A stretch of DNA of 64,000 bases, taken from contig NZ_BCTO01000010.1 of NCBI RefSeq assembly GCF_001571325.1, forward strand, positions 186,001 to 250,000, written 5' to 3'. Below the pieces are notes generated by a model. The model made no database searches. It was not told where the DNA came from and was given only the letters and a program-made list of their open reading frames with translations. Each line of letters begins with the position of its first letter. Positions within the stretch are counted from its first letter, which is position 1. Position numbers and translations under genes: made by a program. The stretch comes from Delftia tsuruhatensis NBRC 16741 (GTDB lineage: Bacteria > Pseudomonadota > Gammaproteobacteria > Burkholderiales > Burkholderiaceae_C). Below are positions 1 through 64,000 of the stretch, one piece after another.

Positions 1-453
1 GAAGCTGCGCTGGAACAGCTGGTTCAGCGTGCTGCCCAGGGCGCCTGCGTTCTCTGCGGCGCGCACGGCATTCTTCATCTGGCCCAGGATCTGGGCCTCG
101 CCCAGCACCATGGAATCGAGCCCGCTGGCCACGCGGAAGGCATGGCGCGCCACATGGCCGTCTTCCAGCAGATAGGAGTGCGAGCGCAGCAGTTCGGACG
201 AGATGCCGCCGCTGTTGGCCAGCCAGTGCAGCGTATGGTCCATGGCCGGCATTTCGGCCGCGCAGTAGATCTCGGTACGGTTGCAGGTGGAGAGAATGGC
301 GGTCTCTATCGCACTGTGCTGGCGGCCCGGGCCGGTCAGCGATTCGCGCAGACCCTGCAGCGTGGGCACGATCTGGTCGAGCGCGAACGCGAAACGTCCC
401 CGCATATCAAGCGGAGCCGTGTGGTGGTTGATGCCGAGTGCCCAGACTGCCAT
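1..453 (-). CDS. hemA: Glutamyl-tRNA reductase, N-terminal part (gene runs off the window)
   Basis: Catalyses the NADPH-dependent reduction of glutamyl-tRNA to glutamate-1-semialdehyde, the first committed step of C5 haem synthesis. Only the first 151 codons are present. The protein begins [18 protein letters not shown]; the active-site cysteine lies in [10 protein letters not shown] (Cys57), and the [12 protein letters not shown] segment that follows is diagnostic of the family. The start ATG at 453 is the natural family start. It is divergent from the small membrane gene at 526, with a TATAAA-containing AT patch (464-469) between them. Identity is very secure; the 3' end lies outside the window. 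Confidence 0.95.
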
Positions 454-463
454 AACCCGGGAT

Positions 464-469
464 TATAAA
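464..469 (+). promoter_or_regulatory. Candidate -10 element between hemA and the small membrane gene
   Basis: TATAAA in an AT-rich patch (GATTATAAAATTT) in otherwise GC-rich DNA between two divergent start codons. It is suitably placed for the gene at 526, leaving a roughly 50-base leader. No convincing -35 hexamer is seen. Confidence 0.35.
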
Positions 470-525
470 ATTTCGCGCAGTTTCAGGCATCCCTGAACAC
501 AACACCCTGGAATCGGAGCCCGCAC

Positions 526-801
526 ATGGGATGGATTGCGAGTACGAATCATTGGCTGAACTTCCTGGCGCCTGCACTTTTCCTGTCGCCGGCCCTGATG
601 TTGTGCGCGCTTTTGATCTATGGGAAATCGCAGCAATCCATGGCCTGGTGGTCACAGGTTGCTATCAATTTAATTGTTGGTGCACTGGTGCTGCTGGCGG
701 GGCTGTGGTGGTTCGGGCGCGATGCAAAGATGGCCACCTATGCTGCGCTGGTCGTGGTGATGGCGCTTTGCCAGTGGGTGTTTTCACGCGGCTGGCGCTG
801 A
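526..801 (+). CDS. Small hypothetical membrane protein (91 aa)
   Basis: I do not recognise a named family. The 91 residues contain three likely membrane helices (about residues 9-32, 41-62 and 69-86) with very short loops, a basic end (SRGWR) and no catalytic motif. A GGAG ribosome site lies 7-10 bases before the ATG, which supports translation. It stands alone: hemA is divergent and the LysR gene downstream is on the other strand. It could be a small conserved inner-membrane protein of Comamonadaceae; no function can be given from sequence. Confidence 0.7.
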   Translation: MGWIASTNHWLNFLAPALFLSPALMLCALLIYGKSQQSMAWWSQVAINLIVGALVLLAGLWWFGRDAKMATYAALVVVMALCQWVFSRGWR

Positions 802-856
802 TGGCTGACAGCAAAGATTGATGCAGATCAACGGAAGAGGGCGTTTCTCCTGGCGA

Positions 857-1780
857 TCAGGGGCCTGAGACTGCGGCTGGAGGCACGGCGCCCGGCGCGG
901 CCTGCTCCAGCAGCCATTCGCGGAACTGCGCAAAGGCTTCGGAAGGTGCCCGCGTGGCGGGACGGCACAGAAAGTAGCCGCGTTCGATGTGGACGGGCGC
1001 AGGCAAGGCAAGGGCCACGCGGCCGGCGGCCAGGTCTTCCTCGACCAGGCAGCGCTGCACCAGGGCCACGCCCATGCCGGCGGCCACGGCCTGTACCAGC
1101 AGGGCCACCAGCTCGAAGTCGGCTGCCGGTGCGGGGCAGGGTCCGGGCAGGTTCAGGTGGGACATCCAGCGGGCCCAGTTGCCCGGATAGTTGGTGTGGA
1201 ACAGCAGCGGGCGTGCTAGCACGTCCCGGGGGCTGCGGATGGGCCGCGGGCCCTGCAGTTCTCTCGGATGGCAGATGGGCACCAGATCGCGGCCCACCAC
1301 ATAGTCGGCCACCACATGGGCGGGCCAGGGCTCGCTGCCCACGCGCAGCCAGCCGTCTATCTCGGCGGCCGACAGCGGATCGTCGCGCCGATAGGGCGCG
1401 AACGACAGGGCGATGCCCGGATGCAGGGCGTTGAAGTGCGGCAGGCGCGGAATCAGCCAATGGCTGAACAGCGTGGGCACCACCGACAGGCGCAGTTGCG
1501 GGCCGAAGTGGCGCCTGCGTGCGGCCGCGGATGCCGATTCGATGGCGTGTACGGCGGGCTCCACGGCCTGCAGGTATTCGCGGCCGGCTTCGGTCAGCAC
1601 GCTGCGCCGGCCCTGGCGCTCGAACAGCGCAAAGCCCAAGTGCTCTTCCAGCCGGGCGATGGCGCGGCTGATGCCGCCCTGGGTGACATACAGCTCCCGG
1701 GCCGCCAGCGAGTAGCTGCCCAGGCGCGCCGCCGCCGCGAAGGCGTGCAGCTCGGAAAGCGAGGGGGAGTGCATGCGCAT
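857..1780 (-). CDS. LysR-family transcriptional regulator
   Basis: A 307-residue protein of normal LysR length. The N-terminal winged helix-turn-helix (about residues 8-65) includes SLAARELYVTQGGISRAIAR, and the periplasmic-binding-like effector domain (about 92-295) follows; the pattern resembles the GcvA-like branch. It is divergent from a Bug-type receptor gene (start 1921), the usual arrangement for a LysR protein that controls its neighbour. A perfect inverted repeat fitting the LysR T-N11-A box lies 14 bases upstream of its start codon (1794-1808), so autoregulation and control of the receptor are likely. The effector is unknown. Confidence 0.9.
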   Translation of the reverse strand: MRMHSPSLSELHAFAAAARLGSYSLAARELYVTQGGISRAIARLEEHLGFALFERQGRRSVLTEAGREYLQAVEPAVHAIESASAAARRRHFGPQLRLSVVPTLFSHWLIPRLPHFNALHPGIALSFAPYRRDDPLSAAEIDGWLRVGSEPWPAHVVADYVVGRDLVPICHPRELQGPRPIRSPRDVLARPLLFHTNYPGNWARWMSHLNLPGPCPAPAADFELVALLVQAVAAGMGVALVQRCLVEEDLAAGRVALALPAPVHIERGYFLCRPATRAPSEAFAQFREWLLEQAAPGAVPPAAVSGP

Positions 1781-1793
1781 GACGGGCGCAATT

Positions 1794-1808
1794 ATGACGG
1801 TTGGTCAT
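1794..1808. promoter_or_regulatory. LysR-type operator (ATGAC-N5-GTCAT; T-N11-A)
   Basis: Perfect 5-bp inverted repeat with a 5-base spacer in the intergenic region between the divergent LysR gene (start 1780) and the Bug receptor (start 1921). The inner bases fit the classical T-N11-A LysR box. Position, symmetry and context agree; binding is inferred. Confidence 0.55.
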
Positions 1809-1920
1809 GGTTGCTTGCCGTCTTGTCTCTTTTCGCGCGTGCGGCGGCTGTCCAGAATCAGCGCCTGTTCCGCAGAGCCCGTGCTTTGCCGCCACCCCCA
1901 ACCAAGATAGGAAACATCCC

Positions 1921-2913
1921 ATGGCAATGCGCCGCACCCTGTTGTCCAGCCTGGCCGCCTGCGCCGCCACCGCTCTTCTGGCTCCCGCCGCTTGGGCCCA
2001 GGGCCCGGCGGCCGACTATCCCAGCCGTCCGATCCGCCTGGTCGTGCCGTTCGGAGCCGGTGGCTCCACCGACATGGTGGCGCGCCTGCTGGCCGAGAAG
2101 ATGAGCGTGATCCTCGGCAAGTCCGTGGTGGTGGACAACCGCGGCGGGGCCGGCGGCTCCATCGGCGCTTCCGAAATCGCGCGTGCCGCGCCGGACGGCT
2201 ACACCATCGGCATGGCCACGGTGAGCACGCACGGCTCCAACCCGGCGATCTTCCGCAAGCTGCCCTATGACCCGATCAAGGACTTCGCGCCCATCACCAA
2301 TGTGATGTCGGTGCCCAGCGTGTTCGTGGTCAACGCCAGCGTGCCCGCCAAGACCATGAAGGAGTTCATCGCCCTGGCCAAGGCCAACCCGGGCAAGTAC
2401 AGCTTTGCATCGCCGGGCACGGGTTCGCTGGGCCACGCCAATATCGAGAACTTCATGAACCTGGCGGGCATCGACCTGCTGCACATCCCCTACAAGGGCG
2501 CGGGCCAGGCCATCACCGATGCGCTGGGCGGCCAGGTCAATGCCATGACGGACAACCTGCCCTCCACGCTGCCTCACATCAAGGACGGCAAGCTGCGACC
2601 TCTGGCGGTGCTGGCCTTCAAGCGCGCCGATGTGCTGCCCGACGTGCCCACGTACACCGAGCTGGGCTTTGCGCAGATGGGCGATGGCGGCTGGTTCGGC
2701 CTGGTTGCGCCGGCCGGCACGCCGCGCCCCATCATCGACAAGCTCAATGCCGCCGCGCACAAGGCCATGGCCATGCCTGACTACCTGGAAAAGCAAAAAT
2801 CCATCTCGGGCGAATCCATGGGCAACACGCCCGAGGAATTCGCCAAGCAGATCAAGGCCGCCATCGAGCGCTACACGGCCGTGGCCAAGCGCGCCAACAT
2901 CAAGCTCGACTGA
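1921..2913 (+). CDS. Bug/TctC-family periplasmic solute receptor
   Basis: A 330-residue tripartite tricarboxylate transporter receptor. An N-terminal Sec signal (MAMRRTLL...APAAWA, cleavage near residue 26) precedes the typical YPSRPIRLVVPFGAGGSTD start of the mature fold. Later family hallmarks are VVVDNRGGAGGSIGA, DGYTIGM, HIPYKGAGQAITD and PRPIIDKLNAA. The start at 1921 is preferred to an in-frame GTG at 1801 because it carries the signal peptide and has AGGAAAC before it. No TctA/TctB membrane partners are in the window, so it is an orphan receptor. Its stop codon overlaps the next gene's ATG (ATGA), pointing to a shared transcript; ligand unknown. Confidence 0.92.
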   Translation: MAMRRTLLSSLAACAATALLAPAAWAQGPAADYPSRPIRLVVPFGAGGSTDMVARLLAEKMSVILGKSVVVDNRGGAGGSIGASEIARAAPDGYTIGMATVSTHGSNPAIFRKLPYDPIKDFAPITNVMSVPSVFVVNASVPAKTMKEFIALAKANPGKYSFASPGTGSLGHANIENFMNLAGIDLLHIPYKGAGQAITDALGGQVNAMTDNLPSTLPHIKDGKLRPLAVLAFKRADVLPDVPTYTELGFAQMGDGGWFGLVAPAGTPRPIIDKLNAAAHKAMAMPDYLEKQKSISGESMGNTPEEFAKQIKAAIERYTAVAKRANIKLD

Positions 2914-3818
2914 TGGACCGCATGGCACAGTCGGATTTTCTGCGCCCCCGGCCGGACACCCCGGTCGTGGTGCATCCCGCCACCGGCGAGGTGCTGCCCA
3001 TCGTCTGCGACTCGCCGCACAGCGGCACCTCCTATCCCGAGGATTTCGGCCATGCCGTGCCCATGTCCCTGCTGCGCCGTGGCGAGGACACGCATGTGGC
3101 CGCGCTCTGGGACCGGTGGCCCGCGCATGGCGCGACGCTGATCGAGGCCACCTTTCCGCGCACCTACATCGACCCCAACCGCAGCGAGGCCGACCTGGAC
3201 CCGGCCCAGATCGACGGCCAGTGGCCCGTGCCCCTGGCGCCCAGCGTCAAGACGCGCCAGGGCCTGGGCCTGATCTGGCAGCGCATCAGCCGCGACGGCG
3301 TGGCAACGCCGCTGTATGACCGTCCGCGCACGGTGGCCGAGGTGGAGCACCGCATCGCGCGCTACTGGCGCCCCTACCATGCGGCGCTGGCGCAGGCCAT
3401 CAATGGCAGCGTGCAGCGCTTTGGCGGCGTCTGGCACCTGAACCTGCACTCCATGCCCAACGATGTCTACAAGCGCCTGGGCCGTACCGACGCGCCGCCG
3501 CTGGCCGACTTTGTGCTGGGCGACCGCGACGGCACGACCTGCGCGCCCGAGTTCATCCAGCTGGTGGGCGAGACGTTGGCGGGCTTTGGCTATAGCGTGG
3601 CCTACAACGAGCCCTACAAGGGCGTGGAGCTGATCGGGCGCATAGGCCAGCCGCACCTGGGCCGGCACAGCCTGCAGATCGAGATCCGCCGCCCGGTCTA
3701 CATGGACGAGGACACGCGCGAGCCCAATGCGGGATTCGAGCCGCTGCGCGGCCATCTGCGTGAACTGATGGCCGTGGTCGCGGCGCATGTGCGATCGGAA
3801 ATGGCAAGGCGCGGCTAG
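2913..3818 (+). CDS. N-formylglutamate amidohydrolase-like protein
   Basis: A 301-residue member of the N-formylglutamate amidohydrolase family (PF05013), zinc hydrolases that release formate from N-formylglutamate in histidine degradation. The DSPHSGTSYP motif near residue 33 supplies a metal-binding His; RTYIDPNR, HLNLHSMP and a late RHSLQIEIRRPVYMD block match the family. Translationally coupled to the Bug receptor by a 1-base overlap, which suggests the receptor's ligand may be an N-acylated amino acid or related amide. No other hut genes are nearby, so a histidine role is not shown. Its stop overlaps the stop of the convergent mechanosensitive channel in the sequence CTAG. Confidence 0.85.
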   Translation: MDRMAQSDFLRPRPDTPVVVHPATGEVLPIVCDSPHSGTSYPEDFGHAVPMSLLRRGEDTHVAALWDRWPAHGATLIEATFPRTYIDPNRSEADLDPAQIDGQWPVPLAPSVKTRQGLGLIWQRISRDGVATPLYDRPRTVAEVEHRIARYWRPYHAALAQAINGSVQRFGGVWHLNLHSMPNDVYKRLGRTDAPPLADFVLGDRDGTTCAPEFIQLVGETLAGFGYSVAYNEPYKGVELIGRIGQPHLGRHSLQIEIRRPVYMDEDTREPNAGFEPLRGHLRELMAVVAAHVRSEMARRG

Positions 3819-6319
3819 CCCGGGCTGGCCGGATCACCGGGCATGGTCGGCGTGCCCGGCGTGCTCGGCGTACCTGTCACCACGGGTGCCGCCACCGAGG
3901 TGGTGGCCGGTGGTGACAGGTACAGGCCTGCGCCCTTGAGCGAGGCCAGGATGCTGAACAGAACATCGCTGCGCACGCCACCCGCATTGCGCGGATTGCC
4001 GACGTAGCCGATGGCCAGGAAGGTCAGCGTGCCGTTGGCGATGCCTTCGAGCTGCACCAGGGGCTCGGGCGTGTCCAGGATGCCTTCATGCGCGCGAAAG
4101 GCTTCCAGGATCAGGGTGCGCATGCGCTCGGCATCGGTGTCCAGCGGTGCGGGAAGGCGCAGCAGCACCCGCCCGGGCGCGCCGGCCAGCGTCATGTTGC
4201 GCACGGTCTTGGTGATGAATTCCGAGTTGGGCACGATGACGGTGGAGCGGTCGCCCAGCTGGATCTCGGTCGCGCGCACGTTGACGCGGCGCACGTCGCC
4301 CTCGGTATCGCCCAGCACCACCCAGTCGCCCACCTTGACGGGCCGCTCGGCCAGCAGGATCAGGCCCGAGATGAAGTTCTGCACGATGGCCTGCAGGCCG
4401 AAGCCAATGCCCACCGACAGCGCGCTGGCCACCCAGGCGATGCGCTCCACGCTGATGCCCAGCCCCGCCAGCGCCACAGCCACCACGAAGATGCCGCCCA
4501 CATAGCCCAGCAGCGTGGTGATGGAGCTGCGCATGCCAGGCTCCAGCGAGGTGTTGGGGAAGTAGCGGTCCGTCAGCCAGCGCTTGATCACGCGGATCAC
4601 GATCAGGCCCGTGACGATCACGGCGAATGCGGTGAACAGGGCCTGCGGCGCCATGGTGAAGTCGCCCACCTTGAGGCTGTGGTTCACCGTGCTGCCGCGG
4701 CGAAACACCTCGTCCGGCCCCGTGCCCAGCGGGGCCAGCAAGGCGATCACCATGTAGAACAGCAGGGCCACGCGCAACAGTCCCGAGACCAGGACCGAGG
4801 CCTGGTCCAGCAGCCGGCCCTCGATGCCCAGGCCCTGGTTCAGCCGGGTGCCGAAGCTGCCCTTGGACGACAGAAGGGCCTCGCACAGATCGTCGCCGAG
4901 CTGGAACAGCAGGTAGGTGGTGGCAAAGACCACGCCGGTCCACACCATCTGGCGTGCCAGCGTGCCGGCAAGCGCCACATAGCCGGTCACGGCCAGTGCA
5001 ATGGTGGCAATGCTGGCCACCGCCGCGCAGGCCACGAGCAGTCCCACCCACAAGGGCCGGGGCGGCGCGGGCTCCGCCTGGGCGCCGTCTTCCTGCGCCA
5101 CTGGCGCCGGCGCGCGCAGATGCCGCAGGGCCAGCATGACCACGGCCGAAATCAGCAGGGCCGACAGGGCGTGCACCGTGACCTCGGCGGCCAGGCTGGC
5201 GCCGATGATGGCGTTGACCTCGGTCACCAGGCCGTTGATCGCGGCACCTGCCGCAATCCACCAGGGGTAGGGGCTGAGCCGCTCGGCCAGCTCGTCCGAC
5301 ACGCCGGGCAGGCGCCATGAGCTGCGCTTGCGCGACAGCAGGGTCTGGCCCAGCGACACCACGAAGGCGCCGAACAGCGTGACCTGCACGCTGGCCTTGG
5401 CCAGCGCGTCCAGCGATTCGCTGAAGCCATCGCCGGCCTTGAGCACGCTCCAGGCCAGCTGCGCCGCCAGGCCGATCAGCAGCGTGTTGATCACCACCGT
5501 GGCTGCCGCGCGCAGCGAGCGGCGCAGGCGGCCGCTGGGCAGGCGTGCGGGCGCGGCGCGCACCAGCAGGCGCTCGGCCAGCCAGGGGCCGAGCAGGGCG
5601 ATCAGCAAGGCAGCGGCCAGGCTGGCGATAAAGCCGCCCCGGCGATCGGAGGCCAAGGTGGAGCTCACCGATTGGCGCAGCTCGCGCCCCAGCCCCTGCA
5701 GGCGCGCCGCGTCCAGGGGCGCGGCGGTGCTCAGATTGCGCCAGAAGGGGCGGCCCAGCGGTGAATCGGTGCGGGCCGTCAGCGCGGCCTGGAATTGTTC
5801 GCGGCGCTGGCGTATCAGCTCGTTGCCGCGCTGGTCGGCATCGACCGACACCAGCCGCGCGAGTTTGAGTTCGGAATCCACGGCACTGCGTTGCTTGGCC
5901 AGGCTGGCGCGCTGCTCGGCCACATCGGGCGCATCGGCGGGGGCGCCTTTTTCGGGCGCCGGTCCCAGGCCGGCCAGGCGCGAATCGATATCGGCCAGTT
6001 CCTCGGTGCGGCGGGCCGCCACCTGGTCGGCTGCCGTGCCAATGGCTGCAGCCTCGTCCAGCAGCTTGCGGCCGTCATCGTCCTCGGCCAGCTTGCGGGG
6101 AATGGCGTCCAGCTGCTTGCGCAGATCGTCTACGCTGGGAAGGGCGGGCCGGCCGTCTTCTGCGGTCGCGCCCGCGGCTGTGGCGCCGTCCTGGGCCTGG
6201 GCCGGGCCGGGTGCAGACAGGAGCAGCATCGCCAGAGCCATCAGCCAGATGGCCAGGCATGGGCGAAGGGCCTGTGCCCACGTGGGGCGCTGCGGAAGAG
6301 GGCTGCAGGGCGGTGTCAT
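3815..6319 (-). CDS. MscS-family mechanosensitive ion channel with DUF3772 domain
   Basis: A large 834-residue inner-membrane channel that should open under membrane tension during hypo-osmotic shock. It has a signal peptide (to about residue 42, ...GPAQA), a periplasmic, partly coiled DUF3772 region (about 60-215), some ten membrane helices, and a C-terminal MscS pore and beta domain (about 620-800). The pore-domain signature is clear: GFGLQAIVQNFISG, AERPVKVGDWV, VIVPNSEF. It ends in a Pro/Thr/Gly-rich tail. Length and architecture match the long MscK/YbdG-like proteins rather than 286-residue MscS. It overlaps its convergent neighbour by 4 bases. Confidence 0.92.
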   Translation of the reverse strand: MTPPCSPLPQRPTWAQALRPCLAIWLMALAMLLLSAPGPAQAQDGATAAGATAEDGRPALPSVDDLRKQLDAIPRKLAEDDDGRKLLDEAAAIGTAADQVAARRTEELADIDSRLAGLGPAPEKGAPADAPDVAEQRASLAKQRSAVDSELKLARLVSVDADQRGNELIRQRREQFQAALTARTDSPLGRPFWRNLSTAAPLDAARLQGLGRELRQSVSSTLASDRRGGFIASLAAALLIALLGPWLAERLLVRAAPARLPSGRLRRSLRAAATVVINTLLIGLAAQLAWSVLKAGDGFSESLDALAKASVQVTLFGAFVVSLGQTLLSRKRSSWRLPGVSDELAERLSPYPWWIAAGAAINGLVTEVNAIIGASLAAEVTVHALSALLISAVVMLALRHLRAPAPVAQEDGAQAEPAPPRPLWVGLLVACAAVASIATIALAVTGYVALAGTLARQMVWTGVVFATTYLLFQLGDDLCEALLSSKGSFGTRLNQGLGIEGRLLDQASVLVSGLLRVALLFYMVIALLAPLGTGPDEVFRRGSTVNHSLKVGDFTMAPQALFTAFAVIVTGLIVIRVIKRWLTDRYFPNTSLEPGMRSSITTLLGYVGGIFVVAVALAGLGISVERIAWVASALSVGIGFGLQAIVQNFISGLILLAERPVKVGDWVVLGDTEGDVRRVNVRATEIQLGDRSTVIVPNSEFITKTVRNMTLAGAPGRVLLRLPAPLDTDAERMRTLILEAFRAHEGILDTPEPLVQLEGIANGTLTFLAIGYVGNPRNAGGVRSDVLFSILASLKGAGLYLSPPATTSVAAPVVTGTPSTPGTPTMPGDPASPG

Positions 6320-6391
6320 GGACGCACATTGTGCGGCGGGCCGCTGCAGCGGTTGTTTCCAAAGGTCCGGCCCCGCCAGCCGGCAGCCGTC

Positions 6392-7156
6392 TCAGCGCGA
6401 TGCGGGACTGAACATATCGACACGGTCGGTGATGACGCCGTCCGTGCCCAGGTCGATCAGGCGCTGTGCGGCCCATTCGTCGTTGACCGTGTAGCTGCTG
6501 CAGCGCAGGCCCGCGCCATGCACCTTGGCGACCAGGGCTGCATCCCACAGCGCGTGGTTGAGCACCATGGCTGCGCAGCCCAATTCCAGCGCGGTGCGCA
6601 GGTCGGCGTCGCCCGTGGCGTCTGCCAGCCTGTCCACCAGCAGGCCGCGCGGAATGTGGGGCGCCGTGTCGCGTGCGCCCTTGAGGGCATCGGTCTTGAA
6701 CGAGGTGAACAGCGGCGGGACCCGGTCCTGGGGCCAGATGCGGTTCATCAGCTCGCCCGTGGCGCGGCCCGTGGCCTCTTCCTGGCCGGGCGTGGGCTTG
6801 ATCTCCACGTTCAGGAAAAAGTGGTTGGCCAGGCACCAGCGCGCCAGGGCTTCCAGCGTAGGCAGGGCCTCGCCCGCATATGCGCGCGAGTGCCAGCTGC
6901 CGGCGTCGAGCTGGGCGATCTCGCCCATGGACAGGTCGCCACCCGTGCCGTGGCCGTTGGTGGTGCGCTCCAGCGTGGCGTCGTGCATCAGGAACAGCAC
7001 GCCGTCGGCAGACAGCTTGGCATCGCACTCGAACATGCGATAGCCGTGCGCGGCGCCCAGGCGGAAAGCGGCCATGGTGTTTTCGGGCGCCAGCTTGCCG
7101 GCGCCACGGTGGGCCACCCACAGGGGGTAGGGCCAGGATTTCAGGTTCTCGGTCAT
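6392..7156 (-). CDS. ugpQ: Glycerophosphodiester phosphodiesterase
   Basis: Hydrolyses glycerophosphodiesters from phospholipid turnover to sn-glycerol-3-phosphate and an alcohol. At 254 residues it matches cytosolic UgpQ (no signal peptide) rather than periplasmic GlpQ. The GDPD catalytic set is visible: HRG at 16-18, PEN at 24-26, FECDAK at 42-47, the MHD of the general acid region (His58), and NVEIKP further on. It is last in the ugpB-A-E-C-Q order known from enterobacteria. A terminator-like hairpin between ugpC and ugpQ (7189-7214) suggests reduced or separate expression. Confidence 0.93.
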   Translation of the reverse strand: MTENLKSWPYPLWVAHRGAGKLAPENTMAAFRLGAAHGYRMFECDAKLSADGVLFLMHDATLERTTNGHGTGGDLSMGEIAQLDAGSWHSRAYAGEALPTLEALARWCLANHFFLNVEIKPTPGQEEATGRATGELMNRIWPQDRVPPLFTSFKTDALKGARDTAPHIPRGLLVDRLADATGDADLRTALELGCAAMVLNHALWDAALVAKVHGAGLRCSSYTVNDEWAAQRLIDLGTDGVITDRVDMFSPASR

Positions 7157-7188
7157 GGCGAGTCCGTCAAAAGAAGGGAGATTGGATG

Positions 7189-7214
7189 GAAAAAGAGAGC
7201 CTCTGGGGCTCTCT
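7189..7214 (-). terminator. Intrinsic terminator between ugpC and ugpQ
   Basis: On the minus strand AGAGAGCC and GGCTCTCT pair perfectly (8 bp, 5-base loop) and are followed by TTTTT. It lies just after the ugpC stop and before ugpQ, so it should end or attenuate the ugpBAEC transcript. Confidence 0.75.
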
Positions 7215-7246
7215 TGGAAAAGGTCGGAGAGCCGGCCTTCAGGGGA

Positions 7247-8257
<1,011 letters not shown>

Positions 8258-8342
8258 ACGAAGATTCTGGTTGAGTCGCAGAGCGAAGGGCGCTGGCGCT
8301 TGCTCTGCGGGGTTCTATACGGTGGGTGGGGCGGTGGACGGC

Positions 8343-9191
8343 TTACTTTTCGGTGTCCACCAGGCCCTTGACGAACCAGCGCTGCATCAGGATCACCACG
8401 GCAGCGGGCGGCAGCATGGCCAGCAGGGCCGTCGCCATCACCACGTTCCAGTCGTTGCCGGTATCGCCGCTGGCCACCATGCGCTTGATGCCGATGACCA
8501 CGGGGTACATGTCTTCCGAGGTGGTCACGAGCAGCGGCCACAGGTACTGGTTCCAGCCGTAGATGAACTGGATCACGAACAGCGCCGCGATCGAGGTCTT
8601 GGACAGAGGCACCAGCACATCCTTGAAGAAGCGCATGGGGCCGGCGCCATCGATGCGGGCGGCCTCCACCAGCTCGTCCGGCACCGTCAGGAAGAACTGG
8701 CGGAACAGGAAGGTGGCCGTGGCCGAGGCGATCAGCGGAATCGTCAGGCCGGCGTAGCTGTTGAGCATGCCCAGCGTGGAGACGACTTCGTAGGTGGGGC
8801 CGATGCGCACTTCCACGGGCAGCATCAGGGTCACGAAGATCAGCCAGAAGCAGATCTTCTTGAACGGGAAGCGGAAGTACACCAGTGCGAAGGCCGACAG
8901 CAGCGAGATCGCGATCTTGCCCACGGTGATCACCATGGCCGAGACGAAGCTGATCCACATCATGCGTGCCACGGGCGCGCTGGAGCCAGGGCCCGAGCCG
9001 CCGAACAGCGCGGCCTTGTAGGTTTCCCAGAAGTTGCTGCCGGGCACCAGGGGCATGGGCACCTGGATGATGTCCTGCGGCGTGTGCGTGGAGGCCACGA
9101 AGGCCAGGTACAGCGGAAAGCCGACGATCAACACGCCCAGCACCATGATCAGGTGCGAGAAAAAGGTCAGAAGAGGACTGCGTTCAACCAT
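8343..9191 (-). CDS. ugpE: sn-Glycerol-3-phosphate ABC transporter permease UgpE
   Basis: Second inner-membrane permease of the glycerol-3-phosphate importer, 282 residues with about six membrane helices starting at residue 10. The cytoplasmic EAA loop that docks on the ATPase reads [20 protein letters not shown]. It starts two bases after the ugpA stop (TGATCATG), so translation is almost certainly coupled. The C-terminal KGLVDTEK is typical of UgpE/MalG-like proteins. The partner set around it is complete. Confidence 0.93.
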
Positions 9192-9193
9192 GA

Positions 9194-10075
9194 TCAGTAC
9201 TGCACTTTCTTCTCAACATAGCGGAACTGGATCACGGTGAGTGCAACCACGATCACCATCAGCACGACGGATTGGGCAGCCGAGCCGCTCATGTCCATGG
9301 CCTTGAAGCCATCGTGATAGACCTTGTAGACCAGGATGGAGGTGTCCTGGCCCGGACCGCCCTGGGTCGTGGCGTCCACGATGCCGAAGGTGTCGAAGAA
9401 GGCATAGACCACGTTCATCACCAGCAGGAAGAAGGTGGTGGGCGACAGCAGCGGGAACTGGATGTCCCAGAAGCGGCGCATGGGGCCCGCGCCGTCGATG
9501 GCGGCGGCCTCGATCAGCGACTTGGGGATGGACTGCAGGCCCGCAAGGAAGAACAGGAAATTGTAGGAGATCTGCTTCCAGATCGCGGCGATGACGATCA
9601 GCGTCATGGCGTTGCCGGAGTTCAGCAGGTGGTTCCAGTCATAGCCGATCATGCGCAGCGCATAGGCCACGACGCCGATGGACGGCGAGAACATGAACAC
9701 CCACAGCACGCCTGCCACGGCGGGCGCCACCGCATAGGGCAGCAGCAAGGCGGTCTTGTAGGCGAGCGCACCCTTGATCACGCGGTCCGCAAAAATGGCC
9801 AGCATCAGCGACAGCGCGATGCCGAACACCGCCACCAGCAGGGAAAAGATGGCCGTGGTCTTGAACGAGGCCAGGTAGGCAGGGTCATCCAGCAGATGCT
9901 GGAAGTTGGCGAAGCCCACCCATTCGGTGGAAAAGCCAAACGTATCCTGCGCCTGGAAAGACTGCACGATGGCCTGGCCTGCGGGCCAGAAAAAGAAGAC
10001 CAGCACGATGACCATCTGTGGTGCTATCAGCAACCACGGCAGCCAGGCGGATCGAAAAAGAACGCGTTTTTCCAT
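9194..10075 (-). CDS. ugpA: sn-Glycerol-3-phosphate ABC transporter permease UgpA
   Basis: First permease of the glycerol-3-phosphate importer. From the ATG at 10075 it has 293 residues, the expected size; a longer in-frame reading exists but its extension runs through an intergenic hairpin and is not credible. About six membrane helices; the EAA loop is [20 protein letters not shown]. It lies downstream of ugpB, separated by 123 bases that contain a stem-loop (10091-10139), an arrangement that lets the binding protein be made in excess over the permeases. Confidence 0.93.
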
Positions 10076-10090
10076 GACGGAACTCGGTAG

Positions 10091-10139
10091 AACAAAACAG
10101 CCCGCAAACCGGATGGCCGTGGGGCCGCCGGTTGCGGGC
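10091..10139 (-). terminator. Attenuator-like hairpin between ugpB and ugpA
   Basis: On the minus strand GCCCGCAACCGG pairs with CCGGTTTGCGGGC (12 bp, one bulged T) and is followed by TGTTTTGTT. As a partial terminator or mRNA-stabilising end it would raise UgpB over UgpA/E/C, as is common after binding-protein genes in ABC operons. The effect is inferred. Confidence 0.6.
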
Positions 10140-10198
10140 CTGTGATGCACGGTGCGGGCTGCCTGCGCAGCGGCCACACCGCAGATCACATGGGAGGA

Positions 10199-11503
10199 TT
10201 ACTTGTTGGCCCGGGCGAAGCGGCCCAGTTGCTCGTTGCCACGGGTGACAGCGGTGTCCAGTGCCTGCTGGGGAGTCTTCTTGCCGGTCCAGATCTGTTC
10301 GGTTTCCTCATCGATGATGGTGCGGATCTGAACGAAGTTGCCCAGGCGGATGCCGCGCGACTTGTCGGTGGTCTTGCGGATCATCTGCGTCACGGCGGTG
10401 TCGGTGCCGGGATGCTTTTCGTAGAAGCCCGAAGCCTCGGTCAGCTTGTACGCAGCGGTGGTCACGGGCAGGTAGCCGGTGCGCTGGTGGCTGGCGGCCT
10501 GGATCTTGGTGTTGTTCAGGAAGTTGAAGAAGTCAGCCACGCCCTTGTAGCGTTCGGCGCTCTTGCCAGCCATCACCCACAGGGAAGCACCGCCGATGGC
10601 CGTGTTCTGGGGGGCGCCCTTCACATCGGCGTAGTAGGGCAGCTGCGACTGGCCGAAGGCGAACTTGCCTTCCTTGACCACGCGGGCGTACAGGCCGGAG
10701 GAGCCCGTGATCATCGCGCACTCGCCGGAAGCGAAGGCGGCGTCGGGCACGTTGCCGCGGCCCTTGTAGACGAAGCTGCCGTCCTTGGCGGCCTTGGCCA
10801 GGTTCTCGAAGTGCTTGACGTGCAGCGGCGAGTTGAACACCAGCTTGGCATCGGTGCCGTCAAAGCCGTTGTTCTTGGTCGCGTACAGGGTGTTGTGCCA
10901 CAGCGAGAAGCTCTCCAGCTGGGTCCAGCTCATCCAGCTCGTGGTCAGTGCGCAGCGGTGGCCCGAGGCCTTGAGCTTTTCAGCGGCGGCGAACACTTCG
11001 GGCCAGGTCTTGGGCGGCTTGTTCTCGTCCAGGCCCGCCTTCTTGAAGGCGTCCTTGTTGTAGTAGAAGATGGTGGTCGAGCTGTTGAGCGGGTAGCTCA
11101 TCATCTGGCCGTTGGGGGCGGTGTAGTAGCCGGCCACGGCGGAGATGTACTCGCCCTGGTCGAACTTGAAGCCGCCGTCGTTCATGACCTTGGTGACCGG
11201 AACCACGGCACCCTTGGAGGCCATCATGGTGGCCGTGCCCACTTCGAAGACCTGCAGGATGTCAGGTGCATTGCCGGCGCGGAACGCGGCGATGGCAGCT
11301 GTCATGGACTCGTCATACTGGCCCTTGTAGGTCGGCACGATCTTGTACTGGGTCTGGCTGGCGTTGTACTCCTTGGCCAGGTCGTTCACCCAGTCGCCCA
11401 GGGCCGCGCTCATCGAGTGCCACCACTGGATTTCGGTTTGGGCTTGTGCCGAGATGGTGGTGGCCGCGATCGCGGCCGCCATGGCCAGTTGCTTCAGTTG
11501 CAT
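10199..11503 (-). CDS. ugpB: sn-Glycerol-3-phosphate-binding periplasmic protein
   Basis: High-affinity periplasmic receptor for glycerol-3-phosphate and glycerophosphodiesters. 434 residues: a Sec signal (MQLKQLAMAAAIAATTISAQA) and then TEIQWWHSM, the usual mature UgpB start. Conserved stretches include PTYKGQYDESMTAAIAAFRAGNAPDILQVFEVGTATMMA (shown here as the region around residues 58-96), YNKDAF and the MITGSSG segment. A GAGGAGT ribosome site precedes the ATG. It is the promoter-proximal gene of the operon, with a 421-base upstream region containing two candidate operators. Confidence 0.95.
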   Translation of the reverse strand: MQLKQLAMAAAIAATTISAQAQTEIQWWHSMSAALGDWVNDLAKEYNASQTQYKIVPTYKGQYDESMTAAIAAFRAGNAPDILQVFEVGTATMMASKGAVVPVTKVMNDGGFKFDQGEYISAVAGYYTAPNGQMMSYPLNSSTTIFYYNKDAFKKAGLDENKPPKTWPEVFAAAEKLKASGHRCALTTSWMSWTQLESFSLWHNTLYATKNNGFDGTDAKLVFNSPLHVKHFENLAKAAKDGSFVYKGRGNVPDAAFASGECAMITGSSGLYARVVKEGKFAFGQSQLPYYADVKGAPQNTAIGGASLWVMAGKSAERYKGVADFFNFLNNTKIQAASHQRTGYLPVTTAAYKLTEASGFYEKHPGTDTAVTQMIRKTTDKSRGIRLGNFVQIRTIIDEETEQIWTGKKTPQQALDTAVTRGNEQLGRFARANK

Positions 11504-11559
11504 GAGGACTCCTCTAGTTCGGTGACGGTTTCAGACCGCTGCCACGGTAAGGCAGGGGC

Positions 11560-11577
11560 ATGACATGTCTGTGTCAT
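11560..11577. promoter_or_regulatory. Perfect inverted repeat upstream of ugpB
   Basis: ATGACA (11560-11565), six-base spacer, TGTCAT (11572-11577), about 57 bases before the ugpB start codon. It is operator-like in size and symmetry. The half-site TGTCAT resembles the Pho-box core, but the inverted rather than direct arrangement argues for a different regulator. Confidence 0.4.
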
Positions 11578-11643
11578 TGTTTTCGGATGCTTCTTACCGC
11601 ACTACAGGCCAAACCCGGTGAGCCGCTGGTCCCGTATGTCAGT

Positions 11644-11664
11644 CGTGTGACAAAAAATGACACG
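11644..11664 (-). promoter_or_regulatory. Pho-box-like direct repeat upstream of ugpB
   Basis: Read toward ugpB, the strand carries TGTCAT and TGTCAC starting ten bases apart, joined by a T-run. The PhoB consensus is two CTGTCAT-like heptamers 11 bases apart, so the spacing is one base short. Ugp operons are phosphate-starvation genes in other bacteria, which makes the match suggestive but not firm. Confidence 0.3.
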
Positions 11665-11924
11665 CGAAGCGGCGCTATTTTAGGTCAATACCATTTCGTT
11701 TCAAAAGCACGGGTTGTTCGTATTGGCTCGTTTGTGCTCTTTCTGTATGAGGCCTGTTCGCCGGGGCGTGTCTGCCCCGTGGTGTTGGCGAGGGCTGGCG
11801 TCTCAGGGCAAGACGGCGAGCAGCCCAGAGCCCCGTAGGAAGCGGGCCTTCGAGGGGCTCGCTTAAAATTGCGCTCCCACTTGGCTTAGCGGCGCCCCTA
11901 GAGCGCCAGACACGGTCTACCCCC

Positions 11925-14900
11925 ATGAATGTACCGATTGCGTTGGCGGCCCTGCAGGCACAGGCAGCCGAACCTGCACGTCTGCGAGAGATTCCCTACA
12001 ACTACACCTCGTTTTCCGATCGCGAGATCGTGATCCGCCTGCTGGGTACTTCCATGTGGGATGTGCTCAACCAGCTGCGCCAGGAGCGGCGCACGGGCCG
12101 CTCAGCCCGCATGCTCTACGAGGTGCTGGGGGACATCTGGGTCGTCCAGCGCAATCCCTACCTGCAGGACGACCTGCTGCACAGCCCCGATCGCCGCAAG
12201 GCGCTGGTGGAGGCCCTGGAGCACCGCCTGGGCGAGATCGACAAGCGCCGTGCTCCGCAGCAGGACCCCGTGCGCGATGCGCTGGTGGGCCAGCTGGTGG
12301 ATGCGGCGCGCCGCGCCGTGCATGAGTTCAACGCCACCTTCGTCGAGGCCGAGCAACTGCGCCGCCGGGTGCAAAAGAGCCTGGGCCGCCACACGGCCAA
12401 GGACAACATCAAGTTCGACGGCCTGTCGCGCGTGGCCCATGTGACGGACGCCACCGACTGGCGCGTCGAGTATCCCTTCGTCGTGCTCACCCCCGATACC
12501 GAAGCCGAGATGGCCGCCCTGGTGCGTGCCTGCATCGAGCTGCGCCTGACCATCATTCCGCGCGGCGGCGGCACGGGCTACACGGGCGGCGCGATCCCGC
12601 TGACCTGGCGCAGCGTGGTGATCAACACCGAAAAGCTCGAGGCCATGACGGAGGTGGAGATGCGCCGCATCCCCGGCGTGGACCACGAGGTGCCCACCAT
12701 CTTCACCGAGGCCGGAGTGGTCACGCAGCGCGTGGCCGATGCGGCCGAGCGCGCGGGCTTCGTCTTCGCCGTGGACCCCACATCGGCCGAGGCCTCGTGC
12801 ATCGGCGGCAACGTCGCCATGAATGCGGGCGGCAAGAAGGCCGTGCTCTGGGGCACGGCGCTGGACAACCTGGTGTCCTGGCGCATGGTCACGCCCGATG
12901 CGCAGTGGCTGGAAGTCACGCGCGTGGGCCACAACCTCGGCAAGATCCATGACGCCGAGATGGCCAGCTTCGAGCTGCAGTACTTCGAGGCCGACGGCAA
13001 GACCCTCATCCGCAGCGAGCGGCTGGACATTCCCGGCCAGAAATTCCGCAAGGAAGGCCTGGGCAAGGACGTGACCGACAAGTTCCTGTCGGGCCTGCCC
13101 GGCATCCAGAAGGAAGGCTGCGACGGCCTGATCACCAGCGCGCGCTGGGTGGTGCACCGCATGCCCGAGCACACGCGCACGGTCTGCATGGAGTTCTTCG
13201 GCAACGCCAAGGACGCCGTGCCCAGCATCGTCGAGATCAAGGACTTCATGTTCGCCGAGCAAAAGCGCTCGGGCGTTCTGCTGGCCGGCCTGGAGCATCT
13301 GGACGACCGCTACCTGAAGGCCGTGGGCTACGCCACCAAGAGCAAGAAGGGCAACGGCCATCTGCCCAAGATGGTGCTGCTGGGCGACATTGCCGGCGAC
13401 AACGCCGACGATGTGGCCCGCGTGGCCGCCGAGGTGGTGCGCATCGCCAACTCGCGCAACGGTGAAGGCTTCACCGCCGTCAGCGCCGAGGCGCGCAAGA
13501 AATTCTGGCTGGACCGCAAGCGCACGGCCGCCATCTCGCGCCACACCAACGCCTTCAAGATCAACGAAGACGTGGTGATCCCGCTGCCCCGCATGTGGGA
13601 GTACACGGACGGCATCGAGCGCATCAACATCGAACTGTCGCTGCGCAACAAGCTCAAGCTGTGCGACGCGTTGACGGACTTCTTCCAGCACGGCGACCTG
13701 CCCCTGGGCAAGCAGGACGATGCGGGCGACATCCCTTCGGCCGAACTGCTGGAGGACCGCGTGCAGCAGGCCCTGGCCCTGGTGGCCGATGTGCGCACGC
13801 TGTGGCAGGGCTGGCTGGACAACGTGGAAAACCTCTTCCAGCAACTGCAGGATCACACGCTGCGCGCGAGCTGGAAGACCCAGCTGAAGGCGCCCATGGC
13901 CCAGATCTTCGCGGGCGCGGCCTTCCAGCCGCTGCTGGCCGAAGTCAATGCCATTCACCAGCGCGTGCTCAAGGGCCGTGTCTGGGTGGCGCTGCACATG
14001 CACGCCGGCGACGGCAACGTGCACACCAACATTCCGGTCAACAGCGACGACTACGAGATGCTGCAGACCGCCCATGAGGCCGTGGCGCGCATCATGGTGC
14101 TGGCCCGCCATCTGGACGGGGTGATCTCGGGCGAGCACGGCATCGGCATCACCAAGCTGGAATTCCTCAGCGACGACGAACTGGCGCCCTTTGCCGCCTA
14201 CAAGCAGCGCGTGGACCCCGAAGGCCGCTTCAACAAGGGCAAGCTGATCCGCAACGAGAAGCTGCAGGCCGTGGTGGGCCAGAGCCATGACGGCCGCTCG
14301 CCGCGCGAATCGCTGATGTTCGCCGACCTGACCAACGCCTACACGCCCAGCTTCGGCCTGATGGGGCACGAGTCGCTGATCATGCAGCAAAGCGACATCG
14401 GCGCCATTGCCGACTCGGTCAAGGACTGCCTGCGCTGCGGCAAGTGCAAGCCCGTGTGCGCCACCCATGTGCCGCGCGCCAACCTGCTGTACAGCCCGCG
14501 CAACAAGATCCTGGCGACCTCGCTGCTGGTCGAAGCCTTTCTGTACGAGGAGCAGACGCGCCGCGGTGTGTCGCTGCGCCACTGGCAGGAGTTCGAGGAC
14601 GTGTCGGACCACTGCACGGTCTGCCACAAGTGCTTCAACCCCTGCCCGGTGAAGATCGACTTCGGCGACGTGACCATGAACATGCGCAATCTGCTGCGCA
14701 AGATGGACAAGAAGAGCTTCCGGCCCGGCAACAAGCTGGCCATGGCCATGCTCAACGCCACCAATCCGGACACCATCAAGTTCATGCGTTCGGCCATGGT
14801 CGGCGTGGGCTTCAAGGCCCAGCGCCTGGCCTCCGACGTGCTCCACAGCCTGGCCAGGAAGCAGACCCAGCATCCGCCGGCCTCGGTGGGGCGCGCGCCG

Positions 14901-15839
14901 CTCAAGGAGCAGGTGATCCACTTCGTCAACAAGAAGCTGCCGGGCGGCCTGCCCAACAAGACGGCGCGTGCCCTGCTGGACATCGAGGACAAGGACTACG
15001 TGCCCATCATCCGCAGCCCGCAGACCACGAACGCGGACACCGAGGCGGTGTTCTACTTCCCCGGCTGCGGCTCCGAGCGCCTGTTCAGCCAGGTGGGCCT
15101 GGCCACGCAGGCCATGCTCTGGCATGCCGGCGTGCAGACCGTGCTGCCACCGGGCTACCTGTGCTGCGGCTATCCCCAGCGCGGCAGCGGCCAGTTCGAC
15201 AAGGCCGAGAAGATGATCACGGACAACCGCGTGCTCTTCCACCGCGTCGCCACCACGCTCAACTACCTGGACATCAAGACCGTGGTGGTCAGCTGCGGCA
15301 CCTGCTACGACCAATTGCAGGGCTACGAGTTCGGCAAGATTTTCCCGGGCAGCCGCATCATCGACATCCACGAGTACCTGCTGGAAAAGGGCGTGACGCT
15401 GCAGGGCAAGGAGGGCTACCTCTACCACGACCCCTGCCACTCGCCCATGAAGCTGCAGGACCCCATGAAGACCGTCAAGGCCCTGGTCGGCGACGGCGTG
15501 ATCAAGAGCGAGCGCTGCTGCGGCGAATCGGGCACGCTGGGCGTCACGCGCCCCGACATCTCCACGCAGATCCGCTTCCGCAAGGAAGAGGAACTCAAAA
15601 AGGGCGAGGCCGCGCTGCGCGCCAGCGGCGCCCTGGCCGAGAAGGACAACGTGAAGATCCTCACCAGCTGCCCCAGCTGCCTGCAGGGCCTGTCGCGCTA
15701 CGGCGGCGACATGAACAACGGCCTGCTGGAGGCCGACTACATCGTGGTCGAGATGGCGCGCCAGATCCTGGGCGAGAACTGGATGGCCGAATATGTTCAG
15801 CGCGCCAACGCCGGCGGCATCGAACGGGTTCTGGTCTGA
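11925..15839 (+). CDS. Giant FAD/Fe-S oxidoreductase (DUF3683, GlcD-like plus GlcF-like fusion)
   Basis: A 1304-residue single-chain flavo-iron-sulphur dehydrogenase. Order: an N-terminal DUF3683-type domain (about 20-165); a PCMH-type FAD-binding domain (about 185-340, with [16 protein letters not shown]); a long FAD-oxidase C domain containing GDGNVHTN and [10 protein letters not shown] (to about 790); two ferredoxin clusters, [11 protein letters not shown] (from 835) and [11 protein letters not shown] (from 897); then two CCG heterodisulfide-reductase-like modules (GCGSER near 1046, CCGYP near 1080, DPCHSP near 1168, CCGESG near 1196, SCPSC near 1248). It resembles E. coli YdiJ and D-lactate/glycolate dehydrogenases, so oxidation of a D-2-hydroxy acid with electrons to quinone is likely. 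The substrate is not shown. It overlaps the HIT gene by 1 base. Confidence 0.9.
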
Positions 15840-16294
15840 TGGCTGCTTCCGCTTCCTGCCCCCTGTGCGCCACAGAAGGCGGCCTGCCCGTCTGGCGCGG
15901 CCGGCGCCTGCGAGTGATCCGCGCCCAGGAAGAGGGCTTCCCGGCCTTCTACCGCGTGGTCTGGAATGCGCATGTGGCCGAGTTCTCCGACCTGGATGCC
16001 GCCGACCGCCAGCACTGCATGGATGCCGTGGTCGTGGTCGAGCGCGTCTTGCGTGAGCGCCTTGCGCCGGCCAAGATCAACCTGGCGGCGCTGGGCAACA
16101 TGGTGCCGCACCTGCACTGGCATGTGGTTGCGCGTTTCGAATGGGACAGCCATTTTCCGGGCTCGGTCTGGGCTGCTGCCCAGCGCCCGCGCAATGGCGA
16201 GCGCGAGGCCGAGGTGGCAGCGCGCTTGCCAGCCATTGACACGGCGCTGTCGCAGGCACTCGATGCCTGGCAGCAGCACCCCGCCACTGAATGA
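15839..16294 (+). CDS. HIT-family nucleotide hydrolase-like protein
   Basis: 151 residues with the histidine triad HLHWHVV (His91, 93, 95), whose central His carries the nucleotidyl intermediate in HIT enzymes. A CPLC pair near the N-terminus (residues 7-10) may bind zinc. The ATG overlaps the stop of the FAD/Fe-S gene by one base, so the two are translationally coupled. The substrate within the HIT family (Ap4A, AMP-lysine, adenosine phosphoramidate) cannot be read from the sequence. Confidence 0.88.
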   Translation: MAASASCPLCATEGGLPVWRGRRLRVIRAQEEGFPAFYRVVWNAHVAEFSDLDAADRQHCMDAVVVVERVLRERLAPAKINLAALGNMVPHLHWHVVARFEWDSHFPGSVWAAAQRPRNGEREAEVAARLPAIDTALSQALDAWQQHPATE

Positions 16295-16304
16295 GGAGCA
16301 CCGC

Positions 16305-16727
16305 ATGGCCGGCCTGACCCCTGACACCCCAACTCCCGAAGCCCTGACCGTGCACGGCGCATCGCGCGTGCTGGAAGTGGCCTATTCCGACGGCGCAAGC
16401 TTTCGCATTCCCTTCGAGTTGCTGCGCGTGTACTCCCCCTCGGCCGAGGTGCAAGGCCATGGCCCGGGCCAGGAAGTGCTGCAGACCGGCAAGCGCGACG
16501 TGGCCATCACGGCCATCGAGCCCGTGGGCAACTACGCCATCAAGCCTTTCTTCAGCGACGGGCATGAAAGCGGCCTGTACACCTGGGAATACCTCTACGA
16601 ACTGGGCCGCCGCCAGGACGAGTTCTGGACCCAGTACCTGGACCGCCTGCAGGAATCCGGCATGGACCGCGACACCCCCATGCCCGGCAAGGCCGGCGGC
16701 GGCGGGCACGGCTGCGGCAGCCACTGA
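16305..16727 (+). CDS. DUF971 domain protein
   Basis: 140 residues of the DUF971 family, related to the N-terminal domain of gamma-butyrobetaine hydroxylase; some members have been linked to Fe-S protein maturation, but the function is open. The core includes VLEVAYSDG, FELLRVYSPSAEV and SGLYTWEYLYELG. It ends in a Gly/His/Cys-rich tail (GGGGHGCGSH), a plausible metal ligand. A GAGGAG ribosome site lies before the ATG, ten bases after the HIT stop, so it belongs to the same transcript. A GC-rich stem-loop follows. Confidence 0.87.
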   Translation: MAGLTPDTPTPEALTVHGASRVLEVAYSDGASFRIPFELLRVYSPSAEVQGHGPGQEVLQTGKRDVAITAIEPVGNYAIKPFFSDGHESGLYTWEYLYELGRRQDEFWTQYLDRLQESGMDRDTPMPGKAGGGGHGCGSH

Positions 16728-16750
16728 CGCAGTACGCACGCAGGGGCCGG

Positions 16751-16770
16751 GGCGCGGCGTCTGCCGCGCC
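16751..16770 (+). other. GC-rich stem-loop after the DUF971 gene
   Basis: GGCGCGGC and GCCGCGCC pair perfectly (8 bp) around a GTCT loop. No T-tract follows, so it is a poor intrinsic terminator; it may stabilise the 3' end or help Rho-dependent termination. Confidence 0.4.
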
Positions 16771-16826
16771 GTTCCCACAGCGCCACATTCAGGACCTTTG
16801 CACAGCACAGGGTTATTGGGGGTGGT

Positions 16827-16875
16827 GCTATATTAAAAATAGCTTGAAAGTCTTTGTTTGAAGGCGTTTCAAGCT
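16827..16875. repeat. Composite GCTAT...ATAGC palindrome in the ubiE leader
   Basis: Two overlapping stems: GCTAT (16827-16831) with ATAGC (16839-16843), then AGCTTGAAA (16841-16849) with TTTCAAGCT (16867-16875), perfect over 9 bp. The two share AGC, so they are mutually exclusive structures. The patch is AT-rich in a GC-rich genome. A second GCTAT...ATAGC element occurs at 30276-30292. Similar short palindromes are frequent between genes in Comamonadaceae (from memory). Confidence 0.55.
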
Positions 16876-16966
16876 GTTTGTTCTTGATAACCCTTGCCCG
16901 GCAAAGCCCGTGGCCACACGGGGTTGTCGCTGTACGCATTACTACTGCTTGCTTAGCATCGTTGTT

Positions 16967-17698
16967 ATGAGCACCACACATTTCGGATTCCAGTCGGTGG
17001 ACGAGCGCGAGAAGGCCAGCCGCGTGCGCGGCGTGTTCGACTCGGTCGCTTCGCGCTACGACGTCATGAACGACCTGATGTCGGGTGGTCTGCACCGTGC
17101 CTGGAAGGCCTATACGGTGATGGTGGCCAATCTCAAGGAAGGCGACAAGGCGCTGGACATCGCGGGCGGCACGGGCGATCTGGCCCTGGCCTTCGCCAAG
17201 AAGGTCGGCTCCACCGGCCAGGTGGTGCACACCGACATCAACGAAGCCATGCTGCGCGTAGGCCGGGACCGGCTGATCAACAAGGGCGTGATCCTGCCCA
17301 CCATGGTCTGCGATGCCGAGGCCCTGCCGTTTCCGGACAACCATTTCGATCTGGTCAGCGTGGCCTTCGGCCTGCGCAACATGACGCACAAGGATGCGGC
17401 GCTCAAGGAAATGAACCGCGTCCTGCGCCCCGGCGGCAAGCTGCTGGTGCTGGAATTCTCCAAGGTGGCCAAGCCCCTGGAGAAAGCCTACGACTGGTAC
17501 TCCTTCAAGATTCTTCCGGCCATGGGCAAGCTCGTGGCGGGCGATGACGCCAGCTACCGCTATCTGGCCGAGTCCATCCGCATGCACCCCGGCCAGGAAG
17601 ATCTCAAGCGCCTGATGCAGGAATGCGGCTTCGGCCATGTGGACTATCACAACATGACGGGCGGCATTGCCGCGCTGCATGTGGGAATCAAGTGCTGA
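16967..17698 (+). CDS. ubiE: Demethylmenaquinone/2-polyprenyl-benzoquinol methyltransferase
   Basis: SAM-dependent C-methyltransferase of ubiquinone synthesis. 243 residues from the ATG at 16967, the usual UbiE start ([19 protein letters not shown]). The SAM-binding motif I is [11 protein letters not shown], and the UbiE signatures [17 protein letters not shown] and LEFSKVAKP are intact. It heads a run of ubiquinone genes: ubiE, a Tim44-like gene, ubiJ, ubiB. Its leader contains the hairpin-forming repeat at 16827-16875. Confidence 0.96.
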
Positions 17699-17751
17699 GC
17701 GCGTGAGGTGCTCGGTGAGGTGACGGCAACACGATTATTCGAGGAGATGAC

Positions 17752-18774
17752 ATGAAAAAGCTATGGTCTATGGTCTTGGTCGCAATGCTGGTGGTGGTCC
17801 ACGGCACGGCCGACGCCAAGCGCATGGGCGGTGGCGGATCGGTGGGCAAGCAGTCGAGCAACGTGACGCAGCGTGAAGCCGCGCGCGCGCCGACACAGAA
17901 CACGCCGCCGCAGAACGCCGCCACACAGAACGCTGCAGGCAAGCCGGCCACTGCACCGGCAGCTGCTCCCGCCAAGAAGCCCTGGGGCGCCATGCTTGGC
18001 GGCCTGGCCGCTGGCCTGGGCCTGGCCTGGCTGGCGAGCTCGCTGGGCCTGGGCGCCGCCTTCGGCCAGTTCCTGCTGATCGGCCTGCTGGCCCTGGTCA
18101 TCATGGTGGTGGTGGGCATGGTCATGCGTTCGCGCCGTGCAGCGGCTGGCGGGCAGCAGGCATCGTCCAGCCCCTTTGCCTTCCAGAACGCAGCGCCTGC
18201 CGGTGCCGGCAATATCGGTGGCAACGTGGACAGCGCACCGCTGGCACGCCAGTACAACCCCGAGAAGGTCGGCAACGACGCATCGGCCCGTCCCTGGGAG
18301 CAGAACCATCAGCCGGCCGCCCTGGCTGCAGGCTCGGGCTCCGGCGTGCAGATCGGCTCGGCCCTGGCAGGCTCGCAGAACTGGGGTGTGCCTGAAGGCT
18401 TCGATACCGAGGGCTTCCTCACCGCTGCCAAGCGCAACTTTGTCACGCTGCAATCGGCCTGGGACCGCTCCGACATCGCGTCGCTGCGCGCCATGATGAC
18501 CGACGAGATGCTGACCGAGATCCGTGGCCAGCTCAGCGAACGCGAGGCCCAGCGTCCCGGCCAGCCGAACCAGACCGACGTGGTCATGATCGACGCCCAA
18601 CTGCTGGGCATCGAGGACCTGGGCAATGACTACATGGCCAGCGTGGAATTCTCGGGCATGATCCGCGAGGACGCCTCGGCAGGTCCCACGCCCTTCCGCG
18701 AGGTCTGGAACATGACCAAGCCCAAGAGCGGCAGCAGCGGATGGCTGGTCGCCGGAGTCCAGGCATTGCAGTAA
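17752..18774 (+). CDS. Tim44-like domain membrane protein
   Basis: 340 residues with an N-terminal signal (MKKLWSMVLVAMLVVVHGTADA), a Gly/Gln/Ala/Pro-rich low-complexity linker (about 25-80), two membrane helices (about 82-125), a second linker, and a C-terminal Tim44-like domain (about 225-340; FLTAAKRNFVTLQSAWDRSD, FREVWNMTKP). In mitochondria the fold serves inner-membrane protein import; the bacterial role is unknown. A GAGGAG ribosome site precedes the start. The position between ubiE and ubiJ suggests co-expression with ubiquinone synthesis at the membrane. Confidence 0.85.
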   Translation: MKKLWSMVLVAMLVVVHGTADAKRMGGGGSVGKQSSNVTQREAARAPTQNTPPQNAATQNAAGKPATAPAAAPAKKPWGAMLGGLAAGLGLAWLASSLGLGAAFGQFLLIGLLALVIMVVVGMVMRSRRAAAGGQQASSSPFAFQNAAPAGAGNIGGNVDSAPLARQYNPEKVGNDASARPWEQNHQPAALAAGSGSGVQIGSALAGSQNWGVPEGFDTEGFLTAAKRNFVTLQSAWDRSDIASLRAMMTDEMLTEIRGQLSEREAQRPGQPNQTDVVMIDAQLLGIEDLGNDYMASVEFSGMIREDASAGPTPFREVWNMTKPKSGSSGWLVAGVQALQ

Positions 18775-18804
18775 TTCCTCTCACTTCGGGAATAATCGGG
18801 GACT

Positions 18805-19443
18805 ATGGCAACACAGTCCCCTTTTTCTTTCCTGAACGGCCTCATGGAACGCGTGATGGCCGGCCCGCAACCGCCGCAATGGCTGGTCAGCGAGGTGCAT
18901 CAGCGCATCGTGCTGTTCCTCAACCATGTGCTGATGCAGGAAAAGGAGGCCACCGAGCGCCTGGTGCGGCAAAAGGGCCGCGTGGCGCGCGTGCAGTGGC
19001 GCGGCTACTCCATGGCCCTGCAGATCACGCCGGCCGGCCTGTTCAACGTGGCGCCTGAAGACGCGCAGCCCGATCTGCTGCTCGAAGTGACCGAGACCTC
19101 CGCACTGGCCCTGGCCCAGGTGGCCCTGCGCGGCGACAAGCCCTCCATCCGCATCGAAGGCGACGTGCAACTGGCCGCCGACATCAACTGGCTGGTGGAC
19201 CACGTCGAATGGGATGTGGAGGAAGACCTGGCCCGCATCATCGGCGATGCGCCCGCGCACACCGTGGCCAAGGTGGCCCGCAGCGCTGCCCAGGCACTGC
19301 GCCAGTTCGTGGGCGCCCGCATGGCCGGCAAGCCCGATGCCGATGCCCCCGCCCCTGAAGCCGCACGTTCGGCAGCGCCCGCCAGCGCGCCCGTTGGTTC
19401 CCCCGTGGTGTCCCTGCCCGGTTTCGAGAACGACAAGCCATGA
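18805..19443 (+). CDS. ubiJ: Ubiquinone biosynthesis accessory factor UbiJ
   Basis: 212 residues with an SCP2-like lipid-binding domain (about 15-125) and a helical C-terminal part, as in E. coli UbiJ, which binds lipids and scaffolds the Ubi hydroxylase/methylase complex. Helpful landmarks are [39 protein letters not shown] and [14 protein letters not shown]. The following Ala/Pro-rich tail is less conserved. It overlaps the start of ubiB by 4 bases (ATGA), and gene order ubiE-ubiJ-ubiB supports the call. Confidence 0.88.
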
Positions 19444-21005
19444 GCCGGTTTCTTCGCGGGCTGACCATCCTCTGGGTGGTGTTCCGCTACGGACTCGACG
19501 AGCTGGTGCTGTCGAGCTTCGAGCATCCCTGGATGCGCCGCGCACGCGCGGTGCTCACCCTGGGCCGCCGGCTGGACAAGCCGCGCGGCCAGCGCCTGCG
19601 CGAGGCGCTGGAGGAGCTGGGCCCCATCTTCGTGAAGTTCGGTCAGGTGCTGTCCACGCGCAGCGACCTGATGCCGCCCGACGTGGCCGAGGAGCTGGCC
19701 CGGTTGCAGGACCGCGTGCCGCCCTTCGATTCGCAGATTGCGGTGGACACCATAGAGCGTGCCTTCCGCAAGAAGCTGGACCAGATCTTCGTGAGCTTCG
19801 AGCGCGAGCCGGTGGCCAGTGCCTCCATCGCGCAGGTGCACTTTGCCGTGATCAGCGACCGCAACGGCGTGCAGCGCGATGTGGCCGTCAAGGTGCTGCG
19901 CCCGGGCATGAAGGCCGTGATCGACAAGGACCTGGCGCTCATGCACATGATGGCGCGCTGGGTCGAGCGGCTGTCGGCCGACGGCAAGCGCCTCAAGCCC
20001 CGCCAGGTCGTGGCCGAATTCGACAACTACCTGCACGACGAGCTGGACCTGATCCGCGAAGCCTCCAACGCCGCGCAGCTGCGCCGCAACATGGAAGGCC
20101 TGGACCTGGTGCTGATCCCCGAGGTGTACTGGGATTTCTGCCGCAACGACGTGATGGTCATGCAGCGCATGAAGGGCGTGCCCATCAGCCAGGTCGAGCG
20201 CCTGCGCGAGGCCGGGGTCGACATCCCCAAGCTCGCACGCGACGGCGTGACCATCTTCTTCACCCAGGTGTTCCGCGACGGTTTCTTTCACGCCGACATG
20301 CACCCGGGCAACATCATGGTCAGCCTGGAGCCCGAGACCTTCGGGCGCTATATCTCGCTGGACTTCGGCATCGTCGGCACGCTGACCGAGTACGACAAGG
20401 AATACCTGGCGCAGAACTTCACGGCGTTCTTCCGTCGGGACTACAAGCGCGTTGCCGAGCTGCACATCGAAAGCGGCTGGGTGCCGCCGAGCACGCGCGT
20501 GGACGAGCTGGAAGCCGCCATCCGCGCGGTGTGCGAGCCGTATTTCGACCGTCCGTTGGCAGAGATCTCGCTGGGCATGGTGCTGATGCGCCTGTTCCAG
20601 ACGTCGCGCCGCTTCCATGTCGAGATCCAGCCGCAGCTGGTGCTGCTGCAAAAGACGCTGCTCAACATCGAAGGCCTGGGCCGCCAGCTGGACCCCAATC
20701 TGGACCTGTGGAGCACCGCCAAGCCCTTCCTCGAAAAATGGATGCTGGACCAGATGGGCCCGCAGCGGCTGTGGCGCGAGCTGCAGGCCGAGGCGCCGCG
20801 CTACGCCAAGCTCATTCCCGAGCTGCCGCGCCTGATCCATCGCCGGCTCACGCGCAACTCCGGCGAGCACGACGAACTGCTCAAGGAACTGCTGCAGCAG
20901 CAAAAGCTCACCAACCGCCTGCTTCAGGCCATCGTCAGCGCGGGCATAGGCTTTGTGATCGCGCTGATCCTGCTGCAACTGGTGGTGCGCCTGCGCTGGT
21001 ACTGA
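19440..21005 (+). CDS. ubiB: Ubiquinone biosynthesis protein UbiB (ABC1/ADCK-type atypical kinase)
   Basis: 521 residues, the standard UbiB length. The family KxGQ motif ([18 protein letters not shown]), the alanine-rich loop variant SASIAQVH, the catalytic-type [10 protein letters not shown] and DFGIVG are all present. Two C-terminal membrane helices (about 490-520) anchor it. The protein is thought to act as an ATPase that helps extract or deliver hydrophobic ubiquinone precursors. Start overlaps ubiJ by four bases; no terminator is evident before the symporter gene. Confidence 0.96.
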
Positions 21006-21063
21006 GAACACCGACGGGTTTCAAGCCCTCTGACTTTTCCCACTTTGAATCAGGAGTGCCAGC

Positions 21064-22512
21064 GTGCTGCTCTCAATGGTGATCGCCTACCTGTTCGTGA
21101 CCATAGCCATTGGCCTGTGGGCGGCCAGGCGGGTCAAGAACACGGCCGACTTTGCAATTGCCGGGCGCCATCTGCCCATGTACATGATCATCACCACCAC
21201 GTTTGCCACGTGGTTCGGCTCGGAGATCGTGCTGGGCGTGCCCGCCAAGTTCATCGAGGGCGGCCTGCGCGGCGTGGTCGAGGACCCGTTCGGCGCGGGC
21301 ATGTGCCTGATCCTGGTGGGCCTGTTCTTCGCGGGCAAGCTGTACCGCATGACGCTGCTGACCATCAGCGACTACTACCGCCACCGCTATGGGCGCTCCA
21401 TCGAGATCGTCTGCTCGCTGATCATCATGCTCAGCTACCTGGGCTGGGTCTCGGCCCAGGTCACGGCGCTGGGCCTGGTTTTCAACCTGCTGTCGGGCGG
21501 TACGGTCAGCATTCCCGTGGGCATGGCCATCGGCGTGGTGTCCATCCTGGCCTACACGCTGTTCGGCGGCATGTGGTCGGTGGCCGTGACCGATTTCCTG
21601 CAGATGATCATCCTCGTGGTCGGACTCGTGGTACTGGCCTGGTTTGCGGGCGACATGGCCGGTGGTGCCGACAAGGTCATCGACCTGGCCGTGAGCCGCG
21701 ACTTGTTCCAGTTCTGGCCCGAACCCAGCTGGCATGACATCCTCTTCTTCTTTGGCGCGGCCATCACCATGATGCTGGGCTCCATCCCCCAGCAGGACGT
21801 GTTCCAGCGCGTGATGTCGGCCAACAGCGAAAAGGCCGCCACGCGCGGTACCGTCATCGGCGGCACGGCCTATATCTTCTTTGCCTTCGTGCCCATGTTC
21901 CTGGTGACCAGCGCGCTGATCATCATGCCGCAGGAGGCGGCGGAACTGCTCGGGCAGGACCCGCAGAAGGTGTTGCCCACCCTGGTCATGGACAAGATGC
22001 CCTTCGTCATGCAGGTGCTGTTCTTTGGCGCGCTGCTGTCGGCCATCAAGTCCTGTGCCTCGGCCACGTTGCTGGCACCCAGCGTGACTTTCACCGAGAA
22101 CATCTGGCGCCAGTTCCGCACCCAGGCCAGCGACCGGGAAATGCTGCTGGCCATGCGCATCAGCGTGCTCGTCTTCAGCATCTGCGTGCTGGCCTACTCG
22201 ATCAAGATGGAAGGAACGCCCATCTATGAGTTGGTCTCCAGCGCCTACCAGGTGCCGCTGGTCGGTGCCTTCGTACCCCTGGTCTTCGGGCTGTACTGGA
22301 AGCGCGCCACCACGCAGGGCGCCATTTGCGCCGTGGCACTGGGCATTGGCGTGTGGGTGGTCTTCATGGCCACGCCGGCTTTGCACGAGGCATTTCCGCA
22401 GCAATTGGCGGGACTGCTGGCGGCTGTGACGGGGATGTTGGCCGGGTCACTGGCACCCCAGTGGCTGGCCAATCGCAGCGCAGACATTCTTGAGTTCAGG
22501 CCCGAAAGGTAA
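21064..22512 (+). CDS. Sodium:solute symporter family protein
   Basis: 482-residue SSS-family (PF00474) transporter with about 13 membrane helices. Typical segments are YFFVTIA-like helix 1 followed by AARRVKNTADFAIAGRHLP, TWFGSEIVLG in helix 2, and IPQQDVFQRVMSA in the central sodium-site region. The start is GTG at 21064, with CAGGAG about eight bases upstream. The solute is unknown: the family includes carriers of monocarboxylates, proline, pantothenate and choline. It lies 58 bases after ubiB, but no functional link is evident. Confidence 0.88.
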   Translation: MLLSMVIAYLFVTIAIGLWAARRVKNTADFAIAGRHLPMYMIITTTFATWFGSEIVLGVPAKFIEGGLRGVVEDPFGAGMCLILVGLFFAGKLYRMTLLTISDYYRHRYGRSIEIVCSLIIMLSYLGWVSAQVTALGLVFNLLSGGTVSIPVGMAIGVVSILAYTLFGGMWSVAVTDFLQMIILVVGLVVLAWFAGDMAGGADKVIDLAVSRDLFQFWPEPSWHDILFFFGAAITMMLGSIPQQDVFQRVMSANSEKAATRGTVIGGTAYIFFAFVPMFLVTSALIIMPQEAAELLGQDPQKVLPTLVMDKMPFVMQVLFFGALLSAIKSCASATLLAPSVTFTENIWRQFRTQASDREMLLAMRISVLVFSICVLAYSIKMEGTPIYELVSSAYQVPLVGAFVPLVFGLYWKRATTQGAICAVALGIGVWVVFMATPALHEAFPQQLAGLLAAVTGMLAGSLAPQWLANRSADILEFRPER

Positions 22513-22540
22513 ACGCATGCCTGAATGTGACCTGGAAAAC

Positions 22541-22606
22541 AATTGATCACAATTATCGATAGTTATTTTCTATAAAGTTGGCGCTTGGGATCATGGAGGT
22601 CCCAAG
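22541..22606 (+). promoter_or_regulatory. AT-rich promoter region and leader hairpin of the repeat surface-protein gene
   Basis: The stretch 22541-22576 is strikingly AT-rich (AATTGATCACAATTATCGAT... then TATAAA at 22571-22576, a candidate -10; TCACAA at 22547-22552 is an 18-base-spaced candidate -35). It is followed by a CTTGGGA...TCCCAAG stem (22584-22606). The leader to the start codon at 22689 would be about 105 bases, long enough for regulation. Confidence 0.45.
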
Positions 22607-22688
22607 ATGCTGACATGTGCGGTATGAAGCACAGATCCTGACAGTACGGCGGACCTCCGAAATCAAACGCTTGGGAGGAAGCACTGTC

Positions 22689-25040
22689 ATGAGAACACTG
22701 GAACTGATTGCGAAGACTTGCCGGCTGAGGCTGCGGACTGCTGCCGGCGTCCGATTGCGATGGGGAGGGCTTGGAGGCGCCTTGCTTGTGCCAGCCCTGT
22801 GCGGCCAGGTGGCAATGGCTGCACCGAGGATCCCGGTCGCGCCGGTCATCGTCTGGAGCGAGGATTTCGAAAACCCGCAGACACCCCCCATCGCCACGGA
22901 GGGGCGGGATCTGCTGGCCTACCAGGGCGCAGCCCCTGCGGGGCAGATGTATACCGCCGACTCGCTCTACCAGATGAGTGCCAACCAGTGCAATGGCATA
23001 GTCACGTCCTTCAACCAGGATCCAACTTCGGCGACGATGAGTGCGGCCTGCGGTTCACAAGGCAATTGGAACAGCCTGCAGCAGATGGCGGAGGTCGCAG
23101 GGCGCTATCAGGGCCAGAGTGCGGCGGATGCGGTCAAAAATCACGTCATGGCGATGCTTACAGCGAATGGGACCTATCCTGCTGGCGCAATTGCCTTTCG
23201 CACCAAGGCCAATATTCCGCAAAGTTCCGACAGCAGGTTCCTCACGGCCCGTGCCGATGTGGTGGCGAACTTCTGCTCGTCAGGATTCGTCGCTCCGTTG
23301 CTGCGTTTTTCTCTTGTCAATGACGCTAATGCGGAACTGCCCATCTCCATGAACGCTGTCGACCCATGCGTGGATGGTGTGTCGTTCAATACGATACCTA
23401 TCGGTATTGGGATCATCCAAACGGCCAAGGCCCAGACAGTTACCTCTCCCGGAGCCCTGCTCTTCAGCGGGAACTCTGTCGGGTTTGTTCTCCGCAATGA
23501 ACAGACCAGCTCCATGGGCAACGATTCGTCGATCGACAACGCGCAGATCATCGACGTGACGCCGCAGCTGGACAAGGCCTTCTCGCCTGCCAGCATCCAA
23601 CTCGGGCAGGTCTCCCGGTTGACCATGACCATCACCAATACGACCGATCTGCTGCGCAAGCAAGGCTGGTCGTTTACCGACAACCTGCCTGCAGGACTGG
23701 TTGTCGAGGGCAATGCCAGCACCACCTGCCCCGGCACGAACGTGCAGGCAGCAGCAGGTGGCAGTACCGTGACCGTGTCCAACGGAGACCTGGCCCAGGG
23801 CGCCGCCTTTTGCGAGGTGAGCCTCGACGTGCGTCCGACCGCGACAGGCAGCTTCACCAACGGTCCTTCCAACCTCTCCCTGATCGGCCTGAACCAGCCG
23901 GCCACACTGGTTGTGCTGGCGGTTGAGCCAACGGCCGACATGCAGGCCACCTCCATCACGCTTCCCACGACCATGACGGTGGGCGCACCAGTATCCGGCA
24001 GCTTCAGCTGCACCAATGCCGGTCCCAGTGATGCCACGGCGGCCTCGTGCGTGATCTCCGGCCTGCCCGCCGGGGCGACCACGTCCTGCACACCCAGCGT
24101 TCCTACAGGATCGCCGCTGGCTTCGGGCTCCGTCATTGACTGCACGGTGGCCTTCACACCCACAGCGGGCGGAATATTCACGGCCCTGGTCACTGCCGGC
24201 AGCGGCACGCCGGATCCGATGCCTGCCAACAATACGACCTCGCGCTCCTACAGCGTCGGGGAGCGGGCCGACATGCAGGCCAGCGCCATCACGCTTCCCG
24301 CGACCATGACGGTGGGCGCGCCGGTGTCTGGCAGCTTCAGCTGCACCAATGCCGGCCCCAGTGAGGCCTTGGCGGCCTCGTGCGTGATCTCCGGCCTGCC
24401 CGCCGGGGCGACCACGTCCTGCACACCCAGCGTTCCCACGGCCTCGCCATTGGCATCGGGCGGCAGCATTGCCTGCACGGTGCAGTTCACGCCCACCACA
24501 ACGGGCACCATCGCGGCCTTGGTGACGGCGAGCAGCAGCACGGTGGATCCGGTGCCGGCCAACAACACCAAGGCCCACCCCTTCAACCCCGTGGAGCGGG
24601 CCGACATGCAGGCCACCAGCGTCACGCTGCCGGCCACCGCCAACGTGGGTGTTCCCGTGAAGGGCTCTTTCGTCTGCACGAATGCCGGCCCCAATGCGGC
24701 GGCCTTTGCCAATTGTTCCATCGCAGGGCTGCCGGCAGATGCCAGCACCTCATGCACGCCTGCGGTGCCGACAGGCACGCCGCTGGCCTCTGGCGCAAGC
24801 ATTGCCTGCACGGTGAGCTTCACGCCCACCACGCAGGGCAGCCTCACAGCCACCGTGACGGCGGTCAGTGGAACCACGGACCCGGAGCCGGCCAACAATT
24901 CGCGTGACCAGGAGTTGGTGGTTGCTGCCGCGTTGGCGCCGGAGCCGGTCCCCGCCACCGGGGTACCTGCCCTGGTGCTGATGGGCCTGGCCGTCATGCT
25001 GGCGGGCCTGGGAACGCAGCGAGGCCGGGTACGGCGCTGA
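22689..25040 (+). CDS. Exported protein with three 111-residue DUF11-like repeats and a C-terminal sorting-type tail
   Basis: 783 residues. The start at 22689 has GGGAGG before it and gives a long signal (helix ending ...CGQVAMA near residue 46). The N-terminal third (about 50-300) is unlike anything I can name. A conserved-repeat domain follows (about 305-410), then three near-identical 111-codon units beginning at 23934, 24267 and 24600, each starting ADMQA and ending near PANN. The C-terminus (VPATG, a hydrophobic helix, then RGRVRR) resembles IPTL/PEP-CTERM-type sorting tails, implying delivery to the cell surface or matrix. Base use in the first kilobase is less GC-biased than in the neighbours, hinting at transfer. 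Role perhaps adhesion; unproven. Confidence 0.8.
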   Translation: MRTLELIAKTCRLRLRTAAGVRLRWGGLGGALLVPALCGQVAMAAPRIPVAPVIVWSEDFENPQTPPIATEGRDLLAYQGAAPAGQMYTADSLYQMSANQCNGIVTSFNQDPTSATMSAACGSQGNWNSLQQMAEVAGRYQGQSAADAVKNHVMAMLTANGTYPAGAIAFRTKANIPQSSDSRFLTARADVVANFCSSGFVAPLLRFSLVNDANAELPISMNAVDPCVDGVSFNTIPIGIGIIQTAKAQTVTSPGALLFSGNSVGFVLRNEQTSSMGNDSSIDNAQIIDVTPQLDKAFSPASIQLGQVSRLTMTITNTTDLLRKQGWSFTDNLPAGLVVEGNASTTCPGTNVQAAAGGSTVTVSNGDLAQGAAFCEVSLDVRPTATGSFTNGPSNLSLIGLNQPATLVVLAVEPTADMQATSITLPTTMTVGAPVSGSFSCTNAGPSDATAASCVISGLPAGATTSCTPSVPTGSPLASGSVIDCTVAFTPTAGGIFTALVTAGSGTPDPMPANNTTSRSYSVGERADMQASAITLPATMTVGAPVSGSFSCTNAGPSEALAASCVISGLPAGATTSCTPSVPTASPLASGGSIACTVQFTPTTTGTIAALVTASSSTVDPVPANNTKAHPFNPVERADMQATSVTLPATANVGVPVKGSFVCTNAGPNAAAFANCSIAGLPADASTSCTPAVPTGTPLASGASIACTVSFTPTTQGSLTATVTAVSGTTDPEPANNSRDQELVVAAALAPEPVPATGVPALVLMGLAVMLAGLGTQRGRVRR
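23934..24932 (+). repeat. Three tandem 333-bp repeats
   Basis: In-frame units start at 23934, 24267 and 24600, exactly 333 bases (111 codons) apart. Units 1 and 2 are nearly identical over long stretches (for example TMTVGAPVSGSFSCTNAGPS and CVISGLPAGATTSCTPSVPT in both); unit 3 has diverged. The pattern implies recent duplication and a potential to change copy number. Confidence 0.92.
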
Positions 25041-25088
25041 GCACGGATGCGGCAAGCCCCCGGCAGCGGGGGCGGTCGGGCCTGATGG

Positions 25089-25118
25089 AATGCCAGTCTC
25101 CGCGACTGGCATTTCTCA
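25089..25118 (+). terminator. Terminator after the repeat surface-protein gene
   Basis: AATGCCAGTC (25089-25098) and GACTGGCATT (25104-25113) form a perfect 10-bp stem with a five-base loop, followed by TCTCATT. The T-tract is weak but the stem is strong and the position, just after the gene, is right. Confidence 0.65.
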
Positions 25119-25214
25119 TTGGAGGCCACCAGTTGCCGGCCCTGTACGCGCGCCTTGTGGCCTGCCCCGCCTGGGCCATTGGGCTTGAGACAGCCGCAGT
25201 ATCGGACGGATGCC

Positions 25215-25220
25215 TATAAT
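25215..25220 (+). promoter_or_regulatory. -10 element for the fmdB-DUF502-aspS unit
   Basis: A consensus TATAAT lies 40 bases before the fmdB start codon. A well-spaced -35 is not evident (TTGAGA at 25185 is too far away). Confidence 0.5.
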
Positions 25221-25259
25221 CGAAAGTTTTGCATCTTCCCTCGTATTAGCATTAGCGCC

Positions 25260-25577
25260 ATGCCTATTTATGCATACAAGTGTGGCTCCTGCGGTCATGC
25301 CAAGGACGTGCTGCGGAAAATCTCGGATGCCCCGCTGACGACCTGTCCGGCCTGCGGGGCCGAGACCTTCTCCAAGCAGCTGACAGCTGCCGGCTTCCAG
25401 CTCAAGGGCTCGGGCTGGTATGCGACCGACTTCAAGAACAGCGGTGGCAAGAGCGCCGCCGCACCGGCTCCCGCAGCCGATGCTCCTGCCTCGGATACTT
25501 CTGCCGCACCAGCGGCAACTGCGTCCGCGCCCGCTGCGGCCCCTGCATCTGCCTCCGCGCCCGCAACGGCCCATTGA
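25260..25577 (+). CDS. FmdB-family zinc-ribbon protein
   Basis: 105 residues. The first 50 form a zinc ribbon of the FmdB/putative regulatory protein family with two knuckles, CGSC (Cys8, Cys11) and CPAC (Cys29, Cys32), then GFQLKGSGWYATDFK. The remaining half is a low-complexity Ala/Pro/Ser tail. The family is often called regulatory, but its biochemical role is unknown. It precedes DUF502 and aspS, a gene order conserved in Burkholderiales; a TATAAT lies upstream. Confidence 0.9.
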   Translation: MPIYAYKCGSCGHAKDVLRKISDAPLTTCPACGAETFSKQLTAAGFQLKGSGWYATDFKNSGGKSAAAPAPAADAPASDTSAAPAATASAPAAAPASASAPATAH

Positions 25578-25593
25578 TCAAGGCTTGCATTTC

Positions 25594-26217
25594 ATGTCCG
25601 CTCTGCGCAAATGGCTGTTCGCCGGCCTGCTGGTGATCGTTCCGCTGGTGATCACGCTGGGCGTGCTCAACTGGATCATCGGCACGCTCGACCAGACGCT
25701 GGCCATCCTGCCCGAGGCCTGGCATCCGGATCGGTTGCTGGGCTTCCATATCCCCGGCTTCGGTGTCGTGCTGACGCTGCTGATCCTGCTCGTGGTCGGT
25801 GCGGCGGCCAGCAACTTCATCGGCCGCAAGCTCGTGTCCTGGGGCGATGCGGTGGTCAGCCGCATTCCTGTGGTGCGCTCCATCTATTCCAGCGTCAAGC
25901 AGGTGTCCGATACCGTGTTCTCGGACAGCGGCAATGCGTTTCGCACCGCCGTGCTGGTGCAGTGGCCTCGTGAAGGCGTCTGGACCGTGGCCTTCGTCAC
26001 TGGCTCGCCCAGCGGGGAGGTCGCCGCCTACCTGCGCGACGAATACCTGAGCGTCTTCGTGCCGACCACGCCCAACCCGACGGGCGGCTATTTCGTCATC
26101 GTTCGCAAGAGCGATTGCATCGAACTGGAAATGAGCGTGGATGCCGCGCTCAAGTACATTGTTTCCATGGGCGTGGTGACTCCACCGGATCTCGCAGTGC
26201 CCGCGGAACCCAAATAA
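25594..26217 (+). CDS. DUF502 family inner-membrane protein
   Basis: 207 residues; two membrane helices (about 8-30 and 55-80) flank a short periplasmic loop, followed by a soluble C-terminal domain. The family core is recognisable: [42 protein letters not shown] and VSMGVVTPP. The function of DUF502 is unknown. Sixteen bases separate it from fmdB and 41 from aspS, so one transcript is likely. Confidence 0.9.
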
Positions 26218-26226
26218 CAAACTGTC

Positions 26227-26243
26227 GCGCCCTTGCCGGGCGC
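26227..26243 (+). other. Small stem-loop before aspS
   Basis: GCGCCC and GGGCGC form a perfect 6-bp stem with a TTGCC loop, ending just before the aspS ribosome site (AGGAAGC). It might tune translation of aspS; there is no T-tract. Confidence 0.35.
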
Positions 26244-26258
26244 AGGAAGCTTTTCATC

Positions 26259-28061
26259 ATGGCCATGCGCTCCCACTACTGCGGTCTCGTGACCGAAGCC
26301 CTGATGGGCGAAACCGTTACCCTGTGCGGCTGGGTGAACCGTCGCCGCGACCATGGCGGTGTGATCTTCATCGACCTGCGCGACCGCGAAGGCTATGTGC
26401 AGGTGGTCTGCGATCCCGATCGCGCCGAGATGTTCAAGACCGCCGAAGGCCTGCGCAACGAGTTCTGCGTGCAGGTCAAGGGCCTGGTGCGCGCACGTCC
26501 CGAAGGCACGACCAACGACAAGCTCAAGAGCGGCCAGATCGAAGTGCTGTGCCATGAGCTGAACGTGCTCAACGCCTCGGTCACCCCGCCGTTCCAGCTG
26601 GACGACGAGAACCTGTCCGAGACCGTGCGCCTGACCAACCGCGTACTGGACCTGCGCCGCCCCTACATGCAGCGCAACATGATGCTGCGCTACCGCACGG
26701 CCATCCAGGTGCGCAACTTCCTGGACAAGGAAGGCTTCATCGATATCGAAACGCCCATGCTGGGCAAGAGCACGCCCGAAGGCGCGCGCGACTACCTGGT
26801 GCCCAGCCGCGTGCACGACGGCGAGTTCTTCGCCCTTCCGCAGTCGCCCCAGCTGTACAAGCAGATGCTGATGGTGGCCGGCTACGACCGCTACTACCAG
26901 ATCACCAAGTGCTTCCGCGACGAAGACCTGCGCGCCGACCGCCAGCCCGAGTTCACGCAGATCGACTGCGAGACCTCGTTCCTGGGCGAAGAGGAAATCC
27001 GCGCCATCTTCCAGCGCATGATCACCGAGGTCTTCAAGACCCAGCTGAACGTGGATCTGGGCGAGTTCCCGATGATGACGTACCAGGAAGCGGCCTTCCG
27101 CTTCGGCTCGGACAAGCCCGACCTGCGCGTCAAGCTCGAGTTCACCGAACTGACCGAGGTCATGAAGGACGTGGACTTCAAGGTGTTCTCCACACCCGCC
27201 ACGACCAAGGGCGGCCGCGTGGTGGCACTGCGCGTGCCCGGCGGCTCGCAGATCTCGCGCGGCGAGATCGACCAGTACACCGAATTCGTCAAGATCTACG
27301 GCGCCAAGGGCCTGGCCTGGATCAAGGTCAACGAAGTGGCCAAGGGCCGCGATGGCCTGCAGTCGCCCATCGTCAAGAACCTGCATGACGCAGCCCTTGC
27401 CGAAATCCTCAAGCGCACGGGCGCACAGGACGGCGACCTCATCTTCTTCGGCGCCGACAAGGAAAAGATCGTCAACGACTCCATCGGCGCGCTGCGCCTG
27501 AAGGTGGGCCACAGCGATTTCGGCAAGGCCAACGGCCTGTTCGAGGACCGCTGGGCGCCGCTGTGGGTGGTGGACTTCCCCATGTTCGAGCACGACGAGG
27601 AAAACGACCGCTGGGCGGCCGTGCACCACCCGTTCACCTCGCCCAAGGATGGCCACGAGGAACTCATGGTCACCGATCCGGGCAACTGCCTGGCCAAGGC
27701 CTACGACATGGTCCTGAACGGCTGGGAGCTGGGCGGCGGCTCGGTGCGTATCCACCGCGCCGACGTGCAGAGCAAGGTGTTTGACGCGCTCAAGATCTCG
27801 CCCGAAGACGCTCGCGCCAAGTTCGGCTACCTGCTGGACGCGCTGCAGTACGGCGCCCCCCCGCACGGCGGCCTGGCCTTCGGCCTGGACCGCCTGATCA
27901 CGCTGATGACGGGCGCCGACTCCATCCGCGACGTGATCGCCTTCCCCAAGACGCAGCGCGCCCAGGACCTGCTGACGCAGGCACCTTCGCCCGTGGACGA
28001 AAAGCAGCTGCGCGAGCTCCACATCCGCCTGCGCAATCCGCTGGCGGCCACGCAGGGCTGA
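26259..28061 (+). CDS. aspS: Aspartyl-tRNA synthetase
   Basis: Class II synthetase that charges tRNA-Asp. 600 residues, normal for the bacterial form with its insertion domain. The N-terminal OB-fold anticodon-binding domain (about 15-110) includes [19 protein letters not shown]; motif 2 is [18 protein letters not shown]; motif 3 [10 protein letters not shown] lies near the C-terminus. The start with AGGAAG upstream gives MAMRSHYCG; a second Met two codons in is possible. A strong terminator follows (28087-28126), so it ends the fmdB-DUF502-aspS transcript. Confidence 0.97.
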
Positions 28062-28086
28062 GGAGCAGGCTTCACGGCTTGACAGG

Positions 28087-28126
28087 AACGGCAGGAGCTG
28101 GCGCAGCTTCTGCCGTTTTTCTTTTT
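28087..28126 (+). terminator. Terminator after aspS
   Basis: AACGGCAG (28087-28094) pairs with CTGCCGTT (28110-28117), with an inner AGCTG/CAGCT helix, followed by TTTCTTTTT. A textbook intrinsic terminator. Confidence 0.85.
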
Positions 28127-28139
28127 GCGGAGAGCTTTC

Positions 28140-28961
28140 ATGCGTTTTCAAGGCATCGCATCGGTGGCGCTGGCGTTGGCGGTGTCGGCAGGGCTGGGCC
28201 TGTCCGGTTGCGGCGAGAAGAAGACCGAGCTGGGACAGGGCGGTTCGGAGATCACGGGCTCTGCCGGGCCGCTGGGGGCGAACAACGGGTCGCGCGAACT
28301 CGTGCGCTGCGATGCGCCCGTGGCCACGCTGGCCCTGGCCGAGAATCCCAACGGCTACGTCATGGGCTCGGGCTATCAGCTGCCGGCCTCGCCCGTTCCG
28401 CTGGTCAAGCTGCTGGCCCAGCAAAGCGGGTGCTTTCGCGTGGTGGACCGGGGAGCCGGCCTGCGCGGCACGGTGCAGGAGCAGGACCTGAAGAATGCCG
28501 GCGTGCTGCGCGAGAACTCCACGGTACGCAAGGGCCGGGGCTACGAGGCCCAGTACACGCTGACGCCCAGCCTGACCTTCAGCGAACAGGACGCGGGCCG
28601 CGGGCTGGCCGGCGTGGTCGCCATGATCCCGGTGCTGCGAGACATTGCAGGGCTGGCCGGCCTGGTCGAGCAGGTCAAATTCAAGGAGGCGCAGACCGCG
28701 CTGCTGCTGTCGGACAACGAAACCACCGAGCAGGTGGCCGCTGCCACGGGCGCAGCCCGCACCACCGATCTGGGCGTGGGCGGCATGGTGCTGGGCCGCC
28801 TGGGCGCTGCGGGCGCGGGCTGGAGCAATACCAACGAGGGCAAGGTCATCGCCGCTGCCTTTCTGGATGCGCACAACCAGCTGGTCTTCCAGGTGCGCGC
28901 GCTGCAGGCCAAGGAGCTGCCACCGCCGGTGGCCACCAAGGCTGGGCAGGGCAGGAGCTGA
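28140..28961 (+). CDS. CsgG-like outer-membrane lipoprotein
   Basis: 273 residues with a lipoprotein signal ending LGLSGC (Cys24), preceded by GGAGAG as ribosome site. The body carries CsgG/HfaB-type features: GSGYQLPASPVPLVKLLAQQSGCFRVVDRGAG, a segment on renewed strands YEAQYTLTPSLTFSE, and repeated use of LVFQVRAL at the end. CsgG-type proteins form or assist outer-membrane secretion pores, but here the similarity is partial and no curli genes are near. It sits between aspS and nudB behind its own terminator-bounded leader. A lipoprotein is secure; the CsgG link is moderate. Confidence 0.75.
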   Translation: MRFQGIASVALALAVSAGLGLSGCGEKKTELGQGGSEITGSAGPLGANNGSRELVRCDAPVATLALAENPNGYVMGSGYQLPASPVPLVKLLAQQSGCFRVVDRGAGLRGTVQEQDLKNAGVLRENSTVRKGRGYEAQYTLTPSLTFSEQDAGRGLAGVVAMIPVLRDIAGLAGLVEQVKFKEAQTALLLSDNETTEQVAAATGAARTTDLGVGGMVLGRLGAAGAGWSNTNEGKVIAAAFLDAHNQLVFQVRALQAKELPPPVATKAGQGRS

Positions 28962-28969
28962 GGCCAGCC

Positions 28970-29446
28970 ATGGCCGGCCACAAGATCCCCGAGTCGGTGC
29001 TGGTCGTCATCCACCGTGATGACGGCCAGGTGCTGCTGATGCGCCGCACCGCTGCGGCGCCTGAGGGCGGGGAGTTCTGGCAGTCGGTGACGGGCAGCAA
29101 GGACCATGAGGGCGAGTCCTGGCGTGAGACCGCGGTGCGCGAAGTGCGGGAAGAAACCGGCATCGATGCCGAGGCGCCCGGCTGCCTGCTGCAGGACTGG
29201 GCGCTGGAGAACATCTACACCATCTACCCTGCCTGGCAGCACCGCTATGCGCCCGGTGTATGGCACAACCGCGAGAGGGTTTTCGGGCTGCGGATTCCGT
29301 CCTACACCCCTGTGTTCTTGAATCCGAGGGAACATACCGCATCTGCTTGGCATCATTGGCGTGAGGCTGCCCAGCGCTGCTATTCACCGTCCAATGCGGA
29401 GGCCATCTTGCTGCTTCCACGTTTTTCCCCAACGAAGCCGGACTGA
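28970..29446 (+). CDS. nudB: Dihydroneopterin triphosphate pyrophosphohydrolase
   Basis: Nudix hydrolase that removes pyrophosphate from dihydroneopterin triphosphate in folate synthesis. 158 residues; the Nudix box reads GSKDHEGESWRETAVREVREETGI over positions 39-62 (one residue longer in its first gap than the generic pattern, as I recall for betaproteobacterial NudB). NudB features VLVVIHRDD, FWQSVTGS and the HTASAWHHW stretch support the subfamily. Starts 8 bases after the lipoprotein stop. Its substrate is the product of FolE, encoded 1 kb downstream. Confidence 0.9.
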   Translation: MAGHKIPESVLVVIHRDDGQVLLMRRTAAAPEGGEFWQSVTGSKDHEGESWRETAVREVREETGIDAEAPGCLLQDWALENIYTIYPAWQHRYAPGVWHNRERVFGLRIPSYTPVFLNPREHTASAWHHWREAAQRCYSPSNAEAILLLPRFSPTKPD

Positions 29447-29473
29447 ACCCTTCACCTGCGTTCCCGAACCGCC

Positions 29474-30244
29474 ATGACTGAAAACGCGAATTCCCATCAG
29501 GTGGACCCCGGCCCGTCGATACTGCGCGTCGCGACCTACAACATCCACAAGGGCGTGCAGGGCATGGGTCCCGCGCGCCGCCTTGAAATCCACAACCTGG
29601 GCCACGCCGTGGAGCAGCTCGATGCCGACATCGTCTGCCTGCAGGAAGTGCGCAAGATGAACCACAAGGAGGCCGCGTACTTCGAGCGCTGGCCCCAGGT
29701 CTCGCAGGCGGAGTATCTGGCTCCCCTGGGCTATGAGGCCGTCTACCGCACCAACGCCTACACCCGCCACGGCGAGCACGGCAACGCGCTGCTGACCCGC
29801 TGGCCCGTGGTGGGCCACCAGCACGAGGACATCTCCGACCACCGCTTCGAGCAGCGTGGCCTGCTGCATGTGGAGGTGGAAGTGCAGAACCGGCGCGTGC
29901 ACACCATCGTGGTGCACCTGGGGCTGATCCCCGGCAGCCGCGTGCGCCAGGTCTCCCAGCTCAAGCGCTTCATCGAGCGAGAGGTGCCGCCCGGCGCGCC
30001 CGTGGTGGTGGCTGGCGACTTCAACGACTGGGGTGGCCAGATCAAGCGCATGCTGGGCGGTTTCGGCCTGTACGAATACGACGAATTGCCCAGCGTGCCC
30101 ACCTATCCCTCGCGCCTGCCGCTGGCCCAGCTGGACCACGTCTATGTGCGCGGCCTCACGCCGCTGGGCCTGCATGTGCCCAAGGGGCGCATCTGGTGGC
30201 GCATGTCGGACCATCTGCCGCTGATTGCGGAATTCCGCCTCTAG
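29474..30244 (+). CDS. Endonuclease/exonuclease/phosphatase (EEP) family protein, YbhP-like
   Basis: 256 residues of the EEP superfamily of Mg-dependent phosphodiesterases and phosphatases. Catalytic elements are in order: ATYNIHKG near residue 20, DADIVCLQEV near 50, HLGLIPGSR with an active-site-type His near 150, AGDFNDWGG near 180, and SDHLPLIAEF at the end. It resembles E. coli YbhP, usually found beside a cardiolipin synthase; here the neighbours are nudB and folE instead. Substrate unknown: DNA, phospholipid or a small phosphomonoester are all possible within the fold. Confidence 0.85.
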   Translation: MTENANSHQVDPGPSILRVATYNIHKGVQGMGPARRLEIHNLGHAVEQLDADIVCLQEVRKMNHKEAAYFERWPQVSQAEYLAPLGYEAVYRTNAYTRHGEHGNALLTRWPVVGHQHEDISDHRFEQRGLLHVEVEVQNRRVHTIVVHLGLIPGSRVRQVSQLKRFIEREVPPGAPVVVAGDFNDWGGQIKRMLGGFGLYEYDELPSVPTYPSRLPLAQLDHVYVRGLTPLGLHVPKGRIWWRMSDHLPLIAEFRL

Positions 30245-30275
30245 CCCTGGCCGCTCTGACACACGCCACTCTTTT

Positions 30276-30292
30276 GCTATTGAATTGATAGC
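30276..30292. repeat. GCTAT...ATAGC palindrome
   Basis: GCTAT, seven bases, ATAGC, in the gap between the EEP gene and folE; same family as the element at 16827. Single, AT-rich, non-coding. Confidence 0.5.
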
Positions 30293-30394
30293 TTTCGGGG
30301 CGGGCAGAACCTGCGTTTGGGTGGAAAATCCCTTGCGTGCCATGCTGCGGGTTTCGCTGTTACCATGCCAGCCATGTTCAGAGAACTCGTCGAC

Positions 30395-31096
30395 ATGAAA
30401 CAAGACAGCCAGGCCGAGGGCACCCCCGTCTCGGTCAAGATCCGCGAACGACTGAAGCAGGCGCAAAAGCGCTTTCATGCGAACGACAACATCTCCGAAT
30501 TCATCGAGCCCGGTGAACTCGAGCAGCTGCTCGACGAAGTCCAGGAAAAGATGCAGGGCGTGCTCGACAGCATGGTCATCGACACCACGCACGACCACAA
30601 CACGCGCGCCACGGCGCGCCGCGTGGCCAAGATGTATGTCAACGAGGTGTTCCGGGGCCGCTATGTGGCGCAGCCCGCCATCACCGAATTCCCCAACGCT
30701 GAGCACCTCAACGAGCTGATGATCGTCGGCCCGATCACGGTGCGCAGCGCCTGCAGCCACCATCTGTGCCCGGTGATCGGCAAGATCTGGATCGGCGTGC
30801 TGCCCAACAAGAACACCAATGTCATCGGCCTGTCGAAGTACGCGCGGCTGGTGGACTGGATCATGGGCCGTCCCCAGATCCAGGAAGAGGCCATCATCCA
30901 GCTGGCCGACCTGATCCTCGACAAGACCCGCCCCGACGGCCTGGCCGTGGTCATGGAGGCTTCGCACTTTTGCATGTCCTGGCGCGGTGTGCGCGAGATG
31001 GACAGCAAGATGCTGAACTCCGTCATGCGCGGCGCCTTCCTCACCAACCCGGAACTGCGCCGCGAGTTCCTCTCGCTGGTGTCCAGCCGCAAGTAA
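30395..31096 (+). CDS. folE: GTP cyclohydrolase I
   Basis: Converts GTP to 7,8-dihydroneopterin triphosphate, the entry to folate and pterin synthesis. The zinc ligands (CSHH in VRSACSHHLCPVIG, and Cys in HFCMSWRGV) are present, with the core DTTHDHNTRATARRVAK and GRPQIQEEAI. Start choice is uncertain: ATG codons at 30365, 30374 and 30395 are in frame; 30395 (233 residues) has AGAGAA at a fair distance and gives the SVKIRERL start close to the N-terminus. A terminator follows. NudB, which acts on its product, is upstream. Confidence 0.93.
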   Translation: MKQDSQAEGTPVSVKIRERLKQAQKRFHANDNISEFIEPGELEQLLDEVQEKMQGVLDSMVIDTTHDHNTRATARRVAKMYVNEVFRGRYVAQPAITEFPNAEHLNELMIVGPITVRSACSHHLCPVIGKIWIGVLPNKNTNVIGLSKYARLVDWIMGRPQIQEEAIIQLADLILDKTRPDGLAVVMEASHFCMSWRGVREMDSKMLNSVMRGAFLTNPELRREFLSLVSSRK

Positions 31097-31137
31097 ATCC
31101 CCGGGGTGGCGTCCCCGGACGCCTCACACAACACCCC

Positions 31138-31167
31138 AGGCTGCGCAGTGCGCGGCCTTTTTTCTTT
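31138..31167 (+). terminator. Terminator after folE
   Basis: GGC-T-GCGC...GCGC-G-GCC stem (31139-31157, one mismatch) followed by TTTTTTCTTT. It isolates folE from the permease gene. Confidence 0.7.
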
Positions 31168-31201
31168 CCCGCGCCCCGCCCCGCTTTCCCCGGACCTGCC
31201 C

Positions 31202-32083
31202 ATGTCGCTGCAAGCCTTTGCCCTGATCATCATTGCCGGCCTCATCCATGCCGGCTGGAACATCGTGGCCAAGAAGGCGGGCGGTGACTCGCGCTTTGCC
31301 TTCTTCACCTCGGTCATCATGATGGTGATCTGGGCGCCGCTGGGCTGGTGGGTGGGGCGCGATGTGGTGCCCACATGGGGCCGCAACGAATGGCTGGTGG
31401 TGCTGGCCAGCGGCCTGCTGCACGTGGCCTACTACGTGACCTTGCTGCGCGGCTACCGCAGCGCCGATCTCACCGTGGTCTATCCGCTGGCGCGCGGCTC
31501 GGGGCCGCTGCTGTCGTCCATGGTGGCCATCCTCTTTCTGGGTGAGCGGATTTCCTCGTTGGGCGTGCTGGGCATTGCCGGCGTGGTGGTCGGCGTCTTC
31601 CTGATCGCGGGAGGCCCCGGCCTGCTGCGCGCGCGCCATGATCCCGAAGCCCGCGAACGGCTCAGGATGGGCCTGTGGTACGGCCTGCTGACGGGCGCCT
31701 TCATCGCCAGCTACACCGTGGTGGACGGCTATGGCGTGAAGCTGCTGCTGATGTCGCCCATCCTCATCGACTACATGGGCAACTTCGTGCGCGTGTTCCT
31801 GCTGGCGCCCGTGGTGCTGCGCGACCTGCCCACGGCCCGGCATCTGTGGCGCGCGCAGTGGCGCTTCGCGGCCCTGGTGGCGCTGATCAGCCCCATCGCC
31901 TACGTGCTCGTGCTCTACGCCATGCAGGATGCGCCCATGTCGCACGTGGCGCCTGCGCGCGAAGTCTCCATGCTGTTCGCGGCGCTGATCGGCGGGCACA
32001 TGCTGCGTGAAGGCGATCGCCTGGCACGCATTGCGGGCGCCGTGTGCATTGCCGTCGGTGTGACGGCGCTGGGCCTGGGCTGA
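31202..32083 (+). CDS. DMT/EamA-family permease
   Basis: 293 residues with about ten membrane helices and two EamA halves (about 5-140 and 150-290), the drug/metabolite transporter layout. Landmarks: LIHAGWNIVAKK at the N-terminus, YPLARGSGPLL at the end of half one, and MLREGDRLARIAGAVCIAVGV at the end of half two. The start at 31202 begins directly with helix 1; a longer in-frame reading adds an unlikely Pro-rich extension across the folE terminator. Substrate unknown. Only five bases separate it from the DUF429 gene. Confidence 0.87.
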   Translation: MSLQAFALIIIAGLIHAGWNIVAKKAGGDSRFAFFTSVIMMVIWAPLGWWVGRDVVPTWGRNEWLVVLASGLLHVAYYVTLLRGYRSADLTVVYPLARGSGPLLSSMVAILFLGERISSLGVLGIAGVVVGVFLIAGGPGLLRARHDPEARERLRMGLWYGLLTGAFIASYTVVDGYGVKLLLMSPILIDYMGNFVRVFLLAPVVLRDLPTARHLWRAQWRFAALVALISPIAYVLVLYAMQDAPMSHVAPAREVSMLFAALIGGHMLREGDRLARIAGAVCIAVGVTALGLG

Positions 32084-32088
32084 GCACC

Positions 32089-32952
32089 ATGGCGGCAATG
32101 CGGGTACTGGGCTGCGATTTCAGCAGCCGACCTACGGCGCGCAAGCCCATCACCATGGCCCTGGGCCGCCTGCTGGCTGGCGACACGGTGGTCCTGCAGG
32201 ATTTGCTGGAGTTCGCCTCGCTGGACGCATGGGCCGCCTGGCTGGCCCGGCCTGCCGATTCGGCGCAGTCGGCCTGGGTGGGCGGTTTCGACCTGCCTTT
32301 TGCCCTGCCGCGCGAACTGGTGGAGCAGCTGGGCTGGCCCACGGAATGGGCGGCCTGCATGGACCACTATGCCGGCCTCACGCGCCAGGCCATACGCGAG
32401 CAGTTCAAGGCCTTTTGCGCGGCGCGGCCCGCAGGCGGAAAGTTCGCGCACCGGGCCACGGACGGGCCTGCCGGTGCCAGCCCTTCCATGAAATGGGTGA
32501 ACCCGCCCGTGGCCTACATGCTGCATGCCGGGCTGCCCTTGCTGCGCGCGGCCGGCGTGCACCTGCCGGGCCTGCAGCCTCCCGGCAAAGGCGATGCGCG
32601 CCGCGTGGCGCTGGAAGCCTACCCGGGCATGCTGGCGCGCGCCGTGATCGGCCGCCTCAGCTACAAAAGCGACGAACCCGCACGGCAAACGCCCGAACGC
32701 CATCAGGCGCGCGTGCAATTGCTGGCGGCGCTGGAGCGCGGCGACAACCCGCTGGCGTTGCGCCTGCGTATCGACGCCGAAGAAACCCGCAACCAGTTGC
32801 TGGCGGACGGCAGCGGAGACCGGCTGGACGCCGCAATCTGCATGCTGCAGGCCGCCTGGGCTGCGGCCCGCCATGCGCAGGGCGATGCGCTCTACGGGTT
32901 GCCGCACGACCTGGACCCGCTGGAAGGCTGGATCGTCACGGCCCAGGCCTGA
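32089..32952 (+). CDS. DUF429 domain protein
   Basis: 287 residues of the DUF429 family (predicted RNase H-like fold nuclease). N-terminal LGCDFSSRPTARKPITM contains an acidic metal-ligand candidate (Asp9); WVGGFDLPFALPRELVEQLGWP gives a second Asp; ALEAYPGMLAR and GDRLDAAICMLQAAWA near the end complete the expected acidic positions. No experimental function is known to me. Starts five bases after the permease stop, so co-transcription is likely. Confidence 0.82.
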   Translation: MAAMRVLGCDFSSRPTARKPITMALGRLLAGDTVVLQDLLEFASLDAWAAWLARPADSAQSAWVGGFDLPFALPRELVEQLGWPTEWAACMDHYAGLTRQAIREQFKAFCAARPAGGKFAHRATDGPAGASPSMKWVNPPVAYMLHAGLPLLRAAGVHLPGLQPPGKGDARRVALEAYPGMLARAVIGRLSYKSDEPARQTPERHQARVQLLAALERGDNPLALRLRIDAEETRNQLLADGSGDRLDAAICMLQAAWAAARHAQGDALYGLPHDLDPLEGWIVTAQA

Positions 32953-32994
32953 TCTGCGCTGCACTGAAATACTCGAATCGGGAAGAGACAAGCG

Positions 32995-33639
32995 ATGCCC
33001 ACCTTTGAAACCTTGCTGGCCTTTTTCGGCGTGGCCGTGCTGCTGGGCCTGAGCCCGGGGCCTGACAACCTGTTCGTGCTCATGCAATCGGCCCAGCGCG
33101 GCTGGCGCGTGGGCCTGTGCGTGGTACTGGGTCTGTGCCTGGGGCTGGTGGTGCATACGGCGGCGGTTGCGCTGGGTTTGGCGGCACTGGTGGCTGCGTC
33201 GCCCCTGCTGTTCACCGCCATCAAGCTGTGCGGCGCCGCCTACCTGGCCTGGCTGGCCTGGGGTGCGCTGCGCGCCGTGGCCCGGCCGGGCGAGATGCCG
33301 CAGGCCGGCGCAGCTGACCCGCTGACCCCCGCACGGGCGCTGCGCTGGGTGGGGCGTGGCGTGGTGATGAACCTCACCAACCCCAAGGTGCTGATCTTCT
33401 TCCTGGCCTTTCTGCCGCAGTTCGCGGACCCCGCGCGCGGCGGCGTGGCCACGCAGGTGATGGTGCTGGGCTGCGTGTTCATGCTGGCGGCGCTGCTGGT
33501 GTTCGGTGCCATCGCATGCTGCTCGGGCTGGTTCGGCGTGCTGCTGCAGCGATCCGTGCGTGCGCAGAACTGGCTCAACCGCGTGGCCGGGCTGGTGTTC
33601 CTGGGCATGGCGGTGCGGCTGGCGCTGGTGCAGCGCTAG
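32995..33639 (+). CDS. LysE/RhtB-family amino-acid exporter
   Basis: 214 residues, six membrane helices, the standard size of RhtB-type exporters. The family motif LGLSPGPDNLFVLMQS is near residue 20 and NLTNPKVLIFFLAFLPQF near 125. Exports amino acids or homoserine-lactone-like compounds in known relatives; substrate here unknown. GGAAGAGA precedes the ATG. The downstream AraC-type gene begins about 70 bases later. Confidence 0.9.
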   Translation: MPTFETLLAFFGVAVLLGLSPGPDNLFVLMQSAQRGWRVGLCVVLGLCLGLVVHTAAVALGLAALVAASPLLFTAIKLCGAAYLAWLAWGALRAVARPGEMPQAGAADPLTPARALRWVGRGVVMNLTNPKVLIFFLAFLPQFADPARGGVATQVMVLGCVFMLAALLVFGAIACCSGWFGVLLQRSVRAQNWLNRVAGLVFLGMAVRLALVQR

Positions 33640-33650
33640 GGCCTGTTCAC
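33639..33650 (+). repeat. Short repeat GGGCCTGTTCAC
   Basis: This 12-mer overlaps the end of the lysE-like gene; its exact reverse complement is found at 55493-55504 between creC and creD. Two copies in 64 kb may be chance or a small dispersed repeat. Confidence 0.3.
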
Positions 33651-33709
33651 ACTAATGCGGGGCCGTGGCACAGTCCCTCCATGCTTTTTCGCTCACGCCC
33701 CTTGGCGCC

Positions 33710-34762
33710 ATGAGCAGCGGCGTCCTCATCAAACCCATGCCACAGACCACGGCCCACACCATTGCCATCGTCCAGGTCCTGCAGATCGTGCAGGGCGTGC
33801 AGCGCAATGGCATGGATGTGCCAGCCATCCTGCGCCGCGCCGGCATTGCGCCTGCTCTGCTGGATGCGCCGCTGTCGCGCGTGACCCAGGCGCAGTACGC
33901 GGCGCTGATCCGCGTGCTGCGCCGCGTCTGCCGCGACGAGCTGTGGGGCCTGTGCCGCCATCCGCTGCCCGTGGGCAGTTTTGCCCAGGCCTGCCGCACC
34001 ATGCTGCCCTGCCGCACGCTGGGCGAGGCATTGCAGGCCGGGCTGCGTTTCTACCGCCTGGTGCTGCGCGACTTCGCGCCCCGGCTGCAGGTCGTGGACG
34101 GCGTGGCCCGCATCGCCATGGTGTCGCTGCGCGAGCGCGATGCGCCGCTGGCCTATGCCGAGCGGTCCTTCTGCTTTCTGGGCTATGGCGTCATGTCGTG
34201 GCTGGTGTCGCGCAGGATAGAGCTGACGGGCGTGTGCGCGCCGGCCGGCGCCAGCATGCCGTATGGCACGGAGGCGCAGCGCCTGTTCCTGGCGCCGCTG
34301 CAGCGCGACCGCGACTTCACGGGGCTGGAGTTCGATGCGCGCTGGCTGGAGCTGCCCGTGGTGCAGACCCCGGAGAGCCTGGCCGAATTCCTGGACCAGG
34401 CGGCCATGGGCCTGGTCATCCGCTACCGCGACCGCACGCGCCTGGGCGAGCGCATCCGCCGCCTGCTGCGCCGCGATCTGGCGGGCGAGCTGCCTTCGCT
34501 GGAGCAGGTCGGCGCCGCGCTGTCCATGACGCCGCAGACGCTGCGCCGCCGCTTGCGCGACGAAGGCCTGGGTTTCCAATCTCTCAAGGACGACCTGCGC
34601 CGCGACGCGGCCATCGAGCTGCTGAACCGGCCGGAGCTGACGCTGGCCGATATCGCCGCGCGCGTGGGGTTTGCCGAGGCCAGCACCTTCCACCGCGCCT
34701 TCAAGGGCTGGACCGGCCTGCCGCCGGGCGCCTACCGGCAGGCCCAGCATCGCGGCCGCTGA
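33710..34762 (+). CDS. AraC-family transcriptional regulator with Arabinose_bd-type sensor domain
   Basis: About 350 residues. The N-terminal half (about 20-205) is the PF12625-type ligand domain seen in OruR/ArgR-like activators (VQRNGMDVPAILRRAGI, GLCRHPLPVGSFAQAC, SFCFLGYGVMSWL); the C-terminal part (about 255-340) is an HTH_18 domain (LSMTPQTLRRRLRDEG, LADIAARVGFAEASTFHRAFKGWTG). The start is uncertain: GTG 33665, ATG 33710 and ATG 33737 are in frame, none with a good ribosome site. It precedes a Bug receptor gene and may regulate it. Confidence 0.85.
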   Translation: MSSGVLIKPMPQTTAHTIAIVQVLQIVQGVQRNGMDVPAILRRAGIAPALLDAPLSRVTQAQYAALIRVLRRVCRDELWGLCRHPLPVGSFAQACRTMLPCRTLGEALQAGLRFYRLVLRDFAPRLQVVDGVARIAMVSLRERDAPLAYAERSFCFLGYGVMSWLVSRRIELTGVCAPAGASMPYGTEAQRLFLAPLQRDRDFTGLEFDARWLELPVVQTPESLAEFLDQAAMGLVIRYRDRTRLGERIRRLLRRDLAGELPSLEQVGAALSMTPQTLRRRLRDEGLGFQSLKDDLRRDAAIELLNRPELTLADIAARVGFAEASTFHRAFKGWTGLPPGAYRQAQHRGR

Positions 34763-34771
34763 TCTTTTTTG

Positions 34772-34800
34772 CCAATCATTTTGAGACGATCGGCGATTGG
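34772..34800. promoter_or_regulatory. CCAATC...GATTGG inverted repeat before the second Bug gene
   Basis: CCAATC (34772-34777) and GATTGG (34795-34800), 17 bases apart, in the 142-base gap after the AraC gene. Possible operator; short arms make chance plausible. Confidence 0.25.
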
Positions 34801-34834
34801 TGGCTGAAGGCCTGGTGGCCACACTGTCCATGGA

Positions 34835-34853
34835 CCCTGCCACTGCGGCAGGG
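34835..34853 (+). other. Leader stem-loop before the second Bug gene
   Basis: CCCTGCC and GGCAGGG pair perfectly around ACTGC, 52 bases before the start codon. No T-run; function unknown. Confidence 0.35.
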
Positions 34854-34904
34854 CACACCGCCCCGCCAACGAGGGCGGAGCACCGAAGGACAAGGAGACA
34901 AGCC

Positions 34905-35918
34905 ATGGAATCGAGCCGACGCGGCTGCCTGCGGGCGGCGCTGGCATGCGCTGCCAGCGCCTCACTGGGTGCCGCCCTGGGAACGGCATCGCCGATCGCC
35001 TTTGCACAGCCGGCAGGCGGTGCCTACCCGTCCAAGCCGCTGCGCATGGTGATTCCCTACCCGGCAGGCGGTGGCACCGACATCATCGGGCGCATCATTG
35101 CCCAGCAACTGAGCCAGGCCTGGGGCCAGCCCGTGGTGGTGGAGAACCGGCCGGGCTCCAGCGGCATCATCGGCGGCGACGTGGTGGCCAAGTCGCCGCC
35201 AGACGGCTACACGCTGCTGCTGGGGATCACGGCCATGATCCAGTCGCCTGCGCTGTACGCCAGGATGCCCTATGACGTGCTCAAGGACTTTGCCCCCGTA
35301 TCGCAGGTGGCCCTGTCCTCGGACCTGTTCGTGGTGCCGCGCGACGTGCCGGCCACGACGCTGCAGGAGTTCATCGCCCTGGTCAAGGCCCATCCGGGCA
35401 AGTACAGCAACGGCAACTACGGCAACGGCACCTCCTCGCACATGCATGGCGAGCTGCTGCGCGCCAGGGCCGGGCTGGACCTGGCGCTGATTCCCTACAA
35501 GGGCGCGGCGCCGCTGGTCAACGACGTGCTGGGCGGGCAGCTGTCGTCGGGCTTCATCGATGTGTCCTCGGCCAATGCGCACCTGAAGTCGGACAAGATC
35601 CGCATCCTGGCCATCACCGGCATGCAGCGCCACCCGGCGCTGCCCGAGGTGCCCACGTTTGCCGAGCTGGGCCTGGCCGGCTTCGAGGCCAATGGCTGGT
35701 TCGCCACCTTCGTGGCGGCGGGAACGCCCCGGCCCATCGTGGACCGGCTCTCGGCGGAGGTGCGGCGCATCGTGGCCACGCCCGAACTCAGCGGCCGCCT
35801 GGCCTCCATGGGCCTGCGCCCGGTGGGCGGCACGCCCGAGGAATTGGCCTCCGTCATGGCGCGCGACATGCCGCGCTGGGCGCGCATCGTGAAGGAGGCG
35901 GGAATCAGGCTGGAGTAG
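34905..35918 (+). CDS. Bug/TctC-family periplasmic solute receptor
   Basis: 337 residues. ATG at 34905 is preceded by AAGGAG at good spacing. A signal peptide with an RR pair (MESSRRGCLRAALACAASAS...AFA, cleavage near 33) leads to the mature fold: YPSKPLRMVIPYPAGGGTD, VVVENRPGSSGIIGGD, IPYKGAAPLVNDVLGG, TPRPIVDRLSAEV. Like the first Bug gene it has no membrane partners here. It runs into the convergent amidase gene, sharing its last 14 bases. An amidase neighbour hints at an amide-bearing ligand, but this is inference. Confidence 0.92.
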   Translation: MESSRRGCLRAALACAASASLGAALGTASPIAFAQPAGGAYPSKPLRMVIPYPAGGGTDIIGRIIAQQLSQAWGQPVVVENRPGSSGIIGGDVVAKSPPDGYTLLLGITAMIQSPALYARMPYDVLKDFAPVSQVALSSDLFVVPRDVPATTLQEFIALVKAHPGKYSNGNYGNGTSSHMHGELLRARAGLDLALIPYKGAAPLVNDVLGGQLSSGFIDVSSANAHLKSDKIRILAITGMQRHPALPEVPTFAELGLAGFEANGWFATFVAAGTPRPIVDRLSAEVRRIVATPELSGRLASMGLRPVGGTPEELASVMARDMPRWARIVKEAGIRLE

Positions 35919-37356
35919 CCGATGCAGTCTGCGCCCGGTCCTGGCCCGACTGAACGGGCTGTGGCCAGGCGGGCTGGGGTGGGCGCAACTGCTCCAGCAC
36001 CCGGCTGAGCCGGAGCACGCCCAGGTCGTCGAACCGGCGGCCTGCGATCTGCACGCCTATGGGCAGCTGCCCGTCATGCCCGCAGGGCACGGATGCGGCG
36101 GGCTGTTCGGACATGTTGTAGGGCACGGTAAAGGCAATGTGCTCCAGCGGCCGCAGCGGGTCGTTGGTGGGGCTGGGCAGGTGGGCCGGGAAAGCCGTGA
36201 TCGGCGCCACGGGCGACAGCACATAGTCGTAGGCCGCCGTGGCCCGCACCGTGGCCGTGCGCAGAAGGTGCGACTGCTGGCTGGCCACGAACAGCTGCGT
36301 GGCTGTCAGTGGCGCGGCACTGTCGGCCCATTCGCGGATGAAGGGCAGGATCACGCGGCGCTGCGCATCCGTCAGCGACTGGATTTCCACATGCGATCGC
36401 ATGCGCCAGAAATGGTCGAGGCCGTCGAGCATGTCGCGGGTGAGCCAGGGCTCGATGCGCTCGATGTGCGCGCCGGCCGATTCCAGCCAGGCCGCAGCCT
36501 GCTCCACCACGGCGCGCACGCGGGGCTGCAGGGGCAGGCCGCAGCCGGCATCCAGCAGCAGGCCTATGCGCAGGCCGCGCACCTGGGCAGGGTCCATGTC
36601 GAAGCTGTGCCATGCAATCTCCTGGTGCGGCAGGCCCATGCTGTCGCGTGCATCGGGCAGGGACAGCACCTGCATCATCAGCGCGGCGTCGGCCACGCTG
36701 CGGGTCATGGGACCTGCGCAGCGGCCGGTGTAGGGCGGGTCGATGGGCACGCGGCCCAGGCTGGGCTTGAGGCCGAAGATGCCGCACCAGCCCGCCGGCA
36801 GGCGGATGGAGCCGCCGATGTCCGTGCCCACGTGCAGCGGCCCGTAGCCGGCCGCCGCAGCGGCGCCCGCACCGGCGCTGGAGCCGCCCGGCGTCTTGTC
36901 CGGATCCCAGGGATTGAAGGTGTTGCCGTGCAGCGAGGACAGGCCGGACGACAGCATGCCGTAGTCGGGCATGGTGGTCTTGGCGAAAAGGATGGCGCCT
37001 GCCTCGCGCAGGCGTGCAGCGGGTGGGGCATCCAGCGGGGCCGCGACCTGCGGCATGGCGGCCGTGCCCACGGGCGTGGGATCGCCGCGCGTGGCGATGT
37101 TGTCCTTGACCGTGGCGGGAACGCCGTCGAGCAGGCCGGCCGGCTCGCCGCGCAGCCAGCGGGCCTCGCTCTCGCGGGCCCGGGCCAGGGCGGCCTCGGG
37201 GCGCAGCAGGTAGGTGGCGTGCAGGGCCGGCTCCCAGCGCTGCACATGGGCCAGCAGGTCGTGCATGACCTCGACGGGCGAGAGGCTGCGGTCCCGGTAG
37301 GCGCGCAGCAGCGCATGGGCGGGCAGGTCGTGCAGGGCCTGTGTCGTTCCAGTCAT
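35905..37356 (-). CDS. Amidase signature-family hydrolase
   Basis: 483-residue amidase of the Ser-Ser-Lys class. Catalytic residues are intact: Lys84 (ATVKDN), Ser159 in TPGGSSAGAGAA, Ser183 in GTDIGGSIRLPAGW; the 24-residue Ser-Ser spacing is as expected. No signal peptide, so cytoplasmic. It is the probable last gene of the ABC-importer unit upstream on the same strand (100-base gap after the binding-protein gene), suggesting that an imported amide or peptide-like compound is hydrolysed. GatA is excluded by context: no gatB/gatC is nearby. The 3' end overlaps the convergent Bug gene. Confidence 0.9.
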   Translation of the reverse strand: MTGTTQALHDLPAHALLRAYRDRSLSPVEVMHDLLAHVQRWEPALHATYLLRPEAALARARESEARWLRGEPAGLLDGVPATVKDNIATRGDPTPVGTAAMPQVAAPLDAPPAARLREAGAILFAKTTMPDYGMLSSGLSSLHGNTFNPWDPDKTPGGSSAGAGAAAAAGYGPLHVGTDIGGSIRLPAGWCGIFGLKPSLGRVPIDPPYTGRCAGPMTRSVADAALMMQVLSLPDARDSMGLPHQEIAWHSFDMDPAQVRGLRIGLLLDAGCGLPLQPRVRAVVEQAAAWLESAGAHIERIEPWLTRDMLDGLDHFWRMRSHVEIQSLTDAQRRVILPFIREWADSAAPLTATQLFVASQQSHLLRTATVRATAAYDYVLSPVAPITAFPAHLPSPTNDPLRPLEHIAFTVPYNMSEQPAASVPCGHDGQLPIGVQIAGRRFDDLGVLRLSRVLEQLRPPQPAWPQPVQSGQDRAQTASATPA

Positions 37357-37456
37357 CGCGGCTTCCTCGAAGATGGCGGTTCTTGCGGCAGATCTGGCGC
37401 AGTGTGGCCCGGTGCCACCGGCGCGCCTGTCGCCTGTGGCTCAGCCTGTGCGCGGT

Positions 37457-38950
37457 TCAGGTGGCCCAGGACAGTGCGGAGAGATCGTTGACGAAGACGG
37501 GCATGTCCTTCCACAGTCCGCGCAGGTTCTTGTTGGCCACGGTGACCCATTGGGGCGTGTAGAGGAAGGCGTGCACGCAATCCTGGGCCAGCAGGCGCTG
37601 CGCATCGCCCAGCAGGCGCGAGCGGTCGGCGGGGCGCGAGGCGTTCTTGATCTTGTCGTACAGCTCGTTGAACTGGGACGACTGGTAGCCCCAGTAGTAG
37701 TCAGGCTTGGCGAAGTTGCCCAGGTCGAAGGGCTCGACATGGGAGATCAGCGTCAGGTCGTAGTTCTTGAGCGTGTAGGTGCCCGACAGCCACTGTGCCC
37801 ATTCGACGTTCTGCAGCTTGGCTCGGATGCCGATCTTGGCCAGCTGCGCGGCAATCACCTCGCCGCCCTGGCGCGCGTAGGGCGTGGGCGGCAGGGTCAT
37901 GGTCAGCTCCAGCGGCGTCTTGACGCCGGCCTCGGCCAGCAGCGCCTTGGCCTTTTCCACGTCGAAGGGGTTGATGCCCGTGGTGTCCACGTAGCCGAAG
38001 GCCGTGGGCACGTAGTAGCTGCCAATGGGCAGGCCGTAGCCGTCGCCCGCGCCGTCGATGACGGCCTTGCGGTCGATGGCGGCGGCGATGGCGCGGCGCA
38101 CCCGCGCATCGTTCAAGGGCTTGCGCGCGTTGTTCATGGCCAGGATGGTCTTGGCCCGCGAGCCGCTGACCACGACCTGGAAGCGCCCGTTGGCCTTGAA
38201 CTGGGCCACGCTGCGCGGCGTGACGCGCGGGAAGGCGTCGACATCGCCGGCCAGCAGTGCGGCCACCTGGGCTGCAGGGTCGGAAATGAAGCGGAAGGTG
38301 GCACGGCGAATGCGCAGGCCGGGGGCCGTGCGGTACCGGGGCCAGGCCGTGAGCGTGACCGAGGCGCCCTTGCTCCAGTTGTCCAACTGGTAGGGACCCG
38401 TGCCCACGGGGCGCGTGGCGTTGGTGGCAGCGCTCTTGGGCTCCACGATGATGGAGGTCGCCTGCCCCAGCACGAAGAGGAAGTCGGGGTCGATGTCCTT
38501 GTTGGTGACGACCACCGTGTGGTCATCCACCACGCGCGTGGACAGGGCGGCGAAGGTGCGCTTGTCCTTGTTGGTGCTCTTGTCGTCGCCCGCACGGTCG
38601 AAGGAGTACTTCACGCTGTGGGCGTTGCAGGGCTCGCCGTTCTGGAAACTCACACCCTTGCGCAGGCGGAAGGTGTAGGTCTTGAGGTCGGGCGAGACCT
38701 CCCAGCTTTCGGCCAGCAGCGGGGAGACGCTGCCGTCCGGATTGATCTTGGTCAGCGTCTCGAACAGGTTGTAGAGCACGATCTCGCCAATGGACGATGC
38801 GGCGCCGGCCGTGGGGTCCAGCCCCGGCGGCTCCAGCGTCATCGCCAGCGTGACACTGTCCTTGCGGCCCTGGGCCAGCGCAGGCCAGGGCATCAGCAGG
38901 GGCAGGCCGGCAGCAGCGGAGCTGGCCAGCAGGGAACGGCGATTGAACAT
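37457..38950 (-). CDS. Peptide/nickel-type ABC transporter substrate-binding protein (SBP_bac_5)
   Basis: 497 residues, the usual length for family-5 binding proteins (DppA/OppA-like). The N-terminus MFNRRSLLASSAAAGLPLL has an RR pair followed by a hydrophobic stretch ending ALA, resembling a Tat signal. The mature start EPPGLDPTAGAASSIGEIVLYNLFETL is typical, as are FRLRKGVSFQNGEPCNAHSVKYSFDRA (around residues 95-120) and RRAIAAAIDRKAV. Belongs with the four importer genes upstream on the minus strand. Ligand unknown: peptide, glutathione or other amide. Confidence 0.92.
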   Translation of the reverse strand: MFNRRSLLASSAAAGLPLLMPWPALAQGRKDSVTLAMTLEPPGLDPTAGAASSIGEIVLYNLFETLTKINPDGSVSPLLAESWEVSPDLKTYTFRLRKGVSFQNGEPCNAHSVKYSFDRAGDDKSTNKDKRTFAALSTRVVDDHTVVVTNKDIDPDFLFVLGQATSIIVEPKSAATNATRPVGTGPYQLDNWSKGASVTLTAWPRYRTAPGLRIRRATFRFISDPAAQVAALLAGDVDAFPRVTPRSVAQFKANGRFQVVVSGSRAKTILAMNNARKPLNDARVRRAIAAAIDRKAVIDGAGDGYGLPIGSYYVPTAFGYVDTTGINPFDVEKAKALLAEAGVKTPLELTMTLPPTPYARQGGEVIAAQLAKIGIRAKLQNVEWAQWLSGTYTLKNYDLTLISHVEPFDLGNFAKPDYYWGYQSSQFNELYDKIKNASRPADRSRLLGDAQRLLAQDCVHAFLYTPQWVTVANKNLRGLWKDMPVFVNDLSALSWAT

Positions 38951-39086
38951 GAACAGGTCTCCGGAAATTCTTGCAGATGGGTCATGGGCCGCTGGCTGCG
39001 GCCTGCAGCAGTGTTTTTACACCAGGGCGCGCGTGCGCGTGGCCATGAGGGCCCGGTCCGCGCCGGTGGTTGTCAGCTTTCGGCTT

Positions 39087-39929
39087 TCAGGCGCGGTGCT
39101 GCAGGGCAATGCGTGGCACGGCCCGTACCAGGGCCTGGGTGTAGGGATGCTGCGGGGCGTGGAACAGTTGCTGCGGAGCCCCGCGCTCGACGATGTGGCC
39201 TTCGCTCAGCACGATGGCGTCGTCGCACAGGTGCTGGACCACGGCCAGGTCGTGGCTGATGAACAGGTAGGACAGGCCCAGCTGCTGCTGCAGATCGCGC
39301 AGCAGGTTCAGTACCTGGGCCTGCACCGAGACGTCGAGGGCGCTCACGGGCTCATCGGCCACGATGAGGCGGGGCCGCGTGACCAGGGCGCGTGCAATGG
39401 CGATGCGCTGGCGCTGGCCGCCCGAGAATTCATGCGGGTACTTGTCCAGGTCCTGCACGCGCAGCCCGACCTGCTCCAGCGTGGCGCGGGCCAGGTCGCG
39501 CCGGGCTGCGCGCTCGGGCGGTGCAGGCTGGGCGGTCAGGGGCTCGCAGACGATGTGTTCCACCGTCATGCGCGGGTCCAGCGAACCGTAGGGGTCCTGG
39601 AACACCATCTGGAAATCGCGGCGCGCCATGCGCAGTGCCTGGTTGCCGAGCCGGTGCAGATCCTGGCCCAGCAGCTGCACGCTGCCGGCGCTGGGCGTGT
39701 CCAGAGCCATGACCAGGCGTGCCAGCGTGGACTTGCCGGAGCCCGACTCGCCCACCACGCCCAGGCTGCGCCCCGCCGTCAGCGTGAAATCCACGCCGCG
39801 CAGCGCATGCACCTGCTCCGGCGCGCGCCACAACGAGCGGCGTGGCAGACGGTAGCTGCGGGCCAGGTCCGTCACCTGCAGCAGGGGCGGATCGGCAGCG
39901 GCCGGTGCCTGGCGGTCGTGCTCCGTCAT
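39087..39929 (-). CDS. Peptide-type ABC transporter ATPase (DppF-like)
   Basis: 280 residues from the ATG at 39929, which overlaps the preceding ATPase stop by four bases. Walker A GESGSGKST (60-68), Q-loop FQDPYGSLDPRM, signature [15 protein letters not shown] and Walker B LIVADEPVSALDVS are all intact. The DPYGSLDPRMT stretch is characteristic of the OppF/DppF group. Pairs with the next ATPase upstream to form the heterodimeric motor of the importer. Confidence 0.92.
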   Translation of the reverse strand: MTEHDRQAPAAADPPLLQVTDLARSYRLPRRSLWRAPEQVHALRGVDFTLTAGRSLGVVGESGSGKSTLARLVMALDTPSAGSVQLLGQDLHRLGNQALRMARRDFQMVFQDPYGSLDPRMTVEHIVCEPLTAQPAPPERAARRDLARATLEQVGLRVQDLDKYPHEFSGGQRQRIAIARALVTRPRLIVADEPVSALDVSVQAQVLNLLRDLQQQLGLSYLFISHDLAVVQHLCDDAIVLSEGHIVERGAPQQLFHAPQHPYTQALVRAVPRIALQHRA

Positions 39930-40981
39930 GTGCTGCGGCCCTGCGTATGCATGCCCGGCGCAATGGCCTCGGAGCGCAGGCAGCGCACCACATGCGGCTG
40001 TGCCCAGGCCTGCAGGGCAGTGGGCGTGGGCCGCTGCGGGCGCTCCAGGACCAGGGCGCGCGGGCGCTCGCTGTGGCAGGTGGGCTCGGTATAGCTGCAG
40101 CGGCCCGCGAAGGCGCATCCGGCTGGCAGGTCCACCAGCTCGGGCACGGTGCCGGCAATGGTGGGCAACCGCGCCGGCGGCTGGTGGCCTGGTCCCGAAG
40201 GCTCCAGCTGCGGCCTGGCGGCGAACAGGCCGCGCGTGTAGGGATGGGCGCGGCGCGCGAAGATGGCCTCGGTCATGCCGCTTTCGACCACGGTGCCGCC
40301 GTACATCACCTGCAGCTGCTCCACGTTTTGCGCGATCACTCCCAGATCGTGCGAGATCAGCAGCAAGGCCATGGAGTGCTCTGCCACCAGTTCCTGCAGC
40401 AGATTGAGAATTTGCTGCTGCACGGTCACGTCCAGCGCCGTGGTAGGTTCGTCGGCGATCAGCAGGTCGGGCCCGCAGGCCAGGGCCATGGCGATGGTGA
40501 TGCGCTGGCGCTGGCCGCCCGAGAACTGGTGCGGATAGTCATCAAAGCGCTGGGCTGCGCGGGCAATGCCCACGCGCTCCAACAGGGCCACTGCGCGCTC
40601 GCGCGCGGCCTGGCGGCCCAGGCGCTGGTGGTGGCGCAGCGGCTCGGCCACCTGGCGGCCGATGCCGTGCACGGGGTTGAGGGCCGTCATGGGCTCCTGA
40701 AACACCATGGCCATGCGGTTGCCGCGCAGGCGGCACAGCGCGCGCTCGTCCATGTCCAGCAGCTCCTGGCCGTTGAGCCGGATGCTGCCGTCCACCTGCG
40801 CATGCTCCGGCAGCAGGCCCATCAGCGCCAGGGCGGTCAGCGACTTGCCGCAGCCCGACTCGCCGATCAGGCCCAGCGTGGCGCCGCGCTCCAGGATGAA
40901 TTCCAGGTTCTGCACGGCACGCGCGCGGCCGCGCGGGGTCTGCAAGGTGATGGTGAGGCCGGAGACTTCGAGCAGGGGCAT
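39926..40981 (-). CDS. Peptide-type ABC transporter ATPase (DppD-like)
   Basis: 351 residues. Walker A GESGCGKS (40-47), [15 protein letters not shown], signature [15 protein letters not shown] and Walker [15 protein letters not shown]. The C-terminal oligopeptide-transporter extension has the cysteine pattern [14 protein letters not shown], thought to bind a cluster in DppD/OppD. TGA overlaps the next gene's ATG. It lies 15 bases after the permease gene, part of one operon. Confidence 0.93.
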
Positions 40982-40996
40982 GGGCGCGTGCCTTCC

Positions 40997-41914
40997 TCAG
41001 CGCTGGCGCGACAGGCGCGGGTCGAGCAGGTCACGCAGCCCGTCGCCCAGCAGGTTGAGCCCGAGCACGGACAGTGCAATGGCCAGGCCCGGCCACACGG
41101 CCAGCAGCGGCGCCTGGAACATGAGGGTCTGGGCCTCGCTGAGCATGCGGCCCCAGGAAGCCTGGGGCGGCTGCGTGCCCAGGCCCAGATAGGACAGGGC
41201 GGCTTCCGCCAGAATGGCCAGCGCGAACTGTATGGTGGCCTGGACCACCAGCACGGGCAGGATGTTGGGCAGCACATGGCGCCAGGTGATGCTGGCGCGG
41301 CCATGGCCGCAGGCGCGTGCAGCCAGCACGTATTCACGTGCCCAGACCGCCTTGGCCGATGCCCGCGTGATGCGCGCAAAGGTGGGAATGTTGAAGATGC
41401 CGATGGCAATGATGGCGTTGACGATGCCCGCGCCGAACACGGCCGTGAGCATGATGGCCGATAGCAGCGCAGGAAAGGCGAAACTGAAATCGGCCAGCCG
41501 CATGATGGCCTCTTCCACCCAGCCCCGGCAGGCCGCGGCGACCAGTCCCAGCACCACGCCCATCGACAGCCCGATGCCCACGGCGATCACGCCGACCAGG
41601 ATGGAACTGCGCGCGCCCAGGAACAGCAGCGAGGCCACATCGCGCCCATAGGCATCGGTGCCCAGCCAGTGCAGGCTGCCGGGTGCGGCCAGCTTGGCAT
41701 CCAGGTCCATGTCGTAGGCCGAGCCCGGCGTCCACCACAAGGACAGCAGCGCGGTGAGCAGCAGCAGCGCGGTCAGCATGGCACCCAGCATGAAGCTGCG
41801 GTGGCCCAGCATGCGCCGGCCCAGGCTGGCCGGCCTGCTGAGGGTGACCGCCCGCGTGGGCCGATGGCCCGGTGGCGCAGCGGTCGGCGAAACAGGGTTG
41901 CCTGGCTGGCTCAT
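40997..41914 (-). CDS. Peptide-type ABC transporter permease (DppC-like)
   Basis: 305 residues with a Pro/Thr-rich cytoplasmic N-terminus, then about six membrane helices. HWLGTDAYGRDVASLLFLGARSS-type sequence near residue 80 and the EAA-like loop ITRASAKAVWAREYVLAARACGHG (around 180-205) define the OppC/DppC family. Starts within the stop of the preceding permease (4-base overlap). Confidence 0.92.
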   Translation of the reverse strand: MSQPGNPVSPTAAPPGHRPTRAVTLSRPASLGRRMLGHRSFMLGAMLTALLLLTALLSLWWTPGSAYDMDLDAKLAAPGSLHWLGTDAYGRDVASLLFLGARSSILVGVIAVGIGLSMGVVLGLVAAACRGWVEEAIMRLADFSFAFPALLSAIMLTAVFGAGIVNAIIAIGIFNIPTFARITRASAKAVWAREYVLAARACGHGRASITWRHVLPNILPVLVVQATIQFALAILAEAALSYLGLGTQPPQASWGRMLSEAQTLMFQAPLLAVWPGLAIALSVLGLNLLGDGLRDLLDPRLSRQR

Positions 41915-42873
41915 ATGTCGCTGGCCTCGATGCGTGGATCAATGGCTGCGTACAGCACATCCACGATGAAGTTGATGACCACCACCATGGCCGCCAGCAG
42001 CAGCACGCAGTTGCGCACGACGATGAGGTCGCGGTTGGCGATGGACTGGAAGATCAGCCGGCCCAGGCCCGGCAGGTAGAACACGTTCTCCACCACGATG
42101 GTGCCGGCCAGCAACTGGGCAAACTGCAGCCCCATGACCGTGAGCACGGGAATCATGGCATTGCGCAGCACGTGGCCCCAGAGCACGGCGCGGCGCGGCA
42201 GGCCCTTGGCGCGGGCCGTGCGCACGAAGTCCTCGCGCAGCACTTCCAGCACGGCCGAGCGCGTGATGCGCGCCAGGATGGCCGCCTGCACCACGGCCAG
42301 CGAGATCGCCGGCAGCAGCAGGGCCTGCAGTGCGGGCAGGACGCCGCCGCCATCGGCCTCGCTCCAGCCTGGAAAGCCGCCTGCGGATAACCATTGCAGC
42401 TTCACCGAGAACACCAGGATCAGCAGGATGGCGAACCAGAAATTGGGGATGGCAATGCCGATCTGCGCCAGGCCCATGACGCCCAGGTCGCCCCATCGGT
42501 TGTGGCGCGAGGCGGCATAGATGCCCGCTGCCAGGGCCAGCACGGTGGTGATGAGCATGGCCATCACGGCTAGCGGGGCGGTCACTGCCAGGCGCTCCAG
42601 CACCAGATCGCTGACCGGTGTGCTGTAGGCGTAGCTCAGTCCCATGTCGCCATGCAGCAGCCCCTGCAGCCACTGCAGGTAGCGCTGCCAGGCTGGCTGG
42701 TCCAGTCCCAGCTGCTCGGCCAGCGCCTGCACGGCCTCGGGGGCGGCATCGGGCCCCATCAGCGTCTGGGCCGCATTGCCGGGCAGCACCTCCAGCACGC
42801 CGAACACCACGGCCGAGGCGCCCAGCAGCGTGGCTGCCAGCATCAGCAGGCGCTTGAGCAGGAAGACGCTCAT
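41911..42873 (-). CDS. Peptide-type ABC transporter permease (DppB-like)
   Basis: 320 residues from the ATG at 42873 (MSVFLLKRLLMLAATLLGAS), the normal start of DppB-like proteins with helix 1 at once; a longer in-frame reading upstream is unlikely. LGLDQPAWQRYLQWLQGLLHGDMGLSY and VVENVFYLPGLGRLIFQSI (in the regions near residues 70-95 and 270-290) are signatures. First gene of the importer operon; divergent from the ferredoxin gene across 290 bases. Confidence 0.92.
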   Translation of the reverse strand: MSVFLLKRLLMLAATLLGASAVVFGVLEVLPGNAAQTLMGPDAAPEAVQALAEQLGLDQPAWQRYLQWLQGLLHGDMGLSYAYSTPVSDLVLERLAVTAPLAVMAMLITTVLALAAGIYAASRHNRWGDLGVMGLAQIGIAIPNFWFAILLILVFSVKLQWLSAGGFPGWSEADGGGVLPALQALLLPAISLAVVQAAILARITRSAVLEVLREDFVRTARAKGLPRRAVLWGHVLRNAMIPVLTVMGLQFAQLLAGTIVVENVFYLPGLGRLIFQSIANRDLIVVRNCVLLLAAMVVVINFIVDVLYAAIDPRIEASDI

Positions 42874-43038
42874 GGGCAGTCGGCCTTGGCACGGTGTTGG
42901 GCTGTCACGTCGGCGGAATGTGTGTGGGTGGTTCTTGGCGGGCCCGAATGGTAATGCGCACGGCCCATGCGCGCAGCATAGCGGCCTTTGAAGGTGCATC
43001 GCTCCGTGCCGATCCGGCGCGTATGCTTGCCCGTGCAG

Positions 43039-43068
43039 CCTTCATGCGTATGAAGGGGGCAGGATAAT
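43039..43068 (+). promoter_or_regulatory. Ferredoxin-gene promoter with an 18-bp perfect palindrome
   Basis: CCTTCAT-GCGT-ATGAAGG (43039-43056) is a perfect inverted repeat with 7-bp arms. It overlaps a candidate -35 (TTCATG, 43041-43046) that sits 16 bases before a -10-like GATAAT (43063-43068). The placement is that of a repressor operator. The regulator is unknown. Confidence 0.5.
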
Positions 43069-43074
43069 GGCGCA

Positions 43075-43427
<353 letters not shown>

Positions 43428-43431
43428 TCGC

Positions 43432-44055
43432 TCAGCCCTTGTCGCTCTCGGCTGTGGCCGGGTGCACGGGCTTGGGGCGTGGAGGCTTGGTGGTGTGGAT
43501 CAGCAAGGTCGCCTTGTCCATGTCGCCCGCCTGCAGCTCGGGCCAGGCCTTGAGCGAATGGGCAATGCTGCCCTCGATCAGCTGGCGCTGGTCGGGCGCG
43601 GGCTTCTTGAGCACCCAGTTGGCGACTTCGGCCTTGTGCCCCGGGTGGCCTATGCCGATGCGCAGCCGCCAGTAGTCGGCCGAGCCCAGCTGGGCATGGA
43701 TATCGCGCAGGCCGTTGTGGCCGCCGTGGCTGCCGCCGCGCTTGAGCTTGACCTGGCCTGGGGCGAAGTCCAGTTCGTCATGGACCACGAGGACCTCCTC
43801 GGGCTGGATCTTGAAAAAGCGCGCCAGCGCGCCCACCGATTTGCCGGACAGGTTCATGAAGGTCTGCGGCTCGAGCAGCCAGACACTCTCGCCACGCACG
43901 CTGGCGCGGGCCAAGAGGCCGAAGTAGCTGCGCTCGGGCACCAGGTGGACCTTGAGTTCGCGCGCCAGCGCATCTATCCACCAAAAACCCGCGTTGTGGC
44001 GGGTGTCCTCATACTCCGGCCCGGGATTGCCCAGGCCGACAAACAATTTGATCAT
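43432..44055 (-). CDS. pth: Peptidyl-tRNA hydrolase
   Basis: Recycles peptidyl-tRNAs dropped from ribosomes. 207 residues; Asn10, His20 ([15 protein letters not shown]) and Asp93 (VVHDELDF) form the catalytic set, and [14 protein letters not shown] and [12 protein letters not shown] are the classic signatures. A non-conserved tail ([19 protein letters not shown]) extends the C-terminus. It follows rplY across a strong hairpin (44108-44140), so most rplY transcripts probably stop before it. Confidence 0.97.
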
Positions 44056-44107
44056 CGGGCGATTATCTCCATGGCGGCCTCAGCAGGCAGGCGATGGTGT
44101 TCACCAT

Positions 44108-44140
44108 GCAAAAGGCCCACGCGAGGTGGGCCTTTTGCAG
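44108..44140. terminator. Strong terminator between rplY and pth
   Basis: TGCAAAAGGCCCAC (44108-44121) and GTGGGCCTTTTGCA (44127-44140) form a perfect 14-bp stem with a five-base loop. The A/T-rich base of the stem gives a T-run (CCTTTTGC) on either strand. Confidence 0.8.
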
Positions 44141-44179
44141 GTTGCGGCAGCCGCAGCCGCCGCAAGGGAAAGCCAAGAA

Positions 44180-44809
44180 TTACTTCTTGCCCTTCTTTGC
44201 CGGAGCGGCCGGGGCCGCTGCGGGAGCTGCGGATGCATCAGGAGCCACTTCGGGCAGCTTGATGGAGATCAGGGCCGGGTTCTTGTTGGAGCCGCGCACC
44301 ACAGCCTTCACGCCGTTGGGCAGCTTGACGTTCTGCAGGCCCAGGGTCGACTTGGAGGTCAGGCCGCTCAGGTCCACCTTGATGAACTCGGGCAGTTGGG
44401 CGGGCATGCACACCACGTCCAGTTCATGGATCAGGGGAGTGATGGTGCAGTTCTCGACCTTGACGGCCTGGGACTGTTCCATGCCTTCGAAGTGCAGCGG
44501 CACCTTCAGGTGAACCTTGGTCTTGTCGTCAACGCGCTGGAAGTCCACGTGCAGGATCAGCTGCTTGTAGGGGTGGAATTGCACGTCGCGCAGCACGACC
44601 TTGGAGGTCTGGCCGTTGACTTCCATGTCCAGAACGCTGGAATGGAACACTTCCTTCTTCAGGGCGTGCCACAGGGCGTTGTGATCGATCTCGATCAGTT
44701 GGGCTTCGGCAGCACCGCCGTAGACGATGCCAGGGGCCTTGCCCGAATTGCGCAGACGGCGGCTCGCACCCGTACCTTGCTTGGCGCGCTCAAAAGCGAC
44801 GAATTGCAT
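44180..44809 (-). CDS. rplY: 50S ribosomal protein L25 (Ctc form)
   Basis: Binds 5S rRNA. 209 residues: an N-terminal L25 domain (about 1-95; RAKQGTGASRRLRNSGKAPGIVYGG over positions 8-32, then IDHNALWHAL) and a C-terminal TL5/Ctc domain (about 100-190), ending in a charged Ala/Pro/Lys tail (APAKKGKK). Long Ctc form rather than the 94-residue enterobacterial form. AGGAG precedes the ATG. It follows prs, a usual pairing in betaproteobacteria. Confidence 0.97.
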   Translation of the reverse strand: MQFVAFERAKQGTGASRRLRNSGKAPGIVYGGAAEAQLIEIDHNALWHALKKEVFHSSVLDMEVNGQTSKVVLRDVQFHPYKQLILHVDFQRVDDKTKVHLKVPLHFEGMEQSQAVKVENCTITPLIHELDVVCMPAQLPEFIKVDLSGLTSKSTLGLQNVKLPNGVKAVVRGSNKNPALISIKLPEVAPDASAAPAAAPAAPAKKGKK

Positions 44810-44900
44810 AACTAACTCCTAGATGGATGGACCGCGACCAGCCTCATCCGTTGATAAAAGAACGCCTGCCCCGTGCGGAACAGGCTGCTCTTGCGGTGTC

Positions 44901-44955
44901 CCGGGATGGTCCTGAAACCATCCCGGAACGCGCAAACCTCCCGAAGGAGGTTTGC
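44901..44955 (-). terminator. Tandem hairpins between prs and rplY
   Basis: Two perfect 10-bp stems. The prs-proximal stem (44932-44955) carries a TTCG loop closed by C-G on the minus strand (GCAAACCTCC-TTCG-GGAGGTTTGC), the extra-stable UUCG tetraloop. The second stem (44901-44926) is CCGGGATGGT/ACCATCCCGG. Neither has a T-run, so they may serve termination, mRNA protection or rplY leader regulation. Confidence 0.6.
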
Positions 44956-44981
44956 TGGTTCAGACCACAGGGGCCGATATT

Positions 44982-45941
44982 TTATTCGGAGAACAGGCTC
45001 AGCACCGAATCGCCGGTGGAAATCCGCTGGATTGTCTGGGCAATCAGGGGGGCCACGGACAGTTGGCGGATCTTGCCGCAAGCCTGGGCTTCGGCGCTCA
45101 GAGGAATGGTGTTGGTCACCACGACCTCGTCCAGTGCACTGCCGTTGCCGATGCGCTCGATGGCCGGACCCGAGAAGATCGGGTGCGTGCAATAGGCGTA
45201 GACGCTCTTGGCACCACGCTGCTTGAGCACTTCGGCTGCCTTCACCAGGGTGCCGGCGGTGTCGATCATGTCATCCATGATCACGCAGTTGCGGCCGTCG
45301 ATGTCGCCGATCACGTGCATGACTTCGGAGACGTTAGCCTTGGGGCGGCGCTTGTCGATGATGGCCAGGTCGCAGCCCAGCTGCTTGGCCAGCGCACGGG
45401 CACGGACCACGCCACCCACGTCGGGCGAGACAACGATCAGGTCTTCGTAGTTCTTCTGGCGCAGATCGCCCAGCAGCACCGGCGTGGCATAGATGTTGTC
45501 CACGGGGATGTCGAAGAAGCCCTGGATCTGGTCTGCGTGCAAGTCCATGGTCAGCACGCGCTCAACACCCACGGCCTGCAGCATGTTGGCCACGACCTTG
45601 GCCGTGATCGGCACGCGGGTGGAGCGCGGGCGGCGGTCCTGGCGGGCATAGCCGAAGTAGGGAATCACCGCGCAGATGCGCTCGGCCGATGCACGCTTGA
45701 GGGCGTCCACCATGACCAGCAGTTCCATCAGGTTGTCGTTGGTCGGTGCGCAGGTCGATTGCACGACGAAGACGTCGCGCGTACGCACGTTCTGCTTGAT
45801 CTCGACGGCGACTTCTCCATCGGAGAAGCGACCCACGTCGGCTGCACCCAGCGTGGTGCCGAGGTGCTGAACGATTTCAGCGGCCATGCCAGGATTGGCA
45901 TTGCCGGTGAAGACCATGATGTCAGGATGATGTGAATGCAT
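44982..45941 (-). CDS. prs: Ribose-phosphate pyrophosphokinase
   Basis: Makes PRPP from ribose-5-phosphate and ATP for purine, pyrimidine, His, Trp and NAD synthesis. 319 residues from the ATG at 45941 ([20 protein letters not shown]); an internal Met at 45917 is an alternative. Conserved elements: [21 protein letters not shown] for ATP and flexible-loop residues, VVSPDVGG, and the PRPP-binding loop [15 protein letters not shown] longer in-frame reading enters the tRNA-Gln gene and is rejected. Lies immediately after tRNA-Gln. Confidence 0.97.
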
Positions 45942-45985
45942 TGAGCGCCCCAGTACGATGGGTTTGCCTTGACGCGAAAGACGTT

Positions 45986-46062
45986 TGGCAGGGGAGGAAG
46001 GACTCGAACCCTCGCATGCCGGAATCAAAATCCGGTGCCTTTACCAACTTGGCGACTCCCCT
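45986..46062 (-). tRNA. tRNA-Gln (TTG)
   Basis: 77 bases with the CCA end encoded. Acceptor AGGGGAG/CTCCCCT, D-arm GCCAAGTTGGTAAAGGC, anticodon arm CCGGATTTTGATTCCGG with TTG in a TTTTGAT loop, and T-arm GAGGGTTCGAGTCCTTC (one imperfect pair) are all identifiable. Located between ispE and prs, the usual place in this family. Confidence 0.95.
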
Positions 46063-46091
46063 ACACAGGCCCTCTGCCGCAGGCAGACAGC

Positions 46092-46955
46092 CTATAAACT
46101 CTCATCTTTGAGCCAATCCTTGAGGGGATGGGCCTGCAGATTCCTGCAAACTCTGACATTCCAGATGCCTGGGGCATTCTCGAAGTCGATTGTTTGCGTC
46201 AGTGGTGCAAATACTGCACTTCCCGAGCCCGTCATTCTAGCACGCAGTTTGAAGGACTTGAGCCAATCAATGGCTTTTTTCACTTCAGGCTGCAGCCTTT
46301 CGGCGACGGGCTGCAAGTCGTTCTGGCCAAAGCCATAGTGATCTGCAGCAAAGTCGGCGATTGTAGCATGGGCATGATCGCGCTTGAGGTCGGGGGCGCG
46401 GAAGATGGACAGGGTTTCCAGTCCCGCCTCGGGCTTGACCACCACGAACCGCTGGGGCGGCAGGGCATGGCTGTGCTCCAGCGGCGTGATGTGCTCGCCT
46501 ATGCCCTCCACCCAGGCGGAGCTGCCGCACAGAAAGAAGGGCACATCTGCGCCCAGGCCCAGTCCAATGCGCTGCAGTTCGCGCCGGGTCAGGTTCAGTT
46601 GCCACAGGCGGTTCAGCGCCATGAGGGTGGATGCCGCATCCGACGATCCTCCGCCCATCCCGGCCTGTGCCGGCAGGCGCTTTTCCACGCCTATGTGCAC
46701 GCCCTGGCTGCAGCCGGTGGCCTGTTGCAGCGCGCGTGCGGCCCGCATGATGAGGTCGTCGGCAGGAAGGGCCATGCCCGAGAGGTCCTCGCGGCTGACG
46801 TTGCCGTCGCCGCGCTTGTCGAAGTGCAGCGTGTCGTGCCAGTCCAGCAGCATGAAGACCGATTGCAGCAGGTGGTAGCCATCGTCTCGGCGGCCGGTGA
46901 TATGGAGGAACAGGTTGAGCTTGGCCGGAGCCGGCACGTCGTGGAGCGAGCGCAT
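46092..46955 (-). CDS. ispE: 4-diphosphocytidyl-2-C-methyl-D-erythritol kinase
   Basis: GHMP kinase of the MEP isoprenoid pathway. 287 residues; PAKLNLFLHITGRRDDGYHLL at the N-terminus and the ATP-binding PAQAGMGGGSSDAAST (95-110) are diagnostic, and the C-terminal GSGSAVF supplies the third GHMP motif. It follows lolB on the minus strand and precedes tRNA-Gln and prs. Confidence 0.96.
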   Translation of the reverse strand: MRSLHDVPAPAKLNLFLHITGRRDDGYHLLQSVFMLLDWHDTLHFDKRGDGNVSREDLSGMALPADDLIMRAARALQQATGCSQGVHIGVEKRLPAQAGMGGGSSDAASTLMALNRLWQLNLTRRELQRIGLGLGADVPFFLCGSSAWVEGIGEHITPLEHSHALPPQRFVVVKPEAGLETLSIFRAPDLKRDHAHATIADFAADHYGFGQNDLQPVAERLQPEVKKAIDWLKSFKLRARMTGSGSAVFAPLTQTIDFENAPGIWNVRVCRNLQAHPLKDWLKDESL

Positions 46956-47027
46956 GGGCTGGAGAGGATGAGAGGGATGGAGGCGGGTGCGGCGGGATGG
47001 GGGTGCAGAGGGCGCGCCCGGCGCAAA

Positions 47028-47540
47028 TCAGGGTGTGTCGAGCACGATGCGCAGCGCTGCCGGCGGCTGCGGGTCATGGCGCCGGGCGGACAGGCGGCCC
47101 TGCTCCATGCGGGAGAGGTCGACCTGCCAGCCTGCGGCTGCGGTGGCCCGGCCCTGCAGCCAGTCGAACAGGGCGGCGATGGGCAGGTCGCTGCCCGTCA
47201 GCTCTTGCACCAGCGTGGGCAGCGAGTCCGAGGTCTTGCGGTCCTCGCCTTGCTGCAGGCTGGCCTGTCCTGGAGCCCAGAGCAGGCGTGCCAGCGTCGA
47301 TCCCAGGGGGGTGAACAGCAGCAACTCGCCGCGCTGGGGTGTGCCCAGCAGCTCGAAGCCTGCGCTGAAGGAGTGGTTCTGCGCATCTTCCACCTGCAGC
47401 GCCAGTCGGCCCGACCAGTGCCCGGCGGCGGCCGGTGCTGCTGCATCGGCCTGGAGCTGGCGGGGTGGCAGGGCGCAGCCGGCCAGAGTCAGCAGCGCCG
47501 TGGCAGCAGCCGTGGCGCACAGCTGCCGGCGGATGAGCAT
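47028..47540 (-). CDS. lolB: Outer-membrane lipoprotein insertion factor LolB
   Basis: Final receptor of the Lol pathway, itself a lipoprotein in the outer membrane. From the ATG at 47540 it has 170 residues with a lipobox LTLAGC (Cys22). The body shows the LolB pattern: WSGRLALQVED, FSAGFELLGTPQRGELLLFTPLGSTLARL (in the region 55-85) and LPIAALFDWLQG. A TTG at 47588 is also in frame and overlaps the upstream TPR gene stop, giving a longer pre-signal region; the shorter start fits a lipoprotein signal better. Confidence 0.85.
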   Translation of the reverse strand: MLIRRQLCATAAATALLTLAGCALPPRQLQADAAAPAAAGHWSGRLALQVEDAQNHSFSAGFELLGTPQRGELLLFTPLGSTLARLLWAPGQASLQQGEDRKTSDSLPTLVQELTGSDLPIAALFDWLQGRATAAAGWQVDLSRMEQGRLSARRHDPQPPAALRIVLDTP

Positions 47541-47584
47541 GGGGCGCAAACGATGGGGCACGGGGTGGGGCACGGCGCGGCGGC

Positions 47585-49372
47585 TCAAAGCGAGACGCCC
47601 AGGCGGCGCAGGGTGTCGCGCAGCGTGGTGTTGTCGGGGCTGGAGGCCAGGCCCTGGCGCCAGATCTTCTGCGCGCGTTCGCGATCGCCCTTGACCCAGA
47701 GCACCTCGCCCAGGTGCGCCGCGATCTCCACGTCGGGGCGGGAGGCGTAGGCGCTTTCAAGCAGCTTGAGCGCTTCGTCCAGGTTGCCTTGGCGGAATTT
47801 CACCCAGGCCAGGCTGTCGGTGATGAAGGGGTCGCCTGGCGACATCTCCAGCGCCTTGCCCACGAGCTTTTCTGCTTCGTCCAGATGGATGCCGCGCTCG
47901 GCGAAGGAGTAGCCCAGCGCGTTGTAGGCATGCTGGAAGTCGGGCCGACGCGCGATGATACCGCGCAGCAGCCGCTCCATTTCGTCATGCTTGCCGATGC
48001 GCTCCGCGAGCAGGGCCGTGTCGTAGGCCAGTTCGGCGTCTTCGGGGTCCTGTTTTTGCAGCTCGGCCTGCAGCGCATAGGCCTGGGCATTCTGATTGGC
48101 GTCGCGCAACAGCTGCACTTCGGCCAGGCGCTTGAGCCGTTGCTGGCTGGGGCCGCTGGCAGGCACGGCTTCGATCAGGGCGCGCGCTTCCTTGAGCTTG
48201 CCCTGGCGTGCAAGCAGGCTCGCTCGGCGCGCCTGCACGCTCAGCAGGTTGGGGGCATCGTCGATGCGGCGCAGCAGGGCATCGGCCTCGTCGAACCTGC
48301 CTTGCTTTTCAGCGATCTGTGATTGCAGCAGGTAGTACTGGGACTGGCCAGCGCTGCGCGCCACGCCGGCAGGAATCTGCGGCACGAGCTTGCCGAAGCG
48401 CTCGGTGGATGCCTGAGCCGCACCCACATCGTTCGTTTGCAGCTGCAGGGCGGCCAGCGTGGCCCAGGCTTCGGCGTAGTCGGGCGAATCCATGGTGATG
48501 GAGACCAGTTGCTGCCGGGCCTCGTCCAGGCGCTGCTGACCCAGCAGCACGCGGGCATAGGCCATGCGCATCTGGGCTGACGGGTTCTTGGCCAGGTAGC
48601 GCTTGACGATGGGTTCCGCCTCCGGCATGCCGGCTTCCAGCAGCTCCATGGACAGCAGGGCCACGGGGCCTGTGTCGGGCGTCAGCGCCTGGGCCTTTTG
48701 CACGGCCTGCATGGCTGCGGCCTTTTGCCCGGCGCCCAGGCGCATGTGGCCGATGGTGGCCCAGGCCAGCGGGCCGCTGGCCGGATTGTCGGTTTCGCCG
48801 GCCATAGCCTGCTCGACCACATCGGCAGCAAGGGCCTTGTCGCTGGCGTTGTTGTAGAGCTGGGTGATGCCCAGATAGGTGGCAGGCTTGGACGGAGCGG
48901 GCGTGGCCTCGATCTCGCGCTTGAGATAGCTGCCGGTATCGGCGATGCGGTTCAGCGCAACGAGGATCTGGAGCACGAAGCGGTTGGCATCGCGTGACTG
49001 GGGAAAGGCGTCCAGCCAGGCGCGGGCATTGGCCAGTGCGCGCTCACCGGAGCGCGACTGCAGCGCCAGTTCCGTGCCACGGCGGTACAGCTGCTCGCTG
49101 CCGCTGGTGCGCGCAGCCTCCATCATCATGGCCTGGGCATCGCCCAGCGCGCCTTCGCTGGCAGCGATTTCGCCGACCAGGATCTCGTAGAACAGTTCGG
49201 CGTTGAGCGCTGCGCGCTCCTCTTCGGCAGACGCGGCGGCGGACGATGGAGGTTCCGGGGATTCCGTCTCGATGGTGGCTGCGGTCTTGCCAGGCAGAGC
49301 CCAGGCAGTGGCGGAACCCATGGCCAGGGCTGCTGCCACGGCGAGTCCCTGAAGGCGAAGGCGATGATCCAT
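47585..49372 (-). CDS. Tetratricopeptide-repeat protein
   Basis: 595 residues from ATG 49372: an N-terminal signal ([25 protein letters not shown]), then tandem TPR helices across nearly the whole length, clearest at 395-580 ([51 protein letters not shown] near the end). Likely periplasmic or membrane-attached scaffold. The gene lies between mutM (divergent) and lolB, overlapping or abutting lolB, a placement conserved in betaproteobacteria and suggestive of envelope function. Confidence 0.88.
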
Positions 49373-49434
49373 CGAATCATAATAATCGAAGCCTCGGCCC
49401 GCATTTCGCACAACCTCAGTACAACCCGGATCGC

Positions 49435-50262
49435 ATGCCCGAATTGCCAGAAGTAGAAGTCACGCGGCGTGCGTTCGCCTCGCAGATCGCCGGAGCGCGC
49501 ATTGAATCCGTGGCGCTGGGCAAGCCATTGCGCTGGCCTCTGGGCATTGCCCCCGAGCTTCTGACCGGGCGCGAGGTGCACAGCGTGCACCGGCGCGGCA
49601 AGTACCTGCTGATGCAACTGAGCGAAGGCCTGCTCATGCTGCATCTGGGCATGTCGGGCAGCCTGCGTTTCGTGGCGCCGCACGAGTTGCCGCTGGGTCC
49701 GGCGGGCGCACATGACCATTTCGATCTGCACACCAGCAAGGGCCAGCTGCGCCTGCACGATCCGCGCCGGTTCGGTGCGGTGATGTATGTGCCGGCCGAG
49801 AACGATCCCTGGGCGCGCAGGCTGCTGGACCATCTGGGAATGGAGCCGCTGGATGACAGCTTCCTGTTCGAGACCTTCAAGGCCGGTCTGAAGGCCAGCC
49901 GTACGCCCATCAAGCAATTGCTGCTGAGCGGCAGCGTGGTGGTGGGCGTGGGCAATATCTATGCGTCCGAAGTGCTGTTCATGGCACGCATTGCGCCCAC
50001 GCAGCCGGCCTGCGAGGTGGGGCCGCGCAAGGTGCGCCGGCTGTTCGAGGAGATTCGCCGCGTGCTGGAACTGGCGGTGGAGCAAGGGGGCACGACGCTG
50101 CGTGATTTCTCGGCGCCCGACGGCATGGCAGGCCACTTCCAGCTGCAGGCCAAGGTGTATGGCCGCGAGGGCCAGCCCTGCACGCATTGCGGCTCGCCCA
50201 TACAGCTGCTGCGCCAGGGCCAGCGCAGCACCTACTTTTGCGCGCGGTGTCAGAAAGCGTGA
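49435..50262 (+). CDS. mutM: Formamidopyrimidine-DNA glycosylase
   Basis: Base-excision enzyme that removes 8-oxoguanine paired with C. 275 residues beginning [11 protein letters not shown] after Met: catalytic Pro2 and Glu3, Lys56 in RRGKYL, the H2TH region [12 protein letters not shown] and the C-terminal zinc finger CTHC...CARC (CARCQKA end). An upstream in-frame extension exists but is inside the divergent gene's leader and would remove the essential N-terminal Pro. Divergent from the TPR gene by 62 bases. Confidence 0.97.
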
Positions 50263-50579
50263 GATTGCCTCAAAAAGAGGAGCGAATTCTCAACGTCTCG
50301 TAACGCTTGTGGAGGCCAGTCTGCGCGAGATTCATATCGGGTCTGTGCGGGAAGCTCACATTTCTGAAAAATCACCCCTCAGCCGCGCTGGATTGATGGT
50401 GAAATATTGTTTCATTTGTAAATAAACGATGTTTTGCCCTGAATCCCCCCGTTCCAGGAGCCGGCCTTGGGGCGCAGCTGCGGGCAAAACGGGGCGACGG
50501 TGCTATATTTTGATGAGAAAAGGCATCACGCTTGCGGCGCAATGTCGAGGCGATCACTAAGCATCGGCAGGCATTGGCG
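50263..50579. other. Non-coding gap between mutM and the dynamin-like gene
   Basis: 317 bases with no credible gene. The middle is AT-rich and includes a small inverted repeat TGAAA-TATTG-TTTCA (50400-50414) and a TATATT patch (50505-50510) that may belong to the promoter of the dynamin-like gene. No terminator with a T-run is evident after mutM. Confidence 0.5.
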
Positions 50580-52598
50580 ATGCAATGGCGGGGGAAACAC
50601 GTGGGACCATCATTCAACGAGCAATTCGACCAGCATGGCGCATGGCGCCGTGGCTTTGCGCAGCAATTGCATGCGCTGCGCGAATGGTTGCAGTCCCAGG
50701 AGCTGCTGGATGTCGCTGTGCAGGAGCGGCTGCAGCGGCTGGAAGCCCAGGTGCGCGGCGACAAGGTCATGGTGGCCTTCGTGGCCGAGTTCTCCCGCGG
50801 CAAGTCCGAGCTGATCAACGCAGTCTTCTTCGCCCACTACGGCCGCCGCCTCATGCCGGCCAGCGCAGGTCGCACCACCATGTGCCCGGCCGAGCTGGGC
50901 TGGGAAGCCGAACTGCAGCCCAGCCTGCGCCTGCTGCCCATCGATACGCGCGAATCGCTGGAAAGCCTGGGCCAGTGGCGCGCCCGGCCCGAGGCCTGGC
51001 TGCAGCTGCCGCTGGATGTGAACAATGCCCAGCAGATTGCCGACACGCTGGCCAAGGTGGCCGAGGTGCGCAAGGTGTCGGTGGATCTGGCGCGAACCTG
51101 GGGCTTCTGGCATGACGATGACCAGGGCGGCAATCCCTTCGTGGATGAGCAGGGCCTGGTGGAGGTGCCCATGTGGCGCCACGCGCTGATCAACATGCCC
51201 CATCCCCTGCTCAAGCAGGGGCTGGTCATTCTGGATACGCCCGGCCTGAATGCCGTGGGTGCCGAGCCCGAGCTGACCGTCAACCTCATCCCCCAGGCCC
51301 ATGCCGTGGTCTTCGTGCTGGCGGCCGATACCGGCGTGACCAAGTCCGACCTGGCCATCTGGCGCGACCATGTGCTGCCGCCCGATGCGGCGTCGGGCCA
51401 GCAGGCACTGGCCGATTCGCGGCTGGTGGTGCTCAACAAGATAGATACGCTGTGGGATAGCCTCAGCTCCGCGACGCAGGTGCAGGCCCAACTGCAGCGC
51501 CAGCGCCAGGAATCGGCCCAGATGCTGGGCCTGCCTGTGGAGCGGGTGTTGCCCGTGTCGGCACAAAAGGGCCTGGTGGCCAAGGTCTCCGGCAACGAGG
51601 CGCTGCTGCAGGCCAGCGGGCTGCCCATGTTCGAGAACATGCTGGCCGAGGGCATCATGGGCCAGCGCCAGAAGGTGCTGCAGACGGCTGTCAGGGCCAA
51701 TGTGCAGCAGTTGCAGGTCGAGGTGGAGCGCGTGCTCAATATCCGCCGCCGCGACCTGGACGACCAGATGGCCGAGCTGCGCAGCCTGCGCGGCAAGAAC
51801 GCCAGCGTGATTGCCTCCATGCGCAACCGCATCGAGAGCGAGCAGCGCGATTTCGATGCCAGCGCCGCCAGGATCCAGGCCGTGCGCCTGGTGCACATGC
51901 GCATGCTGCGCGACATCTTCCGCCAGCTCGGTTCCAGCGCGCTCAAGCAGGAACTGGTCGATCTCAAGGAGGCGCTGGAGCAGCGCGGCCTGAAGCTGGG
52001 CGCGCGCAAGGTCTACGCGGAAACCTTCGAACGCCTGCGCACCGTGGCGACCCGGGCCCAGGCGCAGGCCGGCGAGATCCAGTCCATGCTGGGCGCGACC
52101 TTCAAGGAACTCAATGCCGAGTTCGGCTTCTCGCTGCAGGCTCCTGCGCAGCTGGAGCTGACCGAGTTCGGCGGCGACCTGCAGCGCATCGAGGCCAGCT
52201 ACACCCAGTACCTGGGCCTGGGCCACGCGCTCAGGCGCAGCAATCCCGCGTTTGCCCAGCGGCTGATCAAGGCCCTTGCCATGCGTCTGCGCACGGTCTT
52301 CGAGTCTGCGGCCAACGACGTGGACATGTGGAGCAAGTCCGCCACGGCCCAGCTGGATGCCCAATTGAAAGAGCGCAAGCGCAGCTTTGCCCGCCGCATC
52401 GAAGCGGTGGACCGCATCCAGAATGCGGCTTCGGGCCTGGTCGAGCGCATTGCCGAAATCGAGGCCGCCGACGAACAGCTCACGGCCTTGCAGCTGCAGC
52501 TGGGACAGGCCACCATGGAACTGCTGCAACCCCTGTCGCCCACGCCCGCCTTCCCCGGCCTGGCAAAGGCTGCACAGGAAACTTCACTGACTGCTTGA
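50580..52598 (+). CDS. Dynamin-like large GTPase
   Basis: 672 residues from ATG 50580 (an in-frame TTG at 50532 is an alternative). GTPase motifs: P-loop AEFSRGKS (69-76), switch I GRTT (97-100), DTPG (219-222) and NKID (286-289). A long helical region follows (about 345-660) with heptad-like stretches (KVLQTAVRANVQQLQVEVER, DLDDQMAELRSLRGK), as in bacterial dynamin-like proteins that remodel membranes. No membrane segment or paddle is obvious. The P-loop begins with Ala where most GTPases have Gly. It sits between mutM and mutY with mutY 5 bases downstream, so a shared transcript is likely. Function unknown. Confidence 0.85.
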   Translation: MQWRGKHVGPSFNEQFDQHGAWRRGFAQQLHALREWLQSQELLDVAVQERLQRLEAQVRGDKVMVAFVAEFSRGKSELINAVFFAHYGRRLMPASAGRTTMCPAELGWEAELQPSLRLLPIDTRESLESLGQWRARPEAWLQLPLDVNNAQQIADTLAKVAEVRKVSVDLARTWGFWHDDDQGGNPFVDEQGLVEVPMWRHALINMPHPLLKQGLVILDTPGLNAVGAEPELTVNLIPQAHAVVFVLAADTGVTKSDLAIWRDHVLPPDAASGQQALADSRLVVLNKIDTLWDSLSSATQVQAQLQRQRQESAQMLGLPVERVLPVSAQKGLVAKVSGNEALLQASGLPMFENMLAEGIMGQRQKVLQTAVRANVQQLQVEVERVLNIRRRDLDDQMAELRSLRGKNASVIASMRNRIESEQRDFDASAARIQAVRLVHMRMLRDIFRQLGSSALKQELVDLKEALEQRGLKLGARKVYAETFERLRTVATRAQAQAGEIQSMLGATFKELNAEFGFSLQAPAQLELTEFGGDLQRIEASYTQYLGLGHALRRSNPAFAQRLIKALAMRLRTVFESAANDVDMWSKSATAQLDAQLKERKRSFARRIEAVDRIQNAASGLVERIAEIEAADEQLTALQLQLGQATMELLQPLSPTPAFPGLAKAAQETSLTA

Positions 52599-52602
52599 TA
52601 TC

Positions 52603-53673
52603 TTGACCTTTCCCTCGATTGCCACGCCCGTCGTGCAGTGGCAGGCGTCGCATGGACGCAATCACCTGCCCTGGCAGCAGACGCGCGATCCCTACCGCGT
52701 CTGGCTCTCTGAAATCATGCTGCAGCAGACCCAGGTGAGCACCGTGCTGGGCTACTACCAGCGCTTCCTTGATGCCTTTCCCGATGTCGCCAGCCTCGCG
52801 GCCGCACCGCAGGATGCCGTGCTGGCGCTGTGGAGCGGCCTGGGCTACTACAGCCGTGCGCGCAACCTGCACCGCTGCGCCCAGGCTGTGGTCCAGGAGT
52901 GGGGTGGTGCCTTTCCACGCAGGGCCGAGGATCTGGCCACGCTGCCCGGCATAGGCCGGTCCACGGCGGGCGCCATCGCGTCCTTTTGCTTTTCCGAGCG
53001 CGTGCCCATCCTCGACGCCAATGTGCGGCGCGTGCTCACGCGCGTGCTGGCTTTCGATGCCGATCTGGCCGTGGCCAGGAACGAGCGCGAACTGTGGGAC
53101 CTGGCCCAGCAGCTGTGCCCCACCGAGGACCTGCAGCAGGCCATGCCCCGCTATACCCAGGGCCTGATGGACCTGGGTGCCACCATCTGCACGCCGCGCA
53201 AGCCCAGCTGCCTGGTCTGTCCGCTGCAGCCGCAGTGCCGGGCGGCCCGCTTCGGCAATCCCGAAAACTACCCCGTGCGAACGCGCAAGCTCAAGCGCAG
53301 TTCCGAGGCTTGGTGGCTGCTGATCGCCGTGGACGGGCAAGGCCGCGTCTGGCTGGAGCGCCGCCCGCAGCAGGGCATCTGGGCGGGCCTTTATGCGCCT
53401 CCTGTGTTCAATGAACGCGAGGCGCTGGAGCAGGCCGCCGCACGGCACTGGCCCGCCGCACGATCCGCCGACTGGACCGAGCTGCCGGCTTTCCTGCATG
53501 TGCTCACCCACCGTGATTTGCATCTGCATCCGGTGCGCGTGCCTGTCCATGGCAGCGGCCCGGATGCTGCCATGGCAGACGGCCAGGGCTGCTGGGCCGA
53601 TGCCAGGGCCTGGGCCGACATGGGCCTGCCGGCCCCGGTGCGCAAGCTGCTGGATGCGCAGTTTGCGGGCTGA
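52603..53673 (+). CDS. mutY: A/G-specific adenine DNA glycosylase
   Basis: Removes adenine mispaired with 8-oxoguanine. 356 residues, starting with TTG at 52603; no in-frame ATG precedes the conserved WQASHGRNHLPWQQTRDPY, so the TTG start is well supported. Glu37 (SEIMLQQTQ), helix-hairpin-helix LPGIGRST (114-121), catalytic Asp138 and the Fe-S cysteines 196, 203, 206, 212 are intact; the C-terminal MutT-like domain (about 230-350) recognises oxoG. Begins five bases after the dynamin-like gene. The convergent 86-residue gene ends 22 bases away. Confidence 0.95.
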   Translation: MTFPSIATPVVQWQASHGRNHLPWQQTRDPYRVWLSEIMLQQTQVSTVLGYYQRFLDAFPDVASLAAAPQDAVLALWSGLGYYSRARNLHRCAQAVVQEWGGAFPRRAEDLATLPGIGRSTAGAIASFCFSERVPILDANVRRVLTRVLAFDADLAVARNERELWDLAQQLCPTEDLQQAMPRYTQGLMDLGATICTPRKPSCLVCPLQPQCRAARFGNPENYPVRTRKLKRSSEAWWLLIAVDGQGRVWLERRPQQGIWAGLYAPPVFNEREALEQAAARHWPAARSADWTELPAFLHVLTHRDLHLHPVRVPVHGSGPDAAMADGQGCWADARAWADMGLPAPVRKLLDAQFAG

Positions 53674-53695
53674 AGCCCAAGGCCGCCGCGTCTTC

Positions 53696-53956
53696 CTAGA
53701 ACGTGCGGCGCGGCAGGAGCAGGGCGCAGCGCAGCAGCATCCACGCCAGCCATTGTTCACGTGCGCCCGGCTTGCGCCGTGCGCGTGCGGCGGCCTCGGC
53801 AATGTGCAGACGCAGGCTGAACAGGGCCTGGCGGTCGCCCCTTTGCACCGCCTGGTGCCAGGCCTGCTCGCAGCGCTGGCGTTCCAGCGCCTGATCGAGC
53901 GGGCTGCGCACGCCGGGCACATCGGCCGTGCCATGGGTGTCGGTGAGGACGTTCAT
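53696..53956 (-). CDS. Hypothetical protein (86 aa) downstream of creD
   Basis: I do not recognise a family. 86 residues, mostly helical and basic (EQAWHQAVQRGDRQALFSLRLHIAEAAARARRK), ending in a hydrophobic LLRCALLLPRRTF tail that could touch the membrane. Its ATG overlaps the creD stop (ATGA), so it is coupled to creD and should be part of the CreBC regulon in this organism. No signal peptide. Confidence 0.65.
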   Translation of the reverse strand: MNVLTDTHGTADVPGVRSPLDQALERQRCEQAWHQAVQRGDRQALFSLRLHIAEAAARARRKPGAREQWLAWMLLRCALLLPRRTF

Positions 53957-55386
53957 GGCTGCAGCGCTCCCACGGTTGGGCGGGTGCCTGCGTCTGCATC
54001 GCCGCGGTCGCCATCCTGCCGGCCAAAGGCATACCAGTCCACATGCCGTGTGCAGACCATGATCAGGGCCAGCACGGCGAACAGCGCGATGGAGCCCACG
54101 ATGAGCGCGCTTTGCTCCAGCTGCAGCAGCACATACAGCAGGCCGTAGAGCGAGGCGATTCCCGCAGCAAACGGCAGGCCGCGCTGCAGGCTGTCCAGGA
54201 TGTGGCTGGCGTAGTAGGCCAGCAGCAGCACGCAGGCCGAGGCAGCAATGCCGTAGGCGCTGGCAAATCCCATGTGCTCCGACAGGCTGATCAGCAGCAG
54301 GAAGAAGCTGCACAGCGCCGATCCCACCAGCAGGTACTGGATGGGGTGCACGCGCAATTGCTTGAGCACCTCGAACAGGCCGACGGCCACAAAGGTCAGC
54401 ACCACGAAGAGCAGGCCGTACTTGGTGGCCCGGTCGCTCAGCGAGTAGGCGTTGATGGGATCCACGAAGTCGGTGTCCAGCGACTCCAGGCAGGGGCCGC
54501 TGCTGGGCGCGTGCGCCGTGGCGGCGTATTCCTCCATGTCGCGGCGGCCTGGCTGGCACAGCGGCTGCTGGTCGGTGAAGGCCTGGCGCGCGGAAGAGGC
54601 CAGTGCCGAGAGATTCCAGCTGGCGTTGAATCCCTTGTCGCTGACTTCACGCCGGTTGGGCAGGAAGCTGCCGCCGAACGAGGGGTGGGGCCAATCGGCC
54701 GACAGCTGGACCTGGCTGTGGCTGCCCAGCGGCACGAAGGCCAGCTTTTCGGTGCCCACCAGTTCCAGGGCAATCTTCAGCTCAAGGGGCTCGTCCTTCT
54801 TGAGCAGGGCAGGCGCCAGCTCCGCCTGCAGGCCTTGCGAGTAGCGTTCCAGCGAGGTACCGGGTCCCACGTCCAGGCTCTTGCCGCCGGCCTCGATGGT
54901 GGCCGAGCGTATACCGCGCGGATCGGTCAGCGACAGCGCCACGCGCAGTGCGCCGCAGCGCACGGCCTGGTTGGCTGTCGCTTCGATGGACGGCTTTTCC
55001 AGGTACTGCGCGGCATGGGTGAAGCTGGCGCTGATGCTGTCCTGCATGGCGTAGGTGCTGACCTGGTGCAGGCCGCGCGAGCGCTCTTCCATGCGTGCCG
55101 TTGCCTCATGGCGCAGTTGGTCGGGCAGCAGCATGCGCTGGAACTGGCGCGTGGTCCATTCCGTCTTGCTGCCCTTTTCTATGCCGGTGGTCTCGGTGCA
55201 GTTTTGCACCAGCACCGGTCCCATCAGCGTCTGGCGTCCGGCCAGGCTGGCGACCACGCCCTGCACGGCGTTGTCGCGGTTGCGTATGCGGTCGCGCACC
55301 ACGTCATGTACCAGGCCCAGGCCCAGCATCAAAAGGCCCAGCATGACCAGCAGGGCCACGCCTTTGGCAAGAAGTCGGTTCTTCAT
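53953..55386 (-). CDS. creD: Inner-membrane protein CreD
   Basis: 477 residues of the CreD family (PF06123): an N-terminal helix (about 8-27), a periplasmic domain to about residue 310, and five or six C-terminal helices. Recognisable stretches are QKAVQGVVASLAGRQTLMGPVL-like sequence near 45, FNASWNLSALASSARQAF and DLPINAYSLSDRATKYGLLFVVLTF-type sequence before the helical part. In enterobacteria and Pseudomonas it is induced by CreBC and affects envelope integrity and beta-lactam response. Its promoter region contains an exact CreB tag (55452-55467). Confidence 0.93.
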   Translation of the reverse strand: MKNRLLAKGVALLVMLGLLMLGLGLVHDVVRDRIRNRDNAVQGVVASLAGRQTLMGPVLVQNCTETTGIEKGSKTEWTTRQFQRMLLPDQLRHEATARMEERSRGLHQVSTYAMQDSISASFTHAAQYLEKPSIEATANQAVRCGALRVALSLTDPRGIRSATIEAGGKSLDVGPGTSLERYSQGLQAELAPALLKKDEPLELKIALELVGTEKLAFVPLGSHSQVQLSADWPHPSFGGSFLPNRREVSDKGFNASWNLSALASSARQAFTDQQPLCQPGRRDMEEYAATAHAPSSGPCLESLDTDFVDPINAYSLSDRATKYGLLFVVLTFVAVGLFEVLKQLRVHPIQYLLVGSALCSFFLLLISLSEHMGFASAYGIAASACVLLLAYYASHILDSLQRGLPFAAGIASLYGLLYVLLQLEQSALIVGSIALFAVLALIMVCTRHVDWYAFGRQDGDRGDADAGTRPTVGALQP

Positions 55387-55451
55387 TCCACATCCCGTTC
55401 GTTGATCGTGGACGCAGTCTGGGCGGGGGCTGTGTGGCCGGAATGAAGTCT

Positions 55452-55467
55452 GTGAAGTGAAGGTGAA
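55452..55467 (-). promoter_or_regulatory. CreB-binding tag (TTCAC-N6-TTCAC) upstream of creD
   Basis: On the minus strand the exact sequence TTCAC, six bases, TTCAC lies 66 bases before the creD start, in the 124-base gap after creC. This equals the cre/blr tag described for CreB in E. coli and its homologues. A third TTCAC overlaps the spacer (55457-55461), making a dense cluster. Confidence 0.8.
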
Positions 55468-55510
55468 GTCGGATTCGCGCCTCCAAATCCGAGTGAACAG
55501 GCCCTGGCGG

Positions 55511-56971
55511 TCAGGGTGCCCGCAGTGGCCAGTTCAGCGTGACACGCAGCCCGGGCTGGGCGTTGGCGGCCTGCATGCTGCCGCCGTGCAGCAGCATGAT
55601 GCGCAGCACGATGGACAGGCCCAGTCCCGTGCCGCTGCGCTCCCCGTTGGGGCGGGGGGTGGTGAAAAAGCGTTCGCCCAGCCGGCCCAGCAGGGCCTCG
55701 GGCACGCCGGGGCCGTGGTCGCGCACGCTGACACGGCCGGGCTCCAGGTCCACTTGGATGCTGCTGCCCTCTGGGGCGAAGTCGATGGCGTTGCTCAGCA
55801 GGTTGCTGAGGGCCAGCACCACCAGGTCCTGCTCCCAGGGGCCGCTGCTGTCCTGGCCTTGCAGCACCAGCCGGATGCGGCGCTGGTGCGCAGCGCTGTG
55901 CACTTGCGCCATGGCCTGTTCGGCACAGGCCTGCAGGCTGCAGGCCGTGTGCGCGTGCAGGGCGCGGCGCTGCTCCAGCTGGCTCAGGCGCAGCAACTGG
56001 TCCACAAGGTTCTGCAGGCGCTGGCACTGGTCCACCACCTGGCGCGCGAACAGCTCGCGGTCGGCGGCGGGCAGGTCTTCCTGCAGCAGCTCGCCTGCGC
56101 CACGGATGGCGGCCACGGGGCTCTTGAGTTCGTGCGTGAGGGCGCGCACATAGCCCTCGATGTAGTCGCGCCCCTCCAGGCGGCTGCGCATGTTCTCCAT
56201 GGCACGGGCCAGTTCGCCCAGCTCGCCGGGCATGCGTGGCGCCTCGGGCATGGGCGGGGCGGTGGTGGGCGAGGCGGCCTCGTTGAGCGTGGGCGCCTGT
56301 ACCTGCTGGGCATAGCTGCGCAGGCGCCGCACATGGATGACCAGCCACCAGGTCACGGCAAAGCCCACGCCGGCCGACAGCAGGAGGAACAGCAGGCCGC
56401 CGCGCAGCATCTTGCTTTCCGCGCTGTCCACGATCTTCTGCACCGAGTGCGCGGGCTTGGAGGCCGTGAGCACGCCCGCAATGCGGCCTTCCACCATGAT
56501 GGGTGCCGACACATACATGACGCTGCTGGCCTCGTCGTTCTGCACCTCGCGCGTGGTGCGTGCGCCGTATTCGCCGCGCAGCGTGCGGTACACGTCGCGC
56601 CAGCGCGAGTAGTCGGCGCCCTGGTCCAGGCCGGCTGAGTCGAACAGCACCAGGCCTTGCTGGTCGGTGATGGTGACGCGCATGTCCAGGCTGGTCTTGC
56701 GCGTGTCCCAGATCCAGACCTTGACGGTCTGGTTGGCATAGGCCTGCATGTGGTGCGCGAAGCGGCTGTCCGCAAGGCTTTGCTGCAGCACGCCGCTGGC
56801 CATGTCGTCGCTGGCCAGCGCGGCCAGGGCGTAGGCGGTTTCGACCAGCGTGTCCTCGGTCACCTTGCGCACGCTGGGCTTGACCTCGACCATGAAGACG
56901 CGCAGCACGAAGAATGCGGCCAGGCCGTTGATGACGAAAAAGGCGAAGAACAGCCGCAGTCCGAGGCGCAT
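55511..56971 (-). CDS. creC: Sensor histidine kinase CreC
   Basis: 486 residues: helix 1 (5-25), periplasmic sensor (26-190; AYALAALASDDMASG), helix 2 (190-212), HAMP-like linker, HisKA with phospho-acceptor His280 (ALTHELKSPVAAIRG), and HATPase with NLLSNAIDFAPEG, RDHGPGVPE and GTGLGLSIV. The CreC-type sensor ends in a stretch before GRIAGVLTASKP. It phosphorylates CreB. Only 16 bases separate it from creB; creD follows behind a CreB site. Confidence 0.93.
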   Translation of the reverse strand: MRLGLRLFFAFFVINGLAAFFVLRVFMVEVKPSVRKVTEDTLVETAYALAALASDDMASGVLQQSLADSRFAHHMQAYANQTVKVWIWDTRKTSLDMRVTITDQQGLVLFDSAGLDQGADYSRWRDVYRTLRGEYGARTTREVQNDEASSVMYVSAPIMVEGRIAGVLTASKPAHSVQKIVDSAESKMLRGGLLFLLLSAGVGFAVTWWLVIHVRRLRSYAQQVQAPTLNEAASPTTAPPMPEAPRMPGELGELARAMENMRSRLEGRDYIEGYVRALTHELKSPVAAIRGAGELLQEDLPAADRELFARQVVDQCQRLQNLVDQLLRLSQLEQRRALHAHTACSLQACAEQAMAQVHSAAHQRRIRLVLQGQDSSGPWEQDLVVLALSNLLSNAIDFAPEGSSIQVDLEPGRVSVRDHGPGVPEALLGRLGERFFTTPRPNGERSGTGLGLSIVLRIMLLHGGSMQAANAQPGLRVTLNWPLRAP

Positions 56972-56987
56972 GGCGTGCGGCGGCGTG

Positions 56988-57710
56988 TCAGCCCGGCAGC
57001 GTCAGGCTGTAGCCCATGCCGCGGTGGGTGGTGATGAAGTCCTGCTGCGGCACCTGGGCACGCAGCTTGGCGCGCAGGGTCTTGACGTGGGTGTCCACGG
57101 TGCGGTCCGTGCTGTCGCTGTCCTGGCCCCAGATGCTGTCGAGCAGGAACTCGCGGCTCAGGATGCGTCCGGGGCGCTCCAGCAGGCAGCGCAGCAGCTG
57201 GTACTCGCGCCGCGTCAGCTCCAGGGGCACGCCCTGCATGCGCACGCGCTGACCTTGCGTATCGATGCTGAACAGGGCATCTGCCGGCGGCGCTGTGCTG
57301 GCTGTGGGCGCGGGCTGCAGGCGCTGCGCACGGCGCAGCAGGGCGCGGGTGCGGGCCACCAGCTCGCGCGGGCTGAAGGGTTTGGTCAGGTAGTCGTCGG
57401 CGCCCAGCTCCAGGCCCAGCACGCGGTCCATTTCCTCGCCGCGTGCGCTGAGCACCAGCAGCGGCACGGCGGCGCCTGCCTGGCGCAGCTCGCGGCACCA
57501 GTCCAGGCCGTTGCCATCGGGCAGGCCCACGTCCAGCAGCAGGGCATCGGGCGGCTGCGCCTGCCATTGCGCGCGTGCATCGGCCAGCTGCAGGCAGTGG
57601 CGCACGGCGATGCCGTCACGCTCCAGCGCATAGCAGACGGTGCGCGCGATGGCGGGGTCGTCCTCCACCAGCAACACGCGCGGGGCGTTCGTCATCGGCA
57701 TGCCTTGCAT
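56988..57710 (-). CDS. creB: Response regulator CreB
   Basis: 240-residue OmpR-type regulator: receiver domain with Asp17-Asp18, phospho-site Asp60 (LLLDVGLPDG), Lys in YLTKPFSPREL, and a C-terminal winged helix (about 145-238; FLLDSIWGQDSDSTDRTVDTHVKTLRAKL in the DNA-binding region). Start at 57710 is chosen because GGAG lies seven bases upstream; internal ATGs at 57701 and 57695 are possible. Activates genes with TTCAC-N6-TTCAC sites. First gene of the creBCD cluster. Confidence 0.93.
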   Translation of the reverse strand: MQGMPMTNAPRVLLVEDDPAIARTVCYALERDGIAVRHCLQLADARAQWQAQPPDALLLDVGLPDGNGLDWCRELRQAGAAVPLLVLSARGEEMDRVLGLELGADDYLTKPFSPRELVARTRALLRRAQRLQPAPTASTAPPADALFSIDTQGQRVRMQGVPLELTRREYQLLRCLLERPGRILSREFLLDSIWGQDSDSTDRTVDTHVKTLRAKLRAQVPQQDFITTHRGMGYSLTLPG

Positions 57711-57740
57711 CGCAGTACTCCGGGAGCGGACCCTGGCGCT

Positions 57741-58643
57741 TCAGATGTCGTGCGCAAGCAGGTCGGCAGGCTTGAGCGTGGGCCGGCTGTCCAGCGAGCG
57801 GTGCCGGCACAGCGTGGGCCAGCGCGGGGCGAAGTGCCGCGCCAGTTCCTCGACCAGGAAGACCGAGCGGTGCTGTCCCCCGGTGCAGCCGATGGCCACG
57901 GTGACATAGCTGCGGTGGTTGCTGGCCATCATGTCCAGCCAGGACTCCAGGAACTGCTGGATGTCGCGGCGCATCTGGTCCACGCCGGGCTGCTGGCGCA
58001 GGAACTCGGCCACGGGCGCATCCATGCCGGTCAGCGGGCGCAGCTGGGGTTCGTAGTGCGGATTGGGCAGCATGCGCACATCGAATACATAGTCGGAATC
58101 CGAGGGCAGGCCGTGCTTGAAGCCGAAGGACTGGAAGACCAGGGTCATCTGGCCCACCGGGGCCGCAATCAGCTCCTTGATATAGCTTTGCAGCTGGGAC
58201 GAGCGCAGGTGGCTGGTGTCGATGACATGCGATTTCTCGCGCAATTCGCCCAGCAGTTCGCGCTCGGTTTCTATGTCCTGCACCAGGGCGCGGCGGCCCT
58301 CGGCGACAGGCCCTTGCGACAGAGGATGGCGGCGCCGCGTTTCGGAGAAGCGCCGCACCAGGGTGCCCGTGGTGGCGTCCAGAAAGACCAGGTGGGGCAC
58401 GACACCCTGGCGCTGCAGCCGTTCGAGCTGCCCGGGCAGGTGGGGCAATCCCCCGGCGCTGCGCGCATCCATGGCGATGGCCACCTTGTTGCTGTGGCGG
58501 CCGTGCTCCAGTTCGACGAAGGCGGACAGCAGCTCGGGAGGCAGGTTGTCCACGCAGTAGTAGCCGGCATCCTCCAGCGCATGCAGGGCGACGGATTTGC
58601 CCGATCCGGACATCCCGGTGATCAGCACGATCTCAAGCGACAT
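57741..58643 (-). CDS. rapZ: RNase adapter protein RapZ
   Basis: 300 residues. Walker A GMSGSGKS (10-17) in the N-terminal P-loop domain, then [12 protein letters not shown], and the C-terminal RNA-binding part ending with [15 protein letters not shown]. In E. coli it delivers the GlmZ small RNA to RNase E and senses glucosamine-6-phosphate; whether betaproteobacteria have a GlmZ equivalent is unclear, so the target is unknown. GGAGG precedes the ATG at 58643. An alternative in-frame ATG lies at 58658. Confidence 0.94.
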
Positions 58644-58647
58644 GGCA

Positions 58648-60423
58648 TCAGCCTCCATTGGTGTTGCGCGCGCCGTTGGCCGCACGGTCTGGCTTGGGCC
58701 GGGTACGCTGCGCGTCGGCCTGCGGCCGCTGCCGGCCGGGCCTGCGCGGCGCCGGGCGGGGCGGGGGTGCCTGGCGCGCCATGGCCAGCATTTCGCGGGC
58801 ATGGGCCATCGTGGTTTCGGACTGGCGCTCGCCGCCCAGCATGCGGGCCAGCTCTGCCTCGCGCGCGGCGCTGTCCAGCGGCTGCACGGTGCTGAGCGTG
58901 CCCTGCCTTGCGCGCTGCTTGGCCACCAGATAGTGGTGGTCGGCACAGGCCGCGACCTGCGGCAGATGGGTGACGGACAGCACTTGGCGCGATCGGCCCA
59001 GCGCATGCATGAGGCGGCCCACGGTCTCGGCGACGGCGCCGCCCACGCCCGAGTCCACCTCGTCGAAGATCAGCGTGCCGGCCTCGCCCAGCTCGCTGGT
59101 GGTCACGGCAATGGCCAGCGAAATGCGCGACAGCTCACCGCCCGACGCCACCTTGGCAATCGGCTTGGGGCTGGCTCCAGGATGGCCGGCGACCAGGAAG
59201 GCCACGCTGTCCACGCCAAAGGCACCGGGAGAATCGGCCGTGGACAGGGCGGCCTCGAACAGGCCGCCTTCCATGCCCAGGCCCTGCATGGCCTGGGTGA
59301 TGGCGCGTGACAGGCGCGGCGCAGCCAGGGCGCGTTGCTGCGACAGCACCCGGGCGCTGGCCTGGTAGTGCTGCTGCGCGGATTGCTCTGCAGCGTGCAG
59401 GGCCTCGATGTCCACGGCGGCGTCCAGCTGCTGCAGCTCCTGGCGCCAGCCGGCCAGCAGTGCCGGCAGCTCATCGGGCGTGCGGCGGTAGCGGCGCGCC
59501 AGCTGCATCCACAGCGACAGGCGTGCATCCAGCTCGGCCAGGCGTTCGGGGTCCAGGTCGGCGCGGCGCAGATAGGCCTGCAGCGAATGGCGCGCATCCT
59601 GCACCTGGGCCGTGCACGAGGCCAGCACGTCGGCGATGTTCTGGAACTCGGGCTCCAGGTGTTCCTGGTTCTGTATCAGATGGCTGGCGCGGCCCAGCGG
59701 AGTGATCACGCCGGCCTCGTCGTCCTCCAGCATCTGCAGCGTGGTCTGGGCGGTGTCTATCAGGGTCTGGGCATGCGACAGGCGCGTGTGCTGGGCATTG
59801 AGCTCGTCCCACTCGTCGGCCTGCGGGGCCAGCTTGTCGAGTTCGGTGATCTGCCACTGCAGCCGTTCGCGTTCGCGCTGCAGGCTGTCCTGGGCTGATT
59901 GCGCATGCTGCAGGGCTTGTCGTGCCTGGCTCCAGCGGCTCCAGCAGGCCTGGACCTCGCGGCTGTCTATGCCCGCATAGGCGTCCAGCAGCGCGCGTGC
60001 TGCGTCGGGCCGCGTGAGGCTTTGCCAGGCATGCTGGCCGTGGATGTCGATCAGCTGCTCGCCCAGGGCGCGCAGCTGCGTGGCCGTGGCCGGCGTGCCG
60101 TTGATCCAGGCGCGGCTGCGGCCCTGGGTGTCCACCGTGCGCCGCAGCAGCAGGCTGTTGTCCTCGCAGGCCAGGCCTGCCGCCTCCAGCCAGGGGCGCA
60201 GCCGCGCGCAGCCGTCGAACTCCACGCAGATATCGGCCTGGGGGCAGCCTTCGCGCACCACGTCGGCGTCGGCGCGGGCGCCCAGGGCCAGCTGCAATGC
60301 ATCGATCAGGATGGATTTGCCGGCGCCGGTCTCGCCGGTCAGCACGGTGAAGCCCGCATGCCAGTCCAGATCCAGGGCCTGCACGATCACGAAGTCGCGC
60401 AGCACGATGCGCTTGAGCGCCAT
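58648..60423 (-). CDS. recN: DNA repair protein RecN
   Basis: SMC-like ATPase of double-strand-break repair. 591 residues; N-terminal half of the ATPase with Walker A GETGAGKS (30-37), central coiled coils (about 155-370), and the C-terminal half with signature [12 protein letters not shown], Walker [13 protein letters not shown] and [10 protein letters not shown] Pro/Arg-rich tail (about 555-591) is unusual and not needed for the fold. nadK ends two bases before its start, and rapZ begins just after it; all three are on the minus strand. Confidence 0.96.
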
Positions 60424-60425
60424 GG

Positions 60426-61322
60426 TCAGGCGCCTCCCTCGTTCCAGCCCAGTTTCTTGCGCAGCGTGGCGAAGTAGTTCCAGCCCTTGGGGTGCAGAAA
60501 GCGCACGCTGTGGTGGGCGCGGCTCACGAGGATGCGGTCGCCGTGCTGCAGCGAGGCCAGCGACTGCATGTCAAAATTGGCGCTGACATCGCGCCCGGCC
60601 ACGACTTCGATCGTGACCTCGTTGGCATCGGACAGCACGATGGGGCGATTGGACAGGTTGTGCGGCGCAATGGGTGCCATCACCCAGGCGGGGATGGACG
60701 GATGCATCATCGGCCCGCCGGCGGACAGCGCATAGGCCGTGGAGCCCGTGGGCGTGGCCACGATCAGGCCGTCGGCGCGCTGGTTGGAGACAAAGCGGCC
60801 GCCGACCTCGATGCGCAACTCCACCATGCCGGAGGTGCCGCCGCGGTTGACCACCACGTCGTTCATGGCCAGGGCCTCGAACACGCATTCGCCCTCGCGG
60901 ATCACGCGGGCGCACATCAGGGGACGCAGGTCCTCTTCGTACTCGCCCTGCAGCATGGGGGTGAGCGTGGCCTCGAAGTCCTCCAGCGCGATGTCGGTGA
61001 CAAAGCCCAGGCGGCCCTGGTTCACCCCGATCAGGGGCGTTCCGTATTGCGCCAGGTGCCGGCTCACGCCGAGCATGGTGCCGTCGCCGCCGACGACCAG
61101 GCCCAGGTCGCAATGCCTGCCCAGGCCATCGACATCGAGGGTGGGGTAGTCTGTGAGCCCTGCGTGCAGGGCCGATTGGGTATCAAGCACGACTTCGCAG
61201 CCCTGGCGCCTGAGGAAGTCCGCAATGCGCTCGAGCGCGTTGCTGGCATTCTCGGACGGGGCGCTTGCGCTGGGAGCGTGGTACTTCCCGATCAAGGCAA
61301 CGTGGCGAAACGTGGACGTCAT
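60426..61322 (-). CDS. nadK: NAD kinase
   Basis: Phosphorylates NAD+ to NADP+. 298 residues; the GGDGT motif (78-82) and the NE/D substrate region ([10 protein letters not shown]) plus [19 protein letters not shown] are the family signatures. Its 3' end is two bases from recN, and its start is only 30 bases from the divergent hrcA start, so both promoters must overlap the coding regions. Normal length. Confidence 0.96.
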
Positions 61323-61352
61323 TTCTGGAAATTACATCATTAAAATCATCAC

Positions 61353-62357
61353 ATGCTCGACGAACGTGCCAAGTTGTTGCTCAAAGCGCTGATCGAGCGT
61401 TACATCGCTGACGGCCAGCCTGTGGGCTCGCGGACCCTGTCGCGTGCGTCGGGGCTTGAATTGTCGCCTGCCACGATACGCAATGTGATGGCTGACCTCG
61501 AAGACCTGGGGTTGATCATCAGTCCGCACACCTCGGCCGGCCGCATTCCGACCGCCCGGGGCTACCGGCTGTTCGTGGACACCATGCTCACGGCGGACCG
61601 TGCAGATATCGTGACGCCCGAGCTCGTGCCCGAGCAGCCGCAGAAAGTCATCGCCAACGCCGCCAATCTGCTGTCCAGCCTTTCCCAGTTCGTGGGCGTG
61701 GTGCTGGTGCCTCGCCGCACCTCGGTGTTCAAGCACATCGAATTCGTGCGACTGTCGGAGCGGCGCTTTCTGGTCATCATCGTCTCGCCCGACGGTGACG
61801 TGCAAAACCGCGTCATCTTCACCGACGTGGATTACTCGGCCTCCCAGCTGATCGAGGCATCGAACTTTCTCAACAGCCACTACGCAGGCCTGGCCATGGA
61901 AGAGGTGCGCGAGCGCCTCAAGGGCGAGGTCGAGCTTTTGCGCGGCGAGGTGGCCACCCTCATGCAGGCAGCCGTCAACGTGGGCACGGAGGCCATGACC
62001 AGTGCCCAGGAGGACGTGGTCATCGCGGGCGAGCGCAACCTGCTGTCGGTCAGCGATTTCTCCAGCGACATGGGCAATCTGCGCCGCGCCTTCGACCTGT
62101 TCGAGCAAAAGACCCAGATCCTCAGGCTGCTGGATTTCTCCAGCCAGGCCGAAGGTGTGCGCATCTACATCGGGGGCGAAAGCCAGGTCGTGCCCTTCGA
62201 GGAGCTGTCCGTGGTCAGCGCGCCCTACGAGCTCGATGGCAAGGTGGTGGGCACGCTGGGCGTGATCGGCCCCACCCGCATGCACTACGACCGCATGATC
62301 CAGATCGTGGACATCACCTCCAAGCTGGTCAGCAACGCGCTGAGCCACAAGCGCTGA
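61353..62357 (+). CDS. hrcA: Heat-inducible transcription repressor HrcA
   Basis: 334-residue repressor of groESL and dnaK-type operons through CIRCE operators. N-terminal winged helix (about 1-75; [36 protein letters not shown] across residues 20-55), a GAF-like middle domain, and conserved [17 protein letters not shown]. No CIRCE element is visible here, as expected for an hrcA remote from groESL. Divergent from nadK by 30 bases; followed by a tRNA gene. Confidence 0.95.
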
Positions 62358-62375
62358 GCCGCGCAGGTTAGGATC

Positions 62376-62381
62376 TACAAT
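62376..62381 (+). promoter_or_regulatory. -10 element upstream of the tRNA(CAT) gene
   Basis: TACAAT after CTG-free GGATC, about 44 bases before the tRNA 5' end. The same hexamer occurs before the next tRNA (62666). No clear -35. Confidence 0.45.
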
Positions 62382-62424
62382 AGCCGTTTGCCATGGCGTG
62401 CATCCGCGCTGCCTTGGTGAATCA

Positions 62425-62503
<79 letters not shown>

Positions 62504-62515
62504 TCCATTGGTATG

Positions 62516-62552
62516 AAAAAGCCTGCCGCCTTTCCGGGCGGCAGGCTTTTTT
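62516..62552 (+). terminator. Terminator after tRNA(CAT)
   Basis: GCCTGCCGCC (62521-62530) and GGCGGCAGGC (62537-62546) pair perfectly, flanked by AAAAA and TTTTTT so the stem extends to 15 bp. A very strong, bidirectional intrinsic terminator. Confidence 0.9.
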
Positions 62553-62665
62553 GCTGGGAGCGACGCTGCCGGCTGGCATGGCTGCGCCTGGCTGCCATTG
62601 AATGCGACTTCCAGGTTTTTTGCAGAAATATGGCGCTTTTGCCTGGAAGCTCCAAAACCCGCTGC

Positions 62666-62671
62666 TACAAT
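62666..62671 (+). promoter_or_regulatory. -10 element of the tRNA-Arg gene
   Basis: TACAAT ends 10 bases before the mature 5' end, the usual distance for a tRNA promoter with a short leader. A well-spaced -35 is not evident (TTGCCT at 62639 is 21 bases away). Confidence 0.5.
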
Positions 62672-62681
62672 GCGAAGCGTT

Positions 62682-62758
62682 GCGGCTGTAGCTCAGCTGG
62701 ATAGAGTACTTGGCTACGAACCAAGGGGTCGTGGGTTCAATTCCTGCCAGCCGCACCA
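62682..62758 (+). tRNA. tRNA-Arg (ACG)
   Basis: 77 bases with CCA encoded. Acceptor GCGGCTG/CAGCCGC, D-arm AGCTCAGCTGGATAGAGT, anticodon stem CTTGG/CCAAG with loop CTACGAA giving ACG (read as ICG after deamination), T-arm with GTTCAATTC. Own promoter and terminator. Confidence 0.95.
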
Positions 62759-62766
62759 AAAAACGC

Positions 62767-62803
62767 AAAGCCCTGAAGTTGAAATACTTCAGGGCTTTTT
62801 CGT
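62767..62803 (+). terminator. Terminator after tRNA-Arg
   Basis: AAAGCCCTGAAGT (62767-62779) and ACTTCAGGGCTTT (62786-62798) form a perfect 13-bp stem with a six-base loop, followed by TTCG. The A/T base of the stem gives T-runs in both directions, so it may also end the minus-strand kinase transcript. Confidence 0.88.
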
Positions 62804-62847
62804 TTTCACGGGCCATCCGCTGGGATCCGCTGGGATGACACCCCCGG

Positions 62848-64000
62848 TCAGGCTTGCTGCGCCTTCGGCAGCACGATGCTGAAGGTGCTTCCCTGGCCTG
62901 GCGCGCTTTCTATCTGCAGCTGCCCGCCATGGCGGGCAGCCACGGTGCGGACAAAGGCCAGCCCAAGGCCTGCGCCGTCCAGGTGCTGATGGTGGTCCAG
63001 GCGCTCGAAGGGCTGGCTCAGGCGGGCGACGGCCTGCGCATCCATGCCGGGTCCGTGGTCCCGGATGGCGATGCGGCAATGGCCGGCGTCCTGCAGCAGC
63101 AGGCATTGCACCGTGGCGCCGCTTGCCGGTTGCCCGTGCGCTCCGTACTTGATGGCGTTGCCGATCAGGTTGACGGCTGCGCGGTGGAGCATGCCCGGGT
63201 CGCCCAGCACGGGGCATTCCTGCTCGGGCAGGCTGAATTCCAGCTGCACATGGGCGGCGCTGGCCTGGGCCCAGCAGCTTTCCACGGCCTGGTCCAGCAC
63301 CAGGCCCAGGTCCAGCTGCTGCTGGCGCAGCGCCTGCTGCTGGGCACGAGCCAGGTGCACGAAATCGTCGGCCAGCTGCAGGGAGGCCTGGGCATAGCCT
63401 TCGATGCGCGGGAGCAGCATGCCCAGGTCGGGCGCTTGTACGGAACCACGCTGCATCTCCAGCAAGGTGATGATGGATGCCACGGGCGCCCGGATGTCGT
63501 GCGAGATGAACTGCATGGCCTGGTCGCGCTGGGCCTGGGCGCTGCGCAGATCGCTGATATCGACCAGGGTGATCAGCCAGCCCGTGGTGGGCGGAGCCTC
63601 GAAGGCCTGGACCAGCAGCATCAGGCTGCGGCCGCGACCGTCGCGCCCCTCGCTGCTGAGCGGCAGGCCGCCGGCGGCAAGCGCCCTGGCCGTGAGCAGC
63701 GGGCTGCCGGCTTGCGGGCCGGGCGCCGTGTCCAGCGCCTGCAGGCCATCGAGCAGCCTGGGAAGGGAGTCGCCAGCGCGCAGGTCGTGATCCAGGCTGC
63801 GCGCATAGGCATGGGCCGCGGCATTGGCCAGCAGCACATGGCCCTGGCGGTCGCAGACAAAGGTGGGCGAGGGCAGCTGGCGCAGGCTTTCGCTGACGAA
63901 ATGGTGCAGGGCGCGCAGTTGCCGCGAAGCCTGCTCGACGGCGGCAATGCGCTGGTCCAGCAGGTCGCCGCCCAGGCGCAGCGCGGTGGGCAGGCCCTGG
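62848..64000 (-). CDS. Sensor histidine kinase with PAS domain, C-terminal part (runs off the window)
   Basis: The reading frame is open to the window end, so 383 codons of the 3' part are seen. Order: a linker helix, a PAS-like domain (LPSPTFVCDRQGHVLLANAAA and WLITLVDISDLRSAQ), HisKA with phospho-acceptor His in MQFISHDIRAPVASII, and HATPase with NLIGNAIKYG, RDHGPGMD and GAGLGLAFVR. The missing N-terminus may hold a CHASE2-type sensor, common for such kinases in this family (inference). No response regulator is visible on this side. No gene lies between its stop and tRNA-Arg. Confidence 0.9.
   Translation of the reverse strand, partial: QGLPTALRLGGDLLDQRIAAVEQASRQLRALHHFVSESLRQLPSPTFVCDRQGHVLLANAAAHAYARSLDHDLRAGDSLPRLLDGLQALDTAPGPQAGSPLLTARALAAGGLPLSSEGRDGRGRSLMLLVQAFEAPPTTGWLITLVDISDLRSAQAQRDQAMQFISHDIRAPVASIITLLEMQRGSVQAPDLGMLLPRIEGYAQASLQLADDFVHLARAQQQALRQQQLDLGLVLDQAVESCWAQASAAHVQLEFSLPEQECPVLGDPGMLHRAAVNLIGNAIKYGAHGQPASGATVQCLLLQDAGHCRIAIRDHGPGMDAQAVARLSQPFERLDHHQHLDGAGLGLAFVRTVAARHGGQLQIESAPGQGSTFSIVLPKAQQA

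What the first reader, a model, noticed from the sequence alone, without database searches (positions are those of the whole stretch)
55452..55467. Exact CreB tag in front of creD in a betaproteobacterium
TTCAC-N6-TTCAC is present without mismatch on the creD strand, 66 bases before its start, directly behind creC. With creB, creC and creD in order, it makes a self-consistent regulon in the sequence itself. A third overlapping TTCAC may increase affinity. CreBC-CreD is best studied in gammaproteobacteria (envelope stress, beta-lactam response).
Basis: partly seen in the sequence, partly recalled or inferred. Interest (0 to 1): 0.72.

Follow-up and report, generated by a model that had tools for sequence, protein, structure and literature searches.

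The report
Four-repeat CreB switch before creD
The short repeat in front of creD looks like a real, widely conserved docking site for the stress regulator CreB, and it appears to be the upstream half of a larger four-repeat switch whose spacing and repeat letters differ between bacterial groups.

Summary
Observation confirmed: TTCACCTTCACTTCAC lies at 55467-55452 (-), 66 b before the creD ATG, 43 b after the creC stop; creB, creC and creD pass their NCBIfam cut-offs. The exact tag stands at the same place in all 19 nearest named loci (L005-L023) and in 29 of 80. Interpretation partly right: the tag is the upstream box of a four-unit array, TTCAC-N6-TTCAC-N4-TTCAT-N6-CACAC-N10-CAGACT (-10-like), resembling tandem pho boxes without a -35. 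Held-out scoring finds the array above the 99% control level in 54 of 56 dereplicated creBCD loci. Genomes with CreB have it (37 of 41), those without mostly not (5 of 26). The step between boxes is 9 bp in the window's relatives, 10 in E. coli, 11 in Pseudomonas and others; Pseudomonas uses YCCAC units, which hides the tag. No convincing second target was found in this genome. Binding, sign of regulation and any beta-lactam link are untested.

The parts
56988..57710 (-). creB, OmpR/PhoB-type response regulator, 240 aa
   Evidence: NF008296 equivalog 291.4 bits, cut-off 273; PF00072 and PF00486
55511..56971 (-). creC, sensor kinase, 486 aa
   Evidence: NF008312 equivalog 588 bits, cut-off 356
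55463..55467 (-). CreB unit 1, TTCAC (upstream box)
   Evidence: exact; conserved
55452..55456 (-). CreB unit 2, TTCAC (upstream box; units 1+2 are the finding's tag)
   Evidence: exact; 11-bp step
55443..55447 (-). CreB unit 3, TTCAT (promoter-proximal box)
   Evidence: 9 bp after unit 2; present in 24 of 24 near loci examined
55432..55436 (-). CreB unit 4, CACAC (promoter-proximal box)
   Evidence: 11 bp after unit 3; C.CAC in 24 of 24 near loci
55416..55421 (-). -10-like hexamer CAGACT, 10 b after unit 4
   Evidence.A.ACT in 24 of 24 near loci; xAxACT 10 b after unit 4 in 27 of 51 fitted loci, at most 2 at any other gap; consensus scan finds no sigma-70 -35/-10 pair
53953..55386 (-). creD, inner membrane protein, 477 aa
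   Evidence: NF008712 equivalog 489 bits, cut-off 275; PF06123 464.6 bits

Best explanation
This is a CreB-controlled promoter of creD built like tandem pho boxes. Phosphorylated CreB binds as head-to-tail dimers to two boxes of two 5-bp units each (11-bp step inside a box). The upstream box is the exact cre/blr tag; the degenerate box (TTCAT-N6-CACAC) lies 10 b upstream of the -10 hexamer and stands in for the missing -35, so CreB would recruit sigma-70 RNA polymerase there. In the window's relatives the two boxes are 9 bp apart (unit 2 to unit 3). Shown: sequence layout, conservation, co-occurrence with CreB. Inferred: binding, dimer arrangement, activation and its sign.
For: Exact tag about 81-110 b before creD in 29 of 80 named loci, all 19 of L005-L023 included (starts approximate). 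In 56 dereplicated loci with creBC next door, distances between YYCAY units peak at 11 (67), 20 (32), 22 (28), 9 (18), 31 (17), 33 (15), also 35 (12) and 44 (9), against about 1 each in mononucleotide shuffles and 0-1 on the other strand; the exact tag is in 24 of 56, none reversed. Five-fold held-out scoring: 54 of 56 above the 99% level of 2240 real control windows, 51 above their maximum; a model trained on 23 nine-step loci alone recovers 30 of 33 others. On 70 loci not used for training, none with 75% or more creD identity to a training locus: array in 37 of 41 genomes with a CreB over cut-off, 3 of 3 near cut-off, 5 of 26 without (Fisher p 4e-9); above a score of 18 it is 33 of 41 against 0 of 26. 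With units alone fitted and the box step free from 7 to 14, steps 11 (25) and 9 (19) dominate 51 fits, and xAxACT sits 10 b after unit 4 in 27, no other gap exceeding 2. E. coli K-12 creD has the same plan with a 10-bp step; E. coli cbrA and cbrB have a single exact box followed by N10 and TAGTCT or TAAATT.
Against: No binding or expression data. Four of 41 CreB genomes show no array by this model (G241, G067, G640, G245) and two more pass only barely (G352, G078); arrays were called in 5 of 26 genomes without CreB (one of these, G173, has a divergent CreB-like neighbour), and the highest of 2100 random control windows reached 23.8. The unit matrix used came from the joint fit, a mild circularity. 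In S. maltophilia creD is reported as negatively regulated by creBC although the site is alike (passages of PMC5402928 and PMC4689548), so the sign here is open. The -10 is weak.
Confidence: 0.85

Rival explanations
1. Only the exact 16-bp tag is functional; units 3-4 and their spacing are by-products of relatedness and a pyrimidine-rich gap.
For: Units 3-4 are degenerate and vary in sequence, and the published site is the two-unit tag (PMC3660660 passage).
Against: Units 3-4 recur at fixed steps across many beta- and gammaproteobacterial loci and one MAG labelled Myxococcales, on one strand only, with a fixed 10-b gap to a -10; in E. coli cbrA and cbrB the box standing at this gap is the exact tag.
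Confidence: 0.1
2. The array is read mainly by another OmpR/PhoB-type regulator (for example PhoB) and not by CreB.
For: PhoB-type regulators bind similar 11-bp direct repeats; the window's CreB itself scores 203 bits on the PhoB model, below its 296 cut-off.
Against: Array presence follows CreB presence, whereas other regulators of this type match in all 70 genomes searched; TTCAC-N6-TTCAC is the published CreB/BlrA tag.
Confidence: 0.04
3. Chance occurrence of a pattern with 10 specified bases.
For: Four exact copies in 6.6 Mb, three of them without a clear promoter setting.
Against: Position, strand and surrounding units are conserved.
Confidence: 0.01

Closest known systems
cre/blr tag of E. 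coli CreB and Aeromonas BlrA (TTCAC-N6-TTCAC)
   Same: identical pattern, same target gene creD, cognate creBC beside it; tag needed for BlrA action in Aeromonas (review passage PMC3660660)
   Different: here seen as the upstream half of a four-unit array; box step 9 bp instead of 10 as in E. coli creD; no single-box target of the E. coli cbrA/cbrB kind established in this genome
PhoB tandem pho boxes (class II, -35 replaced)
   Same: 11-bp direct repeats in pairs, no -35, box about 10 b above the -10 (pho promoter layout recalled, from no call); PhoB base contacts T194, V197, R201 (passages of PMC3264566 and PMC3973317) align with CreB T204, T207, T211
   Different: other repeat letters; 9-bp step between boxes
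S. maltophilia creD promoter (TTCACACTCGCTTCAA at -80 to -65)
   Same: same distance from creD; unnamed locus L139 carries that very tag and, like L140 and L147, shows units 3-4 with an 11-bp step
   Different: reported to be repressed, not activated, by creBC (passages)

Membership tests
cre/blr-tag promoter (CreB regulon) | TTCAC-N6-TTCAC on the sense strand of the target | tested here: met
   no mismatch
cre/blr-tag promoter (CreB regulon) | cognate CreB and CreC encoded | tested here: met
   NF008296 291.4/273, NF008312 588/356 bits
cre/blr-tag promoter (CreB regulon) | conserved in front of orthologous creD | tested here: met
   29 of 80 named loci exact, all 19 nearest; 54 of 56 by the array model
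cre/blr-tag promoter (CreB regulon) | CreB binds and changes creD transcription | not testable with these tools
   needs footprint and expression
PhoB-like class II tandem-box promoter | pairs of direct repeats at 11-bp step | tested here: met
PhoB-like class II tandem-box promoter | proximal box about 10 b above the -10, no -35 consensus | tested here: met
   E. coli cbrA and cbrB agree
PhoB-like class II tandem-box promoter | continuous 11-bp register across both boxes | tested here: not met
   9-bp step in the window; an 11-bp step is seen in Pseudomonas loci
PhoB-like class II tandem-box promoter | contact of the regulator with sigma region 4 | not testable with these tools
   acidic-patch residues of PhoB E177/E191 align with CreB E187/T201; no test of contact

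The most novel reading that the evidence does not exclude
creD promoters controlled by CreB share one hidden plan, two tandem boxes 10 b above the -10, and lineages have re-phased it (9, 10 or 11 bp between boxes; a 10-bp first step in two betaproteobacterial families) and re-lettered it (TTCAC to YCCAC in the Pseudomonas-type clade, alongside CreB recognition-helix changes at T207 and T211, the positions of PhoB's base-contacting V197 and R201). This would explain why no TTCAC tag is seen in Pseudomonas. The re-lettering rests on essentially one clade, so the protein-DNA link is suggestive only.
Probability: 0.6. Interest if true: 0.55.

Novelty: new variant of a known kind. Interest (0 to 1): 0.45.

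Why it matters
CreBC governs creD and, in some species, the response to wall damage, yet its target rule has rested on one short tag. A two-box rule with a fixed gap to the -10 makes CreB targets searchable in genomes where the tag looks absent (Pseudomonas), and the 9/10/11-bp re-phasing gives a natural series to ask how two response-regulator dimers on one promoter work together.

Tried and rejected
Other exact tags in this genome (L002-L004): none is a convincing target. L002 is in an ABC-transporter frame and its sequence is not among the three exact places of the close relative G036; L004 overlaps a flagellar rod gene start on the other strand; L003's is shared with G036, has a loose CAGGGT at the ten-base gap, but a terminator-like hairpin follows (read by eye) and no long frame does; it stays open. 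A single-box search YTCAY-N6-YTCAC with a loose -10 in five Delftia/Comamonas-type genomes gave one place in each of three, all of different sequence, controls 0. The composite four-unit pattern with up to 3 mismatches finds only this place in the genome.

Tags in other relatives: TTCACGGTAATTTCAC in G006, G017, G019 and G031 lies just before a ribosomal protein S12 gene (Pfam checked on one, L118); the TTCACACC repeats of G028 lie beside a phage-type integrase gene with an arm-DNA-binding domain and may be its arm sites, and G009 and G033 carry a similar repeat; set aside. Four perfect 11-bp TTCAC units: 3 places in 2 of 349 order genomes, one genus; the reversed control also rings in 2 genomes (2 places each); not pursued.

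CreB residue covariation: in a first pass T211 ranked first of all columns, but three loci were mis-registered; after correction W194 ranks first, T207 second, T211 sixth, receiver-domain columns also correlate, and the YCCAC loci fall in essentially one clade.

Rows dropped: one search left out 14 loci that hold no creD upstream DNA of use or repeat the window, and parsed 183; one search kept 91 with creB and creC detected and 125 b upstream, 56 after 75% dereplication; 91 were 'non-adjacent' (29 of them, L086-L114, have flanks too short to hold creB) and L025 was in neither list. In one search, 52 of 56 pass the shuffle level; the misses are L035 and L195 (start codon misplaced; arrays seen further up), L127 and L152. 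The 70 loci leave out creD hits over cut-off that I did not fetch: G205 and G595 (contig ends), G486, and own/same-genus G000, G002. The 24 loci had to match units 1-3, but all 24 considered did, so unit 4 and the -10 are the free evidence.

Literature on this point: searches (listings) and passages of six papers. Nothing I saw there describes a betaproteobacterial creD tag or a two-box creD promoter, but most listed papers were not opened, and the primary tag papers (Avison 2001, 2004; Cariss 2008, the last recalled) were not read (one look-up, not held), so priority cannot be settled.

Full report
What is there. On the - strand the window carries creB (57710-56988), creC (56971-55511), a 124-b gap, and creD (55386-53953); each passes its NCBIfam equivalog cut-off. 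The tag TTCACCTTCACTTCAC is exact at 55467-55452. The closest named creD loci (95%) are labelled Delftia acidovorans, so the betaproteobacterial label is right. A creA gene is elsewhere (contig C8, PF05981 186.9 bits), unlike in E. coli, where it precedes creB.

Chance. One mismatch is enough to drown the pattern (3 places in the window, 1.53 expected), but the exact form is rare (4 places in 6.6 Mb, control 1). Conservation settles the matter: among 80 named creD loci the exact tag lies upstream of creD in 29, namely L005-L024, L027, L028, L030, L033, L034, L047, L050, L052 and L061; it is absent from all 34 loci titled Pseudomonas. L025 begins inside the gene at a contig end and could not be judged.

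The bigger structure. Aligning these regions showed more than the tag. In the window: TTCAC (offset 0), TTCAC (11), TTCAT (20), CACAC (31), ten bases, CAGACT (46). In a MAG labelled Myxococcales (L052) and one labelled Fluviicoccus (L061) units stand at 0, 11, 22, 33 and the hexamer at 48. In Pseudomonas the units are mostly YCCAC or YCCAT at an 11-bp step, again ten bases from CAGACT or the like. In E. coli K-12 creD they stand at 0, 11, 21, 32 with TATCCT at 47.

Tests of that structure. (a) Model-free: in 56 dereplicated creBCD loci, YYCAY-to-YYCAY distances peak at 9, 11, 20, 22, 31 and 33 (smaller rises at 35 and 44), about 1 expected from shuffles, 0-1 on the other strand. (b) Fitted model, held out five-fold, against 2240 real windows from the same loci: 54 of 56 above 99%, 53 above 99.9%, 51 above the maximum; trained on nine-step loci only, 30 of 33 others pass. 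The 56 are still related to one another, up to 75% in creD. (c) With the step free from 7 to 14: 19 at 9, 2 at 10, 25 at 11, 5 at 13 of 51 fits; xAxACT lies ten bases after unit 4 in 27 of 51 (at most 2 at any other gap), the looser xAxxxT in 42 of 51 (next best gap 8). (d) In 24 near loci unit 4 (C.CAC) and the hexamer (.A.ACT) are invariant. (e) In E. coli cbrA and cbrB, which bear one exact tag each, the tag itself stands ten bases from TAGTCT and TAAATT; the four-unit model does not ring there, nor did I see a tag before cbrC. So the box at the ten-base gap is the one shared by these promoters, and at creD that is the degenerate one.

Link to CreB. Over 70 creD loci not used in training and less than 75% alike in creD to any training locus, genomes with a CreB over cut-off have the array in 37 of 41, near-cut-off in 3 of 3, without in 5 of 26; at a score above 18, 33 of 41 against 0 of 26. 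The four misses are G241, G067, G640 and G245. G067 and G640 have creBC and an inverted creD, with TTCAC units pointing towards a divergent VIT/VWA protein gene. Regulators of the same broad type match in all 70 genomes, so the association is with CreB in particular.

Lineage pattern. On a FastTree CreB tree the nine-step loci fall in two neighbouring groups near the root, with L146 apart; the YCCAC loci form essentially one clade. CreB T204, T207 and T211 align with PhoB T194, V197 and R201, described as base-contacting in the PhoB-DNA structure (passages). T211 goes with T at base 2 of unit 2 in 26 of 26; S211 occurs with C (11), T (5) and A (2). This is a lead, not a proof.

Mechanism. The plan is that of PhoB-type class II activation: pairs of head-to-tail monomers on direct repeats, the lower pair taking the place of a -35 (none found). 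I infer that CreB~P fills the strong upstream box and then the weak proximal box, and that creD output follows occupancy of the latter. Activation is inferred from E. coli, Aeromonas and P. aeruginosa (passages); the opposite sign in S. maltophilia is a warning.

The third TTCAC is not shared by the nearest Delftia loci. A wider CreB regulon in this genome found no support at the stringency used, though weaker sites were not searched exhaustively and the L003 site stays open. Whether beta-lactams act through this system here was not tested.

Novelty. The tag, creBCD and CreB control of creD are known (PMC4689548, PMC3660660, passages). The two-box plan, the re-phasing and the YCCAC form were not met in the listings and passages named under Tried and rejected, but the primary papers on the tag were not readable here.

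Noticed in passing
window 53696-53956 (-), overlapping the creD stop by 4 bases: Small ORF (86 aa in the window, 65-99 aa in relatives) with a C-terminal LRC motif near the end, directly behind creD in 48 of 117 loci with at least 330 b after creD; these are the window, named Delftia/Comamonas-type loci and same-genus genomes. Of the set checked only L010, L021 and L104 lacked it, and these are cut off too soon. No Pfam match for the window's copy. A possible translationally coupled partner of CreD.
   Followed up: partly
L194/L197 (G067) and L179/L198 (G640): creD inverted behind creBC and divergent from a VIT/VWA-domain protein gene (TIGR03788-like, 431 and 424 bits, below its 551.65 cut-off); TTCAC units point to that gene, four perfect 11-bp units in L194. 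A candidate second CreB target in relatives.
   Followed up: partly
L158-L160, L162-L165, L173, L196 (order families f22 and f21): First unit step is 10 bp instead of 11 (TTCAC-N5-TTCAC type), a further re-phasing of the array.
   Followed up: partly
L115, L118, L119, L120: Tandem repeats of about 11 bp (TTCACGGTAA type) directly before a ribosomal protein S12 gene in G017, G031, G006 and G019.
   Followed up: no
L201, L202, L203 (G542, G481): Three places with four perfect 11-bp TTCAC units in two genomes of one genus; regulator unknown; the reversed control also rings in two other genomes.
   Followed up: no
L003 1501-1516 (+) and L124 6536-6551 (-): Exact tag in a stretch without long frames, shared by the window's genome and G036, followed by a terminator-like hairpin; possibly a short transcript.
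   Followed up: no
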